Assembly (NCBI RefSeq): GCF_001613345.1
Contig: NZ_BDCE01000073.1
Coordinates: 1 to 64,000, forward strand
Reading direction: 5' to 3'
Origin: Nocardia uniformis NBRC 13702
GTDB lineage: Bacteria; Actinomycetota; Actinomycetes; Mycobacteriales; Mycobacteriaceae
DNA: 64,000 bases
Shown: piece after piece, positions 1 to 64,000 of the stretch
How the letters are laid out: every line of letters starts with the position of its first letter
How positions within the stretch are numbered: position 1 is the first letter of the stretch
Translations under genes and position numbers: made by a program
Notes under the pieces: model-generated
The model's input: only the letters and a program-made list of their open reading frames with translations
Databases searched by the model: none
What the model was told of the DNA's origin: nothing

Positions 1-742
1 TGTGTGCCACCCGGGCCATGTCGCCGCCGGTGGTCTGTGCCGCCCGGGGCATGATCGAGGAGTAGTAGGGCGGGTCCTCGAGTACTACCCCGCGCACGAG
101 GTCGGGGCGGACGGCGGCGAGCCAGGTGGCGGTCAATCCGCCCGACGAATGGCCGGCGAGGAGTACGGGCGTACCGATCACCTCGTCGACGAACCGCGCC
201 ACGAGCTCGCCGATTCGGGCGTTCGTGTACTCGTCACCGGGTAGCCGGGCCGAACCGCCGTGACCGTACACATCGATGGCGTAAACATGGTGCCGCTCAG
301 CAAGTTCCGGCAGCACCCGCTGGTAGTCCTGCCATCGGGAGCCCTGCCCATGGATCAGTAGCAGGGGAGTACCGCGGTCGGGTCCCTCGGCATAGTTCGT
401 CCGGTACCCGTCGACATCGACCCACTTCTCCGTGAACCCGGCATCGCGGACCAGCGTCATGGCTTTTCGGTAGTACCCCAGGTCAGCCCCGGAATGCCTG
501 CACTTGACGAACATGAAAGCCGCCGCACAAATCGCACTTACCACTCCAGCTCCGAGCACAGCCCGACTTGGTGGCCACCCGCCCGGCACTGGACGGGGAC
601 CAGGGTGCCACCAACCGGCACGGCGGAGACTGCCAGCAGGGAGTATGCCTGGGCGAGTTCCTATCTCCCGTGCCTTGCCCTTGACCGGCGATTGGCTGAA
701 ATCCACGGAATCCGCACCGGGAGTCAGGTCTTGGATCTCCAT
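1..742 (-). CDS. membrane-anchored alpha/beta hydrolase, 3' end beyond window
   Basis: The minus-strand frame stays open from an ATG at 742 to the window edge, giving 247 residues without a stop. An AAGGAGG ribosome-binding site lies just upstream of the ATG. Residues about 1-60 are polar, followed by one hydrophobic segment (about 63-80, around AGVVSAICAAAF) that should anchor the protein in the membrane, and then an alpha/beta hydrolase fold: the LLLIHGQGS oxyanion region and the GHSSGG nucleophile elbow. The acid and histidine of the triad would lie off the window. It resembles the hydrolase at 2526-3500 in layout. The substrate cannot be told. An internal ATG at 460 is possible but would remove the anchor. 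Confidence 0.8.
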   Translation of the reverse strand, partial: MEIQDLTPGADSVDFSQSPVKGKAREIGTRPGILPAGSLRRAGWWHPGPRPVPGGWPPSRAVLGAGVVSAICAAAFMFVKCRHSGADLGYYRKAMTLVRDAGFTEKWVDVDGYRTNYAEGPDRGTPLLLIHGQGSRWQDYQRVLPELAERHHVYAIDVYGHGGSARLPGDEYTNARIGELVARFVDEVIGTPVLLAGHSSGGLTATWLAAVRPDLVRGVVLEDPPYYSSIMPRAAQTTGGDMARVAH

Positions 743-1244
743 TGGCCTCCTTGGTCGAGACGGTGAGGTCCGGTGATGATCTCACAATCACGGCGGATCC
801 TCAGCCCCGGCTGACGGAAAGGCCTACTTACTCAGCGTGTTTGGACTAGCGTCTTCGGAACCGCATTCAAGGGTCTCCTCGGCCCGGATGGTCCGTCACC
901 GGATGAAGCAGCCGACCGGTAGACGGCTGGGGATCGGCAGTCGGATTCGGCTGCCGATCCCTCTGGACTACCGCTCGGCCTGCGCCGCCGTCGGACCGCG
1001 TGGACCTCAGGTGTGGCAACGGCGAATCCGGTCAGGCAGCGGGCCGACTCGAGGGCGTAGCCGAGTCCGCGCCGGGAGCCGATCACGCCGTATGAGCAGA
1101 CGTGAGCGGTGGCGTGTCGGGAAGTCAATCCGGCGCAGGTTCATTGCTGGCCGGTGGGAGATCATCCTGAAGTCGCGGAATCCCATCGTGACATGGTCCC
1201 CGTGGTGGATGTCCGGTTCGGTGGCGGTGTCATAGCGTGACGGT
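743..1244. other. intergenic stretch between divergent genes
   Basis: About 500 bases separate the divergent hydrolase and DUF418 genes. A minus-strand frame ending near 1007 has GC-rich third positions over roughly 1010-1225 but no recognisable domain; it may be a decayed gene. The one clear structure is the hairpin at 930-961. No promoter could be assigned with confidence. Confidence 0.4.
930..961. terminator. 11-bp perfect hairpin
   Basis: GGGATCGGCAG at 930-940 pairs with CTGCCGATCCC at 951-961 around a 10-base loop. No T-run follows, as is common in actinobacteria. It lies between two genes that diverge, so either it ends a transcript from the decayed stretch beside it or it is a leader structure of one of them. 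Confidence 0.45.
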
Positions 1245-2450
1245 ATGTCCGATCCGGTCGTAGCTCCGTCGTCCGCTGGCCGTATCGGTGAAATCGATGT
1301 CCTGCGCGGGTTCGCGCTCTTCGGGATTCTGGTGACCAATGTCGTGGTCATGACGACGCTGCTGTCATTCACGGGACCGAATTCCGATCCGCAACCGCTG
1401 TACGACGGGACCTGGGACCGGCTCGTCTACGGGCTCGTCAACGGATTCTTCCTGGGGAAGTTCTATCTGCTGTTCGCCTTCCTGTTCGGCTACTCGTTCA
1501 CGCTGCAGATCGCGGCGGCCGAACGGGTGGGCGCCGCACCGGTACGGCGGTTGCTGCGGCGCAGTGGGGCGCTCTTCCTGATCGGGCTGGCGCACGTGGC
1601 GCTGTTGTGGCTCGGTGACATCCTCACCCTGTACGCGGGCCTGTGCCTGATCCTGGTACTGCTGCGCAAGATTCGTCCCCGGACGGCCCTCATCACCGGT
1701 GCGGTGCTGTACCTGCTGTTCGCGGCGGTGGCGTTCATTCCGGGTAGCGGCGATATCGAGGGCCTCGGCAATATCTTCGACTTGGAGCGGTTCCGGGAGG
1801 GCTACACCGGGAGTTTCTCGGAGACCTTCTTCACCCAGATCCACGTGGGTCCGGTATTCATGCTCTTCATCTGGCTGGCGCAGGGTGTGCCGAGCCTGGC
1901 GATGTTCCTGATCGGAATGGCGGCGGGCAAGCGCCGGATATTCGAGGATGCCGCACTGCTGCGCCGCTGGACACCCAGGGCACTGTGGTTGGGATGCGGT
2001 GTGGGGCTGCCGATTTCCCTCGGCACCGTGGTGATGGAGATGAAGAACGGTTCTGTGCCCTCGTTCTGGTACGGATTGCAGGAGTTGGTGAATCCGCTCG
2101 TGACACTCACGTATGTGGCGGCGATCGTCTGGCTGGCACGTACGCGGTGGGCCGCACCATTGGGGCGGTTGGCCCCGGCGGGTCGAATGGCGGCCAGTAA
2201 CTACATCTTCCAGTCGGTGGTCCTCATGCTCGTGTACACGGGGTACGGGCTCGCGCTGGGTGATCGGGTACCGCCCGCCACCGTGGTCGCGATCGCCCTG
2301 GTGACCTACGCGGCGCAACTGTGGCTGAGCGTGTGGTGGCTGCGCGGGCATCCTTACGGCCCGGTCGAATGGCTGCTGCGCGCGGCCACCTACCGCCAGT
2401 GGCCGACGTGGCGCCGCACCCCCGCCCCCGACTCGGTCAACGCGAGCTGA
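1245..2450 (+). CDS. DUF418 family membrane protein
   Basis: A 401-residue multi-pass membrane protein. The N-terminus has the DUF418/YeiB signature, an acidic-arginine motif (EIDVLRGFALFGIL) leading into the first membrane segment, and the C-terminal third (about 265-385) is the DUF418 domain with the pattern GRMAASNYIFQS. About eight to ten hydrophobic segments are visible. The family is found in the cytoplasmic membrane and is of unproven function, possibly transport. ATG at 1245 is preceded by no clear ribosome-binding site. It is followed 75 bases later by a hydrolase gene on the same strand, possibly co-transcribed. Confidence 0.85.
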   Translation: MSDPVVAPSSAGRIGEIDVLRGFALFGILVTNVVVMTTLLSFTGPNSDPQPLYDGTWDRLVYGLVNGFFLGKFYLLFAFLFGYSFTLQIAAAERVGAAPVRRLLRRSGALFLIGLAHVALLWLGDILTLYAGLCLILVLLRKIRPRTALITGAVLYLLFAAVAFIPGSGDIEGLGNIFDLERFREGYTGSFSETFFTQIHVGPVFMLFIWLAQGVPSLAMFLIGMAAGKRRIFEDAALLRRWTPRALWLGCGVGLPISLGTVVMEMKNGSVPSFWYGLQELVNPLVTLTYVAAIVWLARTRWAAPLGRLAPAGRMAASNYIFQSVVLMLVYTGYGLALGDRVPPATVVAIALVTYAAQLWLSVWWLRGHPYGPVEWLLRAATYRQWPTWRRTPAPDSVNAS

Positions 2451-2525
2451 CCCGCGAATAGTTTGCCCGGCGCTCGAGCTCGGGCTGGGTTACGCTCCCC
2501 GCGCACGACCGATTGCGGGGGCACT

Positions 2526-3500
2526 GTGGCGAGACATTCGATGGTGGAGACGGTTTCGCCGGAGGCGCGGCGGCGTCGCCGGTGGATTGTCGCACTGGTG
2601 GCCCTCGTCGTGGTCGCGGGATTCCTCGGGGTGAATACCGTATCGGTGCTGCGGCAGACCACGGCGGCGAGCGGGGACCAGGTGGTGCGCCTCGAGGACG
2701 GTGATCTGCGGGTGGTCGAGGATGGGCCGCGCGACGCCCCGGCGCTGCTCTTGATTCACGGCTACGCAGGTTCGACGGCGTGGTGGGATCCGGTCCTCGC
2801 GCAGCTCGCCGACGACTATCACGTCATTCGCGTCGACCTGCTCGGCCACGGCGGTTCCGCGAAACCGGAGTCCGGCTACGACATGCCCGCTCAGGGGCGA
2901 CGGATGGCCGCGGTTCTGGACCGGCTCGGCGTGGACCGGGCCCTGGTTATCGCGCATTCCATGGGCGGCTTGGTCGCCACCGCACTGGCCGAACAACGAC
3001 CCACCCTCGTCGCGGCGCTCGCCTTGATCAATACTGCTCCGAGCAATTCCGCCACCACCGCGCAAGGTTTCCTCGCTCGCCTTATCCCGGTGCCGGTCGT
3101 CGGAGAACTGTTGTGGCGCTTCCGAACCGATGCCGCCCTCCGCAATGGTCTGGGTACCGCGTTCTACCGCGACATTCCCATCCCCGACCGTATCGTCGCC
3201 GACGTCCGCGCCATGACCTACACGTCATTCACCCGGTCGCCGAAGGAATCCGCCCGCTATCGCTCCGTGCGGCCGCTGCCGAACCGTCTGGCCGGGCTGG
3301 ACTTGCCGCTGCTGGTCATTTTCGGAACCGAGGACGAACGCGTCCACGCCAGTTCGGCCGAGGAGTATCGCACGGTCCCCGGGGTACGGATCGAAACCCT
3401 TCCGGGAGTGGGCCATACGCCGATGCTGGAAGACCCGCAGCGCACCGTGGACCTGCTGCGGTCATTCATCGACTCCGTCGCGGAAGCCGAAAATCCCTAG
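2526..3500 (+). CDS. membrane-anchored alpha/beta hydrolase
   Basis: After a basic N-terminus (RRRRRW) comes one membrane segment (WIVALVALVVVAGFLGVNTV), then a complete alpha/beta hydrolase fold. The triad is visible: nucleophile Ser in AHSMGG, Asp in FGTEDERV and His in GVGHTPM, with LLLIHGYAGS as the oxyanion region. GTG at 2526 has a GGGGG run five bases upstream; ATG at 2541 is the alternative, five codons shorter. The catalytic domain should face outward if the anchor is a type II signal anchor. The substrate is unknown; esterase, lipase or haloperoxidase-like activity would all fit the fold. Confidence 0.85.
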   Translation: MARHSMVETVSPEARRRRRWIVALVALVVVAGFLGVNTVSVLRQTTAASGDQVVRLEDGDLRVVEDGPRDAPALLLIHGYAGSTAWWDPVLAQLADDYHVIRVDLLGHGGSAKPESGYDMPAQGRRMAAVLDRLGVDRALVIAHSMGGLVATALAEQRPTLVAALALINTAPSNSATTAQGFLARLIPVPVVGELLWRFRTDAALRNGLGTAFYRDIPIPDRIVADVRAMTYTSFTRSPKESARYRSVRPLPNRLAGLDLPLLVIFGTEDERVHASSAEEYRTVPGVRIETLPGVGHTPMLEDPQRTVDLLRSFIDSVAEAENP

Positions 3501-3537
3501 CGCACCGATTCCGAGTGGTCCGCGGGCACGGGCACGG

Positions 3538-3730
3538 TCACTCCGCTGGTTTGGCCCAGCGGCCACGCGCCTGCCGGATATGTTCGCCCATAATGCGTTC
3601 CACGGCGTCGGCGTCTCGTGACTCGAGCGCGTCGAGAACGGTGTGGTGTTCGCGGGCGACATCGGTGAGTTCACCCTTGTCGGACAACGGCTTCGGATCC
3701 AGTTCATTCGGGGCGATAGCCGGGATGCGT
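3538..3730 (-). pseudogene. GntR FCD-domain C-terminal remnant
   Basis: The minus-strand frame ending with TGA at 3538 reads like the last helix pair of an FCD domain of FadR-type GntR regulators (for example REHHTVLDALESRDADA, then MGEHI). Only about 60 residues are recognisable; there is no DNA-binding domain and no start. The segment overlaps, in another frame, the 3' end of the ORF at 3704-4039. I read it as the tail of a deleted regulator. Confidence 0.55.
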
Positions 3731-4039
3731 GTAGCCGAGGTAGGGGCGCACTTCGGAGCTGGTGATCAACACCGCCACGCCCGTGACGGCCTTCTCGGTG
3801 CCGTCGAGATGGCGGATATCAGAGGTGACGACGGCGAGCGCGCCAGTGGAGTGAACGGTTCGGATCAATCGGAATATCCAAAGGGGATCGTTCAGCTTGA
3901 ACCGAAAGACTGTGCTGAGTTCGTAGCCGTGCTCGCGGGCAAGGGATTTCAGCGCCACCACGTCGTTCACGTCGTCGCGGAGATCCAGGCAGATCACTCC
4001 GATTGCCACGCGTGTTGTCACGGGATAAAGCTCTTCCAT
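3704..4039 (-). CDS. hypothetical protein with resolvase-like pattern
   Basis: A 111-residue ORF with an ATG at 4039 and no strong ribosome-binding site. No family is recognised with confidence. The order of a strand (VAIGVICLDL), a helix (VVALKSLAREHGYEL) and a later VVTSDIRHL strand recalls the catalytic fold of serine recombinases, but the N-terminal catalytic Ser motif is not visible, so this is only a fold-level hint. It follows a 57-codon ORF and the GntR gene on the same strand, and its 3' end overlaps the FCD remnant. Confidence 0.5.
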   Translation of the reverse strand: MEELYPVTTRVAIGVICLDLRDDVNDVVALKSLAREHGYELSTVFRFKLNDPLWIFRLIRTVHSTGALAVVTSDIRHLDGTEKAVTGVAVLITSSEVRPYLGYTHPGYRPE

Positions 4040-4088
4040 GTCGAGGCGAGAAACCCAGGATATCGGGTAGCTGCGGGAACGCGGACGG

Positions 4089-4262
4089 TCAATCGGGAAA
4101 CGCGTGATTGATCCAGCTTTCGGTAGACGGTAGGCGTAGGCACCGCAGATACCTCGTCTGGGGGTTCACAGTGATCACGCCACAGACCTCGACCAAATGA
4201 CGAAAGGTCCCATTGTCGTCGAAATACACTGCGCCAGAGACGATCGCCTGGTTGCGGCGCAC
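4089..4262 (-). CDS. small hypothetical ORF, 57 codons
   Basis: A short frame from GTG at 4262 to TGA at 4089 in phase with the GntR gene that ends just upstream. The composition looks coding (for example FRHLVEVCGVITVNPQTRYL). No ribosome-binding site is seen, so it could equally be the tail of a longer gene cut by the neighbouring rearrangement. No family is recognised. It may be transcribed with the GntR gene and the ORF at 3704-4039. Confidence 0.3.
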   Translation of the reverse strand: MRRNQAIVSGAVYFDDNGTFRHLVEVCGVITVNPQTRYLRCLRLPSTESWINHAFPD

Positions 4263-4319
4263 GTCACGTAGCTGCGGTGTCGGGTGACGGTGTTCGGTGG
4301 TGCCGATCGAGCACCGATG

Positions 4320-5060
4320 TCAGCCCTGCGGCAGCCGCAGTAGGGGATTCGCGCCGACCGAGTTGTGGATGCTGAAGGTGATCCGGTCGGGCCGGTAGCG
4401 GTCGTCGGAGTATTCGGCGGGGGTGCCGTCCGGGGTGGTGGTGACGCGACGCTGGCGCAGCAGCGGGCTGCCGCGACGCACGCCGAGCAGCCGCGCGTCC
4501 TGTGAGCCGGCCGGGACGGCGTCGATCAGATGATCGCCGTAGGCGAAGACCGTGCCGATGCTGCCGTGCAGGCTCTCGGTCACCGAGACACAATCGGCCG
4601 GCAACTTCTCGACCTCGTGCGCGAGGAATGGCGCGTAGACCGTCCGCTCCAGCAATATCGGTTCACCGTCGAGAAACCGCGACCGGACGACGTGTAGCAC
4701 CACGGCATCCGCGGCGATGTTCAGCTTCTGGCGGTCGATGTCGGTGGCGCGCCTGCGTTTCTGTGCGTGCACCCGGCTCGCGATCTCATAGCCGTGGAAC
4801 TGTGCCCACTGGGCGAAGCTGTGCAGCTCGGCGAACGACTGGTGGCGCTCCGTGCGCAGCACGATGCGCCGCGCGCCCTGCCGCGACCCGATCAGCCCTT
4901 CGGAGGCCAGTAGCGCCACCGCCCGACGCACGGTTCCCCGGGAGGCGCCGAAGGTCTCCATCAGCTCGGCTTCGGAGGCCAACTGCGAACCGACGGGATA
5001 CCTGCCGCCGATGATGCTCTCGCGGATGGTCCCCGCAATCTCCTCGTAGCGCCCGGGCAT
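4320..5060 (-). CDS. GntR family regulator with UTRA domain
   Basis: A 246-residue HutC-type regulator. The N-terminal winged helix (about 5-70) contains SEAELMETFGASRGTVRRAV; the rest is a UTRA ligand-binding domain (LERTVYAPF, VRRGSPLLRQRR, YSDDRYRPDR). ATG at 5060 is chosen over a longer frame because GAGGAG lies at the correct distance. It is transcribed divergently from the ABC importer at 5274 and most likely controls it in response to the imported compound. GntR/UTRA regulators next to such importers are often involved in phosphonate or sugar-phosphate use, but the ligand is not shown here. Confidence 0.88.
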   Translation of the reverse strand: MPGRYEEIAGTIRESIIGGRYPVGSQLASEAELMETFGASRGTVRRAVALLASEGLIGSRQGARRIVLRTERHQSFAELHSFAQWAQFHGYEIASRVHAQKRRRATDIDRQKLNIAADAVVLHVVRSRFLDGEPILLERTVYAPFLAHEVEKLPADCVSVTESLHGSIGTVFAYGDHLIDAVPAGSQDARLLGVRRGSPLLRQRRVTTTPDGTPAEYSDDRYRPDRITFSIHNSVGANPLLRLPQG

Positions 5061-5135
5061 GCCATCTCCTCTAGCTGAAATTGTGTGCAGTTCAAACATG
5101 CGGCCGTGTCGGGTGACCATCCTAGGGTTGCTCGT

Positions 5136-5147
5136 GAGTACCTACTC
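5136..5147. promoter_or_regulatory. short inverted repeat upstream of GntR gene
   Basis: GAGTA and TACTC flank a two-base centre. It lies between the GntR start (5060) and the importer operator, so it could be a second, weaker site for the regulator or part of its promoter. Confidence 0.3.
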
Positions 5148-5222
5148 TGACCGACTAAATATTCGGAGATACGTCATTCCGAATTAACCCGAGGGTATCG
5201 ATCTCCTGGCAGGCTCCGCCGT

Positions 5223-5238
5223 ACTTGTTTATACAAGT
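5223..5238. promoter_or_regulatory. probable GntR operator
   Basis: ACTTGT and ACAAGT form a perfect inverted repeat around TTAT, 35 bases upstream of the GTG start of the solute-binding protein. GntR/HutC regulators bind palindromes of this size and A/T-centred form. The position would block transcription of the importer genes. Confidence 0.6.
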
Positions 5239-5273
5239 GCCGCCCGACCTCCAAACCCCACACGGGAGACAGC

Positions 5274-6419
5274 GTGAAAGCAACGCGTATCGCCGGCCTC
5301 ACGGCCAGCCTGATCGTCGCCACGGCGGCCCTCGCCGGCTGCGGTGCCAAGAACGAAGACGCCGCCCTCACCGCCACCGGCGTCAATGCCGCGACCGCCA
5401 CGTCCGCCGCCGACTTCGGTGGGATGGACGCGCTGATCGAGGCCGCGAAGAAGGAGGGCAAGCTGCACGTCATCGCGCTGCCGCCCGACTGGGCCAACTA
5501 CGCGGAGGTCCTCGAGGCATTCAAGGCCAAGTACGGCATCGAGATCGAGAGCGAGAATCCGGACGCCTCCTCCTCCGAGGAGATCGACGCCATCAAGACC
5601 CGCAAGGGCCAGGATCGCGCACCCGACGTGCTCGATATCGGCGTCGCCTATGCCCTGTCCGGCACCAAGGAGGACCTGTTCGCGCCGTATAAGGTCGCGA
5701 ACTGGGATGCCGTCCCGGCGGGGATGAAGGACCCGAACGGCAACTGGCTCAACGACTACGGCGGCTATGTGTCGATCGGCTGCGATGCCGCTCGCATCCA
5801 GGTGTGCCCGACCTCATTCGCTGACCTGCTCAAGCCCGAGTACAAGGGCAAGGTCGCGCTCAATGGCAATCCGACCAAGTCCGGCTCGGCCTACTCGGGT
5901 GTCTTCGCCGCAGCCCTCGCCAATGGCGGCTCCTTCGACGATATCCAGCCCGGCATGGACTTCTTCACGAAGTTGAAGCAGTCCGGCAATTTCAATCCGG
6001 TCGAAGCGACCCCGGCCACGGTGCAGAAGGGTGAAACCCCGATCAGCATCGACTGGGACTACCTGAACGCGGGCTACGCCGAGCAGTTCAAGGACAAGGG
6101 CGTCGACTTCAAGGTCGCGATCCCGTCCGACGGCAAGTTCGCCAACTACTACGCCCAGGCCATCAACAAGCACGCACCGCATCCGGCGGCAGCGCGCCTG
6201 TGGCAGGAATTCCTCTTCAGCGCCGAGGGCCAGAACCTGTGGCTCAAGGGTTACGCACGTCCGGTGCTGCTGCCGACCATGATCTCCGACGGCACCGTCG
6301 ACAAGGCGGCGGTCGCCAAACTTCCCGTTGTGGAAGGTGATCCGACCTTCCCGACCCCAGAGCAGGTGACCGCGGCCAAGAACGCCCTGGCCGCCGGCTG
6401 GGATAAAGCCGTCTCCTGA
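5274..6419 (+). CDS. ABC importer solute-binding lipoprotein
   Basis: A 381-residue extracellular solute-binding protein. The N-terminal signal ends in the lipobox LAGC (Cys about 23), so it is anchored to the outer face of the membrane. The rest is a type 2 periplasmic-binding fold of the iron/thiamine/phosphonate-type cluster (EAAKKEGKLHVIALPPDWAN near the start, RLWQEFLFSAEGQNLWLKG near the end). GTG at 5274 follows a GGGAGA. Its stop overlaps the start of the first permease gene. The ligand is uncertain: 2-aminoethylphosphonate, another organophosphonate or a small organic cation are possible. Confidence 0.85.
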   Translation: MKATRIAGLTASLIVATAALAGCGAKNEDAALTATGVNAATATSAADFGGMDALIEAAKKEGKLHVIALPPDWANYAEVLEAFKAKYGIEIESENPDASSSEEIDAIKTRKGQDRAPDVLDIGVAYALSGTKEDLFAPYKVANWDAVPAGMKDPNGNWLNDYGGYVSIGCDAARIQVCPTSFADLLKPEYKGKVALNGNPTKSGSAYSGVFAAALANGGSFDDIQPGMDFFTKLKQSGNFNPVEATPATVQKGETPISIDWDYLNAGYAEQFKDKGVDFKVAIPSDGKFANYYAQAINKHAPHPAAARLWQEFLFSAEGQNLWLKGYARPVLLPTMISDGTVDKAAVAKLPVVEGDPTFPTPEQVTAAKNALAAGWDKAVS

Positions 6420-7312
6420 TGACAGCCGTACTCGACAGCGAGTCGGTCCCGCCCACGCCCCGTAAGCGGCGCGGGCGGGGCCGGCTCGCCACCGTCCCCC
6501 TTTTCGCGTTCCTCGCCTTTGCCTTCGGCCTGCCGCTCGCCGCGATCGTGCACGCCGCGTTCCAGGTGAAAGACCCTGAGACGCTGCAGACTTCATTCGG
6601 CGTCGGAAATATGTCGGCCTCGCTGCAGGACGCCTATCTGAATGCGCTGCAATCCAGTATCAAGATCTCCGCGACGGTGGCGGTACTCGGCGTGATCGTC
6701 GGAACACTGCTCGCACAGGCTGTGGTCACCTCCGGAGCGCGGTGGCTGCGCGAGCCGGTGCTGACCGCATCGGGCGTGCTCGCCAACTTCGGCGGCGTCC
6801 CGCTCGCTTTCGCCTGGGTCGCGACGCTCGGCAATGCCGGGATGATTACCGACTGGTTCAACCTCACCGACCGCGGCTGGAGCCTGTACAGCTTCACCGG
6901 TCTGACGGCCACCTACCTGTACTTCGCAATCCCGCTGATGATCCTGACGATCACCCCGGCGCTGGACGGGTTACGACCCCAGTGGCGTGAGGCGGCGCAG
7001 AACAACGGCGCGTCCACCTGGCAGTTCTGGCGGTACATCGGAATCCCGGTGCTGACACCGTCCCTGCTCGGCGGTGCCGTGCTGCTGTTCGGCGCTTCGT
7101 TCGCCGCGCACGCCACCGCGGCGGCCATGCTCGGCACGGGCAGCGCAGTCCCGCTGATCACGTTGAAGATCGCCGCGGCGCTCGGCGGTGACGTGCTGGT
7201 CGGACAGGAGAACGTGGCCTTCGCGATGAGTCTGGACATGATTCTCGTGGTCGCCGTGGTGATGGCGATTTACCTTCCCCTGCAACGGCGGAGCAGCCGA
7301 TGGCTCGCGTGA
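6419..7312 (+). CDS. ABC importer permease, first subunit
   Basis: A 297-residue BPD-type permease with about six membrane segments. The cytoplasmic EAA loop that contacts the ATPase is visible as EAAQNNGASTWQFWRYIGIP. ATG at 6419 overlaps the stop codon of the binding-protein gene, and its own 3' end overlaps the second permease gene by 13 bases, so the two should be made in equal amounts. Confidence 0.88.
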   Translation: MTAVLDSESVPPTPRKRRGRGRLATVPLFAFLAFAFGLPLAAIVHAAFQVKDPETLQTSFGVGNMSASLQDAYLNALQSSIKISATVAVLGVIVGTLLAQAVVTSGARWLREPVLTASGVLANFGGVPLAFAWVATLGNAGMITDWFNLTDRGWSLYSFTGLTATYLYFAIPLMILTITPALDGLRPQWREAAQNNGASTWQFWRYIGIPVLTPSLLGGAVLLFGASFAAHATAAAMLGTGSAVPLITLKIAAALGGDVLVGQENVAFAMSLDMILVVAVVMAIYLPLQRRSSRWLA

Positions 7313-8187
7313 GTACGGCGGGCAGGAGGCTGCAGCGCAGCGGGACCCCACCTGCCAGCGAGGTCAGGCGACGACGGCACCGTCTGACATCACGCCCCTT
7401 CATACTGTTGCTCGGTGCGCTGTACTTCGGCATGCCGATGCTGGCCGCGTTCCTGTTCACCGTGCTCGTTCCCGGGGATGGACCGAACAGCGGCTGGGAC
7501 CCCAGCGCGTACGGGCGGATCGCCAGCGCCGACGGGATCGGTGCGAGCCTGGCGCTCTCGTTCGGCCTGGCCGTCGCCGCGATCGTCATCGTGCTGGCGC
7601 TGACCTTGCCCGCGATGATCGCGGTCCGGTTGGCTGCGCCCCGGCTGCGCCCGGTGCTGGAGGTGCTGTGCACGCTGCCGCTGGTGGTGCCGCCGATCAC
7701 CTTCGTCGCCGGGATCAAGCGCACGCTGACCTGGCAGGAGCCGCTCTCGGCGACCCCGCTGTACAGCACGTTCAATGTTGTTCAGCAGCCGTCATTCCCC
7801 TTGGTACTGGTGATCGCTTACGTCGTGCTGGCACTGCCGTTCGTGTACCGCGCCCTCGATGCGGGGCTGCGCACCATCGATGTGCGCACTCTGGTCGAGG
7901 CCGCCCGGAATCTGGGCGCTAGCTGGCCACAGGTCGTCATCGGTGTGCTGATGCCGAACCTACGCTCGGCCTTGGCCGGAGCCTGCTTCCTCACGCTGGC
8001 GCTGGTACTGGGTGAGTACACCGTCGCAGCTCTGCTCAACTATCAGACGTACCCGGTCTGGATCGTGTGGAACGCCGGTGTCGACCCGCAGTTGTCGGTC
8101 GCGGTGTCCCTGTTCAGTTTGGCGCTCACGTGGGCGCTGCTCCTGGCCCTGTCGACGGCCGGGGCACGCCGGAAGGAATCGAAATGA
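7300..8187 (+). CDS. ABC importer permease, second subunit
   Basis: A 295-residue BPD-type permease pairing with the 6419 product. The EAA loop reads EAARNLGASWPQVVIGVLMP. Six hydrophobic segments are visible. It overlaps the preceding permease gene, and its TGA overlaps the ATG of the ATPase gene (ATGA). Confidence 0.88.
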   Translation: MARVSTAGRRLQRSGTPPASEVRRRRHRLTSRPFILLLGALYFGMPMLAAFLFTVLVPGDGPNSGWDPSAYGRIASADGIGASLALSFGLAVAAIVIVLALTLPAMIAVRLAAPRLRPVLEVLCTLPLVVPPITFVAGIKRTLTWQEPLSATPLYSTFNVVQQPSFPLVLVIAYVVLALPFVYRALDAGLRTIDVRTLVEAARNLGASWPQVVIGVLMPNLRSALAGACFLTLALVLGEYTVAALLNYQTYPVWIVWNAGVDPQLSVAVSLFSLALTWALLLALSTAGARRKESK

Positions 8188-9230
8188 CGACATCGACCAC
8201 GCCCGCCCGCGTCGAATTCGCGGGCTTGCGCAGGGTTTTCGGCGCCGCGGTCGCACTGGACGGGCTGGATCTGGCGATCGAGCCGGGCGAGCTGGTGGCG
8301 CTGCTTGGACCGTCCGGTTGCGGTAAGACGACCGCGCTGCGCTGTGTCGCGGGGTTCGAGCACCCCGATTCGGGTGCGGTGCTCATCGACGGCAAGGACA
8401 TCACCGGCGTTCCGGCCAACCGGCGGGACGCGGGCATGGTGTTCCAGTCCTACAGCCTGTTCCCCAACCTGACCGCGCGTGACAATGTGGCGTTCGGGCT
8501 GCGCATGCGCAAGGTGAAGGCGCGCGCACGGAACGCGTGGGTCGACGAATTGCTCGATCTCATCGGGTTGCCGCAGCTGGCCGACCGGTATCCGCATCAG
8601 ATGTCCGGTGGTCAGCAGCAGCGCATCGCGTTGGCGCGAGCCCTGGCACTGAACCCTCGGGTACTGCTGCTGGACGAACCGCTGTCCGCGCTCGACGCCA
8701 AGGTGCGTACGGCGCTGCGGGACGAGATCCGGCGACTCCAGCTCTCGCTCGGGATCACCAGTCTGTTCGTGACGCACGACCAGGAGGAAGCGTTGTCGAT
8801 GTCGGACCGGGTGGCGGTCATGAAGGACGGGCGGGTCGAACAGTGCGCGACGCCCGCCGAACTATACGACTCGCCCGCCACGGCCTTCGTGGCCGAGTTC
8901 GTCGGAACAATGAGCCGGATCCCGGGCCGCCTGGTGGGCGAGAAGGTCGAGGTGCTCGGACAGCGTCTACATGTGCGCGGTGGCGTGCCCGTCGAGTCAT
9001 CGGTGGATGTGCTGGTGCGGCCGGAGGAAGTGCTGGTGACCGCGGCGGGTGACGCGAAGGTCGTCTCGACCTCGTTCCTGGGTGCGGTGACGCGGGTCAA
9101 CCTGGCACTTCCCGATGGGACACTGGTCAAAGCCGATATCGCCACCCGAGACGCCGCCGACTTGGCACCGGGCGGTGCCGCGTCGGTGCGGTTGCGGGAT
9201 CACCCGGTGCTGGTGGCCGCGTGCGCATGA
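8184..9230 (+). CDS. ABC importer ATP-binding protein
   Basis: A 348-residue ATPase with Walker A (GPSGCGKTT), Q-loop (MVFQSYSLFPN), signature (MSGGQQQRIALARAL), Walker B (VLLLDEPLSALD) and H-loop (VTHDQEEAL), followed by a TOBE-type C-terminal region. The start at 8184 overlaps the permease stop; the longer upstream frame is inside the permease gene. It powers the importer encoded by the two preceding genes. Confidence 0.92.
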   Translation: MTTSTTPARVEFAGLRRVFGAAVALDGLDLAIEPGELVALLGPSGCGKTTALRCVAGFEHPDSGAVLIDGKDITGVPANRRDAGMVFQSYSLFPNLTARDNVAFGLRMRKVKARARNAWVDELLDLIGLPQLADRYPHQMSGGQQQRIALARALALNPRVLLLDEPLSALDAKVRTALRDEIRRLQLSLGITSLFVTHDQEEALSMSDRVAVMKDGRVEQCATPAELYDSPATAFVAEFVGTMSRIPGRLVGEKVEVLGQRLHVRGGVPVESSVDVLVRPEEVLVTAAGDAKVVSTSFLGAVTRVNLALPDGTLVKADIATRDAADLAPGGAASVRLRDHPVLVAACA

Positions 9231-9913
9231 GCCTGCAAGCCGTGCTGTTCGATATGGACGGCACGCTCGTCGATACCGAGATCCTCTGGTGGGACACAGT
9301 GGAACTCGTCTCCGCGGAGGCGGGATACCGACTCGTGCCGGGTGACGCCGTTCATGTCACCGGTGCGTCCGTGGCGGACACCGCCGAGTTTCTGTCGTCG
9401 AGGACATCGTCGTCGGGGGCGACGTCGCTGCTGGCCCGTCGCCTGGACGACGCATTCAGCGAGGCGGTCTCGTCCGGAGTCGTGCTACGCCCCGGGGCGT
9501 TGCGTCTACTCGATCTGCTGGCGTCCGCCGAGATCACCGTCGCATTGGTCAGCGCTTCACCGCGCCGGGTGGTCTCCCACGTCCTGCGCACCGTCGGCGC
9601 CGACCGGTTCGCGGTGACCGTCGCCGCCGAGGACTCGCCACGGAACAAACCGCATCCAGACCCGTACCTGACCGCGCTGGCCCGGTTGGGGCTGCGGCCC
9701 GAAGTCTGTGTGGCCGTAGAGGATTCGCCCACGGGCGTGGCCTCCGCCGAAGGGGCGGGCTGCCCGGTCCTGGCCGTCCCCTCCCTCCTGCCGATTCCTC
9801 CGGCCCAGGGACGTCTGATCCGATCCAGTCTCGAACAAATCGATGTGACCGTTCTCCGAGACATGGTCGGCGCGGCGAGCTGTCAGCATGTTCTTCGAGA
9901 GTGTGAGCTATGA
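9227..9913 (+). CDS. HAD superfamily phosphatase
   Basis: A subfamily IA HAD hydrolase of 228 residues. Motif I is FDMDGTLVDTE (nucleophile Asp 9, acid Asp 11), motif II the Ser of SASPRR, motif III the Lys of NKPHPDPY and motif IV VAVEDSPTGV, all intact; the cap is inserted after motif I. ATG at 9227 overlaps the ATPase stop, so it is probably co-made with the importer and may dephosphorylate or cleave what is imported. The last dozen residues look foreign: the DNA passes into a SnoaL-gene fragment from about 9889, and a related tail at 28449-28542 ends in a different way. Confidence 0.85.
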   Translation: MSLQAVLFDMDGTLVDTEILWWDTVELVSAEAGYRLVPGDAVHVTGASVADTAEFLSSRTSSSGATSLLARRLDDAFSEAVSSGVVLRPGALRLLDLLASAEITVALVSASPRRVVSHVLRTVGADRFAVTVAAEDSPRNKPHPDPYLTALARLGLRPEVCVAVEDSPTGVASAEGAGCPVLAVPSLLPIPPAQGRLIRSSLEQIDVTVLRDMVGAASCQHVLRECEL

Positions 9914-9960
9914 GATTCGCGATCCGACGTTCACCGTCGGCGATGATGTGACATTCGGGA
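9889..9960 (+). pseudogene. SnoaL-domain gene fragment
   Basis: About 70 bases match the middle of the SnoaL gene at 15112-15570 (parent bases near 15320-15390), reading FFESVSYEIRDPTF in a different frame from the HAD gene it overlaps. The similarity stops abruptly on both sides. It marks a deletion or recombination joint at the HAD 3' end. Confidence 0.6.
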
Positions 9961-10087
9961 CTGACGAATCGCGGACGACTCGAGAATCCGCGCTGAGTCT
10001 TTCGCCAGATATGTCGATCGAGCGTCTTCTCGTTCGACGCACCTGATGAGAGGGTCGAGAGACGACCCGGCACGAAGGAGCAGAGCG

Positions 10088-10510
10088 ATGAAATACATGC
10101 TGATCATGCGCGCGCCCGATGAAGCCGTCTGTGCGGCGAACGATGTCCCGGTGGAGCAGGTGCTCGAGGCCATGGGCAGGTACAACGAGGAGATGGTGAA
10201 GGCCGGGGTACTGCTGGCCGGGGAGGGGCTCAGCGACGCCTCGGAGGGTGTTGTCGTCGACTTCTCCAGTGAACCGCCGCTGGTCACCGATGGTCCGTAC
10301 GGGGAGACCAAGGAGCTGTTCGGCGGGTTCTGGATTCTCGAGGTCGCCTCCAAGGAGGAGGCGATCGAGTGGGCGAAACGGGCACCGTTCGGTGTGGGAT
10401 CGAAGCTCGAACTGCGGCGGGTCGCCGATGCCTCCGATTTCCCGCAGGACAATGAATGGGTGCAGAAGGAAGACGGGTGGCGCGAGGAAATAGCGAACCG
10501 GCACGGATGA
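10088..10510 (+). CDS. YCII-related (DGPF) protein
   Basis: A 140-residue YCII/DGPF domain protein: MKYMLIMRAPDEA at the start and the hallmark VTDGPYGETKELFGGFWIL. ATG at 10088 has GAAGGAG upstream. It overlaps the sigma factor gene by the ATGA at its end. This pairing with a DUF6596-type ECF sigma factor is common in actinobacteria; the small protein may be a partner or target of the sigma factor, which is not proved. Confidence 0.88.
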   Translation: MKYMLIMRAPDEAVCAANDVPVEQVLEAMGRYNEEMVKAGVLLAGEGLSDASEGVVVDFSSEPPLVTDGPYGETKELFGGFWILEVASKEEAIEWAKRAPFGVGSKLELRRVADASDFPQDNEWVQKEDGWREEIANRHG

Positions 10511-11802
10511 CCACCGATCCGGGGCGGCGCCGCACGGACTCGGTGGAGTCCGCGCGGCGCTCGGTCGCGGCGGTGTGGCGCATCGAATCGGCTCGTATCG
10601 TCGCCACCCTGACCCGGATGGTCGGCGATTTCGGACTCGCCGAGGACCTTGCGCAGGAGGCACTCGCCGACGCGCTCGTACAGTGGCCGGAATCCGGAAT
10701 TCCCGCGAATCCGGGTGCGTGGTTGACCGCCGTCGCCAAGCGCAAGGCCATTGACGGGTGGCGACGACGGGAACGCTACGACGAACGCCTGGCCGCGCTG
10801 GCTCGCGAACTCTCGGCCGATGTCGCGGACGCGATCGGCGCCGGGGCCGAATTGCCCTGGGACCCCGATGGAATCGACGACGACGTTTTGCGTCTGGTCT
10901 TCATTGCCTGCCACCCGGTCCTGTCCCGCGAAGCTCAGGTCGCGCTGACGCTGCGGGTCATCGGCGGCCTGTCGACCGAGGAAATCGCGCGCGCCTGCCT
11001 GGTTCCGACCGCGACGGTGCAGCAGCGCATCGTCCGCGCTAAGAAGACCCTCGCCGCAGCGAAGGTGCCCTTCGTGGTGCCGGAGCGGCCCGAGTTCGAA
11101 CAGCGCCTCACGGCCGTCTTCGGGGTGCTGTACCTGATGTTCAACGAAGGCCATGCCGCCACCGCCGGCGAGGACTGGATGCGCCCGGAACTGAGCCGAG
11201 AATCCCTGCGGCTGAGTCGAATACTCGCTGAGCTAGTCCCCGCCGAGCCCGAAGCTCACGGCCTGGTCGCGCTCATGGAACTCACCGCCGCTCGCTTCCC
11301 GGCCCGCCTCGACGCTGCCGGCGAACCGGTACTGCTGGCTGATCAGGACCGTCGCCGCTGGGACACCGCAGCCATTGTTCGCGGCCGCACCGCACTGGCC
11401 CGTGGCGACGGGATCGGTAGCGGACGCGGTGCGTACGCCCTACAGGCGGCGATTGCCGAATGCCACGCTGTCGCACCCACTGTCGACGCGACCAACTGGT
11501 GCCACATAGTGATCCTCTACGAGGCTCTCGGTCGCCTCGCCCCATCGCCGGTGGTGGATCTCAACCGCGCGGTAGCTGTGGCGATGGCCTCGGGCCCGGA
11601 AGCCGGATTGCGCATCGTCGACTCCCTCGTCGCCGACGGCCGCCTCGCGAAATATCATCTCCTGCACGCGACTCGCGGTGAACTACTCGCCCGTCTCGGC
11701 CGATATGAGGAAGCTCGCGCGGAATTCACCGTGGCCTCGCGGCTCACCGGCAATCAACAGGAACGAACGGTGCTGCTGCAGAAGGCGTCAGCGCTGGGCT
11801 GA
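10507..11802 (+). CDS. ECF sigma factor with DUF6596 C-terminal domain
   Basis: A 431-residue sigma factor. Region 2 (about 20-85) contains MVGDFGLAEDLAQEALADAL; region 4 has LTLRVIGGLSTEEIARACLV; the long C-terminal part (from RLTAVFGVLYLMFNEG) is the DUF6596 and TPR-like extension typical of this ECF group, thought to stand in for an anti-sigma factor. It is translationally coupled to the YCII gene. A second pair of the same kind lies at 29369-30925. Confidence 0.9.
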   Translation: MTTDPGRRRTDSVESARRSVAAVWRIESARIVATLTRMVGDFGLAEDLAQEALADALVQWPESGIPANPGAWLTAVAKRKAIDGWRRRERYDERLAALARELSADVADAIGAGAELPWDPDGIDDDVLRLVFIACHPVLSREAQVALTLRVIGGLSTEEIARACLVPTATVQQRIVRAKKTLAAAKVPFVVPERPEFEQRLTAVFGVLYLMFNEGHAATAGEDWMRPELSRESLRLSRILAELVPAEPEAHGLVALMELTAARFPARLDAAGEPVLLADQDRRRWDTAAIVRGRTALARGDGIGSGRGAYALQAAIAECHAVAPTVDATNWCHIVILYEALGRLAPSPVVDLNRAVAVAMASGPEAGLRIVDSLVADGRLAKYHLLHATRGELLARLGRYEEARAEFTVASRLTGNQQERTVLLQKASALG

Positions 11803-11835
11803 GCCGATCCCCATTATCGCGCTTCGTTCCGGCGG

Positions 11836-12147
11836 TCAGAGGTCGAATCGCGCTCGGAGCGCGACCTTCAAGCGTCCCAGTTGGGCGGTTGTGAGATGTC
11901 CGGCTGGTTCTTTGAGCCAGCCTTTGTCGAACGGGGAGATGTCGTAGACGGCGACGGAGAGCCCGCCATCGATGGGGACGGTCAGCAGCTTCATCGCCTC
12001 GGGCACCTCCCGTTCGGGGCGGACCCGTGCGGCGAGGAGCCGACGGCGTCCGAGCATCGCGGGCTGTGCCTCGAGGATGACGACGGTCGCTTCTTCCGCC
12101 CCGATCGGGCTGACAGCCTTCCAGAGTTGACCCTGCGTGATGGTCAC
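11836..12147 (-). CDS. probable type II toxin, MazF/PemK-like
   Basis: A 103-residue protein starting with GTG at 12147, which overlaps the antitoxin stop (GTGA). The strand-rich beginning (GQLWKAVSPI, ATVVILEAQPAML) and the C-terminal end (HLTTAQLGRLKVALRARF) fit the MazF/CcdB barrel family, although identity is low and the RNA-cleavage residues cannot be pointed out. The call rests partly on the coupled ribbon-helix-helix gene upstream. Confidence 0.6.
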   Translation of the reverse strand: MTITQGQLWKAVSPIGAEEATVVILEAQPAMLGRRRLLAARVRPEREVPEAMKLLTVPIDGGLSVAVYDISPFDKGWLKEPAGHLTTAQLGRLKVALRARFDL

Positions 12148-12344
12148 TCGCCGAACTCCTGCGGGAACAGGTCGGCCAGCTCGGGCTGGGAGTTGCGGGC
12201 ATCGAATTCGGCGAGTTTGCGGAGGTCTTCTTCGAGCAGGCTGTTTCGGACCGCGCGCTGGATGTATTCGGATACGTTGCCGGCGGCGGAATCTCGCATG
12301 GCCTCAGCCAGTTCGTCCGGCATCGTGATGGTTAATTTCGCCAT
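12144..12344 (-). CDS. ribbon-helix-helix antitoxin
   Basis: A 66-residue protein beginning MAKLTITMPDELAEAMRDSA, a MetJ/Arc-type DNA-binding strand and helix, with an acidic, less ordered C-terminal tail (EEDLRKLAEFDARNSQPELA) suited to wrapping a toxin. ATG at 12344 gives the canonical N-terminus; an extended start seven codons earlier is possible. It is the first gene of the toxin-antitoxin pair, with an inverted repeat directly upstream. Confidence 0.75.
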   Translation of the reverse strand: MAKLTITMPDELAEAMRDSAAGNVSEYIQRAVRNSLLEEDLRKLAEFDARNSQPELADLFPQEFGE

Positions 12345-12352
12345 CCGGCAAC

Positions 12353-12373
12353 GATACATCAACACGCTGTATC
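12353..12373. promoter_or_regulatory. inverted repeat, probable antitoxin operator
   Basis: GATACA and TGTATC flank a nine-base centre, beginning nine bases upstream of the antitoxin ATG. The site would allow autorepression by the ribbon-helix-helix protein. Confidence 0.5.
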
Positions 12374-12385
12374 AAAGTATGGCGT

Positions 12386-13144
12386 TCAGTGCAGATTGCG
12401 GTCGAACAGGGCCAGTAGTTCGCGGTAGTGCCGTTCGGCGGCCGCGGGGTCGTAGGCGGAAGTGTCGGCCTGCGTGTAGCCGTGTTGGGCTCCCTCGTAG
12501 ACCTCGGTGCGGTGGCGGACGCCGGCGGCGGCGAGTGCTTTGTCGAACTGGTCGATGTGTTCCGGCGTCATGTGGTGATCCTCGCCGGCGTGGGCGAAGT
12601 ACAGCTCCGCCGTGATCTCTCCGACGGCCAGGTGCGGGCTGTCCGGGGTGTCGGTGACCAGCGGCCCGCCGTGGAATCCGGCCACCGCCGCAACCTGCTC
12701 GGGGAATATGGCAGCGACCAGCACCGCTAACCGCGCACCCATGCAGTAGCCGGTGACGCCGACCTTCTCCCCGGAAACCAGTGGCGATGCCGCCAGCCAC
12801 TCGAGGTAGGCACCGGCATCGGAACGCAGCAGCTCCGGTGTGAGCGCGCGGATCATCGGGAAGACCTGCCCGAAGATCTCCGGCCGCTCCTCGGGGTCTA
12901 TGAAGTCCGGCAGCTCGATTACCGGCGCGCGCCCGTGCCGGTAATAGGCGTTCGGAAGTAGGACGGTGTAGCCGTGGGCGGCAATACGATCGGCCAGCGA
13001 CCGCAGGCTGGGACGCAGTCCGAAACCATCCTGAATCACCAGCACTCCCGGATGAGCGGCGCCATCGTCGGGGTAGGCGACATACGCGTCAGCGACACCG
13101 TCGGGTGTCTGCACATCGACCGATATACCGTGCGTTGTGGTCAT
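12386..13144 (-). CDS. dienelactone hydrolase family protein
   Basis: A 252-residue DLH-type alpha/beta hydrolase. The nucleophile is Cys in GYCMGAR, as in true dienelactone hydrolases; the acid lies in AGEDHHM and the His in GAQHGY. ATG at 13144 has GAAGGA upstream. The family cleaves cyclic ester lactones in chloroaromatic breakdown but many members act on other small esters, so the substrate is open. The ECF41-type sigma gene lies upstream on the same strand, separated by strong hairpins. Confidence 0.88.
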   Translation of the reverse strand: MTTTHGISVDVQTPDGVADAYVAYPDDGAAHPGVLVIQDGFGLRPSLRSLADRIAAHGYTVLLPNAYYRHGRAPVIELPDFIDPEERPEIFGQVFPMIRALTPELLRSDAGAYLEWLAASPLVSGEKVGVTGYCMGARLAVLVAAIFPEQVAAVAGFHGGPLVTDTPDSPHLAVGEITAELYFAHAGEDHHMTPEHIDQFDKALAAAGVRHRTEVYEGAQHGYTQADTSAYDPAAAERHYRELLALFDRNLH

Positions 13145-13232
13145 TGTTGAATCCTTCTGTCGTGGTTGATGTCCTGTGATCAACACGAAGAAGGCGGAGC
13201 CCGCGCAATACAGCATGACGCTCGATGGAAAA

Positions 13233-13275
13233 GCGGGCCGACACCGGCCCGCCCGGTGCTCAGCAGAGCACCGGG
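13233..13275 (-). terminator. tandem GC-rich hairpins after sigma gene
   Basis: Two stems stand back to back: GCGGGCCG/CGGCCCGC (13233-13252, four-base loop) and CCCGGTGCTC/GAGCACCGGG (13252-13275, loop AGCA). They lie between the sigma gene stop (13467) and the hydrolase start (13144), so they should end the sigma transcript. Confidence 0.65.
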
Positions 13276-13466
13276 TAACCAATCCGTGTGTGGCGCAGTG
13301 CCGTCCCGGTAGTCATCGATTCACACCGTAGTCCACCGGACTGGACCGGTGTCAACTCTCGGGTTGCGCCGTCTCCGGTGCTCAGGTGTTGCGCTCGGCG
13401 ATGATGACCAGTCCCGGTCCGCGTCGGCAGCTGGCTGACGCCCGGCGACCTGACGCCTCGCGCGAA

Positions 13467-14360
13467 TCATCCACGCATCGTCCAGGCTCGGAGTTTCTCC
13501 GGGTTCCGGATCGCCCAGATGCGGGTGATCCGGCCGTCTGCGATGTCGAAGGCGTAAACCGAGACGATGATGCCTTCGAGCTGTGCTACCAGGCCGGGCT
13601 GGCCGTTCACCGTGCGCTCCAGCAGGGTTACCGCGGGACCGTGGGTGGCGATTTCCATCCAGGCGTGGGCGATCTGCTCGCCGCCGTTGATCGGGTCGAG
13701 GAAGGCCAGTGCCAGGCCGCCCCCGTCGGCCGTCGCGATCGCCTGCGGGTCGAGCAGACCGATCAGCGCCTCGATATCCTTTGTCTCCCACGCACGTTTG
13801 AAATCGCGGACCACTTCGGCGCGCTCGGTACTCGACGGGCCCCGTGAGGTATCGATGCGGCGGCGAGCGCTGGAGGCGAGCTGTCGGCAGGCTGCGGGAG
13901 TTCGCCCGACGACGTCGGCGACCTCGGCGAAGGAGTAGCGGAAGACGTCGTGCAGGATGAACGCCACCCGCTCGGCCGGTGTCATGGAATCCAGGACGAC
14001 GAGGAAGGCCATGCTGATCGACTCGTCGAGGGTGACCCGGTCGGCGGGATCGGCGGAGGCGGGACCCTCGACCCATTCGGACCGTCCGGGAACCGGCTCC
14101 GGAATCCATTCGCCCACATAGCGTTCGCGCCTGGCGCGCGCCGAGTCGAGTAGATCGAGGCAGATCCGGCTGGCGACCGTCGTCAACCACGCGCCCGGCA
14201 CCGCCACCTCCCGCCGCTGCCGCTCGGACAACGAGTACCAGCGCGCGTACGCCTCCTGCACCACATCCTCGGCCTCGCCCAGCGAGCCGAGCATCCGGTA
14301 GGCGAGATTGATCAGCTGACGGCGTTCATCGATCACCTCGGACAGGCGCGGGTCGGTCAT
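13467..14360 (-). CDS. sigJ: ECF41-type sigma factor (SigJ-like) with SnoaL domain
   Basis: A 297-residue sigma factor. Region 2 includes YRMLGSLGEAEDVVQEAYARW, region 4 FRYSFAEVADVVGRTPAACRQ, and the C-terminal 110 residues form a SnoaL/NTF2-like domain. Two marks of ECF41 are present: a WIPEPVPG linker and a DGGG motif in the C-terminal domain, which is known to modulate activity without a separate anti-sigma factor. ATG at 14360 has AAGGAG upstream. A promoter of ECF41 form lies 37 bases upstream, so it probably activates itself, together with the divergent reductase operon. Confidence 0.9.
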   Translation of the reverse strand: MTDPRLSEVIDERRQLINLAYRMLGSLGEAEDVVQEAYARWYSLSERQRREVAVPGAWLTTVASRICLDLLDSARARRERYVGEWIPEPVPGRSEWVEGPASADPADRVTLDESISMAFLVVLDSMTPAERVAFILHDVFRYSFAEVADVVGRTPAACRQLASSARRRIDTSRGPSSTERAEVVRDFKRAWETKDIEALIGLLDPQAIATADGGGLALAFLDPINGGEQIAHAWMEIATHGPAVTLLERTVNGQPGLVAQLEGIIVSVYAFDIADGRITRIWAIRNPEKLRAWTMRG

Positions 14361-14397
14361 GCTCGGCTCCTTCGTTGCGTGCGTCCTCACCGATATC

Positions 14398-14424
14398 GAC
14401 GAAGCAGCGCCCCGAAATGTGAGC
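14398..14424 (-). promoter_or_regulatory. ECF41-type promoter of the sigma gene
   Basis: On the minus strand GCTCACA is followed by exactly 16 bases and CGTC. The published ECF41 consensus is TGTCACA, 16 bases, CGTC; five of seven bases match in the -35 and all four in the -10. It ends 37 bases before the sigma ATG. Confidence 0.65.
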
Positions 14425-14449
14425 GCCGCGAAGCGTCTCAATGAGGCGT

Positions 14450-14476
14450 CCTGACATTCCGGACGGCTGCGTCGTC
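14450..14476 (+). promoter_or_regulatory. ECF41-type promoter of the reductase operon
   Basis: CCTGACA, 16 bases, CGTC. It faces away from the sigma gene and ends 40 bases before the reductase ATG. The spacer also shares CGG and GCTGC with the sigma-gene promoter at the same offsets, which strengthens both. Confidence 0.6.
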
Positions 14477-14516
14477 GGAAGGTCAAGACAGTTTCAGCCA
14501 ACCAGGAGTTCCGGAA

Positions 14517-15101
14517 ATGATCAGAATCGGCATCATCCTCGGCAGTACCCGGCCCAACCGTAACGGCCCGCAGGTCGCCCAGTGGGTTCTGGACTCGGCA
14601 TCGCGGCGCGACGCCGCCGAGTTCGAACTGATCGATCTGCGCGACCACCCGCTACCACATCTGGACGAACCCGTCCCACCGATGCACGGCCCGTCGGTGC
14701 ATGCGCACACCCGCGCCTGGGCCGCGCGGATTGCCCCGTTCGACGGGTTCGTGGTGGTGACTCCGGAGTACAACGGCGGCATGCCCGGGGTGCTGAAGAA
14801 CGCCATCGACCATCTGTGCGCGGAATGGACCAATAAGGCGGTCGGATTCGTCTCCTACGGCGTGAGCGGCGGCACCCGCGCGGTGGTGCAACTGCGGATG
14901 GTGTGCAGCACGCTGGGTATGGCCGATGTGAGCCGCCCGGTGGAGATCTCGTTGCTCACCGATTTCGAGAACCACACCACCTTCACCCCGGGCGACCACC
15001 ACGCCACCGCGCTGAACACCTTGCTGGATCAGGTCGTCTCCTGGAGCGCCGCGCTCGCGCCGCTGCGAGCCGCCGCCGAAACCACTCTCATCAGTTCCTG
15101 A
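14517..15101 (+). CDS. NADPH-dependent FMN reductase
   Basis: A 194-residue flavodoxin-fold reductase. The FMN phosphate loop is GSTRPNRNGPQVAQW and the second flavin-contact motif is TPEYNGGMPGVLKNAIDHL. The ATG at 14517 is preceded by AGGAG. It heads an operon with the SnoaL gene ten bases on. Its promoter fits control by the divergent sigma factor. Family members reduce FMN or quinones with NADPH, often in oxidative stress. Confidence 0.9.
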   Translation: MIRIGIILGSTRPNRNGPQVAQWVLDSASRRDAAEFELIDLRDHPLPHLDEPVPPMHGPSVHAHTRAWAARIAPFDGFVVVTPEYNGGMPGVLKNAIDHLCAEWTNKAVGFVSYGVSGGTRAVVQLRMVCSTLGMADVSRPVEISLLTDFENHTTFTPGDHHATALNTLLDQVVSWSAALAPLRAAAETTLISS

Positions 15102-15111
15102 GGAGCCAATC

Positions 15112-15570
15112 ATGAGCACATCCAATGACTTTCAGTCACGCGCTGAGGTAGCCGAGGTCGAGATTCGCCGGCAAATCGACAGGGTGGTCGAGGGACTGCG
15201 GGCCAAGGACCTCGATGCACTGAAACGCCTGTACGCGACCGACGTCGTGTCCTTCGATGTCGAGCCGCCGCTCCAGCACGTCGGGATAGGGGCCAAACTC
15301 GAGAACTGGGCGAGAGTGTTCCTGTTCTTCGACAGTGTGGACTACGAGTTTCGCGATCTGACATTCACCGTAGGCGGTGATGTGGCATTCGGGCACGCCT
15401 TCGGTCGTCTCAGCGGCACGCTGAACAACGGGACCGCGACGAGCGGGATGTGGGTCCGAGTCACGTACGGCATGCGAAGGATCAACGACACCTGGTTGAT
15501 CACGCATGATCAGGTGTCGGTGCCGCTCGACATCGCGAGCGGCAAAGGCATGGTCGACCTCGAACCCTGA
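15112..15570 (+). CDS. SnoaL-like (NTF2 fold) protein
   Basis: A 152-residue single-domain protein of the nuclear-transport-factor-2 fold: helix RQIDRVVEGLRAKDLDAL, strand LYATDVVSFDVEPP, and later VWVRVTYGMRRINDTWLI-type strands. TGAGGAG precedes the ATG. It is co-transcribed with the FMN reductase. Enzyme or binding role cannot be told. A 70-base piece of a close relative is found at the end of the HAD gene (9889-9960). Confidence 0.85.
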   Translation: MSTSNDFQSRAEVAEVEIRRQIDRVVEGLRAKDLDALKRLYATDVVSFDVEPPLQHVGIGAKLENWARVFLFFDSVDYEFRDLTFTVGGDVAFGHAFGRLSGTLNNGTATSGMWVRVTYGMRRINDTWLITHDQVSVPLDIASGKGMVDLEP

Positions 15571-15599
15571 CGGTTCTCGGGACCGGTCGCTGTGCGGTC

Positions 15600-15622
15600 T
15601 CTCGAACGGGTCCTGTTCGAGA
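15600..15622 (+). terminator. hairpin after SnoaL gene
   Basis: TCTCGAAC and GTTCGAGA pair perfectly around a seven-base loop, 30 bases after the SnoaL stop. No T-run follows. Confidence 0.55.
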
Positions 15623-15715
15623 AGTCGGTGAGGGCGGCCTCCTCCCTGGCGCTTGCCGCGACTCTGCATGTCGCCCATGAGCTCGCCAGCCGATGAGGTT
15701 GGTCGGCGGGCCGTA

Positions 15716-16040
15716 CCTCCGATGTCGCGAACGGATCAGCAGTGTTCGTGCTGTACGGACTTCGGGAATACCGACCACTCGCGCGGCGAGCAGGACTACT
15801 GCGGTGCCGACGGCCGCGCCCGCGGTCAGCGTGACGATCTGCGCGATGCTGGGTGTGCCGATCGTGGTGCGGGCGAGCGCGATTGCGCCCGTTCCGGCGG
15901 CTCCGGCGAGGGGGGTTGCCCACACGACGCGGTGGACAGTGATGGCGACAGCGGAGCAGCCGAGGAGCCCGTACCGCCCCCGAAGCAGAATGTGACCGGC
16001 CACCGCACCGCAACGTAGGCGAGCAAGCTCGCGACGCCCG
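15716..16040 (-). pseudogene. MurJ-like C-terminal remnant
   Basis: On the minus strand about 95 codons read like the last membrane segments of a MurJ/MviN lipid II flippase (GHILLRGRYGLLG, then AGAAGTGAIALART, then GTAVVLLAARVVGIPEV). A further piece (YGPGVASLLAY) lies just upstream in another frame, so the fragment carries a frameshift. There is no N-terminal part and no start. It overlaps the 5' end of the DUF1963 gene on the other strand. Confidence 0.45.
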
Positions 16041-16046
16041 GCCCGT

Positions 16047-17141
16047 ATGTCCAGCAATGGGAAGATCAGGCGTGATGTCTGCATCGAGAATGTCGAGGTG
16101 ACGCATACCTCCGGCACCTTAACTACTGATCTCGCGCGGATCGTCCCCGAAATCGACACCTACGCGCGACCCGCTGTTCGTCTGCATCCGCGTCCAGGCC
16201 GGCCAGCAGTTTCGGAAAGCCACATCGGGGGTCCGATCCTGTGGCCGGATACGCAACCGTGGCCACGCTGCGGCGCCATCCATTGCGCGCACAACCTCGC
16301 GCGCTCCACCGCGCGAGGTGTCGTCCTGCCCGTGCCGTCAGGTCAGCTGACTGCCCGTGAGCGAGCCGCCCGACTGAGCTGGAAGGCCGCCTCTCGCCGA
16401 CGCGCAGACCGAGCGAGCGTCGCTGAACGCACGGCCCTGTTGCGCGAGCCCTGCGCGACCCCGTTGATACCGCTCGCGCAACTGTTCGCCGCTGATTTCC
16501 CCGAGATCACCTTTCCTGCAGGTAAAGACATCGCGCAGGTGATGTGGCGTGGCCTTTTCGACCACGACTCCATCGAAGTCTTCTGGCAGGACTCCGCCGA
16601 TATCATCGGCATCCAACAACCCCCTGCCGCTGAACTCGCCGAGGAGTTCGGTGACACCATCACCATGAGCGCCTGCATTCTCGATCCCGAGCGAATATCG
16701 GATCTTCCCTGGTACGAGGAGCTTCCCCCCAACGTCCGTGAACAACTGGTCCAGTGCCGACCAGAACCAGCAGACACCGACGATCTGGCCCACAACGGCG
16801 CCCGTCAATACCCACCGTCGTTGTACTACCGGCTGTCAGCCGCACCTGGATTCAAAATTGGTGGGAGCATGAACTGGTCGACTAATGATGTGCCGGATCT
16901 GATCTGTCCCGACTGCAAGGCATCGACCGCACTACTGTTGCAACTCGACACCTACGAGTGGCCGCCGGGACAGCCTGACTCCCACTGGCGCCCCCGTGAA
17001 GACTCCCAACTCGTTCCGGGCACTCCACACTACAATCTCGCCTGTGAGCCAACAGGTTTGACGATCGGACGCGCCAGCCACGGTGGGGTGTTCGCCTGCT
17101 CGATGAACCCGGAACACAGTCCACAGTTCATTTGCCCATAG
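16047..17141 (+). CDS. DUF1963 family protein
   Basis: A 364-residue cytoplasmic protein resembling DUF1963/YwqG proteins: IGGPILWPDTQPWP near residue 60, PLIPLAQLFAADFPEI in the middle, and GFKIGGSMNWS with a CPDC metal-type knuckle toward the end. The function of the family is unknown. The first 20 to 25 residues overlap the MurJ remnant and may not be native; GTG at 16098 is an alternative start. Next to it on the right lies a debris zone. Confidence 0.65.
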   Translation: MSSNGKIRRDVCIENVEVTHTSGTLTTDLARIVPEIDTYARPAVRLHPRPGRPAVSESHIGGPILWPDTQPWPRCGAIHCAHNLARSTARGVVLPVPSGQLTARERAARLSWKAASRRRADRASVAERTALLREPCATPLIPLAQLFAADFPEITFPAGKDIAQVMWRGLFDHDSIEVFWQDSADIIGIQQPPAAELAEEFGDTITMSACILDPERISDLPWYEELPPNVREQLVQCRPEPADTDDLAHNGARQYPPSLYYRLSAAPGFKIGGSMNWSTNDVPDLICPDCKASTALLLQLDTYEWPPGQPDSHWRPREDSQLVPGTPHYNLACEPTGLTIGRASHGGVFACSMNPEHSPQFICP

Positions 17142-17237
17142 GGGTCTCGAGCGTGTCGCAGATGGAGACGATTCTTTTGAAGACTCTCCGTCCCCCACGA
17201 ACGCCCCAACCCGCTGCCAGATTGTCCGAGCCTGACG

Positions 17238-17544
17238 GCCACCTGCGATCAGCATCCCGAAGCCCAGCATGACGCACTCACCCCAGCCGGGTGCGAACAG
17301 ATCTTCATCGACAAGACCTCCGGCAAGCTCGGGGCGCATCGGTGTCGATTTCGGGTCGATCGGCCTGTGTCACGTCGCTGCCGCCGCTGCTGGAATTGGC
17401 CGATGATCGCGACACACTGCTTGCGCAGACCGAGGAGCAGATTGCGCTGTTCGTGAGTGGTGATCGGGTGGGGGCGTGGCGGAAGTTCATGGTGGATGCG
17501 CGGATTCACATGCCGGAGGAGGTTTTCCTGCAGTACTTCGGAGC
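17238..17544 (+). pseudogene. mosaic of resolvase, IMPase and hydrolase fragments
   Basis: Three gene pieces are joined. Bases 17238-17330 read as a serine-resolvase stretch (HDALTPAGCEQIFIDKTSGK) of the Tn3 TnpR type. Bases about 17323-17377 nearly repeat 21004-21057 of the inositol-monophosphatase-like gene. Bases about 17388-17544 nearly repeat 21790-21946 of the hydrolase gene, with only a few differences. The joint to the next piece, a sliding-clamp gene, is at about 17545. The two repeated pieces keep the order they have at 20.4-22.2 kb but without the 730 bases between, as expected from duplication followed by deletion. Confidence 0.75.
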
Positions 17545-18336
17545 GTTGACGACTATCCGGAACTTCCCGAATCGCCCGCGACAGTCGGTGGCGTCGACCG
17601 CGGGAAACTATGCGACGCGGTGGCCCGGGTAGCGGTGGCCGCCGGGCGTGACGACACGCTGCCGATGCTGACCGGGGTGAGTATCGAGTTCCATCCCGGA
17701 TTCCTACGGTTGGTGAGTACGGATCGGTTTCGCATCGCGATCCACGAGCTGGAGTGGGATCCGGTGGGGATCTCGGGACCTGCCAGCGTGCTGGTGCCCG
17801 CCCGCGCGCTGGCCGAAACCAGCAAGGCACTGTCGGGACCGCGGATCGAAATCTCCGGTGGCCCAGGGCAGACCGTTCTGGGGCTGACGACCGGCGACCA
17901 GCGCCACACGATGCGTACGCTCGATATGCCTTATGCGCCCTATCAGCGCTATCTCGAAAGCACCCACACCGCAACCGCTTTGATCAATACGGCTGCCTTG
18001 GTCGATGCGATCAAACGGGTGTCGCTGCTCTCGCCCCGAAGCGCGCAAGTGCAGTTGACCTTCGCCACAGCCTCGGCCCGCTTGTCCGCCGGCGGTGGCA
18101 ACGAAGGCAGCGCGAAGGAGATTATCGGTTGCGAGTTCGATGGGGAACCTTTGACCATTGCCTTCAACCCCCGCTACCTGCTCGAAGGACTGGCCGCCGC
18201 ACGTGCCGAGGTTGTAGAGATCGCTATGAACGGACCGACCGGAGCGGCAACAGTTCGTGCCGCTGATCGCGAATCCGACGGTGAGCGCCGCGATGGCCTG
18301 ATCTACGTACTGATGCCAGTGCGCCTACCTCACTGA
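17476..18336 (+). pseudogene. truncated DNA polymerase III beta clamp (dnaN) paralog
   Basis: From about 17548 the frame reads as domains II and III of a sliding clamp: DDYPELPESP, VAVAAGRDDTLPMLTGV, STDRFRIAIHELEW, NPRYLLEGL and the C-terminal end YVLMPVRLP. Domain I (the first 120 residues) is missing and the DNA before 17545 belongs to a hydrolase fragment. An ATG at 17476 in the fragment would give 286 residues. Without domain I it cannot form the normal dimeric ring, so I call it a pseudogene, although the remaining frame has no stops and might still be translated. The real dnaN should lie elsewhere. Confidence 0.7.
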
Positions 18337-18450
18337 GCCACGAGGTCGCACACCTCCATGGTGCAGACGTGCCAACGATCTCTTCGGCCGACCCGCAGCC
18401 CAGCGCACCCAGTAGCGATCATGCCGGACGGCAGTGACCAACACGCCTTG

Positions 18451-18759
18451 TCAGTTCACATGGACGGCATGACGGGTGATCGCAACGTCAATCGGCTGAT
18501 GGGAAGCGTCCGTCGACACACACGGCTCGGCTCCGTCTAGGATTGAGTCGAGGATATCGGCGCTGTCGAGCGTGGCTCGGAATGATTGTTGGCGGGCGCC
18601 TGCGATTACGGCGTAGAGCACGGTGGCGTAGAGGTGGGAGCGGGGCACGGTTAGCCGCCATCCGCAGTGTTCGTGCTGCTGCAGACGGTTTTCGACGATA
18701 TCGATGACGTCCTGAATGACGTGGATCTCGATGTCGGCAATCTCGTCGCGGTCGAGCAT
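18451..18759 (-). CDS. hypothetical protein, 102 residues
   Basis: It starts with ATG at 18759, two bases after the stop of the 65-residue ORF, so the two are translationally coupled. The sequence begins MLDRDEIADIEIHVIQDVIDIV, a probable helix, followed by SHLYATVLYAVIAGARQQS. No family is recognised. The pair diverges from the HTH/PRTase gene at 19125 with about 165 bases between. Confidence 0.55.
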   Translation of the reverse strand: MLDRDEIADIEIHVIQDVIDIVENRLQQHEHCGWRLTVPRSHLYATVLYAVIAGARQQSFRATLDSADILDSILDGAEPCVSTDASHQPIDVAITRHAVHVN

Positions 18760-18761
18760 AT

Positions 18762-18959
18762 TCAGAAACCGAACTTCGGACGCTCGGCCGGTTCGATGCG
18801 GCCTTCGCGGATGAGCAAGGTCCTGGCGCACAGTTTGATCGGGCATGCGGTGATCGGACATTCGATGTGTTCTTGCATTACCGCGCACGCGGATTCGAGC
18901 GTGAGTCCGTCCGGTGGGACGCTGTGGTCTGTCGGCTGAAGACTGTAATCGGGAACCAT
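18762..18959 (-). CDS. small Cys-containing hypothetical protein
   Basis: A 65-residue ORF with GGAGGT eight bases before its ATG, a very good ribosome-binding site. It contains three or four cysteines in the spacing C-x8-C-x4-C-x4-C (ESACAVMQEHIECPITACPI), which could bind metal or form disulfides. No family is recognised. It is the first gene of a two-gene unit. Confidence 0.6.
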   Translation of the reverse strand: MVPDYSLQPTDHSVPPDGLTLESACAVMQEHIECPITACPIKLCARTLLIREGRIEPAERPKFGF

Positions 18960-19124
18960 GGTGCAGGACCTCCAGTGCGTTGGATCCCCTGGTTGACCGG
19001 GGAGAAATGTTGTGCCGCTTCCGAATAACCCTCGCACGCGAAGCCCGCCGTGACACCTGCCCACCGGTTCGCTATTCACCGGATTCTTGGGCGCGCTGAC
19101 CTGCGAAGTTGTTACGCTATCCGC

Positions 19125-20360
19125 ATGTTGCCCATCGGAATGGGTGAGCCGGATAAGCCGTCGACACTCGGATCTCGAAGGGGCGCGCGTCTGCGAACCT
19201 CTTCGAGATCGCCGAATGCGAACGCTCGGGCGAGCCAACCGTTGAGCCCCCAAGCGCGTGGCCGAGAGATGGCCGCCATTGGCAAGAGGCTGTGGACCGA
19301 GCTGGGGTCGGTGACCCGCACGGCGACGGAATTGCTGGACCGGTATCCGGATGTGCCGAGTTTGCAGGCGTATCGGTATGCCGCCGGTCTGTCCCAGGAT
19401 CAGGCCGCTGCCCGCTACAACGAGGTCACGGGCAATCAGACCAGCCTGGGCGGCACTTCCATCAACGCCTGGGAGACCTGGGCACGGGCACGTGGCCAGG
19501 GGTCGCCACCGTCATTGTCGAGCGTCTTGATTTTGTGCACCGCCTATGGCCGTGGCCCGCTAGGGATGGCAGACGAGCACATTTCGCCGACCGAGTTGAT
19601 TGCCGAAGCCTACGAGCGACTGCCGATCGAGGATCAGCTTGCGCTCAAGCGGTTCACCGCAGATCGCGGTTTCCGACCGGCAGCCGCAGCCGATCACTCG
19701 CACTCAACCGCGTCACCTGCGCAAACGCATGGCTCCGTATCGCAAGGAGCAGTAGGACAGATCGGCGGTGAGTTCACCCTCTCGGTTCCCACTTTCGAGT
19801 ACGGGAACTCGGACATATGCGTGTTCTCTCTCCCCAATCCGCGACCCGGCCAATTGCTCGACTTGACCTGGGAGACTTTCGGATTCGGCATAGATCGACT
19901 CTCGCAGCAGATCAAGAGCGTCGGGAGACGCCTGGACGTGGACATATGCTTCGGCGTGAACGAGGCCGGTCTGGTGATGGCAACGTTCCTTGCCTCGTCT
20001 CGGTTCTCCCGCTGCACGATCGGCTACCTGCGCTGCAACAAGATCCGCGACGGCATCGAGTTGGACGTCGCATCGTACTTCCCTGAAGCCAGAGCCACAC
20101 CGACCATCGTCATCTGCGACTTCGAGGTCAAACATGCCGATGTCATCGGCCAACTGGCCGGACAGGTCCGCGCGAAGTACCCGAAAGCAGAGCTGTATTT
20201 TGCTGTGTTCGGCGCCATGACCAAAGGCCGCGACCTGGAAGTTGCCAGCTTCGACGATCTGACCGGTGCCAAGATCATGCGCGGCGCGGACTTCGAAGCC
20301 ATCTTCATCGCCGCCACCATGAGCCCACCCGGCATCGAACCTCCTCTGGAGTTGCGATGA
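19125..20360 (+). CDS. HTH protein with phosphoribosyltransferase-like domain
   Basis: A 411-residue protein. Near residue 75 to 140 is an XRE-like helix-turn-helix (QAYRYAAGLSQDQAAARYNE, then SINAWETWARARG). After a linker, the last 170 residues look like a type I phosphoribosyltransferase fold: DICFGVNEAGLVMATFLA as the first strand and helix, and IVICDFEVKHADVIGQL at the position of the PRPP loop. The usual two acidic residues followed by a TGxT loop are not seen, so catalysis is doubtful and it may be a ligand sensor. A TACGCT box six bases before ATG 19125 suggests a leaderless mRNA; ATG 19269 is an alternative. An IMPase-like gene follows at 23 bases. Confidence 0.65.
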   Translation: MLPIGMGEPDKPSTLGSRRGARLRTSSRSPNANARASQPLSPQARGREMAAIGKRLWTELGSVTRTATELLDRYPDVPSLQAYRYAAGLSQDQAAARYNEVTGNQTSLGGTSINAWETWARARGQGSPPSLSSVLILCTAYGRGPLGMADEHISPTELIAEAYERLPIEDQLALKRFTADRGFRPAAAADHSHSTASPAQTHGSVSQGAVGQIGGEFTLSVPTFEYGNSDICVFSLPNPRPGQLLDLTWETFGFGIDRLSQQIKSVGRRLDVDICFGVNEAGLVMATFLASSRFSRCTIGYLRCNKIRDGIELDVASYFPEARATPTIVICDFEVKHADVIGQLAGQVRAKYPKAELYFAVFGAMTKGRDLEVASFDDLTGAKIMRGADFEAIFIAATMSPPGIEPPLELR

Positions 20361-20382
20361 GCTCCCAGAAAGGTGATTGCCG

Positions 20383-21309
20383 ATGCCTAGCTTGAACATT
20401 CCCGAACTAGCGCAACGTATCGCAGGGCTGGTGCAGCAGCTGATGGGAGAGATCAGGCCGCAGCTGATGGAAGCCGCCCTCACCGGACACCGCGCGGAGA
20501 ACGATAATCCGCGGCACGTCGACAACTTTCTCTCCGATCACGATCTGTGGATGCATCATCGCTACAAGGAAGTTCTCGCCGAACACATCCCGTCATTCGT
20601 CTATGCCTCGGAGGAAGCTGACCCCGAGGTCATCGGCGTGGAACGCGACCCCAGCCTGTGTGTGCTGGTCGATCCTCTCGATACCAGTGAGCTGGCCGTG
20701 CGGGGCCTGTGCGGGTACACGCATGTCTTGGTGTACTCGCGTACGCTGGCCAGGCCCGTGGTAGCCGTGGTCGGCGATATTTTCCACCACGTCCAGCTGT
20801 ACGTGGCGGCCCGCGACGATAGTGGCCGGGATCGAGCCTTCGTGATCACCGCGGAGGGCGACGAATTTTCTCTCGAAAGTCCTTCAAAAGCAGCACTTTC
20901 CGAATCGCTGGTCACGAACTACCTGATGCGCCCGCAACAACGGTTCCGGCCGCTTGCTGGGCAAGAGCAGCTTCTGAACGCACTCGGCGCACCATCTCCG
21001 GATGGGAAAGCTCGGGGGCGCATCGGTGTCGATTTCGGGTCGATCGGCCTGTGCCACATAGCTGCTGGATTCACCGATGCCATGGTGGAATTCGCCAAAG
21101 GATTCGCCATCTGGGATCTGTCCCCAGGCCACTACATCCTGCACGCAGCCGGCGGCACCGTCACTGATCTCCACGGGAAGCCCATCACCCTGGATTACGG
21201 CCTGAACTCACTGTCCGCGATCAAACAGGCGATGGACCGGCGTCAGAAATTCATCGCCGCCGGAAACCCCCGCCTCGCACACGAAATCCGCACGATGCTC
21301 CAGCCGTGA
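20383..21309 (+). CDS. inositol monophosphatase family protein
   Basis: A 308-residue enzyme of the IMPase/FBPase fold. Metal-site motifs are visible: SEEAD (first Glu pair), LVDPLDTSE (in place of DPxDGT) and FAIWDLSPGHYILHAAGG (in place of WDxxAG). Conserved Asp residues remain, so Mg-dependent phosphatase activity is likely, but the substitutions (DTSE, SPG) suggest an unusual substrate. ATG at 20383 has AAAGGTG upstream. It is directly downstream of the HTH/PRTase gene and probably shares its mRNA. A fragment of a copy lies in the mosaic at 17.3 kb. Confidence 0.8.
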   Translation: MPSLNIPELAQRIAGLVQQLMGEIRPQLMEAALTGHRAENDNPRHVDNFLSDHDLWMHHRYKEVLAEHIPSFVYASEEADPEVIGVERDPSLCVLVDPLDTSELAVRGLCGYTHVLVYSRTLARPVVAVVGDIFHHVQLYVAARDDSGRDRAFVITAEGDEFSLESPSKAALSESLVTNYLMRPQQRFRPLAGQEQLLNALGAPSPDGKARGRIGVDFGSIGLCHIAAGFTDAMVEFAKGFAIWDLSPGHYILHAAGGTVTDLHGKPITLDYGLNSLSAIKQAMDRRQKFIAAGNPRLAHEIRTMLQP

Positions 21310-21420
21310 TACGCCGAACCTTCGAACGCGCGGCCAACTCTATCGGTCGCGGACCGATGAATTTCCCTGCCCCGCATCGTCACAACCTTTGTCCGTGTCG
21401 TACGCACGCTGGGAGACCCC

Positions 21421-22233
21421 ATGACCTCGACCGCAGCAGTTACCACCGCAACCCTGACTGTGCCTGATGGCAGTTTGTATTACGAGGTGCGGGGGAGTGG
21501 GCCGCTCATGGTGTTGTTGGGTGCGCCCATGGGGGCTGAGGACTTTGTGGGGCTGGCGGGGGAGTACACGGTGCTGACCACTGATCCTCGGGGGCATCGG
21601 CGGAGTGTGTCGAACGATCCGGAGCAGGAGTCGACGCCGGAGTTGCGGGCTGATGACGCGGCTCGGTTGATTCGGGCGATCGATGCGGGGCCCGCTGTGG
21701 TTTTCGGGTCCAGTGGCGGGGCGGTGACCACGCTGGCGTTGTTGGAAAGCGCGCCGGAATTGGTGACTGCCGCTATCGCGCATGAGCCGCCGCTGGTGGA
21801 GTTGGTCGATGATCGCGACACACTGCATGCGCAGACCGAGGAACAGATTGCGCTGTTCGTGAGTGGCGATCGGGTGGGGGCGTGGCGGAAGTTCATGGCG
21901 GATGCGCAGATTCACATGCCGGAGGAGATTTTCCTGCAGTACTTCGGAGCCGAGCCGCCCGCCGAGCAGGCGGCGTCGGAGAACTTCTGGTTCCGTCATG
22001 AAATTCGAGGGACCACGCATTTCACCCCGAATATCGATGCCCTGCGCGGGGCCGGCGCGCACCTCATTATCGGGATCGGCGAACAGTCGACCGGCCAGAC
22101 CTGCGACCGCACCTCTCGCGCGCTCGGCGATGCTCTCGGGATCGCCCCGGCCCTGTTTCCCGGCGATCACACCGGCTTCGTTCCGGATCCGGTCGGCTTC
22201 GCCGCCCGCATGCGCGAACTGCTGAATTCCTGA
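21421..22233 (+). CDS. alpha/beta hydrolase
   Basis: A 270-residue single-domain hydrolase. The nucleophile elbow is GSSGGA, the oxyanion region LLGAPMGAEDF, and the catalytic His lies in PGDHTGF. ATG at 21421 lacks a good ribosome-binding site. A nearly identical 155-base piece occurs at 17388-17544. The substrate is unknown; it lacks any membrane anchor. Confidence 0.82.
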   Translation: MTSTAAVTTATLTVPDGSLYYEVRGSGPLMVLLGAPMGAEDFVGLAGEYTVLTTDPRGHRRSVSNDPEQESTPELRADDAARLIRAIDAGPAVVFGSSGGAVTTLALLESAPELVTAAIAHEPPLVELVDDRDTLHAQTEEQIALFVSGDRVGAWRKFMADAQIHMPEEIFLQYFGAEPPAEQAASENFWFRHEIRGTTHFTPNIDALRGAGAHLIIGIGEQSTGQTCDRTSRALGDALGIAPALFPGDHTGFVPDPVGFAARMRELLNS

Positions 22234-22391
22234 ACGGATTCTCCGGACGTATTCCCGACTTCGCGCCGACCACACGATGCGCGAGGTCGGAACACCTGAT
22301 CGAAATTCGATCACATCCTCAGCGGCAGCGCTGGTGGTGTGTGAGAATCGGCGACGTTCTTGCTCTGCCCGAATGGCGATGAGGAGCCGTT

Positions 22392-22643
22392 GTGCGTGTT
22401 CGATTTTTGGTTGGTTTGCCGGTTGCGGTGTTCTTGATGGTTCCCGCGATCGGGTTGGCGGGTGCTGGTTCGGCTCAGGCTCGGGTTACGACGTTCACCT
22501 GCACGGCTGAGTCCTTCGGCGGGGATGCGATGCCGCCGGTAACCGTGGAGTCCAAGTACGGGGTGCGTGCTGCGATCGGGCTGGCCAAGACGGAATGGCG
22601 CGGGCAGGCCAAGTTCAGCACCATCGAGTGCAAGCCGAGCTGA
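22392..22643 (+). CDS. small secreted protein
   Basis: An 83-residue protein with a signal peptide (VRFLVGLPVAVFLMVPAIGL, likely cut after SAQA) and a mature part of about 50 residues with two cysteines (FTCTAES and IECKPS) that could form a disulfide. It starts with GTG at 22392. No family is recognised. A decayed copy with an internal deletion is at 28578-28705. Confidence 0.7.
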   Translation: MRVRFLVGLPVAVFLMVPAIGLAGAGSAQARVTTFTCTAESFGGDAMPPVTVESKYGVRAAIGLAKTEWRGQAKFSTIECKPS

Positions 22644-23071
22644 CAACACAGCCGCGGCTCAGACATCAGCACTCGTCCCGATGTCGAAAAGGTGCAGTCG
22701 GCTCCGTCCCAGGGACACCGCCGCCCACGAACGGGCGCGAACTCCACCTCCGAGATGACACCCGAGCAGCGGACGCACCGGGAGGCGGAGGTGCGTTCGC
22801 TCTATCGCGGCATGGTCCGGATTATCGTGACCCGACGTGGGCGAAGCTGATCGACTTCGAGACGACACTGCCGAGCGCGGTCGAGGTCGGCGAGGCCGAT
22901 GGCCCATGGGCGGGCTGGCCGTCCTGGCCGAACTCGATCCCGCTCTGCCCCGCTACGTCGCGGTCACGGCATACCTATATGAGCGCGACCGTGACCCGGT
23001 GACAGCAGCACGGCTCAACTGCGGGCTACGACCAGCATCGGCACCCGTCGACGGTGGGCTAGGGTTGCGTT
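22644..23071. other. gap with debris before the Uma2 gene
   Basis: The 428 bases hold a sigma-factor fragment (22876-23018). Bases 22650-22875 have no recognisable feature. Just before the Uma2 gene, TAGGGT at 23060-23065, six bases from its GTG, looks like a -10 box of a leaderless promoter. Confidence 0.4.
22876..23018 (+). pseudogene. ECF sigma factor C-terminal fragment
   Basis: About 140 bases match 30699-30838 near the end of the sigma gene at 29783 (reading AVLAELDPALPRYVAVTAYL after one base shift). A base is missing near 22914 relative to the intact gene, so the frame is broken. Similarity starts and stops abruptly. Confidence 0.65.
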
Positions 23072-23707
23072 GTGACGGTGGGGCCGAACAGCGCTGATTC
23101 ACTCCCGGAAACGCTCACGTGGGAGGAGTATCTCGCATTGCCCGATGAGGTCGCGCAATGTGTGGAGGGACTCGACCATGGTCGGGTGGTCTGGGCGAGA
23201 ACCGGCCCACGTCGCAACCAGCGAGCCGCCGTGCGTGTGCGCAACGCACTGGAGTCGGCCTGGACGGATGCGTCACGCGACCTGCCCGGCGAGTGCTTCG
23301 AAGCCGACGTCGAGCAACCGATCTTCTTCACCGCCAAGAACGACTTCCTCAAACCCGACTTCATTCTGTACCGCTGTCTTCCCGCCGACGAGCAGGAAGT
23401 GCCTGCCACGGCCGTGGTTATCGCGGGCGAGGTGCTGTCGCCCTCGAATTCCGTCCAGGACATGGCACGGAAGACGCTGCGGTACGCCGAAGCCCGAATT
23501 CCGTGGTACTGGGAGATCGAGCCGGGCGAGCAGACGATAAGTATTCGGATCAATGCCCTGCTTCCAGCACCGGAAAACAGGCCCGCTGGGGTGACACCGT
23601 TGCGTTCGTACCACTATGAGCCAGTGGCTTTTTGGGAAGGCGCGGGCGATTTGGCCTACCACCTTCCCTTTCCGTTCGTCATTCCCGATGAAAGCCTCGC
23701 GTACTGA
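23072..23707 (+). CDS. Uma2 family endonuclease
   Basis: A 211-residue PD-(D/E)xK-fold protein of the Uma2/DUF820 family. Family marks: LTWEEYLALPDE near the start, KPDFILYRC, GEVLSPSNS and KTLRYAEARIPWYWEIEP with the catalytic-type Asp, Glu and Lys in order. GTG at 23072 appears leaderless (TAGGGT six bases upstream). Uma2 proteins are widespread in actinobacteria and their biological role is unsettled. Confidence 0.88.
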   Translation: MTVGPNSADSLPETLTWEEYLALPDEVAQCVEGLDHGRVVWARTGPRRNQRAAVRVRNALESAWTDASRDLPGECFEADVEQPIFFTAKNDFLKPDFILYRCLPADEQEVPATAVVIAGEVLSPSNSVQDMARKTLRYAEARIPWYWEIEPGEQTISIRINALLPAPENRPAGVTPLRSYHYEPVAFWEGAGDLAYHLPFPFVIPDESLAY

Positions 23708-23789
23708 ACAGTGTTCGGCACCCAATGTCTCACGGCTCACGCACTGCCGGTCTCACTCGAGGATCAGATGATGTTCTACCGTCGAGGGC

Positions 23790-25505
23790 TCATATCCGAG
23801 CCTGCCTGACCGGCACCTCCGGCTTGCTCGGCGGCCGGTTCCTCCGGAGGCGAGCCAGGAAAGGTACACCGGCGGCGGTCAACAACACGAGCAGCACGAC
23901 CGCCGATGTCCGGAAGGCGGAGACGAAGACCGTGCCGGAGACCCGCCGTGCGGATTCCTCGACCGCGGTGCTCGTCTGTTCGCGCAGCTTGGCAGCGGCC
24001 GGTGTGGTGCCCGTTGCGGAGTGTTCGCAACCCGTGGGGGTCCGCTCGGGTGTGGGTGACCGCAATTGCAGTGTGGCGCAGCGCGCGAACTCGTCGGCGA
24101 TGCCCGGCGCAAAGGGGGTCACGATCGACAGTTCCCGCTTCAACTGCTCCTGTTCCGGCTCGACAGCGGACGGGGCCGCCGCGCCCACCGCGTGGAAGAA
24201 CAGAATGCCGATCAGCGCGACGCCGAGGGAGTTTCCTACCTGCTGCGCGGCCGGCACCAATCCGGAGGCCGAATCCACCGACCGCGGTGGTACCGCCGCG
24301 ACGACCGCGATCTGCAACCGCGCCGCCGCCATACCGACCCCGAATCCGCCGAGCGCCAGTGGAATCAGCAACACCGGCCATGACAGGGCGGCCGGTGTTG
24401 GTTCCAAGGCCAGTAACCAACCGACCAGCAGCACACCGAAGAGCACGAAACCGATTCCGATCATCCGGTCCCCGAGTCGGTCGGCCAGTCGGGGCGCCGA
24501 CAGTGCCCCCAGCACCGCGCCCGCCGAGAACGGCAGGGTGGTCACACCGGTGCGCAGTGCGGAGTACCCGAGCCCGAACTGGAGCGATACCGACATGGTG
24601 AACAGGTAGGCCGCGAAGACCCCGTACACCACGAGGCAGGCGAGGATCCACCAGAGGAACCGCGCGGAGGCGAACAGGCCCGGATCGACGAGCGGTGATC
24701 CGCCGCGCCCGGATAGCCGCCGCTCGTGGGCGACGAAGCCCGCGAGGATGATCACGGACGCTGTCAGCATCGCCAGGATGGGCGGTGACCACGCGTGCTC
24801 GCGCCCGATCGACAGCCCGTAGACGAGCAGAAAGAGACCAGTCGCCGCCAGCACAGCACCCATCGGGTCCAGTGTGGCGCGTTGCGATCTGACCGAACCG
24901 CGCAGATGCCGGGCGGCCAGCACCAGCACCACAGCCCCCGGGATCAGATTCACCAGGAAGATGGAACGCCAGGACAGGTCGAGCGGATTCGCGCCCAGTA
25001 GCAGTCCGCCGACCAGCGGGCCGAGCATGGCCGCCGTGCCGGCGGTCGCGCCGTATAGCGCGAACGCCAGATTGCGGCGGCGGGAGTCGGCGAACCGCTC
25101 GGTAATGATGGCGATCGGCTGTGCCGATACCGCTCCGGCCGCGGCCCCCTGCAATACTCGCGCCGCGATGAGAGTGAGCGGCGTCGGCGCCACACCGCAC
25201 AGCACCGATGCCACCACGAACAGCGCGACGGCCGCGGTGAAGAAGCCACCGCGCCCCCACCGCATGCCCAGGCGCGCACTCGGCAGCAGCGAACACGCCA
25301 GCGCGACCGTGTATCCCGTGAGCATCAGTGACGATTCGGCCGAACTCGCGCCGAGGTCACGCACGATGTCGGGTATGGCGACGATAACAATCGTCGCGTC
25401 GACCATCTGCATGAAGACCGCGATGAACACGGCCACCACGCCCACCCACGCCGAGGACTTCGTCCCGGGGAGAGCGGTATTGCGCTGTACGCCGAGTGCG
25501 CTCAT
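23790..25505 (-). CDS. MFS transporter, DHA2 type
   Basis: A 571-residue major-facilitator protein with about 14 membrane segments, as in the DHA2 drug/proton antiporters. Motifs: DATIVIVAIPDIVRDLG (segment 1) and LQGAAAGAVSAQPIAIITE (segment 5 area); a long soluble loop lies before the last segment (about 490-540). ATG at 25505 is used; the much longer upstream frame runs inside the acyltransferase gene. It ends the GpgS-PapA-MFS operon, five bases after the acyltransferase stop, and is a good candidate exporter for the product. Confidence 0.85.
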   Translation of the reverse strand: MSALGVQRNTALPGTKSSAWVGVVAVFIAVFMQMVDATIVIVAIPDIVRDLGASSAESSLMLTGYTVALACSLLPSARLGMRWGRGGFFTAAVALFVVASVLCGVAPTPLTLIAARVLQGAAAGAVSAQPIAIITERFADSRRRNLAFALYGATAGTAAMLGPLVGGLLLGANPLDLSWRSIFLVNLIPGAVVLVLAARHLRGSVRSQRATLDPMGAVLAATGLFLLVYGLSIGREHAWSPPILAMLTASVIILAGFVAHERRLSGRGGSPLVDPGLFASARFLWWILACLVVYGVFAAYLFTMSVSLQFGLGYSALRTGVTTLPFSAGAVLGALSAPRLADRLGDRMIGIGFVLFGVLLVGWLLALEPTPAALSWPVLLIPLALGGFGVGMAAARLQIAVVAAVPPRSVDSASGLVPAAQQVGNSLGVALIGILFFHAVGAAAPSAVEPEQEQLKRELSIVTPFAPGIADEFARCATLQLRSPTPERTPTGCEHSATGTTPAAAKLREQTSTAVEESARRVSGTVFVSAFRTSAVVLLVLLTAAGVPFLARLRRNRPPSKPEVPVRQARI

Positions 25506-25510
25506 GGCGG

Positions 25511-26932
25511 CTACGCGACGACGTCGCGGGTGAGCACTCGGGAGCCGGTGTGCGCGATCGACTCCATGACCCCGGCGAGCACATTGCTGTAGCGCGCCAT
25601 GGATGCCGCCGCGACCTCGGTGTCGGGGTACAGCGAGGCCATCCAGATCATGTCGTCGGTGCGCTGCACCCAGGTGTAGACCTCCTCGGAGGTGCCTCGA
25701 CTGCCGAAGAAGGAGAAGTCGATCGCGGAGAACAGCTCTGCGCCCGGCAACTTGCGCATATCGAGGAACGACAGCATGGGCGCCACCCAGCCACGTCGCA
25801 CCTCGAAACCGTCGTGCGATTCCAGTAGCTCGACGACACGATGCAACGACACGTCCGACAGCCACCTGCCGGATTCGAAGGCGGCGTCGGCGCGTTTCGC
25901 CACCGCGGCGAAGCCCTCCGCGGGGTCGAAGTCGAAGGAGATCGGAATCAGGCTGGCATACCAACCGATCGAGGCGCGTTCGGCGTCACCACTACGGGTA
26001 TTCTTCGGCGAGAGCGTGAAATAGCTGGTGCGCCGCGTGATCTCGTATTCGGCGAAGGCCGCCGCGGCAAACAGACCCGATACCAACCGGACGCCCGCTC
26101 TCGCACATTGGGCTTCGAACTTCTCGGCCGCCGCGCCGGACAGCAGTACCTGCCGGCTCGACGCCGCCGAGACGGAGCCCTGCGTATCGGTCGCCCGCAG
26201 CGGCAGGGGGAAGCTCGGCAGTCGGCCACCATTGGTGAGGATCCTGTCGGCCCACTCCACGATCTGCGGTGAACTCACCTCTAGTTCCGCCGCCCGCGAC
26301 CGTTCCCGGCCGCAGTGTTCGCGGTAACTCGCCACCGGAACGGTCGCGAGGCGCTGTTCGGCGGTCGGATCGAAGTAGAGCTGGGTGAGCTCACCACTGA
26401 TGATTCCGCCCGATACGGCATCGCAGTTGAGGTGATCACAGGCCACCACGACCGTGAAGGATCCACCGTGATCGATCACCGCGAAGGTGAAGCAGTCCCA
26501 GCTGCTGGGGCCCGGCGTCACATGCTGCAGGATTCGGCTCACCATCGGGCCGTCGATCTCGCCCCAGGCATCCGGGACCAACTCGATGTTCTCGGCGTCG
26601 AGCACATGCCGGTGGATACGGAAGTCGGCGTCGATCTCGAACCAGCTGTGGAAGGCGTCATGCCGCCGCACCACGATGGTCGTGGCGCGTGCCAGCGCCT
26701 CGATATCGGGTTCACCCCCAAGTGTGAAGGCGCACAGGATGAGCCGGTCGAAGCGTCGGCCGGCGCGTTTGGCCGTTCGCGCCATTTCCAGGTAGGCATC
26801 CTGCTGGAAGGACGGCGGGGTGGGGTCGATACGGGCGCGGATGACGGCCGCGCGTGCTCCCTCGCTGGGTCGGATGATCGTCAATCGGCCGCTCTTGGGC
26901 CGCCAGTCGTCTATGAGACCGCTCTGCATCAT
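25511..26932 (-). CDS. PapA-like acyltransferase (condensation-domain fold)
   Basis: A 473-residue protein of the condensation/polyketide-associated acyltransferase superfamily. The active-site region reads ACDHLNCDAVSGG: the second His and the Asp of HHxxxDG remain, but the first His is Asp. Such variants occur in mycobacterial Pap proteins, so activity is plausible but not certain. It lies between a GpgS-type glucosyltransferase (36 bases upstream) and an MFS transporter, suggesting that it acylates a glycoside before export. Confidence 0.82.
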   Translation of the reverse strand: MMQSGLIDDWRPKSGRLTIIRPSEGARAAVIRARIDPTPPSFQQDAYLEMARTAKRAGRRFDRLILCAFTLGGEPDIEALARATTIVVRRHDAFHSWFEIDADFRIHRHVLDAENIELVPDAWGEIDGPMVSRILQHVTPGPSSWDCFTFAVIDHGGSFTVVVACDHLNCDAVSGGIISGELTQLYFDPTAEQRLATVPVASYREHCGRERSRAAELEVSSPQIVEWADRILTNGGRLPSFPLPLRATDTQGSVSAASSRQVLLSGAAAEKFEAQCARAGVRLVSGLFAAAAFAEYEITRRTSYFTLSPKNTRSGDAERASIGWYASLIPISFDFDPAEGFAAVAKRADAAFESGRWLSDVSLHRVVELLESHDGFEVRRGWVAPMLSFLDMRKLPGAELFSAIDFSFFGSRGTSEEVYTWVQRTDDMIWMASLYPDTEVAAASMARYSNVLAGVMESIAHTGSRVLTRDVVA

Positions 26933-26967
26933 GGCTGTGGATCCTCATCAATTCTCGAACGCTGTTG

Positions 26968-27909
26968 TCAGGAGGCGATTTTCAGCAGCGAATTCATCGG
27001 TGGCCGGTGGTCGGTGTGCAGTACGGACTCTTCTGCGACGAACCCATCGGCACCGAGGGGGAACTGGATGATTCCGGCCCCCGAGTCGGGTAGTCCGCAC
27101 CGGCCGAGCGCCGTGGCGACGATCTGCCTGCTCATGACCCCGAGTTCATGCAGTGGACGGTTGCGGTGTTTGCGCACACCCAGATCGACCTGGGCTATCC
27201 CGGAAGCACCGTACTGGTCGAACATGTCGATCAGCAGGCCGATCTCGACACCGTAATGCGGTGCGAAGCAGAACCTTTCGAGCGCATGACGGGTGGCGGC
27301 ATACTCACCGCCGAGCGGCTGTACGACGTGTCGCAGCTGTGGCCGCAGCGCTGCCAGCAGCGGCCGGGCCACGAGTTCGGTCACTCGCCCGCCGCCCGAT
27401 TCGTCGACCGACTCGCCCATCAGCAGCGGGCGACGGTAGTAGCCCTTGCTGAAGACGATGGATTCGTCGAGCAGCAGTGGACCGATGAGTTTGGGTACGA
27501 AGTGCGGGTCGGGATCGATCAGGTCCGAGTCCATGAACATCACGACATCGCCGGAGGCCACCGCCAGCGAACGCCACAGCACCTCCCCCTTCCCGGGCAA
27601 CGGGGGATGGTCGGGCAGCACATCTTCTCGGCAGACAACGGTGGCGCCCGCCGCCGCGGCGACCCGCATGGTGGCATCGGTCGATCCGGAGTCCATGACG
27701 ATCAGTTCGTCGACCAGCCCGTCGGGCAGGCAGCGCACGGCACGGACCACACCACCCACGGTGGCTTCCTCATTCAGCGCGGGAAGCACCACCGATACCG
27801 TTCTTCTACCTTTGGCGGCAATCAGATCGCGCGCGGTCCATCGTGGTGCGGGCCAGGTGCGGATACCACCGTGAGATTCGTTTGCCAACAGATCGGCCAC
27901 TATGACCAC
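26968..27909 (-). CDS. gpgS: glucosyl-3-phosphoglycerate synthase-like glycosyltransferase
   Basis: A 313-residue GT-A glycosyltransferase closely resembling GpgS: nucleotide-binding VSVVLPALNEEATVGGVV, the metal-binding DSD in MFMDSDLID, the acceptor loop GRVTELVARPLLAALRPQL and VVQPLGGEYA. GpgS makes glucosyl-3-phosphoglycerate, the first step to methylglucose lipopolysaccharides in mycobacteria. Here it is grouped with an acyltransferase and a transporter, not with other MGLP genes, so it may be a paralog for another glycoside. GTG at 27909 is the first start; an AT-rich leader of about 450 bases lies upstream. Confidence 0.8.
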   Translation of the reverse strand: MVIVADLLANESHGGIRTWPAPRWTARDLIAAKGRRTVSVVLPALNEEATVGGVVRAVRCLPDGLVDELIVMDSGSTDATMRVAAAAGATVVCREDVLPDHPPLPGKGEVLWRSLAVASGDVVMFMDSDLIDPDPHFVPKLIGPLLLDESIVFSKGYYRRPLLMGESVDESGGGRVTELVARPLLAALRPQLRHVVQPLGGEYAATRHALERFCFAPHYGVEIGLLIDMFDQYGASGIAQVDLGVRKHRNRPLHELGVMSRQIVATALGRCGLPDSGAGIIQFPLGADGFVAEESVLHTDHRPPMNSLLKIAS

Positions 27910-28440
27910 CTATCGAGAGTCGGGCATCGGGACCCGAGCGGCCTGGTGGACAGCCCTGCATCGGCCGGGCTCACAGACTTCACGGAAAGCGGTGAGAAAC
28001 GCTGCTTCCCGCGGCTCGGAATTGTGGAACCAGGAATCGCGACATTGCGATGAGGCGACGCTATAACGCCATTGATCGACTGACCACTTCGTAAGTGAAT
28101 CTTTCAGACAACGGCAACCGGCTATTAACCATTCGCTGAAAAATCTACGCAAATTGGACAGGGTTAGGACTAGGAAAAGTGATCGGTGTCGCTCCGGTGA
28201 ATTGAAGTGACTTCCCCCACTCGCACTTAACTCCTTGCGCCGCAATAAAACTCACGCTGACGAAAAGCCTGGACCGCTCAGCCACATTGTGTCGAAACGC
28301 TGCTTTACTGCTACTAATACACTGACTCATTCTCCGCATTCAGCGTTAACGCATTAAAGTCCACGCCAGCCGCGACATTCCCCAGATGTATCGATCGCGC
28401 CGCGCGTCCGGCCGTTGCAGGTTGCCGGGGGATGGGATCG
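27910..28440. other. AT-rich regulatory stretch upstream of gpgS operon
   Basis: About 28060-28370 is clearly richer in A/T than the surrounding DNA and has no credible gene. It must hold the promoter of the gpgS-PapA-MFS operon (minus strand). The composition change suggests either an unusually regulated leader or a foreign piece. No specific operator could be picked. Confidence 0.45.
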
Positions 28441-28448
28441 CATTTCGC

Positions 28449-28542
28449 GGGCCCAGGACGTCTGGGCTGCTCCAGTCTCGAACAGCTCGACGTGACCGCT
28501 TTCCGAGAAACGGTCGGCGCGGCGCGCTATCAGCGCCCCTGA
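28449..28542 (+). pseudogene. HAD phosphatase C-terminal fragment
   Basis: About 95 bases match the end of the HAD gene (9791-9884), reading SSLEQLDVTAFRETVGAARY before a TGA at 28540. It shows how a HAD gene of this kind normally ends, and so supports the view that the HAD tail at 9885-9913 was altered. Confidence 0.65.
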
Positions 28543-28577
28543 CGTTCACTCGTCGTCGGTGTGGTCGATGCATGCAC

Positions 28578-28705
28578 TGTGCGCAAAGTCGGGACTCTGA
28601 TCGGAGTTCGTGCACATCCTCAGCGGGAGAGCTGGCGTTGTGCGAGTTCCCACGGAATGGCGTGGGCAAGCCAAGTTCTCCACCATCGAATGCCGGCCGG
28701 TCTGA
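28578..28705 (+). pseudogene. internally deleted copy of the small secreted protein gene
   Basis: Bases 28578-28642 match the upstream DNA of the 22392 gene (22276-22341), and 28643-28705 match its last codons (22585-22644; TEWRGQAKFSTIEC and a stop). The 243 bases between, including start and signal peptide, are missing. Confidence 0.7.
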
Positions 28706-28709
28706 CGAA

Positions 28710-29153
28710 CTACCCGCATTGCATGGTGAGCGACCAATGCCGGAGTCCGTCCACCTCCCTACCGGAGGCGGTGTAGCCGCTGAAGTTCAGCGCCCACTCG
28801 CTGATCCCGCCTGTGAAGTCAATAGTGGGACCGTGTAGTTCGACTCGGCCCGCGCGAACTCGCACGGTGGTCCCGTCATCGGAAACGCCATCGGCCCGCA
28901 CTATCAGGAGGGTTTGGCAGGTCGACAGTGCGAACCGGGAGGTCGAGCCGTCGACGGTGGCTTCGGCCGTACCCGCACTACCGGGATTCGCGAGGGAACT
29001 CGCGGTCGGTGCGGGCCGCTTCGTCGACGCTTCGGCACTGGAGCTGGACGGAATCGAAGTCGAGACCGGCTCCGACGACGTAGCTGACCCGCAGCCCACA
29101 CCTGCGGCCAAGAGCAGCGGCAACAGTGCCACCGTAGTGAAATAGCGCTTCAT
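28710..29153 (-). CDS. lipoprotein
   Basis: A 147-residue protein with a lipoprotein signal (KRYFTTVALLPLLLAAGVGC, Cys about 21), a Ser/Thr/Pro-rich spacer, and a compact domain with two cysteines (LSTCQTLL and the C-terminal MQCG). It resembles small mycolata lipoproteins of the LpqH type in layout (signal, spacer, beta-rich domain) but I cannot assign it with certainty. It should sit on the outer face of the cytoplasmic membrane. Confidence 0.75.
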   Translation of the reverse strand: MKRYFTTVALLPLLLAAGVGCGSATSSEPVSTSIPSSSSAEASTKRPAPTASSLANPGSAGTAEATVDGSTSRFALSTCQTLLIVRADGVSDDGTTVRVRAGRVELHGPTIDFTGGISEWALNFSGYTASGREVDGLRHWSLTMQCG

Positions 29154-29368
29154 CCCAGTGCTTTCGGATATCGCGCGATACGCGCGAACTCAGCACGACC
29201 CACGCCACACACGCCCGTCGAACTCTGGACATCCGCACCCTACCGGCACCAGCGGAATCCCTGAAGTCCGCCGAGAAATATCGCGGCGGACTGTCGAGAA
29301 CCCGTACCCGGCTCCGTCCCAGCAGTGAGTACGGCCAGAATGGGCCGTACCGCACCAAGGAGAACATG

Positions 29369-29776
29369 ATGGCCAAGTACCTGTTCCTCAAGCACTACCG
29401 CGGCGCACCGGCGGCGGTCAACGATGTACCGATGGATCAGTGGACGCCGGAAGAGGTTTCGGCTCACGTCCGGTACATGGAGGACTTCGCCGCTCGACTC
29501 GAGAGCACCGGCGAGTACGTCGACAGTCAGGCGCTCTCTCCGGAGGGCACCTTCGTCCGCTACGACGGCGAGGGTCGGCCACCGGTGACCGACGGACCGT
29601 TCGCGGAGACCAAGGACCTGATCGCCGGTTGGATGGTCGTCGACGTCGACAGCCGCGAGCGCGCGTTCGAACTGGCAGCCGAATTGTCAGCGGCTCCGGG
29701 CGCGGGTGGGAAGCCGATCCACGAGTGGCTCGAGGTGCGCCCGTTCTACACCGCGCCCCCGACCATCACGGAGTGA
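29369..29776 (+). CDS. YCII-related (DGPF) protein
   Basis: A 135-residue YCII/DGPF protein: MAKYLFLKHYRGAP and VTDGPFAETKDLIAGWMVV. Two ATGs are adjacent; that at 29369 is better spaced from AAGGAG. The sigma gene follows six bases on. It is paralogous to the 10088 product and repeats the same pairing with a DUF6596 sigma factor. Confidence 0.87.
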   Translation: MAKYLFLKHYRGAPAAVNDVPMDQWTPEEVSAHVRYMEDFAARLESTGEYVDSQALSPEGTFVRYDGEGRPPVTDGPFAETKDLIAGWMVVDVDSRERAFELAAELSAAPGAGGKPIHEWLEVRPFYTAPPTITE

Positions 29777-29782
29777 CACCTG

Positions 29783-30925
29783 GTGGACGAGACCCTGCTG
29801 CGGACCCTCACCCCTGCGGTGATCGGGATCCTTGTCCGTCGCGGAGCCGACTTCGCGGCGGCCGAGGATGCCGTGCAGGAAGCCTTGATCGAGGCCGTGC
29901 GCGGGTGGCCCGATGATCCGCCGCGCGACCCCAAGGGCTGGTTGGTCGCGGTGGCCTGGCGCAAGTTCCTCGATGCCGCCCGGGCCGACACCTCTCGACG
30001 GCAGCGTGAGGAACGCGTCGACGTCGAGCCCGTGCCCGGCCCGATCGAGTCGGTGGATGACACGCTCCAGCTATATTTCCTGTGCGCGCACTCGTCCCTG
30101 ACACCGGCCTCGGCCGTCGCGCTCACGCTGCGCGCGGTCGGCGGCCTGACCACGCGGCAAATCGCGCAGGCCTACCTGGTGCCGGAAGCGACCATGGCCC
30201 AGCGCATCAGCCGAGCCAAGCGGACCGTTTCCGACGTCCGGTTCAACCAACCCGGCGATGTCGCCACCGTCCTGCGCGTGCTCTACCTGGTCTTCAACGA
30301 GGGCTACTCCGGCGATATCGACCTCGCCGCCGAGGCGATCCGGCTCACCCGCCAACTGGCGGCAATAACCAAGCATGAGGAGGTGGCGGGCCTGCTCGCT
30401 CTCATGCTGCTGCACCACGCCCGACGCCCGGCCCGAACCCGCGACGGCAGTCTCGTACCGCTCGCCGAGCAGGACCGCGGCCGGTGGAACACCCGTCTGA
30501 TCGCCGAGGGCGTCGACGTGCTCCAGGCCGCCCTCGCCCGAGATCGATTGGGGGAGTACCAAGCCCAGGCCGCCATTGCCGCGCTGCATGCCGACGCCCG
30601 CACCGCCGAGGAGACCGACTGGGTGCAGATCGTCGAGTGGTACGACGAATTGGTGCGTCTCACCGACAATCCGGTGGCCCGCCTCAACCGGGCGGTCGCC
30701 GTCGGCGAGGCCGATGGTGCACGGGCGGGTCTGGCCGCCCTGACAGAACTCGATCCCGCGCTACCCCGCTACACCGCCGTCGCGGCATACCTACACGAGC
30801 GCGACGGTGACCCGGCGATCGCGGCCCGGCTCTACACCGAAGCCGCTCAATCGGCGACCAACCTCCTCGAACGCGCTCACCTCACCCGACAGGCCGCACG
30901 ACTCAACGCACAGCTACGCGGTTAG
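29783..30925 (+). CDS. ECF sigma factor with DUF6596 domain
   Basis: A 380-residue sigma factor starting with GTG. Region 2 contains VRRGADFAAAEDAVQEALIEAV, region 4 LTLRAVGGLTTRQIAQAYLV, and VLRVLYLVFNEGYSGDI opens the C-terminal extension. It is shorter than the 10507 paralog, mainly near the N-terminus. A fragment of this gene type is at 22876-23018. It converges on the hydrolase gene at 30933. Confidence 0.9.
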   Translation: MDETLLRTLTPAVIGILVRRGADFAAAEDAVQEALIEAVRGWPDDPPRDPKGWLVAVAWRKFLDAARADTSRRQREERVDVEPVPGPIESVDDTLQLYFLCAHSSLTPASAVALTLRAVGGLTTRQIAQAYLVPEATMAQRISRAKRTVSDVRFNQPGDVATVLRVLYLVFNEGYSGDIDLAAEAIRLTRQLAAITKHEEVAGLLALMLLHHARRPARTRDGSLVPLAEQDRGRWNTRLIAEGVDVLQAALARDRLGEYQAQAAIAALHADARTAEETDWVQIVEWYDELVRLTDNPVARLNRAVAVGEADGARAGLAALTELDPALPRYTAVAAYLHERDGDPAIAARLYTEAAQSATNLLERAHLTRQAARLNAQLRG

Positions 30926-30932
30926 GTTGTCT

Positions 30933-31748
30933 TCAGCGCTGCCCGCCCCCGAGCCCAGCGACTACGCGGACGGCTTCGGCGATGGTGCGGTAGTCCTTGC
31001 GCAGGATGTTGCCGTGGTTGCTGGGGACTTTCGCGTGGATTTCGATGTTCGGGTTGCGTTCGACCACCTTGTGCAGGCTCGCGCGGATGCGTTCCTGCTC
31101 ATCACCCTTGCTGCCGAGCGAGGACCCCGAGGCATTCACATACCGGGTCGGGACCGTGATCTTGTCCATCACCGGGCCGAGCACGCGTTCGCGGGCGATC
31201 TCGCCGGCTTCGATATTGCTGTCGGCCATCTGTTCGGCGGTCATCCGCGCGCCCAGGCCCACCGCGCGCATCAGCGGCATCAACCAGCCCAGCCGCCGCC
31301 ACAGTTTCCGCATGCCCTCGATATCGACCTCGTCGATCCAGTCGTGGGGTTGGGCGCCCTCGACCAGGACCGCGCCCACGGTCCGGTCGGGGTTGCGGCT
31401 GGCCCAGTGTGCCGCGACGAAGGCACCGTAGGACCAGCCGATCACCAGTGCCCGCTCAACACCCCTGGCCGCGAGAACGGCGTCGACATCGGCGACGTTG
31501 GTCTCGAACGAATAGTCCGCCGAGGTCTGCGATTTGCCGCGGGCCCGCATGTCGTAGGTGATGTGCCGGAACCCCGGACCGAGCTCGGCGATGACTCGCC
31601 GCCAGTACTTTTGGGTAGCGACGTGGCCGTTGGCATAGAGCACCGGGATGCCGGGGCCGCCGGTGTCGGTGACGGCCAGGGCCGTGTCACCGACCGGCAC
31701 CATGCCGGTCCACGTCGAATCGGTCGGGGAAATGCGGTCGTTCGTCAT
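30933..31748 (-). CDS. alpha/beta hydrolase
   Basis: A 271-residue hydrolase: VLYANGHVATQKYW oxyanion region, GWSYGAF nucleophile elbow, and PSNHGNIL carrying the catalytic His. ATG at 31748 has CAGGAGCAAC upstream; the frame is open much further but the extension is the neighbouring gene in another phase. It follows the DUF4097 gene by 34 bases and is probably co-transcribed with it. Substrate unknown. Confidence 0.85.
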   Translation of the reverse strand: MTNDRISPTDSTWTGMVPVGDTALAVTDTGGPGIPVLYANGHVATQKYWRRVIAELGPGFRHITYDMRARGKSQTSADYSFETNVADVDAVLAARGVERALVIGWSYGAFVAAHWASRNPDRTVGAVLVEGAQPHDWIDEVDIEGMRKLWRRLGWLMPLMRAVGLGARMTAEQMADSNIEAGEIARERVLGPVMDKITVPTRYVNASGSSLGSKGDEQERIRASLHKVVERNPNIEIHAKVPSNHGNILRKDYRTIAEAVRVVAGLGGGQR

Positions 31749-31782
31749 GAGTTGCTCCTGGTCGTGTCTGGGTTCTGGTGCT

Positions 31783-32445
31783 TTAGAGGCTGCGGGCGAT
31801 GACGTCGCCGCGGGAGGTGGTGGCCTGGATGTCGAGTTCGGCAGTGCCGTCGTTCTGCAGGGCGTTGCTGACTCGGCCGTGGATGGTGTTCGCGTCCAGA
31901 GCGGCCGAGATCCCGGCAGCGGCGGCGACCGAAATGTCGCCGGAGTCGGTGCGGAGCACGACCGTGCCGCGCACGGCCTCGGCGATCTGGATATCGCCCC
32001 GTGTGGTGCTGATGTCCGCAGGGCCGGTGAGGCGGCCGACCTCGACGTTGCCGTCGACCGCGGTGAGGCGGACACTCGCGGCCTCGTCGATCTTGACCTG
32101 GCGGGCGCCCTCGAAGGCGACCTCGCCGAGGCGTCCGACGCCGCGGAGCTCGCTGCCGGCCGCAGTGGCCTCGATCTGGGAGCCGGCGGGCAGTTGCACG
32201 GTGATCTCCAGGGATCCGGAGGGGCCGAAGAGTTGACTGCCCGGGGTCGAGGCCGTGATCCGCAGGACACCCTCGGCATAGGTGATGGTGGCGTGCTCGG
32301 CGACCTTGGCGTCGCGGCTCTTGGCGGGGTTGGCGGGTGCGACCTCGACGGTGGTGTCGGCGCGGTCCGAGGCGATGAACTGGATGCGTCCGGCGGGGAT
32401 GTCCAGGACGGCGGTGATCGGGGTGGGGGTGTCGAAGGTCTGCAT
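31783..32445 (-). CDS. DUF4097 beta-strand repeat protein
   Basis: A 220-residue protein of repeating beta strands (for example GNVEVGRLTGPADISTTRGD, repeated SGDISV and HGRVSN patterns) as in DUF4097 adhesin-like proteins. There is no signal peptide. ATG at 32445 follows GGAGACC. It is divergent from the HTH regulator at 32684, with repeated GTTGC motifs between, and probably under its control. Confidence 0.85.
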   Translation of the reverse strand: MQTFDTPTPITAVLDIPAGRIQFIASDRADTTVEVAPANPAKSRDAKVAEHATITYAEGVLRITASTPGSQLFGPSGSLEITVQLPAGSQIEATAAGSELRGVGRLGEVAFEGARQVKIDEAASVRLTAVDGNVEVGRLTGPADISTTRGDIQIAEAVRGTVVLRTDSGDISVAAAAGISAALDANTIHGRVSNALQNDGTAELDIQATTSRGDVIARSL

Positions 32446-32494
32446 CGTGGTCTCCGGTGTGCTGGCTCGTTGTTTCTGACATCGCAAACGCTAT

Positions 32495-32618
32495 GTTGCA
32501 TTCCATTCAGTGGCAACACAAACGTTGCGTACTTACTGCATCAGTGCAGCTAAGTGACCTCAAAATGTTGCGAATGATGTAGATCTAACGCAACGATGCC
32601 TTCTTGTTCGTTGCATTG
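32495..32618. promoter_or_regulatory. repeated GTTGC-type sites between divergent genes
   Basis: The interval holds GTTGCA (32495) with GCAAC (32513), CGTTGCG (32523), GTTGCG (32567) with CGCAAC (32589) as a perfect inverted pair 16 bases apart, and CGTTGCATTG (32609-32618). Similar sites occur upstream of the paralogous regulator at 34819. Confidence 0.55.
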
Positions 32619-32683
32619 AATGAGGAGTGGCCGCTACAGTCGGGACCTCGAACCGCCACGACGGATGCACCGAGGAGATCGCC

Positions 32684-33412
32684 ATGTCGCGAGGTAGGCT
32701 CAGCCAGGCCGAACGCCGCCAGATCGCACTGGGACTGGCGGACAATCTCCCGTACGCCCAGATCGCCCGGCGCCTCGAACGGCCCACCTCGACGATCACA
32801 CGGGAGGTGATGCGCAACGGCGGACCCACCGCCTACCGCGCCGACCTGGCCCAGCGCGCCACCGAACGCCGCGCCCACCAGCGCCGCCAGGCCGCGCCCC
32901 GAGAGCAGCAAACAGCGACGCAAGTGCATGGACGCGATTCCGAGGCCGTGCGCTCCTACGAGGAGACGTTCACCACCCTGCTCATCGCACAGGGCATGCC
33001 CACCATGATGGCCCGGGTACTGACCTGCCTTTTCACCGCTGACACGGGCAGCTCCGCCGTGTCCGAACTCGTAGCGCGCCTCCAGGTCACCCCGGCCTCG
33101 ATCTCGAAGGCGATCGCGTCCCTCGAACGCGAGGGCCTGGTGCGCCGCGAACGCGACGAACGCCGCCGCGAGCGCTACTTCGTCGATGACAATGTCTGGT
33201 ATCAGTCGACGATCGAGAGCGCGCGCGGCATCGCCAAGGTCGCCGAGATTACCCGCCAAGGCGTCGATATCTACGGCCGCGGCACCTTGGTCGCCACCCG
33301 CCTGGAAAACATGGCCCGCTTCAGCGACTTCATCAGCGAAAGCATCCTGCGTGCCGCAGCGCAGGGCCGCGAGGTCCTCTACACGAAACCCGAAACGAGC
33401 CCCGGCGTATAG
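32684..33412 (+). CDS. HTH regulator, IS30-like HTH plus winged helix
   Basis: A 242-residue regulator with two DNA-binding parts. Residues about 5-45 (LSQAERRQIALGLADNLPYA, then RPTSTITREVMRNGG) are like the helix-turn-helix of IS30-type transposases; residues about 100-180 are a MarR/GbsR-like winged helix (LQVTPASISKAIASLEREGL). ATG at 32684 follows GAGGAG. The paralog at 34819 has about 80 more residues at its C-terminus; here the frame ends where a Tn3-transposase fragment begins, so the 3' end may have been lost. Confidence 0.78.
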   Translation: MSRGRLSQAERRQIALGLADNLPYAQIARRLERPTSTITREVMRNGGPTAYRADLAQRATERRAHQRRQAAPREQQTATQVHGRDSEAVRSYEETFTTLLIAQGMPTMMARVLTCLFTADTGSSAVSELVARLQVTPASISKAIASLEREGLVRRERDERRRERYFVDDNVWYQSTIESARGIAKVAEITRQGVDIYGRGTLVATRLENMARFSDFISESILRAAAQGREVLYTKPETSPGV

Positions 33413-33530
33413 CGCCGTACTTCTCGAGCGCCGCCGCGAGGGCGTTCTGCCGACCCGAAGCCGACAGCTTGTCGACCAGCAGCGACGCGGTGGCGTGCCC
33501 GAACTTCAGCGACCCGGCCAGCGCGCAGGC
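33405..33530 (-). pseudogene. Tn3-family transposase fragment
   Basis: About 110 bases match 39160-39260 of the larger transposase remnant on the same strand (reading SLKFGHATASLLVDKLSASG). It lies directly after the end of the regulator gene and before the beta-lactamase gene. No ends or inverted repeats of a transposon are visible. Confidence 0.7.
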
Positions 33531-33544
33531 CCGCTTCCACGGGG

Positions 33545-34603
33545 TCAGTCGAATTCGGCCCTGAGCAGATCGGTGAGCACGCCGATCGGATCGCACCAAA
33601 CCCCGTGTGCCCATTCGCCGTTGACATTGGCGACGAGGACGTGGTGACCGTCACCGGTGCCGTACGCGTATGTCCACGAACCGAACAGCGCCCCGCCCAT
33701 ACCCCACAGTGCGACGCCGGAGGGCAGGGTCACCGAGGAGATGCCGAGGCCGTAGCCGGTGTTCGCGATCCAATTCTCGGTGGGCACGGTTCGCAACATC
33801 TCGGCCTGTTCGGCGGGGTGGAGCAGCTGGCCGCCGAGCAAGGCCGCGAAGAAGCGGTGCAGGTCACCGAGGGTGGAGATCATGCCGCCCGCCGCACCGA
33901 ACATGGAGACATCCAACTCGGTCGCGTCGTGGATCACGGCGTCGGTGCTCGAGTCGAACAGCTTCGTGTAGTGGCGCGAGTGCGGTCCCTCGATCGCAGG
34001 GTCGCTGCCGTGCGGCAGGGAGGTCACGGTGAGGCCGAGCGGCTCGATGAGGTGGCGGCGGAGTTCGTCGTGCAGGGACGCGCCGGCCACCGCCTCGACG
34101 ACCAGTCCGGCAAGGATGTAGTTGGTGTTGCTGTAACCCCAGTTCGTGCCCGGCGCGAAGGTGGGCGGGTGCGCGACAGCGATATTGACGAGCACCGACG
34201 GGGAGTGGGTTTCGTAGTGGTTCAACGCTTCTCGGTCGTCGGTGTAGTTGAACAGCCCGCTGGTGTGGTTCAGCAATTGACGCACGGTGATCGCGTCACC
34301 GTCATTGCCGTTGCCTCGCACCATATTCGGCAGCCATTGGTGCACCGTATCGTCGAGGCCCAGAAGCCCCTCACCCACGAGTTTCAGCAGCACGGTGGCT
34401 ACGAAGGTCTTGGTGATGCTGCCGATACGAAATCGGTGCTGCGGCAGGCGCGGTTGTTCGGTGGCGGTGTCGGCAACGCCCGCCGTGCCGAACCACTGCC
34501 GCCCCTCGTCGCGTACCTCGGCAATGATCCCGGGTACACCGCCTTCGGATACCGCCCGATCGAGCACGTCCTGAATCGCGGTAGGGGCTGTCGTTTTCGT
34601 CAT
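33545..34603 (-). CDS. serine beta-lactamase-fold hydrolase
   Basis: A 352-residue class C/EstB-type protein. The SxxK motif is SITK (in RIGSITKTF) and the YxN motif is YSN (WGYSNTNY); WGMGGALFGSWTYAYG is near the third motif region. It has no signal peptide, so it is probably a cytoplasmic esterase or D-amino peptidase rather than an antibiotic-resistance enzyme. ATG at 34603 follows AAAGGAA. It is divergent from the regulator at 34819, with GTTGC-type sites between. Confidence 0.85.
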   Translation of the reverse strand: MTKTTAPTAIQDVLDRAVSEGGVPGIIAEVRDEGRQWFGTAGVADTATEQPRLPQHRFRIGSITKTFVATVLLKLVGEGLLGLDDTVHQWLPNMVRGNGNDGDAITVRQLLNHTSGLFNYTDDREALNHYETHSPSVLVNIAVAHPPTFAPGTNWGYSNTNYILAGLVVEAVAGASLHDELRRHLIEPLGLTVTSLPHGSDPAIEGPHSRHYTKLFDSSTDAVIHDATELDVSMFGAAGGMISTLGDLHRFFAALLGGQLLHPAEQAEMLRTVPTENWIANTGYGLGISSVTLPSGVALWGMGGALFGSWTYAYGTGDGHHVLVANVNGEWAHGVWCDPIGVLTDLLRAEFD

Positions 34604-34664
34604 ATCGATTCCTTTGCTTCGTCTATGGACCGCCACGAAAGCTATATCGAGATTTCGAAGGTCA

Positions 34665-34760
34665 GCAACGCTTAGCGTCTGCATATATGCCATTTCACCT
34701 GCAAATATTCGGAAATCGTTGCAATAGCGGTGCCGGCAAACGCAATGATCCGTTGCAATG
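34665..34760. promoter_or_regulatory. GTTGC-type sites upstream of second regulator
   Basis: GCAACG (34665), CGTTGCAAT (34717-34725) and CGTTGCAATG (34751-34760) lie in the divergent interval. GCATATATGC at 34681-34690 is a separate perfect palindrome. The CGTTGCAWT core is shared with 32609-32618. Confidence 0.55.
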
Positions 34761-34818
34761 ACCAGGCGGGTTAACGCAGACTGAATCCGACCCCGATCCG
34801 GAAGGAAACCGCGTACCC

Positions 34819-35781
34819 ATGCCCGGAGGCAGGCTGACCGAGCAGGACCGCAGGCAGATCGCGTCCGGACTCGCCGCCGGGCTCGACTACGCCGAGATCG
34901 CCCGGCGGGTGGGCAGACCCACCTCGACCGTCACCCGTGAGGTAGCGCGCAACGCTGGACCGGCCGGCTACCGGGCCGACCTTGCGCAGCGAGCCACTCG
35001 GCGGCGAGCCCGACGGCGCATAGCGGCTGCGCCGCAGTCACTTTCGGAGGCAACCCGCGGCCGTGATGACGAAAGAGTTCGTGAATTCGCTGAACAGTTC
35101 GCGGGATTGATGGTCGATTCCGGCGTGCCTCGGATGGCGGCTCGCGTGCTGGCGTCGCTGTTCACCACCGATTCGGGCAGCGCGACGGCGGCTGAACTCG
35201 CCCGGCAGTTGCAGGTGAGTCCCGCGTCGATTTCGAAGGCCGTCGCCTACCTCGACGGGCTCGAGGTGATCCGCCGTGCCCGTGAGGGGCGGTGCGAACG
35301 CTATATCCTCGACGACCGTGTGTGGTTCGAGGCCTGGTCCGATAGCGCCCACACGACCAACCGGTGGGCGGCGGCCGCCGAGCGCGGAGCTGAAATCTTC
35401 GGTGTGACAACACCGGTCGGTGCGCGACTCGAGCATATGGGCCTGTTCTTCGCCCGACTCGGGCGCGATATCGTGGGCGGCCCCGTGGATATCGTCGCGG
35501 GCGAGCACGCGCTCACCGTCATCGCCGCACTCGTGCACGCGGCCATGCCGCTCACCCCGGAGCAGCTTGCCGCCGCGCTGGATTGGCCCCTGGAGCGGGT
35601 GATTTCGGCGCTGCACGACGCCGACCGCCATCCCGACCTCGCGGACCCGGTCGTAGTCTGCGGCAACGAGGCCGGGGCCTACTACGTGGTCGCACGGACC
35701 GATCGCCTCACCACCGCCCAGCGGCGACGGCTTGCCCCGGACGGTTCCTGTTCCACGTCATCGCCATCATGGACGCGATGA
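34819..35781 (+). CDS. HTH regulator, IS30-like HTH plus winged helix
   Basis: A 320-residue paralog of the 32684 product: LTEQDRRQIASGLAAGLDYA and RPTSTVTREVARNAG (IS30-like HTH), then LQVSPASISKAVAYLDGLEV (winged helix), and a further helical C-terminal region ending in VVARTDRLTTAQRRRL. GAAGGAAA lies 14 bases upstream of the ATG. It probably controls the divergent beta-lactamase-fold gene and perhaps itself. Confidence 0.82.
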   Translation: MPGGRLTEQDRRQIASGLAAGLDYAEIARRVGRPTSTVTREVARNAGPAGYRADLAQRATRRRARRRIAAAPQSLSEATRGRDDERVREFAEQFAGLMVDSGVPRMAARVLASLFTTDSGSATAAELARQLQVSPASISKAVAYLDGLEVIRRAREGRCERYILDDRVWFEAWSDSAHTTNRWAAAAERGAEIFGVTTPVGARLEHMGLFFARLGRDIVGGPVDIVAGEHALTVIAALVHAAMPLTPEQLAAALDWPLERVISALHDADRHPDLADPVVVCGNEAGAYYVVARTDRLTTAQRRRLAPDGSCSTSSPSWTR

Positions 35782-36157
35782 CTACGGACCTCAACCCCGA
35801 ACGCGACCACCTGGGGTTCCGGTAGTATCCGCCGACAAAACAACGGATATGGCGTAGGCCCTGGTCGGGGATGGCGTTGAGACGGGAATTTCGGCTGGCT
35901 ACTGGTTGTCTGGACGCTGGAGGACCTAGGTCTGGAGGCGGTTGCGCAGGTCGGTTTCCTCGGGCGTGAAAGCGAGGCGACAGAAGGGTGCTTGCCCGTG
36001 TTCTTTCCGGTGAATTTTTCGCACCAGCCGCACGGGGCAGTCACCGAACCCGCCAACGCGCTGGCACTGGAAGATCAACGGGCAGAGATCATCTGAAGCT
36101 CGCCACCTCATGGGCAGACGCGCTGAAATGCAGAATTGAGTCTGTTCATCGGACGTG
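35782..36157. other. gap with one weak small ORF
   Basis: No confident gene. A minus-strand frame at 35926-36111 (61 codons, three or four Cys, ending FTPEETDLRNRLQT) is open and has a plausible composition, but it has no ribosome-binding site and I recognise no family. The rest shows nothing. Confidence 0.3.
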
Positions 36158-36841
36158 TCAGCCTTCTTGCTCTGCCAGTGCGGCCGTCGTCAGGGTGAGG
36201 TGTCGAGTCAGTATGTCGGCGGCGGTGTCGGGGTCACGGGCCAGCGCCGCCTCCTCCAATCGGCGATGCTCGTCAATGCCGTCGCGCTCAGGGTTACGGT
36301 GTGCCGACCAGCGGCGGGCAAGCTCGCTCGCGACCCACAGCCGGTCGAAGGTTTCCAGCAACACCGGGTTGCCGCACCCTTCCAAGAGTGTGCGATGGAA
36401 TACCCGATGGGCCTCGGCCCATTCTTCGCTGTAGTACTCGCCGTCCTGCGGGGTGAATACCGGTGTGCGCGCCAAGCGGTGGTGGGCAGCTCGTACGTCG
36501 CCTTCCCATTTGACGTCACCACGTTCGATCGACATGCGTAGCAGGACTGGCTCGATGGTCCGGCGGGCCTCCCCGATCTGATGCCAGCGGTGAGCGGAAA
36601 GAGCCGGGACCGCGAAGCCGCGATTGGTCAGCCGTTCGGCCAAGCCCTCGCCAACCAGCCGCACCAGAGCCTCGCGCACCACGGCCAGGCTCACACCGTG
36701 TTGCCTGGCCAGATCCTGCGGCTTGAGCGCGTCACTGGGCGCGTACTCGCCGCGCATGATCGCGTTTCGCAGTTGTGCGTAGACCTGCTCGGAAAGCATC
36801 TGCTTCGCCGGCTGGGTTGGAGTGGAGACTGTCCTAGTCAT
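36158..36841 (-). CDS. GntR family regulator with FCD domain
   Basis: A 227-residue FadR-type regulator. Winged helix: LSEQVYAQLRNAIMRGEYAP and DLARQHGVSLAVVREALVRL; the FCD effector domain is helical (RRTIEPVLLRMSIERG, FHRTLLEGCGNPVLLETFDR). ATG at 36841 is chosen over a longer frame. It diverges from the PEBP/SDR operon at 36931, so it probably controls these genes. Confidence 0.88.
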   Translation of the reverse strand: MTRTVSTPTQPAKQMLSEQVYAQLRNAIMRGEYAPSDALKPQDLARQHGVSLAVVREALVRLVGEGLAERLTNRGFAVPALSAHRWHQIGEARRTIEPVLLRMSIERGDVKWEGDVRAAHHRLARTPVFTPQDGEYYSEEWAEAHRVFHRTLLEGCGNPVLLETFDRLWVASELARRWSAHRNPERDGIDEHRRLEEAALARDPDTAADILTRHLTLTTAALAEQEG

Positions 36842-36856
36842 CACTCGATCATAGAC

Positions 36857-36869
36857 GATTTGCCAAATC
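36857..36869. promoter_or_regulatory. candidate operator of the FCD regulator
   Basis: GATTT and AAATC flank GCC, about 60 bases upstream of the PEBP gene and 16 upstream of the regulator. The local DNA is A/T-rich compared with its surroundings, as expected for a promoter. Confidence 0.4.
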
Positions 36870-36930
36870 ATCGATTATTTCTGTTATCGTCGATCTTGCA
36901 TATCCGGTACGACTCGAAAGGCGCGACACG

Positions 36931-37464
36931 ATGAGCGCAAACGATCCCTTCTCCCGCCTCCCCGAGGCAGCCGCATTCACGCTCACCAGCACCACCGTGA
37001 ACGACGGTGCCGCCTGGCCGCCTGCGCAGTGGTCCTCCGGCACCCCCGGCGGCAAAGACGTTTCCCCGCAACTGAATTGGAGCGGCGCCCCAGCAGGCAC
37101 CAAGAGCTACGCCGTTACCGTGTACGACCCCGATGCCCCCACCGGCTCCGGCTTCTGGCACTGGGCCGTCGCCAACATCCCGGCCACGACCACGACCCTC
37201 TCCGAGGGCGTCGGAGACGACACAGGTAGCGGCTTGCCGCTCGGCTCCTTCCAATTGCCCAACGACGCGCGCCTACCTCGATACATCGGTGCGGCACCGC
37301 CGGCAGGGCACGGTAAGCACCGCTATTTCGTCACCGTGCACGCTCTGGATGTGGATGACATCGGCATCGCCTCCGACTCCACGCCCGCTCTGCTCGGATT
37401 CACTATCGCCGGCCACATCTTGGGCCGAGCCACGCTCGTCGCCACGGCCGAGGCACTGCAGTGA
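36931..37464 (+). CDS. YbhB/YbcL family (PEBP-like) protein
   Basis: A 177-residue phosphatidylethanolamine-binding-protein homolog. The ligand-pocket motifs are YDPDAPTGSGFWHWAVANIP and GKHRYFVTVHAL. No signal peptide is present. ATG at 36931 has GAAAGG upstream. The stop overlaps the GTG of the next gene. In bacteria this family is of unclear role. Confidence 0.9.
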   Translation: MSANDPFSRLPEAAAFTLTSTTVNDGAAWPPAQWSSGTPGGKDVSPQLNWSGAPAGTKSYAVTVYDPDAPTGSGFWHWAVANIPATTTTLSEGVGDDTGSGLPLGSFQLPNDARLPRYIGAAPPAGHGKHRYFVTVHALDVDDIGIASDSTPALLGFTIAGHILGRATLVATAEALQ

Positions 37465-37742
37465 ATTCGGTTCGAATCGCAGGTTCCGCCGCCAACGCGG
37501 ATTCGTCGTCGATGACCGACTCGATCCCCTGCGATGTCGAGATCGTTCGTCACTCGCAGCGCGACGGTGACGCCATCGTCCGCTGGGCCGAGGTCAACGT
37601 GAACGGCATACCGATGCCGGCCACCGGCGAGCCGCGGGTCGTGCACACGACTCTCGGCACGCACGTCACGCTGGACCTGACCGCAACTTCGGTCAGCATC
37701 CGGACCGAGGACCGGACAAGAGAACTCAAGGAAAAGCTGTGA
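37461..37742 (+). CDS. small hypothetical protein
   Basis: A 93-residue ORF. GTG at 37461 overlaps the PEBP stop (GTGA), which favours it; ATG at 37512 would give 76 residues. The core (IVRHSQRDGDAIVRWAEVNV) has no known family. Its TGA overlaps the GTG of the SDR gene, so it is the middle cistron of a coupled operon. Confidence 0.65.
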   Translation: MNSVRIAGSAANADSSSMTDSIPCDVEIVRHSQRDGDAIVRWAEVNVNGIPMPATGEPRVVHTTLGTHVTLDLTATSVSIRTEDRTRELKEKL

Positions 37743-38581
37743 GCGACAACGATATCGACCGCATGGTCGATCGAACTGTGCTGATCACGGGTGCGACGGA
37801 CGGCCTCGGCCGCGAACTCGCGGTGCGGCTCGGTGCAGCGGGTGCCCGGCTGATCCTGCACGGCCGCAACCCCGATCGGGCCGCAGCGGTCGCCGCCGAG
37901 GTAACAGCCGCGAGCGGACACGCTCCGCTGATCATCCTGGCTGATCTGTCGCGACTTGCGGACGTGGACCGGCTGGCCGACGAGATCATCGCCCGTACTT
38001 CGCGATTGGATGTGCTCGTGAACAATGCTGGCACCGGCGGCCGGCCTGACGGGAAACGCGAACTCAGCGCCGACGGCAACGAATTACTTTGGGCGGTCAA
38101 CCATCTGGCCCCGTATCGGCTGACACGGCGGCTGCTTCCGCTGCTACAGGCCTCAGCTCCGGCGCGGGTGGTGAACGTAGCCTCCGCCGGGCAGCAGGAG
38201 ATCGACCTCGACGATCCGACCCCCGAGCACGACTACGACGCATATACCGCGTACTGCCGAGCCAAGCTGGCGATGATCATGGCGACCATCGAGTACGCAG
38301 CGGACCTCGACGGAACCGGTGTCACCGTGAATGCCCTGCACCCGGCCACCCTCATGGCGACGACCATGGTGCGCGAATCCGGCGCTACCGCGATCAGCAC
38401 TGTCGCCGAAGGCGCAGACGCGACCCTCCGGCTGATCTGCGATCCGGGCTTGTCACAGATGACAGGCCAGTATTTCAACGGCACCAGGCAGAGCCATCCG
38501 CACGCGCAGGCCCACGATCCGAAGGCGCGCCGTCGCCTGCTCGAAATCAGTGACACCGAAGTCATTTCGGCGGTGGGCTGA
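37739..38581 (+). CDS. SDR family oxidoreductase
   Basis: A 280-residue short-chain dehydrogenase. Cofactor loop TGATDGLG, NNAG motif, catalytic Ser in NVASAGQQ and YxxxK as YCRAK. The Arg in HGRNPDR after the second strand suggests NADPH. GTG at 37739 overlaps the previous stop. It ends the operon begun by the PEBP gene and is followed by a hairpin. Substrate unknown. Confidence 0.9.
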   Translation: MSDNDIDRMVDRTVLITGATDGLGRELAVRLGAAGARLILHGRNPDRAAAVAAEVTAASGHAPLIILADLSRLADVDRLADEIIARTSRLDVLVNNAGTGGRPDGKRELSADGNELLWAVNHLAPYRLTRRLLPLLQASAPARVVNVASAGQQEIDLDDPTPEHDYDAYTAYCRAKLAMIMATIEYAADLDGTGVTVNALHPATLMATTMVRESGATAISTVAEGADATLRLICDPGLSQMTGQYFNGTRQSHPHAQAHDPKARRRLLEISDTEVISAVG

Positions 38582-38585
38582 GGTA

Positions 38586-38625
38586 GTGGGCCGGTAGAAG
38601 CGCCTCGTGTGACCTATCGGCCCAC
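38586..38625 (+). terminator. hairpin after SDR gene
   Basis: GTGGGCCGGTAG (38586-38597) and CTATCGGCCCAC (38614-38625) pair over 12 positions with one G-T-type mismatch and a 16-base loop, starting five bases after the SDR stop. Confidence 0.55.
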
Positions 38626-38737
38626 CACCCCCGAATCTGCAGATTGTGTCCTTCGTCGAACGCACTGTCATAGCTGCATAGCGCGCGGTTCGAAACGGCT
38701 ACGGCTGGATGTCAAGCAGGACCGTGACGCCCAGATA

Positions 38738-39985
38738 TCAGAACAGTGTGTCGCGCATGCGCAGGGGTCGATACCCGGTCGGGCCGAGCTGGGCCAGCTC
38801 GGCGTCGATGTCGACCTCGATCGCGCCGAAGAAGTTGATGTTCTCGCTATGTGCCGGCGACACGTGAGCCAGCACTACATCATCCACCCGGCGGCCCTCA
38901 CGCCGCATCTGCTCCACAGCGAGTCCGAAATACTCAGTCGTCCAGGCAATTACGGCATTGGTGGCCAGGGTCAGGCACCACATCTGTTCGGCCTGGTCCT
39001 CCAGATGCCGCGCCCGGATCATGCCCTCGTGGGCGTAGAGCAGGCCGCGTTTGAGCGCGTGGACCGACTCGCCCCTGTTCAGCTGGCGAGCGATCTTGCG
39101 CCGATAGTCCGGATCCGATAGATAGCGGGCGGCGTAGATCGTACGGCGAAGCGCCCCATACTCTTTCAACGCCGCCGCTAGCGCGTTCTGCCGACTCGAC
39201 GCCGACAGCTTCCCGACCAGCATCGACGCGGTCGCATGCCCGAACTTCAGCGACCCGGTCAGCCGAAGCAGATCGTCGTAGTGCTCGCCGATGAGGTCCA
39301 AGTTCAGTTTGCGGGTCAACAGCGGCACGGCACACGGGAACCGCGACTCGATGTCGGACCGCGACCCCGGCCGGTACAGGGTGATCTTGCCCAGATCCCG
39401 GATACGCGGCGAGAGCTGCATACCGAGCAGGTCGAACAGTGCAAAGTTGACCAGGGTCACCCCGTGAGTATCTGTCGCGTGCTCGGTGATCGGCAGATCT
39501 GTTGCGTTGCCCAGGATCTCGTCCAGCACGTAGTGCGCCTCGCGCCGCGTCGTGACGATCACCTTGATGCCGTAGGTGGTGTGCTGATCGGTCACATGGG
39601 TGTAGGTCGATAAGCCCTGCTCGGCGAAGAAATGCGGAACCGTGCGGGCGGTGGTCGATTTGCCGCGGGTCGGGAACCGCTGCCCGTCACTGGAGGACAG
39701 GGTGCCACCACCGAAAGTTGCGGTGAGCGGCAGCCTTTGGTGGTAGTCGACAATCGCCAAGTTCGCCGCACGCAGCGTCTCCTCCCGCACATACCATTCC
39801 TCGGTCCAGCGCAGAATGTCGTAGGAGATGCCACACGCGTCGGCCATGCTGGCCAGCCCGAGGTTGGTCGCATTGGCCAGCAGGACCGCGATGAGGTTGC
39901 GTTTGAGCTCGGAGCTGCGGGCCTGCTTGCCGGTGGCACGGTCGGCAAGATCGCGTTCGCGGCTGTGCGGGACAAGATCTGCACC
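38738..39985 (-). pseudogene. tnpA: Tn3-family transposase, 3' half
   Basis: The minus-strand frame covers the C-terminal catalytic half of a Tn3 TnpA. The three catalytic positions appear kept: Asp in SSSDGQRF, Asp in ATDTHGVT and Glu in NRGESVHAL, and the protein ends normally (TGYRPLRMRDTLF). The first ATG is at 39847, but similarity (LIAVLLANATNLGLASMADA) extends upstream to about 39985. The N-terminal 550 or so residues of a full TnpA are absent and no resolvase or 38-bp terminal repeats are seen, so it is a dead fragment. A shorter piece lies at 33405-33530. Confidence 0.82.
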
Positions 39986-40073
39986 CGGTCGCCGCCGAGC
40001 GACGAGGGTTTCTCGCGGCCGGCGATGGTGGGCAGATAATGCCAGAGCTCACCGTGGGCGGGCGTAGCGGCGG

Positions 40074-40247
40074 TTACCACGTGGCGCCGTCGGCGCGAAT
40101 CGCGTCGGCCAAGGCGACGCGTTCGGCCTCGGCCTCGGCGAAGTGCGCGGTGGTATCTCGGCCCTGGGCGCGTTCGTAGTCAGCGGCGATATGGGCGGAA
40201 TTGCTGAGCAACTTGTCGCGCAGAGCCGACTCCACGAAGGCCACTAT
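40074..40247 (-). other. ORF fragment between Tn3 remnant and nuo terminator
   Basis: A frame of about 57 codons (from GTG at 40247) with coding-like content (LLSNSAHIAADYERAQGRDT, ending ADGATW). A second open stretch in another phase follows at 39968-40080 (ELWHYLPTIAGREKP). Neither matches a family I know. They may be pieces of a gene cut by the transposon. Confidence 0.3.
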
Positions 40248-40252
40248 ATGCG

Positions 40253-40287
40253 GGCAGGCCCGCCGCGATAGTCGCGACGGGCCTGCC
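40253..40287 (-). terminator. terminator of the nuo operon
   Basis: GGCAGGCCCG (40253-40262) pairs with CGGGCCTGCC (40278-40287), and inside it CGCGA pairs with TCGCG, giving one long, nearly continuous stem. It begins 18 bases after the nuoN stop. Confidence 0.75.
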
Positions 40288-40304
40288 AATGGAGCAGCAG
40301 CGGA

Positions 40305-41912
40305 TCAGCTGGTGAACACCGCCGCCTGTTCCGCCAGATTCAGCAGCGGCTGCGGGAAGAAGCCGAGTACCACGGTGGCTGCCGCGGTGACCGCGACAAT
40401 GGTGGTAGTGAGGGTCGGGTAGACCAGCGTCGGGGGGTCTGTGGGCGGGTCGGTGAAGAACATCAGGACGATGACTCGGACGTAGAAGAACGCCGCGATG
40501 GCGCTGGTGACTACGCCGACGATCACCAGCGGGGTCGCCCCGCCGGAGGCCGCCGCCTCGAATACCGCGAACTTGCCGACGAAACCGCTCGTCAGCGGGA
40601 TGCCCGCGAAGGACAGCAGGAAAAGCGCGAAAATCGATGCGAGCCAAGGAGACCGGCGGCCCAGACCGGCCCAGGCGGACAGGTCGGTGGCTTCGTCGCC
40701 GTTGGCATCGCGGAGCAGGGTGACCACCGCGAACGCGCCGATGGTGCCGAGGCCGTAGGCGACGAGGTAGAACAGCGTCGAGGAGATGCCTGCGGTATTC
40801 GCCGCCACCAGTGCCGTGAGAATGAAACCGGCATGGGCGACCGAGGAATACGCGAGCATGCGCTTCATATCGGTCTGGGTGATGGCGAGGACCGCGCCGA
40901 GCACCATGGTGGCGATGGCGACGGCGGCCAGGATGGGACGCCAATCATCGCGCAGCCCGGGCACGCCCACGTACAGCACGCGCAGGAGTGCGCCGACGGC
41001 CGCGATCTTCGTTGCGGCGGCCATGAATCCGGTGATGGGGGTAGGTGCGCCCTGGTACACGTCGGGCACCCAGGACTGGAACGGCACCGCGCCGATCTTG
41101 AACAGCAGACCGACCGCCAGCAGCGCCACACCCAGAATGGCGAGGGTGTGATCACCGGAATCGCGGGCGACGGCGTCGGCTATGCCGGACAGGCGCACCG
41201 TCCCCGCGTACCCGTAGAGCAGCGCCATCCCGTAGAGGAAGAACGCCGACGAGAACGCGCCCAGCAGAAAGTACTTCAGCGCTGATTCCTGCGAGAGCAG
41301 CCGGTTGCGCCGCGCCAGCCCGCACAGCACGTACAGCGGGAAGGACAGCACCTCCAGTGCGATGAACATGGTCAGCAGATCGTTGGAGGCGGGGAAGAGC
41401 ATCAGCCCGCCTACCGCGAACATCAGCAGCGGGAACACCTCGGTGGTGGCGATTCCCGCTCGGGCAGCGGCGATTTCATCGGAGCTGCCCGGCATCGAGG
41501 CGGCCTGCGGCGTGAAGGCGTCGACGCCCTTGGACGCCGTCAGGCTCCAGGTGCCGGGACCTTCGCGGCGAATCGGCATCCGGTCGGCGCGACGCTCGGC
41601 AATGAACAGCAGACCGAGAATCGACACCACGAGGATGGTGCCCTGCAGGAACAGCGTCACCCCGTCGATGGCGACCGCACCGACCACGGCGGTCGACTCG
41701 GTGCCACGCAATCCGATGACCGCGCCCAATGCCACCGCGAGCCCGCCGAGCCCGAGCGCCACATGCGCCGGATAGCGAAATCGCCTGGGCAGGAACGCTT
41801 CCACCAGTACCCCGACCACGGCGACGCCGAACACGATGAGCATGGGGGACAGGTATCGGTACTCGATGCTGGGTGCGGGCACCGCGGCCGCGAGAATCAG
41901 AGGAGTACTCAC
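40305..41912 (-). CDS. nuoN: NADH-quinone oxidoreductase subunit N
   Basis: A 535-residue antiporter-like membrane subunit of complex I with about 14 segments. The conserved Lys/His channel pattern is seen around LALEVLSFPLYVLCGLARR (Glu of segment 5) and SALKYFLLGAFSSAFFLYG (Lys of segment 7). It starts with GTG in a GTGA overlap with nuoM and is the last gene of the operon. Confidence 0.95.
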   Translation of the reverse strand: MSTPLILAAAVPAPSIEYRYLSPMLIVFGVAVVGVLVEAFLPRRFRYPAHVALGLGGLAVALGAVIGLRGTESTAVVGAVAIDGVTLFLQGTILVVSILGLLFIAERRADRMPIRREGPGTWSLTASKGVDAFTPQAASMPGSSDEIAAARAGIATTEVFPLLMFAVGGLMLFPASNDLLTMFIALEVLSFPLYVLCGLARRNRLLSQESALKYFLLGAFSSAFFLYGMALLYGYAGTVRLSGIADAVARDSGDHTLAILGVALLAVGLLFKIGAVPFQSWVPDVYQGAPTPITGFMAAATKIAAVGALLRVLYVGVPGLRDDWRPILAAVAIATMVLGAVLAITQTDMKRMLAYSSVAHAGFILTALVAANTAGISSTLFYLVAYGLGTIGAFAVVTLLRDANGDEATDLSAWAGLGRRSPWLASIFALFLLSFAGIPLTSGFVGKFAVFEAAASGGATPLVIVGVVTSAIAAFFYVRVIVLMFFTDPPTDPPTLVYPTLTTTIVAVTAAATVVLGFFPQPLLNLAEQAAVFTS

Positions 41913-43537
41913 TTGTGCGAACCTCCGCCGTGCGTCGGATTGGAACCGGGTGCGGCTTCCGGCTGCACCGCGGGCACCGGATCGTGCTTACCGATGGTGG
42001 TCAGGGTGCGCGATACCGCCGGATCGATGGTGTCCAGTACAGGTTTCGGATACAGCCCGAGGAAGAACAGCGCCCCGATCAACGGCACCACCACGACGAG
42101 CTCTCGCGGCAGCAGATCGTAGATCTTGTCGCTGCCCTCCTTGACCGGCCCGGTCATCATGCGCTGATACATCCACAGGATGTAGAGCGCCGCGAGCACC
42201 AGCGCGGTGGCCGCGAAGATGGCCGCCACCGGGTAGCGCGTGAAGGTGCCCATCAGGACCAGGAATTCGCTGATGAACGGTGCCAGCCCGGGCATGGACA
42301 GCGTGGCCAGGCCGGCGATGAAGAAGCTCCCCGCCAATACCGGTGCGACCTTCTGCACCCCGCCGTAGTCGGCGATGACCCGGGTTCCCCGCCGCGACAC
42401 CAGGAATCCGGCGATCAGGAAGAGCGCCGCCGTGGAGATGCCGTGATTGACCATGTACAGCGTCGCCCCGGAGCCGCCCTGGTTGGTCATGGCGAAGATG
42501 CCCAGAATAATGAAGCCGAAGTGCGAGATCGAGGTGTAGGCGATGAGCCGCATGACATCGGTCTGCCCGATGGCCAGTAGCGCACCGTAGATGATGCCGA
42601 TCACCGCGAGCACACTGATCACCGGCGCGTAGGTCGAGGACGCCGTGGGGAACAGCAGCAGGCAGTACCGCAGCATCCCGAACGTCCCGACCTTGTCGAC
42701 CACCGCCATCATGAGTACCGCACTGGCCGGTGTCGCGGCCACGGCCGCATCCGGCAGCCAGGTGTGCAGCGGCCACAGCGGCGCTTTCACTGCGAAGGCG
42801 AACATGAAGCCGAGGAAGATCGCATTCAACACCGCGGGTGCTGCCCCGAGCTGTCCGGAGTTCGCGGCCTCCATCACGAGCCGGAAGTCGAAGGTTCCGG
42901 ACCCTCCGCCGATACCCTCGCGCACGGTGAGTACATACAGCCCGATCACCGCGGCCAGCATGATCAATCCACCGAACAGGTTGTACAGCAGGAACTTCAC
43001 CGCCGCCCGCGACCGCTGCTGCCGCAATGCCAGGTCCTCGAGCCGCGGCCCGAATCCTCCGATGAGGAAGTACATCGGGATGAGCATGACCTCGAACACC
43101 ACGTAGAACAGCAGGATGTCGAGCGAGATGAAGGAGACCAGCACCAGCGCCTCGACCACGAGGGTGAGCGCCATGTAGTTGTGCATGACCCGGGGCCCGC
43201 TGCCGACCTCGCGCTCGTCGTTCCATCCGGCGAGCATGAGCAGCGGTATCAGCCCCGCGGTGAGCAGCACCAGCACCATGGCGATGCCGTCCATGCCGAT
43301 CGTGTAGCCCGCCCCGAAAGCCGGGATCCACTCGTGGGATTCGACGAACTGGAAGTGCTCAACGCTGCCCGGTACGAACTGCGTGGCCAGATAGATCCCG
43401 ACACCGAGGGTGGCGACCGAAACCAGCAGCGCCCAGATACGCGCCGCCGTCCGCCAGGCCCCCGGAATCATCAGTGTGACCGCGGCACCCACCAGGGGTG
43501 TCAACCACAGCGTTGTCAGCCAAGGAAAGTCGTTCAA
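41909..43537 (-). CDS. nuoM: NADH-quinone oxidoreductase subunit M
   Basis: A 542-residue proton-pumping membrane subunit. Marks: [20 protein letters not shown] (conserved Glu), [20 protein letters not shown] (Lys), [18 protein letters not shown]. The TTG start at 43537 overlaps the nuoL stop (TTGA). Confidence 0.95.
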
Positions 43538-45420
43538 AACATCCTCACCGCCAGCAGGGCGGCGGCCACCAGTGCCGCGCCGGTGAACATGGACAGGGCG
43601 TAGGACCGCACGAATCCGCTTTGTACCCGTCGAACTCGCGCGGACAGACCGCCTATGACAGCCGCGGTGGTGTTGACCAGACCGTCGATCCCGCGATTGT
43701 CGAGGAATACCAGCGAGCGGGTCACATGCTGACCGGGCCGCATGAAGGCCGCCTCGTTCAGCGCATCGCCGTACAGGTCTCGACGGGCGGCGACGGTCAG
43801 GACGTTGCCCGCCGGTGCTTCCATCGGCACATCACGCTTGGCGTATTGGTCGTAGGCCACCCAGATACCGGAGGCGACCACGGCCAGGATGAAGAGGGTG
43901 ATCATCCACGCGGGAAGTACCGCCTCACCGTGGTGCGCGCCGACCACCGGTTCCAGCCAATTCACCAGCGAGGAGCCGAAAGCCAGTGCACCACCGGCGA
44001 ATACGGAGCCGAATGCCAGCAGGATCATTGGTCCGGTCATGCTGGCCGGTGCTTCGTGCGGGTGTGTGCCCTCGCGCCAGCGCTTCTCACCGAAGAAGGT
44101 GAGCAGCATGACGCGGGTCATGTAGAACGCGGTGACGCCCGCACCGATGAGCGCGGCGATACCGGTGACCCAGCCACCCCACCCGCCGGATGCGAAGGCC
44201 GCCTCGATAATCCGGTCCTTGGAGAAGAATCCGGCGAAGGGCGGTATTCCGATAATCGCCAGGTAGCCGAGCCCGAAGGTGACGTAGGTGATGGGCATGA
44301 CTTTGCGCAGTCCGCCGTAGCGCCGCATATCGGTTTCGTCGTTCATGGCATGCATGACCGATCCCGCACCGAGGAACAGTCCGGCCTTGAAGAACCCGTG
44401 TGTCAGCAGATGCATGATGGCGACCGCGTAGCCGATCGGCCCGAGACCCACCGCCAGCATCATGTAGCCGATCTGGCTCATCGTCGAGGCTGCGAGGGCC
44501 TTCTTGATGTCGTCCTTGGCACAGCCGATGATCGCGCCGTAGAGCAGTGTCACCGCACCGACGGCCATTACCGCCGCCTGTGCCGCGGGGGCGAGATCGA
44601 AGATCGGGTTGGACCGCGCGATCAGGTACACACCGGCGGTGACCATGGTCGCCGCGTGGATGAGCGCCGACACCGGGGTCGGGCCCTCCATGGCGTCCCC
44701 GAGCCAGGATTGCAGCGGCACCTGCGCGGACTTACCGCACGCACCGAGCAGCAGCATCAGGCCGATCAGGGTCAGCGTGCCCTCGCCTGCGGCATCGGCG
44801 GCCCCGAAGACCGTCTGGAAGTCGATGCTGCCGAAGGTCGCGAACATGATCATGAGCGCGATGGCCAGGCCCATATCGCCGACCCGGTTCACTATGAACG
44901 CCTTCTTGGCCGCGGCCGCGGCGGAAGGTTTGTGATGCCAGAAGCCGATCAGCAGGTACGAGGCCAGACCGACGCCTTCCCAACCGAGGTACAGCACCAG
45001 ATAGTTGTCGGCGAGGACCAGTACCAGCATGGCGGCCAGGAAGAGGTTGAGGTAGGCGAAGAATCGCCGTTGCCCTGGATCACCCTTCATATAGCCGATC
45101 GAGTAGATGTGGATCAGCGAGCCGACACCGGTGATCAGCAGTGCGAAACACATCGAGAGCTGATCGAGTTGCAGTGCGGCATCGACCTGCAACCCGGTGA
45201 CCGGCACCCAGCTGAAGAACGACTGGTGAATCGCCCGATCCGAATCGGCGCGACCGAGCATCTCCACGAACGCCCACGCCGCGATCGCGAATGATCCCAG
45301 CGCCATCAGGGTCCCGACGTAATGACCCCATTTATCGCTGAAACGTCCGACCAAGAGCAGGAATACGGCACCGCCGAGGGGCAGTGCGGGCAGCAGCCAC
45401 AGCATCATCTGCGCGTCCAT
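43534..45420 (-). CDS. nuoL: NADH-quinone oxidoreductase subunit L
   Basis: A 628-residue membrane subunit, the distal proton pump with the long lateral helix at its C-terminus. Marks: [19 protein letters not shown] and [23 protein letters not shown] at 45420 lies one base after the nuoK stop; the longer frame upstream runs into nuoK. Confidence 0.95.
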
Positions 45421-45421
45421 A

Positions 45422-45721
45422 TCAGTACCGCAGCAGATTCGCATTGTCGACCGAGGTCGACCGGCGGGCACGGAAGATGGTCATGATAATGGCCAGTCCC
45501 ACAACGACTTCGGCCGCGGCGACCACCATGGTGAAGAACGCGAACACCTGGCCGTCGAGATTGCCGTGCTGCCGGGCGAAGGTGACGAAGGCCAGATTCA
45601 CCGCATTGAGCATGAGCTCGATGCACATGAACACCACAATGGCGTTGCGCCGCACCAGCACACCGGCCGCGCCGATGGTGAACAGTAGTGCGGAGAGATA
45701 CAGGTAGTTGTCCGGATTCAC
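45422..45721 (-). CDS. nuoK: NADH-quinone oxidoreductase subunit K
   Basis: A 99-residue, three-segment membrane subunit with the conserved Glu residues in [18 protein letters not shown] and [16 protein letters not shown] at 45721 overlaps the nuoJ stop. Confidence 0.95.
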
Positions 45722-46575
45722 CGCAAGCCTTCCTCGTCAGCCGTGCCCGAGTCGTCGGAGTGGTTGTGGCCGTTCCCATTGCCATTGCCGCCATTGCCGT
45801 TGCCCACCGAGAGCGCCGCGGCTTCGGTGTGGGCGCGATCGCGGCGGTGGCGCAGGATGGTGCTGACCGACAGCTCGGCGAACGAGCCGTCCGGCAGTCG
45901 CGCCGGAGCGTCGACGGCATTGTGGCGGGCGTAGACGCCCGGGGTGGGCAGCGGTGTGACCTGGGTGCCGTCCCGGAATCGCTGTTTGGACTGTTCCCGC
46001 TGATCGGTCCGTGGCCCGAACTTCTCGCGGTGCGCGAGAATCATGGCACCGATGGTGGCGACGATCAGTAGTGCGCCGGTGAGTTCGAAGGCCCACACGT
46101 AGCGCACGAAGAGCAGTTCCGCGAGCGCGCCGATGCTGTAGTCACCGCCGAGTCCGGGGCCGGTCGCGGCGACGCTGGTCTCGTTCATACCGCGCGAAAT
46201 GGCGGCAATGAGCAGTACTCCGAAGCCGATGCCCACCACCAGTACCGCGATTCGATGCCCGCGCAGCGTTTCCCGCAGCGATTCGGCCGAGTCGACGCCG
46301 ACGAGCATGAGCACGAACAGGAACAGCATCATGACCGCGCCGGTGTAGACGACAATCTGCACCACGCCCAGGAACAGCGCCTCCTGGGCGATATAGAACA
46401 CCGACAGCGTGATCATGGTGGCGGCCAGGCACAGTGCCGAATGCACCGCCTTGCGGGCGCACACCATACCCAGCGCCCCACCCACCGCGACCACGGCGAG
46501 AATCCAGAACATGACCGCTTCACCGGTGCCGGTGCGGGTGAGTGGTTCGGCCTGGGCCAACAGAAGAGAACTCAT
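45718..46575 (-). CDS. nuoJ: NADH-quinone oxidoreductase subunit J
   Basis: A 285-residue subunit. Five membrane segments occupy the first 190 residues (including [20 protein letters not shown] with the pi-bulge region); the C-terminal 90 residues are a soluble tail ending in a GN-repeat and His stretch ([15 protein letters not shown]), longer than in E. coli and typical in form for actinobacteria. ATG at 46575 overlaps the preceding stop. Confidence 0.95.
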
Positions 46576-48443
46576 CGGGTCTCTCCTTCCACGCCGACCA
46601 CCGCGGGTTCGCGAGTCTCGGATTCGGTTGTCGCGCCGGGGACTTCACCGCGGTAGTAGGAGCCCTCATCCGCGCCCGGGTACATGGCGTGGGGTGCGGC
46701 GAGCATGCCGTTGCGCAGCGGAGCGAGCAGATCCTCCTTTTCGAAGATCAGCGAGGCGCGATTGTCGTCGGCCATCTCGTATTCATTGGTCATGGTCAGA
46801 GCCCGCGTCGGGCAGGCCTCGATACACAGACCGCAACCGATGCAGCGCAGGTAGTTGATCTGATACACCTGGCCGTACCGCTCACCGGGGGAGAAGCGCG
46901 CCTCCTCGGTGTTGTCCGCGCCTTCGACGTAGATGGCGTCCGCCGGGCAGGCCCAGGCGCACAGCTCGCAGCCGATGCACTTCTCCAGTCCGTCCGGATG
47001 CCGATTGAGCTGGTGGCGGCCGTGATAGCGGGGTGCGGTCGGCACCTTCACTTCCGGGTACAGCTCGGTGTTCGGCTTCTTGAACATGGTGGAGAAGGTC
47101 ACCCAGAAGCCGGCGAGGGGTTCCAGCAGACCGGGTTTCGGGGTCGCCTTGGCCGGTGCGGTCGGCATGGGCGGGACGGGGAAGTCCGAATACGCCCGTG
47201 TCGCATCGAGATCGGGTGCGGCGGTGGTTCGGTCGTCGCCCGCGTGCCCGGCACGCAGGAACATCGCCACCATGAAGACCGACACGACGATACCGCCTAT
47301 CACCATGCCTGGTATCTGGACGTTCATGCCCTCGTTCTGCAGTACCCGCAGGGTGGCCACGAACATGACCCAGGCCAGCGAGACCGGAATCAGCAGCTTC
47401 CAGCCGAGATTCATGAACTGGTCGTAGCGCAGTCGCGGCAGGGTGCCGCGCAGCCAGATGAAGACGAACAGGAAGCCCCACACCTTGGCGGTGAACCACA
47501 GCATGGGCCACCAGCCGGAGTTCGCGCCCGCCCACAGGCTGATCGGGAACGGTGCGTGCCAGCCGCCGAAGAACAGCGTGGTGGCCAGCGCGGAGACGGT
47601 CGCCATATTGATGTACTCGGCCATCATGAACATGGCGAACTTCAGCGAGGAGTACTCGGTGTGGAAACCGCCGACGAGTTCGCCCTCGGCCTCCGGCAAA
47701 TCGAAAGGCGCACGGTTGGTTTCGCCGACCATGGAGATCGCGTAGATGAGGAACGACGGCAGCAGCAGGAAGACATACCAGGTGCCGTACTGCGCCTCCA
47801 CGATCCCGGAGGTGGCCATGGTGCCCGCCAGCAGGAAGACCGCCGCGAAGCACAGCGCCATGGCGATCTCGTAGGAGATGACCTGCGCGGTGGAGCGCAG
47901 GCCGCCCAGCAGCGGATAGGTGGAGCCGGATGCCCAGCCCGCCAAGACGATGCCGTAGACGCCGACCGAAGCCATGGCCAGCACGTAGAGGACGCCGACC
48001 GGCAAATCGGTGAGCTGCAACTGGGTGGTCTGACCGAAGATGCTGACTTCCGGCCCGAAGGGAATGACCGCGAAGGCCATCACCGCCGGGATCAGCGAAA
48101 TAATCGGCGCGAGAATGAAGATGGGCTTATCCACGATGGCCGGAATGATGTCCTCTTTGAGGAGCATCTTCGCGCCGTCGGCAATCGATTGCAGCGTGCC
48201 GCGCGGGCCGACCCGGCTGGGGCCGACGCGCATCTGCATGAACGCCACGATCTTTCGTTCCGCGTACACCGCCAACATCGGGATGAGCAGCAGGAAGATA
48301 AAGATCCCGACCGATTTCAGGAGGATCAGCCACCACGGGTCGTGGCCGAACATGCCCAGGGGGTTCGCGTCGGGCCCGGAGGCGGCAGCCTGCGTAACCA
48401 CGTAGGGCACCGCGAACCCCCCAATTGATACAAGCTCACTCAC
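46572..48443 (-). CDS. nuoHI: fused NADH-quinone oxidoreductase subunits H and I
   Basis: One frame of 623 codons encodes NuoH (about 1-400; quinone-site motif [20 protein letters not shown]) joined to NuoI (about 437-623; 4Fe-4S motifs [12 protein letters not shown] and [12 protein letters not shown]). Residues 400-437 form a Pro/Ala linker that includes FPVPPMP, the usual end of actinobacterial NuoH, and then [12 protein letters not shown], the usual beginning of NuoI. In other mycolata these are two genes. GTG at 48443 with GGGAGG upstream starts NuoH and overlaps nuoG by eight bases. No stop lies between the two parts; an internal start (Met about 426) could make NuoI alone. A sequencing frameshift is possible but would have to be exactly in phase. 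Confidence 0.88.
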
Positions 48444-50898
48444 GGTGGTCCTCCCGACGGATACGCACGAGGTGGCCCGGTGTCGTGCCCAATTGCACGA
48501 GCACATCGGATCCGGACGAGTTCATGGGCAGCCACACCACTCGATCCGGCATATCGGTGATCACCAGAGGGAGCGTGATGTGGCCGTGGTCGGTGCCCAC
48601 GGTGACCGGATCACCTGTGGTGGCACCGATTTCGGTGGCGGTCTGCTGCGAGAGCCGCACGATTGGCGGCCGGGCGGTCCCGGCCAGATTGGGTTCGCCG
48701 TCTTGCAGCCGACCCCGGTCGATGAGCATGCGCCAACCCGACAGGATGGCGGTGCCTGATGAGGGCTGCGGCACCGGATGCGGCCGGTGCACCGGTGCGG
48801 CGGCGGCCGGACCGGACCAGACACCGAGGTCGGCGAGTTCGGCGCGGGCATGCGCGGCATCCGGAAGACCCAGTGCGATACCCATTTCCGCGGCGATCGC
48901 ATTGAGCACCCGGTGTTCGGGCATCGGTGCCGCCTCGCGACGCACGGTGGAATCCCGCAGGGCGGCCTCGAACGGCCGGTAGCGGCCCTCCCAGGTGAGG
49001 AAGGTGCCGGCCTTCTCCATGACCGACGCCACCGGGAACACCACATCGGCGCGGCCGGTGATATCGCTGTGCCGCAGTTCGAGACTCACCACGAAGCGGG
49101 CGGAATCGATGGCGGCCAGGGCGGCATGCGGGTCCGGCAGGTCCCCGACCTCCACGCCACCGACAATCAGGGCACCGAGAGTCGGTGCGGCGGACAGGAT
49201 TCCGGCGGTATCGCGGCCGGGTGCGCCCGGGACCTCGTCGATTCCCCAGGCGTCGCGCACCTCCTGCCGGGCATGCGGATCGGCGACGGGACGGCCGCCC
49301 GGCAGCAGTACCGGCAGGGCTCCGGCCTCGACGGCACCGCGTTCACCCGCGCGACGTGGAACCCAGGCCAGCATGGCCCCGGTGTCCTCGGCCAAACGGG
49401 TGGCGGCGGAGAGCCCACCGGGAGCTCCGGCCAGGCGTTCGCCGACCATGATCACCGCGCCCGGCTGGCGCAGCAGTGCGGAAATCCGCTGTGCCATAGC
49501 GGGTTCGACGAATCCGGTGGGCTCTCCGCCACGCAGGGCCTCGAGGATATGCGGTTCGGCTCCCGGCGTGGTCGGCAACCACTGTCCGGACATCCGCTCC
49601 AGCCCGCGGGTGGCGTACGGCGAGAGGGTGAATACCGCCGTGCCGTTCTTGCGGGACGCCTTGCGCAGCCGCAGATAGACGATCGGGGATTCCTCTTCGG
49701 GCTCGAACCCGACCAGCAGTACGACCGGAGCCTGCTCCAGCGTGTTGTAGTCGACCGTAATGCCCTGTCCGGCGACGCGAGCGGCGAGGAAGTCGGCTTC
49801 CTCGGCCGAGTGGGCGCGGGAGCGGAAGTCGATATCGTTGGTGCCCAGGGCTACTCGCGCGAACTTCGAGTAGGCGTAGGCGTCCTCCATGGTGACGCGG
49901 CCACCCACCAGCACGGCCGCATTGCCGTGCGCTCCGGCCATTCCGGCCGCCGCGGCGGCCAACGCCTCCGACCACGACGCCGGGGCCAGCCGCCCATCCC
50001 ATCCGCGCACCATCGGCGTGGTGAGCCGATCGGGTTCGGTGGCGTACTGGAAGGCGAACCGGCCCTTATCGCAATTCCATTCCTCATTGACCTGCGGATC
50101 GTCACCGGCCAAGCGGCGCATGACCTTTCCGCGCCGATGGTCGGTGCGCTGGGCGCACCCGGAGGCACAGTGCTCACAGACGGCCGGACTGGACACCAGG
50201 TCGAACGGGCGGGCCCGGAAGCGGTAGGTGCTGCCGGTGAGCGCCCCGACCGGGCAGACCTGCACGGTATTGCCGGAGAAGTAGGAATCGAAGGTCTCGC
50301 CCTGGGCGATCCCGACCTGTTCCACCGCACCGCGTTCCATCAGTTCGATGTAGGGGTCACCGGCGACCTGCGCGGCGAAACGGGTGCAGCGCGCACACAG
50401 CACGCAGCGTTCCCGGTCCAGCAGGATGGCCGTGGACAGCGGAATCGGCTTGGGGTAGGTGCGCTTCTCACCCTCGAACCGGGATTCGGCACGGCCATTG
50501 GTCATGGCCTGGTTCTGCAAGGGGCATTCGCCGCCCTTATCGCAGACCGGGCAATCGAGAGGGTGATTGATGAGCAGCAGCTCCATCACACCCTCCTGCG
50601 CCTTGGCTGCGACGGGGGAGGAGATCTGGGTGTGCACCACCATGCCGTCGGCGACCGCCATGGTGCAGGAGGCGACCGGTTTACGCTGCCCCTCCACCTC
50701 GACAATGCACTGCCTGCACGCGCCCACAGGATCGAGCAGCGGATGGTCGCAGAAGCGCGGAATCTGGACGCCGATGAGTTCGGCGGCCCGAATCACCAGG
50801 GTGCCCGCGGGCACGCTGACGGTGGTGCCGTCGATGGTGACGCTCACCAGATCCGCCGGGGTGGTACCGGTGTCATTGGTACTGACAGTTGAAGTCAT
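48436..50898 (-). CDS. nuoG: NADH-quinone oxidoreductase subunit G
   Basis: An 820-residue iron-sulfur subunit of the peripheral arm. Motifs: 2Fe-2S ([16 protein letters not shown]), the His/Cys cluster ([14 protein letters not shown]), 4Fe-4S ([11 protein letters not shown]) and CEHCASGC with a later NCDKGR, which indicates the extra N7-type cluster. The rest is molybdopterin-oxidoreductase-like without cofactor. ATG at 50898 has AGGAG upstream and overlaps the nuoF stop. Confidence 0.95.
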
Positions 50899-52217
50899 CG
50901 CACTCCTTGAGCCGCGTCCGCCCAGACGGTGGTCCGGGACGGATCGAACGGACAAGCGCCGTGCCGAATGTGGTCGGCGTACTCGTCGCGGAAGTATTTG
51001 AGCGAGGAGAAGATCGGGCTGGCGGCACCGTCACCGAGGGCGCAGAAGGATTTGCCATTGATGTTGTCGGCGATATCCAGCAGCTTGTCGAGATCGGTGC
51101 TGTGGCCCTGGCCGGATTCCAAACGCTGCAGGAGCTGGACCAGCCAGTACGTGCCCTCACGGCACGGGGTGCACTTGCCGCAGGATTCGTGGGCGTAGAA
51201 CTCGGTCCAGCGCAGCACCGCCCGTACGACACAGGTGGTTTCGTCGAAGATCTGCAGGGCCTTGGTGCCGAGCATGGAGCCCGCGGCGGCGACGCCTTCG
51301 TAATCGAGTGCCACATCGAGGTGTTCGTCGGTGAACAGCGGAGTCGACGAACCGCCGGGTGTCCAGAATTTGAGGGTGTGCCCCGCGCGAATGCCGCCCG
51401 CGTAGGACAGCAACTCCCGCAGCGTGATTCCGAGAGGCGCTTCGTACTGTCCCGGTCGCGTCACGTGACCGGAGAGGGAGTAGATGGTGGTGCCCGGCGA
51501 CTTCTCGGTGCCGAACGAGCGGAACCAATCCACCCCATTGGCCAGGATGGCGGGTACCGACGCAATGGATTCCACATTGTTCACCACCGTCGGGCAGGCG
51601 TAGAGCCCGGCGACGGCGGGGAATGGCGGGCGCAGGCGCGGCTGACCGCGACGGCCCTCGAGGGAGTCCAGCAGGGCGGTTTCCTCACCGCAGATGTAGG
51701 CACCCGCCCCCGCGTGCACGACGACCTCCAGGTCGTAGCCGGAACCGAGGATATTGCGGCCGAGATAGCCTGCCGCATACGCCTCTTCGACGGCGGTCTG
51801 CAATCGTCGCAGTACCGACACCGTCTCGCCGCGCAGATAGATGAACGCGTGCGAGGCGCGAATGGCGTACGAGCCGATGACGACGCCCTCGACCAGCATG
51901 TGCGGGGTGGCCAACATGAGCGGCATATCCTTGCACGTACCCGGTTCCGATTCATCGGCATTGACCACCAGGTAGTGCGGTTTCTCGGTGCCGTCGGGTC
52001 CGGGACCCTGTGGTATGAAGCCCCACTTCATACCGGTCGGGAAGCCCGCGCCGCCGCGGCCGCGCAGCCCCGCGTCCTTGACGGTGGCGATGACCTCGTC
52101 CGGCTGCATGCGCAGCGCCTTCGGAAGAGCGCGGTAGCCCTCCTGGCGGCGATAGGATTCGAGGGTCCACGACTCGGGTTCCGCCCAGTGGCGGGTGAGT
52201 ACCGGCGACAGGGTCAC
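50895..52217 (-). CDS. nuoF: NADH-quinone oxidoreductase subunit F
   Basis: A 440-residue NADH-binding flavoprotein subunit. NADH/FMN-site motifs are [15 protein letters not shown] and [12 protein letters not shown]; the N3 4Fe-4S cluster motif is [12 protein letters not shown] with a later Cys (SFCALGD). GTG at 52217 overlaps the nuoE stop. Confidence 0.95.
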
Positions 52218-52909
52218 TGCGCACCTCCGTCGGTCGAGTTTTCTTGTGCCGCACGCAAACCCGCGAGGGTCGCCGCACCGGGGGCGCCGTCATTGGCTCC
52301 GGGCCGCTGATCCGGGTAACCGGCGAGAATGCGGGCCGTTTCGCGAAACGAGCACAGTGGTGCGCCGCTGCGGGAGCCGGTGACCTGCTCCCCGCGCCGC
52401 AGCGCATCGACCAGTGCCCGTGCGGTTTCCGGCGTCTGGTCGTCGAAGAACTCCCAGTTGACCATCACCACGGGTGCGTAGTCACAGGCGGCATTGCACT
52501 CGATATGTTCCAGCGTGACCGCGCCATCGGCGGTGGTCTCACCGTGCTTGATGCCCAGATGCCGCGTCAGGTCCGCCATGATCTCGTCGCCGCCCATGAC
52601 CGCGCACAGCGTGTTGGTGCAGACGCCGACGTGGTAGTCGCCGGTGCGGGTGCGCCGGTACATGGAGTAGAAGGTGGCCACGGCGGTCACCTCGGCATCG
52701 GTCAAACCCAGCTGCTCGGCACAGAATTCGATACCGGTGCCGGAGACATAGCTCTCCACCGATTGCACGAGATGCAGAAGCGGCAGCAGCGCCGACCGCG
52801 GGTGCGGGTAGCGGGCGATGATCTCCTCGGCCTCCATCCGCAGGCGGTCGTGCACCTGCGGGGAGTAGGGTATCGGCCGGGTTGTCAGGTTGAGCAGGAT
52901 CTCGGTCAA
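52214..52909 (-). CDS. nuoE: NADH-quinone oxidoreductase subunit E
   Basis: A 231-residue 2Fe-2S subunit (thioredoxin-like ferredoxin). The four ligands are in VCTNTLC and [16 protein letters not shown] at 52909 overlaps the nuoD stop (TTGA), in keeping with the rest of the operon; no better start is in frame. The last 50 residues are a low-complexity tail. Confidence 0.93.
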
Positions 52910-54264
52910 CGGTCGACACCACCCATCACCGGGTCGATACTGGCCACGGACGCGATGACGTCGGCGACCAGGCCGCCCTCGCACATTGCCGCCACCGCTT
53001 GCAGATTCGTGAACGAGGGATCGCGGTAGTGCACCCGGTACGGGCGGGTGCCGCCATCGCTGACCATGTGCACGCCGAGCTCACCGCGCGGGGATTCCAC
53101 CGCCACATACACCTGGCCGGGTGGCACGCGAAGTCCCTCGGTGGTCAGTTTGAAGTGATGGATCAGCGCCTCCATGGAGGTGCCCATAATCTTCGCGATG
53201 TGCTTGGGGGAGTTGCCGAGGCCATCGGGGCCGAGTTGCAGATCGGCGGGCCAGGCGATCTTCTTATCGCTGACCATGATCGGACCCGGACGCAACTTGT
53301 CCAGGCACTGTTCGACGATCTTGAGCGATTCCTTCATCTCATTGACGCGAATGAGGTAGCGGCCATAGCAGTCGCATCCGGTATCGGTCATGACATCGAA
53401 CTCGTAGTTCTCGTAACCGCAGTACGGCTGGGTCTTGCGCAGATCATGCGGCAGGCCGGTGGAACGCAGCACCGGGCCGGTGATACCGAGGGCCATACAT
53501 CCGGTGAGGTCCAGGTACCCGACATTGCGGGTGCGGGCCTTCCAGATGGGGTTCTCATTGAGCAGAAGTTCCAGGTCCCGCAGGCGCTTCGGCATGAGGG
53601 TGAGCAGGTCGCGCACCTTCGTGACGGCATCGTCGGGCAGGTCCTGGGCCAGGCCGCCGGGGCGAATGTATGCGTGGTTCATGCGCAGACCGGTAATGGT
53701 CTCGAACACATCGAGAATGAGCTCGCGTTCGCGGAAGCCGAAGAGCATCGGGGTGAGCGCGCCGAGCTCCATACCGCCGGTGGCGAGGGCGACCAGGTGC
53801 GAGGAGATCCGGTTGAGCTCCATGAGCATGACGCGAATGACGCTGACGCGCTCCGGAATATCGTCGGTGATATCGAGCAGCTTCTCCATGGCCAAGCAGT
53901 ACGCCGTCTCATTGAAGAACGGCGACAGATAGTCCATGCGGGTGACGAAGGTGACGCCCTGGATCCACGCCCGGTATTCGAGATTCTTCTCGATACCGGT
54001 GTGCAGGTAGCCGATTCCGCAGCGGGCCTCGGTGACGGTCTCACCCTCGATCTCCAGAATGAGCCGCAGCACGCCGTGGGTGGACGGGTGCTGGGGACCC
54101 ATATTGACGACAATGCGTTCCTCGGCGACACCGTCGAGCTGCGCGGAGATATCGTTCCAGTCGTTCCCGACCAGCGTGACGTTTCGCTCCGGCTTCGGAT
54201 CCGACTGGGAGACAGGTGTTTCCGGCGCACCGCCCTGGGTGTGCCGGGTGTCGATGTCGTTCAT
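52906..54264 (-). CDS. nuoD: NADH-quinone oxidoreductase subunit D
   Basis: A 452-residue 49-kDa-type subunit that forms the quinone pocket with NuoB. Marks: [19 protein letters not shown], the quinone-site His and Tyr region at [10 protein letters not shown], and the C-terminal [12 protein letters not shown] at 54264 overlaps the nuoC stop by one base (TAATG). Confidence 0.96.
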
Positions 54265-55094
54265 TACGAGTAAGTCCTCCGCTCGTCGGGCGGCGGGATA
54301 CGCGCGCCCTTGTACTCGACCGGGATTCCGCCGAGCGGGTAGTCCTTGCGCTGGGGGTGCCCACGCCAGTCATCGGGCATGAGAACGCGGGTCAGCGCGG
54401 GATGGCCGTCGAACAGGATGCCGAAGAAGTCGTAGGTCTCCCGCTCGTGCCAGTCCGTGGTGGGATACACGGAATAGAGCGAGGGGATGTGCGGGTCGGC
54501 GTCGGGAATCGAAACCTCCACGCGCACACGACGATTGTGGGTAATGGAATTCAGGTGGTAGACGGCGTGCAGCTCCCGGTCCTTATCGTCCGGGAAGTGC
54601 ACGCCGCTCACGCCGAGGCACAGTTCGAACCGCAGCGCACTGTCATTGCGCAGTGCGGTGGCGACCGCGACAAGGTGTTCGCGGCGCACGTGCAGCGTGA
54701 GTTCGCCGCGGAAGACGACGATCTTCTCGATGGCCTGGTCGTAGACCGGTCCGAGGGCGGCCTGGAGCGCGTCATCGAGTTCGTCGAAGTAGCCGCCGTA
54801 CGGGGGTGGGGTGCCGCCGGGCAGTCTGACCGTGCGAACCAGGCCGCCGTAGCCGGAGGTGTCGCCGGTGCCGGTGACACCGAACATGCCGCGGCGCACG
54901 CCGATAATGTCATCGGGGGTGGACTCGGGCGCTGTTGTGGCGGCTTCGGTTTCGACGTCGTCCTGGGTGGGGCCGGTAGTCGGTCGCGGTTCGACCGGTT
55001 CGTTCGACTCGCCGTGTTTCGGTTCGCCGTGTTTGGGTTCTTCCACGGTTACCTCCGGGGGACTTTCCGTACTGCTGGGTGAATCGAATGTCAT
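54264..55094 (-). CDS. nuoC: NADH-quinone oxidoreductase subunit C
   Basis: A 276-residue 30-kDa-type subunit: core motif [21 protein letters not shown] and RKDYPLGG. The first 70 residues are an acidic, charged extension. ATG at 55094 has no ribosome-binding site; immediately upstream lies the TnpB element, and an AGGAGA that would suit it is left behind next to the nuoB stop, 1.25 kb away. Its translation may therefore be weak or dependent on a new signal. Confidence 0.93.
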
Positions 55095-55097
55095 CGG

Positions 55098-56364
55098 ATT
55101 TTTGGCACGGAGACTCCCTCATTCATGAGGGTGAGACAGCGCCATCCTCCTTTCGAAGGCCTCTGCGTCGAAGTGATGTGTCGGTGCCCTCGGCTAAGTT
55201 GTCCGACATGGATGAGGTGGTGCGGTACACCTATCGGCTGCGGCCTGGTCGCACCGCCGAGGCCGCTCTGCTTGCCGAATGGCACCGGTGCCGATTCGTC
55301 TGGAATGAGGCTGTCCACCAACAGAAATCGGGCTTCAAACCGACTTTCTGCAGGTTGAGTAAGCTGTTGACAGCAGCTCGCGCGCACAGCCCATGGCTGC
55401 GGGAGGGCTCCCAAGTCGCCCAACAGCAGACACTGCGCCCCTACGCCCAAGCACTTGATCAGTCCTTCACGATCAAAGGCCGGGGCCGACCGACGGTCAA
55501 ACCGCGTAAAACAACCGCACCGTCGCTGGAATACACCCAGCGCGGTTTCGGCATCCGCGACGGACGGCTGGTTCTCGCGAAGGGCGTGAACATTCCGGTC
55601 GTCTGGTCGAGAGAGTTGCCATCCGAACCCACCAGTGTGCGTATTACGCGGGACTCGCTCGGGGATTGGTATGCGTCGTTCGTCGTTCGCCGCGCCATCG
55701 AACCCGCAGTGGTCGCCAACGGCGGGATCGGCCTCGACTGGGGTGTACTCGTCACGGCTAGAACCACTGACGCCTCCTTCGACCTGCCGTATCGGGGACA
55801 CCGTGCCCGCTGTGCCGCCGAACTGGCCCGCGCGCAACGAAAAATGGCCAGGCGCCGCGGTAAACGCGGCAGGCAGTCCGGCGGGTATCAGCGGGCCACC
55901 CGCCAGGCGGCGAAGCTGCAGAAGAAGGCTGCCCGCCAGGCCCGACACGATGCTCGAGTGTGGGCGAAACGGGTTGTCGACCACCACGATCTGATCGCGG
56001 TGGAGGACTTCACACCAAAGTTTCTGGCCAAATCCACGATGGCGCGTAAGGCCGCCGACGCGGCCATCGGCGCGGCGAAGCGGGAACTGATCGAGCGGGG
56101 CATGCGGGCCGGCCGGAAGGTGGTGTTGGTACGGCCCGCCTATACGACGATGACGTGTTCGAGTTGCTTCGCGAGAGCCAAGCAGCGACTCGAACTCGCC
56201 GAACGCACTTTCCGATGCCACGACTGCGGTTTCACCGACGACCGGGATCGGAATGCCGCCAGAGTGATTCTGGCTGTGGCAGAGCGCGGCCACACACGTG
56301 TTGACGACGTCAGACAATCGGATCACCTCCTTCGGGTGGCTGTTGCGGTTGCGGTCCGAGCGTG
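55098..56364 (+). mobile_element. IS605-type element carrying tnpB only
   Basis: The element lies in the nuoB-nuoC junction, on the opposite strand to nuo. Its approximate left end is marked by a hairpin at 55116-55131; the right end is near the tnpB stop. Boundaries are inferred from the flanking genes: removing this interval rejoins AGGAGA with the nuoC ATG at a normal distance. There is no tnpA (Y1 transposase) gene, so it cannot move without help. No target duplication is expected for this family. Confidence 0.7.
55116..55131. repeat. left-end hairpin of the IS605-type element
   Basis: CCCTCAT and ATGAGGG form a perfect 7-bp stem with a two-base centre, 77 bases before the tnpB start. 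IS200/IS605 elements carry such subterminal hairpins, recognised by the Y1 transposase. Confidence 0.5.
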
Positions 56365-56365
56365 A
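55208..56365 (+). CDS. tnpB: TnpB RNA-guided endonuclease
   Basis: A 385-residue IS605 OrfB/TnpB protein. RuvC catalytic residues: Asp177 in GLDWGV, Glu266 in AVEDFTPKF and the Asp of the DRDRNAA motif near 347; the zinc knuckle is CSSC (317-320) and CHDC (337-340). All are intact, so it should be active. ATG at 55208. TnpB cuts DNA guided by an RNA made from its own 3' end and the right flank; here the guide would read into the end of nuoB and so would match the nuoB-nuoC site without the insertion. Confidence 0.92.
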   Translation: MDEVVRYTYRLRPGRTAEAALLAEWHRCRFVWNEAVHQQKSGFKPTFCRLSKLLTAARAHSPWLREGSQVAQQQTLRPYAQALDQSFTIKGRGRPTVKPRKTTAPSLEYTQRGFGIRDGRLVLAKGVNIPVVWSRELPSEPTSVRITRDSLGDWYASFVVRRAIEPAVVANGGIGLDWGVLVTARTTDASFDLPYRGHRARCAAELARAQRKMARRRGKRGRQSGGYQRATRQAAKLQKKAARQARHDARVWAKRVVDHHDLIAVEDFTPKFLAKSTMARKAADAAIGAAKRELIERGMRAGRKVVLVRPAYTTMTCSSCFARAKQRLELAERTFRCHDCGFTDDRDRNAARVILAVAERGHTRVDDVRQSDHLLRVAVAVAVRA

Positions 56366-56376
56366 AATCTCCTGTC

Positions 56377-56931
56377 TTAGGGCCGGGGAAGCGTTAACTG
56401 GATTGTCGGGGTGGAGGCGAGTGCGGCGGCCTCGGCGGCCTTGATCGCTTCCTCGCGGTTGACGCCGAGCGGTGCTTCCTGAATCTTCTCGTGCAGCTTC
56501 AGAATCGCGTTCAACAGCATCTCCGGCCGCGGCGGGCAGCCGGGCAGGTAGATGTCGACCGGTACGACGTGGTCGACGCCCTGCACGATGGCGTAGTTGT
56601 TGAACATGCCGCCGGACGAGGCGCAAACACCCATCGCCAGCACCCATTTCGGTTCGGTCATCTGGTCGTAGACCTGGCGCAGTACCGGCGCCATCTTGTT
56701 GCTCACCCGGCCCGCGACAATCATCAGATCGGCCTGGCGCGGCGAGGCGCGGAACGCCTCCATGCCGAAGCGCGCGATATCGAATCGCCCACCGCCGGTG
56801 GCCATCATCTCGATCGCACAGCACGCGAGACCGAAGGTGGCGGGCCACAGTGAGCCCTTACGCATATAGCCCGCCATATTTTCGACCGTGCTCAGCAGAA
56901 ACCCGCTGGGCAGCTTTTCTTCGAGACCCAT
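56377..56931 (-). CDS. nuoB: NADH-quinone oxidoreductase subunit B
   Basis: A 184-residue subunit carrying cluster N2: [17 protein letters not shown] and LPGCPPRPE hold the four Cys ligands. ATG at 56931 gives the family N-terminus [14 protein letters not shown] at 56940 is less likely. The stop is followed, 6 bases on, by AGGAGA, which has no gene next to it because of the TnpB insertion. Confidence 0.95.
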
Positions 56932-57022
56932 TTCGAACACATCTCCCGGCTAAAACCCCGCGGCTGCGAGGTGCACTGTTCGGAATTCCCCTTGTCGCCC
57001 CACCTGGTTCAGCGGCCCCGTC

Positions 57023-57403
57023 TCAATCCCAACTGAGACCGCCGCGGCTCCACTCGTACGCGTAGGCCACCGACACGTTGAAGATGAACAGGGCCATCGC
57101 CACCAGACCGAAGACGCCGAGCGAATCGAAGTGCACGGCCCACGGGTAGAGGAACACGATCTCGATGTCGAAGATGATGAACAGCATGGCGGTGAGGTAG
57201 TACTTCACCGGAAAGCGTTGTCCCCCAGCATTTCCAGGGCCGCCACCCACCGCGTGCGGGGTCGGCTCGATACCGCATTCGTACGGTTCGAGCTTGGCGC
57301 GGTTGTAGCGCTTGGGCCCGATGAAGGCCGCGAGGGCAATGGAGAACACCGCGAACGCCGCGGCGACCGCCCCGAGAACAAGAGTCGGAACCTCGATATT
57401 CAC
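57023..57403 (-). CDS. nuoA: NADH-quinone oxidoreductase subunit A
   Basis: A 126-residue subunit with three membrane segments; marks are YECGIEPT and RFPVKYYLTAMLFIIFDIE. GTG at 57403 gives the N-terminus seen in mycobacteria (a start at 57427 would add eight residues). The GTG overlaps the stop of a short leader ORF. An 80-base gap separates it from nuoB. Confidence 0.94.
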   Translation of the reverse strand: MNIEVPTLVLGAVAAAFAVFSIALAAFIGPKRYNRAKLEPYECGIEPTPHAVGGGPGNAGGQRFPVKYYLTAMLFIIFDIEIVFLYPWAVHFDSLGVFGLVAMALFIFNVSVAYAYEWSRGGLSWD

Positions 57404-57459
57404 AACGGCGGTTCCTGTATCCGGCATTGACGACAGGCACTTGTGCAGAGTTGAAGCAA
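57400..57459 (-). CDS. 19-residue leader ORF overlapping nuoA
   Basis: TTG at 57459, preceded by AGGAGGAGGG, reads a 19-residue peptide (LQLCTSACRQCRIQEPPL after the start) and ends with TGA overlapping the nuoA GTG (GTGA). It has three Cys codons, spaced C-x3-C-x2-C. The overlap is of the same form as the other nuo junctions, so nuoA translation would be coupled to it. It may be a regulatory leader; nothing else is known. Confidence 0.45.
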   Translation of the reverse strand: MLQLCTSACRQCRIQEPPL

Positions 57460-57850
57460 AATCCCTCCTCCTACCTTGGCGACGACCACGGGCCTGCGCA
57501 GGCTGGCGCCTACGTGCCTGATCGCAGTCGTCGCGCGCGAGCTGGACGCATTCGGACAGCAGCTGCCGAGGCGGGCTGACGTCGTCGTCACACCGGGCCA
57601 GTCTCGCCCCAAGGCGCTCGCTGTGAGCGCGGACCGAGGACGGTCTGCTACGGCGGATTCATGCCGAATTCGACTGATACCTCAGCTCGCACCCGTGTGA
57701 GCTGAGGCACAGCCTACAACTCACACGTCGGGATGCATGAATTTTGGGCAGGGACTTTGATCGAATTCGGACCGGTCATTTATGACCGATCGGACGAAGT
57801 GCCCGAACGTCACTTGACGTTTCGAGCGCCTGCTGCTGGCAGGCGAGAAG
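57460..57850. other. nuo promoter region and terminator
   Basis: No gene is seen on either strand in these 390 bases apart from the leader ORF at its left edge. It must contain the nuo promoter (minus strand). The only firm structure is the hairpin at 57680-57707. Confidence 0.5.
57680..57707 (-). terminator. hairpin between receiver gene and nuo
   Basis: CCTCAGCTC (57680-57688) and GAGCTGAGG (57699-57707) pair perfectly over nine bases, with partial pairing (CAC/GTG) inside the loop. It lies 140 bases after the receiver gene stop and would keep its transcript out of nuo. Confidence 0.55.
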
Positions 57851-58261
57851 TCAGGCGGCCGACCGGTTTCGGAGCGCGCCGACGACCGCGGCGGTCAACC
57901 GAATCGGATCCAGCGGGTGCGATACCGCCGCATCGGCGCGCGACCAATTCGCCAGCCATACATCATCGGGACGACCGATGATCACCACAATCGGTGGGCA
58001 GTCGTCGATTTCGTCGCGGAGCTGCTTCGCCAGCCCGAGACCGCCGGTGGGCTGAGACTCACCGTCGAGGATGGCCAGATCGACCTCACCCGCGTCGAGG
58101 CGCTCGATCACGACCGGACCGGTCGCCACCTCTAGGTAGTCGAACTGCTCCAGTTCTGGGTGCGGTTTCCGGCCGAGAGCCAGCATTATCTGGCTCCGGG
58201 TATCGGAATCGTTGCTGTACACGAGCACCCGCACCGCAGCGGGACGTTTCGCATCGGCCAC
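57851..58261 (-). CDS. response-regulator receiver-like protein (Rv3143 type)
   Basis: A 136-residue single receiver-like domain: RVLVYSNDSDTRSQIMLALG (first strand and helix), LAILDGESQPTGGLGLAKQL with the Asp at the phosphorylation position, and IVVIIGRPDDVWLANW. GTG at 58261 gives the N-terminus seen in the M. tuberculosis relative; longer starts run into upstream DNA. In M. tuberculosis the relative also stands directly upstream of nuo and has no output domain. A link to complex I control is suggested by position only. Confidence 0.82.
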   Translation of the reverse strand: MADAKRPAAVRVLVYSNDSDTRSQIMLALGRKPHPELEQFDYLEVATGPVVIERLDAGEVDLAILDGESQPTGGLGLAKQLRDEIDDCPPIVVIIGRPDDVWLANWSRADAAVSHPLDPIRLTAAVVGALRNRSAA

Positions 58262-58473
58262 GTTCCGCATGCTACGTGGCCGGGTCGGCATCGCGTGGCA
58301 GCTTGGCGCATTCGGTGAGCGCGTCGCCGATCCCAATACGGCCACGTGGGGCGTCACGGCGGTGTCTCAAATCCCGCATTGATTGTCGATTTGCAATCGT
58401 TGCTGGTCACGGCGGGACAATCGCGCGATCCTAGAAGGCATCGACGATCGAATCCTATGAGCGGTGGACCACC

Positions 58474-58902
58474 ATGCGAATATCCGAAATCCTGCGTAGG
58501 AAGGGTGCCCACGTAGTCACGATCGCACCCGATGCCACGGTGCACGCCCTGCTGGAAACCCTGGCCACCAATAATGTCGGCGCGGTCGTGGTTTCCCCCG
58601 ACGGCAGCTACATGGTCGGCATCGCGTCCGAACGCGACGTCGTCCGCTGCCTGCACGCCCGCGGCCCCGACGTCCTCGACAAGCCCGTCTCGGAAATCAT
58701 GACCGAGGTCGTGCACACCTGTTCCCCCGACGACCGCATCGAAACCCTCAACGAGCGCATGACCGAGCACCGTATCCGCCACCTCCCCGTGGTGGTCGAC
58801 GGGCGCATGATCGGCATAGTCAGCATCGGCGACGTGGTGAAAAGCCAGATCGCCGAACTCGAAGACGAACGAGAACACCTGGTCAACTACCTACACGGGT
58901 GA
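58474..58902 (+). CDS. CBS-domain pair protein
   Basis: A 142-residue protein with two CBS motifs: VTIAPDATVHALLETLATNN and VVHTCSPDDRIETLNERM, each followed by the characteristic strand (VGIASERDVVR; VVDGRMIGIVSIGDVV). Such stand-alone pairs bind adenine nucleotides and sense energy state. ATG at 58474. It is followed by a very strong hairpin. Confidence 0.9.
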   Translation: MRISEILRRKGAHVVTIAPDATVHALLETLATNNVGAVVVSPDGSYMVGIASERDVVRCLHARGPDVLDKPVSEIMTEVVHTCSPDDRIETLNERMTEHRIRHLPVVVDGRMIGIVSIGDVVKSQIAELEDEREHLVNYLHG

Positions 58903-58993
58903 TGCACCCCGTGCGGTGGTGCATCAAATGCCAGTGGTGCGTCGAATGCCACCGCGCCTCGATCCGATCTCGCTCTCCGATGCCGCAATCAAA

Positions 58994-59019
58994 ACTCCCC
59001 CGGAGTGATCCGGGGGAGT
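58994..59019. terminator. 11-bp hairpin with GTGA loop
   Basis: ACTCCCCCGGA (58994-59004) and TCCGGGGGAGT (59009-59019) pair perfectly around GTGA, a stable tetraloop. It stands between the CBS gene and a short ORF that converges from the right, so it can end transcripts from both sides. Confidence 0.75.
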
Positions 59020-59048
59020 CCCTGCTATGTTCCGCATTAGCGGCCTAC

Positions 59049-59168
59049 CTATAGGCGATTGATCCGCGCGGTGGTCTCCTGACCATCATCGTCAGCATTG
59101 ACAGCTTCATTCCAGTTATCATTGGCCTGCCCATTGGGCCCTGGCCCCTGCACGACGTTCCTCAGCAC
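59049..59168 (-). CDS. 39-residue peptide ORF
   Basis: GTG at 59168 is preceded by GAAGGAGGAG, one of the best ribosome-binding sites in the window. The peptide (beginning VLRNVVQGPGPNG, ending TTARINRL) is rich in Asn, Asp and Gly and has no signal sequence or cysteines. It stops 30 bases before the bidirectional hairpin. No family is recognised. An ATG at 59207 would give 52 residues but without such a site. Confidence 0.45.
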   Translation of the reverse strand: MLRNVVQGPGPNGQANDNWNEAVNADDDGQETTARINRL

Positions 59169-59545
59169 GTCTCCTCCTTCTCCGGATGCCCTTGACGCAC
59201 GCATCATCGCGGGACGACGACCTGCGACATCGAACGATCCGCCCCGCGGGAAGTGATGCGATAGTTCAGAGGGTTCCTTTCGCCGCTCTCTGCGAAACCT
59301 CCAATTCGCAACTCGCAGAGCGGCTGGCCCACCATTCACCCGCAAACTGTTAGCGGTATTCCCGAAATGGGCCTCGCCACCGGCTCACGGCTTCAACGGT
59401 GAAGTGTCGCCGCGACGCGACCAGCGGGCGCATCCTTCCATTTCATTTCGGCAACAATGCGGTACCCCGTAGGGTGCCCGGTAGACGGTGTTAGCCCGAA
59501 TCATTCGGATACGGCAACCCCGACGCCACCCCGGGAAGCGTTCAT

Positions 59546-59752
59546 ATGACCTCGGCACGACAGACCACACTCCACCACGAGCAGAGCGAATTCGGTGCGG
59601 CCCGCGCTGCCGAAAAGGCCGCCTGCGCGAAGCAGAACGCCCAGGCCGCGATCACGGTCGCGAGTCACGCCATCGATGCTGCGGATTGTGAGTACTTGCT
59701 CCAAATGCTCGGACTGGTTGCCACGGGCGAGGACACCACAGGCGAGGAATAG
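59546..59752 (+). CDS. small conserved-looking hypothetical protein
   Basis: A 68-residue ORF, helical and alanine-rich (EFGAARAAEKAACAKQNAQA), ending AADCEYLLQMLGL and an acidic tail, with two Cys. ATG at 59546 has only a weak site upstream. I do not recognise a family. It converges on the SRPBCC gene. Confidence 0.55.
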   Translation: MTSARQTTLHHEQSEFGAARAAEKAACAKQNAQAAITVASHAIDAADCEYLLQMLGLVATGEDTTGEE

Positions 59753-59788
59753 CGCCCGGCCGGGCGAGTTCACGACCTCGCTGGGAGC

Positions 59789-60325
59789 TCATCCCCGGGA
59801 CGGTGAGCGCACGTCTTGACCGGCATTGTTTCGGATGAGCCGCCGGATGATCCGGGCCCGGACCGAGAGTTGCCGTTCGTTGGCGACCCGGCCGGTAATG
59901 GCGCGCTCGAGGTTGTCGAGGATCGCTTCGCTCGTTTCGTCGTGTACGGTGCGGCCGAACAGCGTCCACAGCACCACGACGAAGACGGGGAACTCGATTC
60001 GCATGACGTGGCTGATGCGAGTGCGATCGGCCAGTGGCTCGAGTAGAAATCCGTGTCCGGACCGATTCGGGCCGACCTCGGTGGGATCGCCGAACCACAG
60101 CTTCTCGCCGGGTACCGCTTCGGCGATCGCCAGGTTCATGACCATGATGCCGTTGTTGTGCACCATGGGTTTTCCCGCTGCGATGCCCTCGGGAAACCGC
60201 ACCCAGCCCCATTCCAGCGGATAGATCGGGTTGGTCGCGGCACCGAGGCGGCACAGTTCCGACCAGACCCGCTCGGTGGTCGTCGGCAGCGTGCGCTCGT
60301 GCACATTCTTGATTACATGGCTCAT
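59789..60325 (-). CDS. SRPBCC family protein
   Basis: A 178-residue START/SRPBCC-like protein: the N-terminal strand and helix ERTLPTTTERVWSELCRLG and the middle EKLWFGDPTEVGP and RTRISHVMRIEFPVF. These proteins bind hydrophobic ligands. ATG at 60325 is used. It diverges from a TetR gene with 61 bases between, including a perfect inverted repeat, so the regulator most likely controls it. Confidence 0.8.
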   Translation of the reverse strand: MSHVIKNVHERTLPTTTERVWSELCRLGAATNPIYPLEWGWVRFPEGIAAGKPMVHNNGIMVMNLAIAEAVPGEKLWFGDPTEVGPNRSGHGFLLEPLADRTRISHVMRIEFPVFVVVLWTLFGRTVHDETSEAILDNLERAITGRVANERQLSVRARIIRRLIRNNAGQDVRSPSRG

Positions 60326-60352
60326 GGGATCGTCCTGCTCATATCCGAAGTA

Positions 60353-60371
60353 ATGTGAACAATGCTCACAT
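60353..60371. promoter_or_regulatory. TetR operator candidate
   Basis: ATGTGA and TCACAT flank a seven-base centre in the divergent interval. A second pair, GATGTT (60377) and AACATC (60392), overlaps the TetR start and could be an additional site. Confidence 0.6.
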
Positions 60372-60386
60372 GAAAGGATGTTAACG

Positions 60387-61001
60387 ATGCCAACATCGCG
60401 ACGCAAGGGCGCGCACGGTCGATCGGACTACCATCACGGCGACCTGCGACACGCCTTGGTGGCGGCAGGTCATGAGTTGATTCGCGAGAACGGCGTTGCG
60501 GCACTGACCCTTCGGGCGGCAGCCGCCAAAGCGAGCGTCTCGTCGGCGGCGCCTTATCGGCACTTCCCCGATAAGGAGTCCCTACTCGGTGCTGTCATGG
60601 CGGCGGGCTTCCGCGCACTGGCGGCGGAGGTGACCGTCGCCGTCGCGGATCCGCTGGATCATCTGCGTGCGATCGGACGACGACATGCTGAGTTCGCGGC
60701 GAAGGAGCCGGAACTGTATCGGCTCATGCTGGGTACCGCGGTCGCCGACCGCTCCGGACATCCGGAACTGGCCGAGGCTGAGCGTGACCTCTACGAGATA
60801 TTCCGGGAAGCGGTAGCGGCCGCGATCGACGCGGGTGCGATCGAGGCATCGTCGGTCGACGATGTCGTCTTGACCATGCGCTGTGTCATGCAGGGTCTGA
60901 CGCTGATGATCGCCAACGGACAAGTCACATCCGGCCAGGCCGCGACTGTGGCCGAAACCGTTATGGCGGTGGTGGATTCAGGCCTGCGGCCCCGCTCTTG
61001 A
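60387..61001 (+). CDS. TetR/AcrR family regulator
   Basis: A 204-residue regulator. The DNA-binding domain reads HHGDLRHALVAAGHELIREN, then LRAAAAKASVSSAAPYRHFP; the C-terminal part is of the TetR_C_33-like class (ELYRLMLGTAVAD). ATG at 60387 is spaced correctly from GAAAGG; ATG at 60378 overlaps that site. It probably represses the SRPBCC gene and itself. Confidence 0.88.
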   Translation: MPTSRRKGAHGRSDYHHGDLRHALVAAGHELIRENGVAALTLRAAAAKASVSSAAPYRHFPDKESLLGAVMAAGFRALAAEVTVAVADPLDHLRAIGRRHAEFAAKEPELYRLMLGTAVADRSGHPELAEAERDLYEIFREAVAAAIDAGAIEASSVDDVVLTMRCVMQGLTLMIANGQVTSGQAATVAETVMAVVDSGLRPRS

Positions 61002-61142
61002 TGCCTGCTCAGGCATGCTGGCCGATGCGGTCGAAGCGCGCGGGGCGGCCGGACCACCGAGGGCCCCTTCGGCCAGGACGGTGGTCAACCAGTCCACCGT
61101 TGCCGACGCCGCGATGTCGGATCGCTGCGGCTGGTGAACTCC

Positions 61143-61262
61143 CCTCAAAGGAGTGTCGTCGCGTCGGATGCGCCAAAAGTCCCCGAGCTGGTGCGTCACT
61201 ATCGGCGAGCGCAACGACTCTGGTCGGGGTCCTACTTCGCCGAATCGGAAGGTGGCGCCCCG
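61143..61262 (+). pseudogene. IS200/IS605 Y1 transposase fragment
   Basis: One frame reads LKGVSSRRMRQ and, after a shift, the next reads RRAQRLWSGSYFAESEGGAP, the consecutive motifs of an IS200 TnpA before its catalytic tyrosine. The HUH motif and the tyrosine helix are missing. It is the only trace of a tnpA in the window that holds the TnpB element. Confidence 0.65.
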
Positions 61263-61375
61263 ACAAAAGCTGAAGGGAGTGCCGGTTTCGCCGACACTTC
61301 CGGGTCAGATAGGACAACGGGGTCTGGCCGCGGCGTTGACGCCAACTGTCGCCTCGATTTCGCAGGTATCGGCCG

Positions 61376-61795
61376 TCAGCCCAGCAGCGGGCGGACCTCG
61401 TTGCCCGCGAAACGAATGAATCCCACCGGATCTGGATCGTCGACGGTGGGTTCGAGGACGACGGTGTACGCTCCGGCGTCGAAACAGCGCTGGACCGCTG
61501 CCGCGATGGTGGCGGCGTCACCTGCGACACCGCTATCAGGCGGCTGCTCGCCGCTCTTGGTCCGCCGGTACGCCTCGACCCGCCACGCCGCCTCGATCCG
61601 CTGGGTGGCGTGGTGAAAGGTGCGGGAGCGCCACTGCGCCGAAGTCGGTCATGCCGTCAACGTATCCGACCGCGCCGACACGTCTCGGACACGCGCACGG
61701 TCGCGATCCTCACCGTCGACGAAGCGCGCTCGGCGACACTGCCGAGCGCGGCCACCGCCAATTCAGTTGTGTCCCACACAAACACGGCATGATCA
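61376..61795 (-). pseudogene. decayed luciferase-like (F420/FMN) oxidoreductase
   Basis: Two pieces on the minus strand. Bases 61376-61645 give the usual C-terminal end of an LLM-class oxidoreductase (QWRSRTFHHATQRIEAAW, then DAGAYTVVLEPTVDDPDP and a stop). Bases 61657-61795 give an N-terminal-type piece (VFVWDTTELAVAALGSVAER). The middle of the gene is lost and a stop separates them. Confidence 0.55.
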
Positions 61796-61851
61796 CGCGG
61801 TGGCGGATCCACCTCCAGCGCCCCGACCAGCAGCACCGATCGCGAAGTCCG

Positions 61852-62538
61852 CTAGCAGGGGCGTGAACCGAATACGCCAGAAAGGGGCCGTGGTCGCGCT
61901 CGGTCCAGGTCGGAAGGAGTGGCAGCCTTCTCCCGCTTCGCCAGGAATTCCGTACGGCAGCCCCCGCAGCAGAACGCGAACAGCTCGCCGTCCAGCTCCA
62001 CCGTGGCGGTCGATTCATCGAGCGGAACGAGTACCCCACACATCGGGTCCCGCAGTGCCTTTCCCGCGGTCGCGTCCTCCTGATAGGGCTTGCTCAGCAT
62101 CTCGACAATGTCGTCCGATGTCGCCGCCTTGCCGAGCATTCCGATGCTGCCCTCGGTCACCCCCATGACATGCACCTGCACGGTCGGTCGGCGGTAGGGC
62201 AGATCCCCGTCCTCGAACTCGTCGGCAATGATCCGGGTGGCGTAGGAGATCAGGGTTTCGCTCAGATCCTTGCGCCACGGCCCCGGAACATGCACTCGCA
62301 CAAGGCAGTGCGGCGGATCTTGCGCTGTGAGGACCTTCTCGCCGACGACCCACACCTCCGGTTCGTGCACCACCACCTGGAACATATCGGCGTAGACCGC
62401 GGCCGACCGGGGCGCCATCTGCTCCTGGTCGGGTTCGCCATTGCCCAGCTCCTGGATGGTGCCCAGCCGCTGCGCCACCCGGCGACGCTGCGCCGGATCG
62501 AGTGCTCCCGCGGTTACGAATAATTCGATGAACATCAT
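61852..62538 (-). CDS. YHS-domain protein
   Basis: A 228-residue protein. The C-terminal part is a YHS metal-binding domain: RDPMCGVLVPLDESTATVEL followed by FCCGGCRTEF. The N-terminal 60 residues (MFIELFVTAGALDPAQRRRV) resemble a tautomerase-like fold in pattern only. Several ATGs cluster at the start; 62538 is best spaced from GGAGGTG. A role in metal handling or stress is suggested by the YHS domain; not proved. Confidence 0.7.
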   Translation of the reverse strand: MMFIELFVTAGALDPAQRRRVAQRLGTIQELGNGEPDQEQMAPRSAAVYADMFQVVVHEPEVWVVGEKVLTAQDPPHCLVRVHVPGPWRKDLSETLISYATRIIADEFEDGDLPYRRPTVQVHVMGVTEGSIGMLGKAATSDDIVEMLSKPYQEDATAGKALRDPMCGVLVPLDESTATVELDGELFAFCCGGCRTEFLAKREKAATPSDLDRARPRPLSGVFGSRPC

Positions 62539-62864
62539 CGTCATCACCTCCAGCCACGAGCATGTCGAGCCGCCCTGTCATATCGCCTTCAAACGGCTGT
62601 CATCGGCGCACACCCGGCAGCGGCAAGGTTTCGAGCGGTGTTCGACATCGAATTCGACCACCGGCAGGTCGGGCGCGCGTACGAGGTAGCGGTTGTGCAG
62701 CCCCCAGGTCGCCTCGCGTACGAGCGCATCGGCGAAAGCGGGGGTCGGGTTGCGACAGGTGCGCCCGCCGAAATGAGTTGCGGAAGTGGCCGATAACCGG
62801 CGCTGACATACCGGTATAAGCGTGCTGTAAGCGAAATGACAGCGGTGGCCAGCACTCTCGGGAC
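62539..62864. other. gap with an orphan Cys-rich frame
   Basis: A minus-strand frame ending at 62578 has a convincing coding look over about 55 codons (REATWGLHNRYLVRAPDLPV, then KPCRCRVCADDSR) but no start codon in that stretch; extending it would cross into the GtrA gene. It could be the tail of a lost gene. Confidence 0.35.
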
Positions 62865-63404
62865 ATGAGGAAGACAGCGGGGCAGACCGGACCAGGGGCG
62901 GGCGCATCGTTCATGCGGTTCGTAGCGTGTGGTGGCAGCGTCACCATGCTGTCGGGCGCGGCCCTGATCATGCTCGACAACGTCATGCCACTGGCACTGG
63001 CCAATGCCCTACTGACGGTGGCCGGTACGGCTGTCACCACCGAATTGCATGCCAGGTTCGCGTTCCGCTCCGGCCCCACCGGCGGGAACACCCATCTACA
63101 GGCCGGGCTGACCGTCCTGGTGGCCTACCTCTTCACCACCGGCGCCATGCTGACCCTGGCCGGCCTCGACGCGAACCCCAACGCCCTGACCCAGCAAGCC
63201 GTTTACCTGAGCGCTTCCGGCCTGGCGGGCATCGGCCGGTTCCTGGTCCTGCGGGCGTTCGTCCTGGTTCCCGCACAACGGCGACCGGCAGCGGCAACGA
63301 TCCCGGCCAGCGGCCGCCTTTTCGTCACCGCGCGCGGAGTCCACCGCAGAATGCTCGCACTCGCACCGGTGTTCATTCCGCGGCGCGTACCCGCATTCTC
63401 CTAG
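62865..63404 (+). CDS. GtrA-like membrane protein
   Basis: A 179-residue protein with four membrane segments in the GtrA pattern: RFVACGGSVTMLSGAALIML, then ALANALLTVAGTAVTTELHA with the conserved F-x-F (RFAFR), and two further segments. GtrA proteins flip or help transfer lipid-linked sugars for cell-wall glycans. The last 45 residues are a basic soluble tail. ATG at 62865. Confidence 0.75.
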   Translation: MRKTAGQTGPGAGASFMRFVACGGSVTMLSGAALIMLDNVMPLALANALLTVAGTAVTTELHARFAFRSGPTGGNTHLQAGLTVLVAYLFTTGAMLTLAGLDANPNALTQQAVYLSASGLAGIGRFLVLRAFVLVPAQRRPAAATIPASGRLFVTARGVHRRMLALAPVFIPRRVPAFS

Positions 63405-63512
63405 CCCGGTGCGAGCTGACCGGGAGTCAAGTACTCGTCGTCGTCTTCTTCGTTCGCCGCGACGCGGATGGCGCTGTCACGGCGGTTTCAGACTCGACAG
63501 CCGGTTCGTGAT

Positions 63513-63527
63513 CACCCGTTACGGGTG
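63513..63527. promoter_or_regulatory. perfect palindrome upstream of DUF7144 gene
   Basis: CACCCGT and ACGGGTG flank one base, 63 bases before the ATG at 63591. The single-base centre makes an RNA hairpin unlikely and a protein-binding site more likely. Confidence 0.4.
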
Positions 63528-63590
63528 AAGCGTGGGCGAGGTGAGGTGGGGGAGAGTCGAGGTACTTGATTCTCTTCGAAAGGGGTCGTG

Positions 63591-63998
63591 ATGGTGGCAC
63601 CTGGGACACGACATCCGGTGCGGCAGGGCTTCGCGTTCGGGATCTCGTTCGCCGTGGGCATATTGCTGTTCACCGCGGCGGCGATGTCGGTGCTGCAGGG
63701 GATCTCGGCGGTGGCAGGGGACAGGCTGTTCGCGGTCGGGATCGAGTACAGCTACCGGCTCGACCTCACCACGTGGGGATGGATTCACATCGTGGTCGGT
63801 GCGCTGCTCGGGTTGACGGCGCTCGGGTTGATGATGGGCGCGACGTGGGCTCGGATGACGGCGATCTGTCTGGCGGCGCTGTCGATGGTGCTCAATTTCC
63901 TGTCGCTGCCGTACAACCCGTGGTGGGCGGTTCTGATCATCGCCTTGAATGCCGTGGTGATCTGGGCGGCGTCGACCTGGAATCCGCAGGGCTACTGA
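63591..63998 (+). CDS. DUF7144 family membrane protein
   Basis: A 135-residue protein with four membrane segments (QGFAFGISFAVGILLFTAAA, IHIVVGALLGLTALGLMMGA, MTAICLAALSMVLNFLSLPY and a last one ending ASTWNPQGY). The spacing and the GWIHIVVG motif fit DUF7144, common in actinobacteria. ATG at 63591 follows AAGGGG. Function unknown. The stop lies two bases from the window end. Confidence 0.85.
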   Translation: MVAPGTRHPVRQGFAFGISFAVGILLFTAAAMSVLQGISAVAGDRLFAVGIEYSYRLDLTTWGWIHIVVGALLGLTALGLMMGATWARMTAICLAALSMVLNFLSLPYNPWWAVLIIALNAVVIWAASTWNPQGY

Positions 63999-64000
63999 CG

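Follow-up and report, generated by a model that had tools for sequence, protein, structure and literature searches.

The window, by which we mean the whole 64,000-nt stretch of Nocardia uniformis DNA that was analysed, carries a regulator that joins a helix-turn-helix (HTH) head to a degenerate phosphoribosyltransferase (PRTase) fold, followed by a predicted IMPase-family phosphatase. The pair, shared among soil actinobacteria, looks like an undescribed sense-and-dephosphorylate unit. Neither gene has a specific annotation. Regulator and phosphatase stand side by side in all 50 related loci, spread over six actinobacterial families, and in each locus the phosphatase starts no more than 200 bases from the end of the regulator; the initial annotation had named co-occurrence of all four genes in other actinobacteria as a check, and for the two large genes the check bears it out. 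A description of the pair was not found in the PMC literature searched for it, which covers few subscription-journal papers.

Gene layout in the window

The HTH ORF and the IMPase-like ORF that had been read in tandem on one strand are both confirmed, with 22 bases between them (Table 1). The longest ORF for the regulator spans 19050–20360 on the plus strand. Its first GTG is probably not the start, judging by the starts of the Nocardia relatives, most of which have an ATG or GTG about 26 codons ahead of the position matching 19269. Alignment to these starts points to a CTG at 19191, behind GAAGGGG, as the probable start. From the palindrome to the conserved region the window copy has no ATG or GTG, the only such copy of 45, and its -10-like hexamer is TGAGCC. 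The coding part is intact while the promoter and start codon are aberrant, and this copy may therefore be poorly expressed. A partial duplication noted earlier is also borne out, with 51 nt of the IMPase gene and 165 nt of the downstream hydrolase repeated at 17331–17544.

Table 1. Features of the regulator–phosphatase locus (window coordinates)
Feature	Coordinates	Strand	Remarks
Small ORF 2	18451..18759	-	begins 2 bases past the stop of small ORF 1
Small ORF 1 (Cys-rich)	18762..18959	-	GGAGGT 8 bases ahead of ATG
Conserved upstream block CACACCTG ... CGGAT..TGGG ... TGACCTGCG	19040..19110		MAFFT consensus of 45 upstream regions
Candidate operator palindrome TTGCCCAT-CGGA-ATGGGTGA	19128..19147		from comparison of upstream regions
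HTH + degenerate PRTase-fold regulator	19191..20360	+	probable start; conserved part from 19269
HTH region, type A	19350..19560	+	weak HTH_31 match; 30–41% matches to long ORFs
PRTase-fold domain	19752..20360	+	CDFEVKH replaces PRPP loop; near-invariant C-terminal tail
IMPase-family phosphatase (predicted)	20383..21309	+	ATG 20383, stop 21307–21309; motifs SEE, DPLDTSE, WDLSPG

The two small minus-strand ORFs facing the regulator exist as described. The four-gene divergent module into which they had been grouped is rejected because they do not co-occur with the pair; divergent neighbours vary by locus, and the small ORFs are absent beside the pair in the other fetched loci, apart from 40–43% matches to the Cys-rich ORF in 2 of the 50 loci (L033 and L034) and a further match in the G121 locus. 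A relative of this ORF gives 3–14 matches per genome in all six Nocardia genomes searched (three carriers, three non-carriers), and by sequence it is a member of a multicopy Nocardia family. Nothing corresponding to the second small ORF turns up in the fetched loci beyond the window's own stretches; its lone outside match among them covers 15 residues at E 0.24 and is attributed to chance.

Distribution and exchange of regulators

Of 150 Nocardia genomes, 18 carry the PRTase domain and 20 carry the phosphatase; all 18 have both. In the two phosphatase-bearing genomes without the PRTase domain (G010 and G011) an XRE-DUF5753 protein stands before the phosphatase in the regulator's place (DUF5753 at E 3.2e-37 and 4.3e-38, respectively), so a PRTase is not strictly required beside the phosphatase. 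DUF5753 is absent from the window regulator in a Pfam scan at E up to 1. The PRTase domain is 69–74% identical to that of the window even behind another type of HTH head. The phosphatase can be regarded as the constant part, with the DNA-binding head or the whole regulator swappable, and one enzyme with three kinds of regulator offers a clean case for studying regulator exchange.

In wider samples, the whole-regulator profile matches 1 of 396 phylum genomes, the PRTase-domain profile 1 of 394 class genomes and the phosphatase profile 1 of 121 family genomes, in each case the window's own genome. The phosphatase profile also matches 7 of 298 order genomes. Four of these seem to be the same as known loci (L075, L080, L057 and L050) and one is the window genome; of the other two, G1186 has its match 412 bases from a contig start and G1024 has a phosphatase broken into two frames, with no regulator match in either stretch. 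No new phosphatase partner outside Nocardia emerged from these seven matches. The plasmid set contributes one record, an 11.85-Mb Nonomuraea replicon labelled plasmid I that carries both genes, the phage set searched with the regulator gives no match, and the viral contigs give a single locus (L103), which has transposition genes and appears identical to the Nocardia locus L073. Plasmid or phage carriage is rejected on these counts.

Broken, interrupted or partial copies are seen in L073, L076, L078, L081, L082, G104 and G1024. Both frames are open along their full length in G121 (genome search), and G117 has a third phosphatase copy, intact, beside a regulator remnant only. A motif-based tally of intact copies was set aside because strict motifs miss natural variants.

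The regulator and the phosphatase

The HTH_31 match of the regulator head has an E-value of 0.0013, below the curated Pfam cut-off. Two of the long ORFs matched by the type A HTH were scanned and both carry NB-ARC domains; by sequence, this HTH is a distant relative of those preceding NB-ARC proteins. In line with the initial annotation, structure prediction gives the C-terminal domain a PRTase fold, with a Foldseek E-value of 1.5e-6 and a structural alignment (VIA, Z 14.6 over 139 residues at 2.5 Å). The pLDDT of the AF2 model is 74–95 in residue blocks 201–310 and 51–77 in 311–350. A PRTase fold is supported, with the assignment dependent on this model, whose mean confidence is middling (69.7). 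No PF00156 match occurs in any of 16 regulator members at E up to 10, and hhalign against four PRTases of the same genome, each taken as a single sequence, is a weak comparison and gave no significant match; sequence-level proof of PRTase descent was not obtained in this way.

Type I PRTases usually have a PRPP-loop motif of acidic residues followed by TG. In the regulator the corresponding strand reads IVICDFEVKHADV, and the acidic loop and TG are absent. All 38 aligned rows keep C, D, E, V and K of the CDFEVKH motif, 37 keep F and 36 keep H; its equivalence to the PRPP loop is based on strand order in the predicted model. The last 16 residues of the regulator, AATMSPPGIEPPLELR, show 98.8% protein conservation with synonymous codons free to vary, and the model has pLDDT below 50 at residues 352–363. 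Between the window regulator and four Nocardia relatives, second codon positions differ by 10–12% and third positions by 46–49%, which by this measure puts the regulator under purifying selection.

The second gene is predicted from its sequence to encode an IMPase-family phosphatase. Inositol_P (PF00459) matches at E 5.3e-19 with 69.2 bits against a curated cut-off of 27, and the best structural match is SuhB, a full-length fold at Z 29.1. Residues E77, E78, D97, D100, S102 and D245 are invariant in 37 rows, and these include all the metal-binding positions (E77/E78, D97, D100 and D245). A Cys takes the place of D97 in one relative outside this alignment (L114). The best NCBIfam equivalog match, at 40.5 bits, is far below its 264-bit cut-off.

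A candidate operator at the operon promoter

The promoters of 45 of the 46 loci with a type A HTH, the window included, contain a palindrome, TTGCCCAT-N4-ATGGGTAA, where a site is called when at least 13 of the 16 specified bases match. In the 46th locus (L046) a 15-of-16 site is found 1.84 kb off, past a transposase gene. No site above 12 of 16 is present in the three type B loci, the two XRE-DUF5753 loci or two remnant loci. A genome search allowing one mismatch finds 17 sites, spread over 16 of 18 carrier genomes, and every one falls at the regulator–phosphatase operon; the reversed-motif control gives none in 36 genomes. The other two carriers, G100 and G104, have no site at one mismatch; the G104 copy is decayed, and L051, seemingly the counterpart of G100, scores 13 of 16. 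The candidate operator is well supported by comparison. Control of a regulon or of divergent genes through the full palindrome is rejected for the carrier genomes at one mismatch.

Proposed mechanism and alternatives

We propose that the regulator is an autorepressor which responds to a phosphorylated small molecule and governs a phosphatase acting on the same molecule, a reading whose chances, on these comparisons, we put at about even. The two genes would form a self-contained operon. The HTH head would repress the operon by binding the palindrome, which overlaps the promoter's -10 region. The PRTase-fold domain, having lost its PRPP loop while retaining a near-invariant site, probably binds a phosphorylated small molecule, with sugar phosphates, nucleotides and phosphorylated antibiotics as candidate ligands. 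On binding its ligand the regulator would let go of the operator, allowing synthesis of the IMPase-like enzyme; once this had removed the phosphate, repression would be restored. The earlier suggestion that the degenerate PRTase could sense a nucleotide or sugar phosphate made or removed by the phosphatase is compatible with the findings. Points that speak against the proposal are the two genomes with a phosphatase but no PRTase domain, the aberrant promoter and start codon of the window copy, and the broken, interrupted or partial copies. The molecules of regulator and phosphatase may be unrelated, and the conserved block 5' of the palindrome could point to activation rather than repression. 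In a bolder version, which we offer tentatively as a minority prospect, the pair would be an exchangeable cassette in which the CDFEVKH-rebuilt PRTase and fixed tail read a phosphorylated signal or antibiotic, the IMPase is the dedicated eraser and DNA-binding heads swap between hosts. A defined candidate operator, a candidate pocket and a partner open the way to a direct search for ligand and substrate. Should one molecule be both sensed and erased, identifying it would uncover a phosphorylated signal or drug so far overlooked in actinobacteria.

The surroundings of the pair raise another role, namely a regulator cassette placed divergently beside small metabolite or peptide clusters that it helps to control or supply, with the phosphatase as a tailoring or resistance enzyme. 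We regard this as unlikely. The 429 kb of flanks contain 415 neighbour genes, 10 of which have a CxxxCxxC motif; nine of the ten are all divergently upstream, and the tenth (L033, UPF0004) is of housekeeping type. Radical_SAM matches are found for 7 of 86 upstream genes scanned, where about 0.7 would be expected in 429 kb from a background density drawn from Nocardia alone (10 carrier genomes of this genus, totalling about 85.5 Mb, have 142 matches). DHQ-synthase-like and ROK kinase genes occur in three loci and a lantibiotic dehydratase in one. However, four of the nine divergent CxxxCxxC genes represent one Actinoplanes cluster, the one at L040 has no Pfam match, the one at L043 is cut and was not scanned, and most loci have neighbours of other kinds. 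The divergent gaps of 11 loci, inspected by eye, share no conserved precursor peptide. The full palindrome occurs nowhere else in the carrier genomes at one mismatch, so the cluster genes are not controlled through it.

Rather improbable in our judgement is a toxin–antitoxin-like or anti-phage unit, a patchy, autoregulated and sometimes mobile pair whose released phosphatase would harm cell or phage. As for an autoregulated type II toxin–antitoxin operon, the putative operator is specific to its own operon in carriers at one mismatch; the spread is patchy (18 of 150 Nocardia genomes, 1 of 396 in the phylum sample), some copies are decayed or interrupted, and three loci adjoin an FtsK-like gene and others read as conjugative-element genes. 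The XRE-DUF5753 partners in two genomes are of an HTH kind once proposed as antitoxins (PMC7159879). A metabolic phosphatase fold would nevertheless be an unusual toxin, and in G117 the intact third phosphatase stands with a regulator remnant only, although complete regulators encoded at other sites of the genome might act in trans. None of the four window proteins matches a PADLOC family at E up to 1, and a known anti-phage system is rejected. PADLOC matches among the 86 upstream neighbours are to pVip models (7 and 5 members), which we read as generic radical SAM hits, to mad2 (2) and to three singletons. The conserved tail of the regulator, poorly modelled as it is, and the E. coli SuhB-type fold that best matches the enzyme would also suit a phosphatase acting mainly as a SuhB-like binding partner docked on that tail. 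This we consider very unlikely, as a pure binding role would not need invariant catalytic positions, and two genomes that lack any PRTase match retain the phosphatase.

Comparison with known systems

The PurR of Gram-positive bacteria combines a DNA-binding head with a PRTase domain, and in PurR and PyrR, as here, a PRTase fold is found in a regulatory protein; structural matches to PyrR reach Z 14.5. In contrast to both, the window regulator has IVICDFEVKHAD at the PRPP-loop strand in place of a DD..TG-type motif, has no Pfam PRTase match, carries an extra near-invariant C-terminal tail and has its type of operator only at its own operon at one mismatch. The phosphatase resembles SuhB, IMPase, CysQ and HisN in its Inositol_P match above cut-off, its metal-binding and catalytic motifs and its full-length fold. 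The usual motif of the IMPase superfamily is DPxDGT, whereas the window enzyme has DPLDTSE and its own N-terminal motif, RHxDNFLSxxDLWMH. The Scr1/Scr2 pair (XRE-DUF5753/DUF397) is likewise a two-gene regulator unit; it was tested as a toxin–antitoxin pair and is reported instead as a positive regulator of antibiotic production (PMC6262351). Unlike Scr1/Scr2, the window regulator has a PRTase-fold domain and no DUF5753, and its partner is an enzyme rather than a DUF397 protein.

A conserved regulator–phosphatase pair

The regulator and the IMPase-like gene are adjacent on the same strand, as the initial annotation held, with the regulator stop codon 22 bases before the phosphatase ATG. Scanning genome contigs with the window regulator gives 50 loci, which span Nocardia, Lentzea, Amycolatopsis, Crossiella, Promicromonospora, Micromonosporaceae, Streptosporangiaceae, Actinomadura (Thermomonosporaceae) and two unassigned MAGs. 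The phosphatase is encoded in all 50, starting less than 200 bases from the regulator end in each. Of 150 Nocardia genomes, 20 encode the phosphatase, and 18 of these, but no others, have the PRTase domain. A conserved two-gene unit is strongly supported. It is rare, found in 1 of 396 genomes of a phylum-wide sample, namely the window's own. In L073 the phosphatase is split after about codon 33 by two transposition genes, one IstB-like; L076 and L078 have regulators with frame breaks, and L081 and L082 hold fragments only. Family grouping is largely coherent in the regulator tree (38 rows). Promicromonospora and Lentzea are nested among Nocardia with moderate support and two Amycolatopsis group with Actinoplanes with full support; these placements would fit a few transfers without proving any.

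Both divergent small ORFs are present in the window, the first with a strong GGAGGT site. The four-gene module proposed initially is nevertheless rejected, because the small ORFs do not co-occur with the pair and the divergent neighbours vary between loci. The Cys-rich ORF has matches in 2 of the 50 loci (L033, L034) and at the G121 locus, and L117 has an 84-residue ORF resembling it by eye; for the second ORF the fetched loci contain no counterpart. A relative of the Cys-rich ORF has 3–14 matches per genome in all of six Nocardia genomes, some of them carriers and some not. The small Cys protein is a member of a multicopy family in Nocardia, whose pattern resembles A..AM..H..C....C. Divergent genes elsewhere encode radical SAM enzymes, methyltransferases, DHQ-synthase-like, ROK and NUDIX proteins, permeases, a transposase and FtsK-like proteins.

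The partial duplication noted initially is borne out by two remnants, one from a second phosphatase segment and one from a hydrolase segment (51 and 165 nt, 94–95% identical to 21015–21065 and 21786–21950). They run into a dnaN-like ORF matching model positions 111–367 only, i.e. without the first clamp domain. Lentzea flava has a comparable 37-residue remnant of a second phosphatase copy upstream, and G117 has an intact third phosphatase copy adjoining a regulator remnant.

Coordinates of the features discussed
Feature	Location	Strand	Remark
Phosphatase/hydrolase remnants and dnaN-like ORF	window 17331–18336
Second small ORF	window 18451–18759	−
Cys-rich small ORF	window 18762–18959	−
Conserved block	window 19040–19110		~20–100 bases upstream of palindrome; includes a further TGGG half-site-like stretch
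Palindrome	window 19128–19147
Probable regulator start	window 19191	+	CTG, preceded by GAAGGGG
Conserved regulator part	window from 19269	+
Regulator stop	window 20358–20360	+
Phosphatase ATG	window 20383	+
Phosphatase remnant	L039 1529–1630
Separated palindrome	L046 3158–3177
Other-head regulators	L075 4698–5687; L077 4662–5627; L080 4698–5687
Lone palindrome	L085 1501–1520		G004:C26:102831–102850
Phosphatase behind XRE-DUF5753	L113 4123–5981 (G010); L114 8594–11297 (G011)

Predicted operator and promoter

Upstream of the regulator lies the palindrome TTGCCCAT-N4-ATGGGTAA, which scores at least 13/16 in 45 of the 46 loci whose regulator has the window's HTH head (type A), window included. In the exception, L046, a site scoring 15/16 is found 1.84 kb upstream, past a transposase gene that cuts it off from the regulator; this natural operator-less copy is one of two in Promicromonospora umidemergens. 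In 35 of the 45 loci the palindrome continues into a TAnnnT hexamer, where a −10 box is expected. The window hexamer is TGAGCC, the sole case among the 45 with G at the second position. Most Nocardia relatives have ATG or GTG about 26 codons before the conserved regulator part, and the window alone among 45 loci lacks either between palindrome and conserved region. Despite the odd hexamer and start, coding constraint in the window copy is intact, with 0 (regulator) and 1 (phosphatase) departures at columns that are otherwise invariant.

Allowing one mismatch, 18 carrier genomes give 17 sites in 16 genomes, every one at the regulator–phosphatase operon. Two of the sites are in G117, which has two full operons, whereas G100 and G104 lack a site. 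In 18 other genomes only G004 has one, perhaps a remnant or a chance match; this genome has no regulator or phosphatase match in the Nocardia scans. The backwards control pattern has 0 matches in the 36 genomes. These searches strongly support an operon-specific palindrome. It is missing (best score at most 12) in three other-head, two XRE-DUF5753 and two remnant loci. Predicted operator and type A head thus go together, the best sequence evidence that this head binds the palindrome.

Structure of the regulator and phosphatase

The regulator AF2 model has a mean pLDDT of 69.7 (residues 201–310, 74–95; 311–350, 51–77; tail, below 40). The C-terminal domain models as a PRTase, as initially suggested: with Foldseek and VIA, 139–151 residues match HGXPRT (Z 14.6) and PyrR (Z up to 14.5). 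Strand IVICD continues into FEVKHAD at what we take to be the place of the type I PRPP-loop motif. CDFEVKH is invariant in 16 rows, among them the three with another head; across 38 type A rows F differs in one and H in two. A PRTase fold whose site is altered is strongly supported. The C-terminal GIEPPLELR is invariant in 38/38 rows. The last 16 residues show 98.8% protein conservation while synonymous codons vary freely, so the tail is likely a docking peptide.

The type A head has distant similarity (30–41%) to HTHs of long ORFs, both scanned ones being NB-ARC proteins. In L075, L077 and L080 the PRTase domain (69–74% identical to the window's) is joined to an HTH head of unrelated type (QFYRWLSG...LPY.DHCRILE), and promoter repeats of the GTCTCG type replace the palindrome. 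They adjoin an FtsK-like gene and others resembling conjugative-element genes. In G010 and G011 the gene before the phosphatase encodes an XRE-DUF5753 regulator that lacks the PRTase domain. Exchange of DNA-binding heads and of regulators is strongly supported. G011 has a DUF6879 gene before its regulator. DUF397 is discussed in PMC7159879, and the XRE-DUF5753/DUF397 pair Scr1/Scr2 is reported to regulate antibiotic production positively (PMC6262351).

The phosphatase matches Pfam Inositol_P (E 5.3e-19), and its model (pLDDT 92) is structurally closest to SuhB (Z 29.1), then other IMPases. E77/E78, D97, D100, S102 and D245, read by their roles in IMPases, are invariant in 37 rows. Canonical IMPases have GT after DPxD, and the window enzyme has TS. 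That the enzyme is an IMPase keeping the full catalytic set is strongly supported. In G011 Cys replaces D97, the first DPLD aspartate, so this copy may lack activity. The phosphatase falls far under the equivalog cut-offs of the NCBIfam models it matches, so they assign it no substrate.

Proposed function and comparison with known systems

Binding, repression, ligand sensing, and ligand and substrate identity are inferred. In the most economical model the regulator would be an autorepressor sensing a phosphorylated small molecule and controlling the phosphatase, which would dephosphorylate that molecule. The pair could instead be a cassette serving neighbouring biosynthetic clusters. Radical_SAM has 7 matches in 86 upstream genes vs ~0.7 expected across all flanks, but four of them are one Actinoplanes cluster. 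The pair might also be a toxin–antitoxin or anti-phage system, or the phosphatase might act by binding, as SuhB does.

Radical-SAM-like genes (CxxxCxxC) lie divergently upstream in nine loci (L040, L043, L051, L052, L058, L060, L062, L065, L071), above genome density; that of L040 has no Pfam match. In Actinoplanes a conserved peptide of 54 residues, with DDNPYN or NDNPYN at its end, accompanies them.

The PMC literature searched gives no description of the regulator–phosphatase pair. PurR of Gram-positive bacteria likewise joins a DNA-binding head to a PRTase domain.
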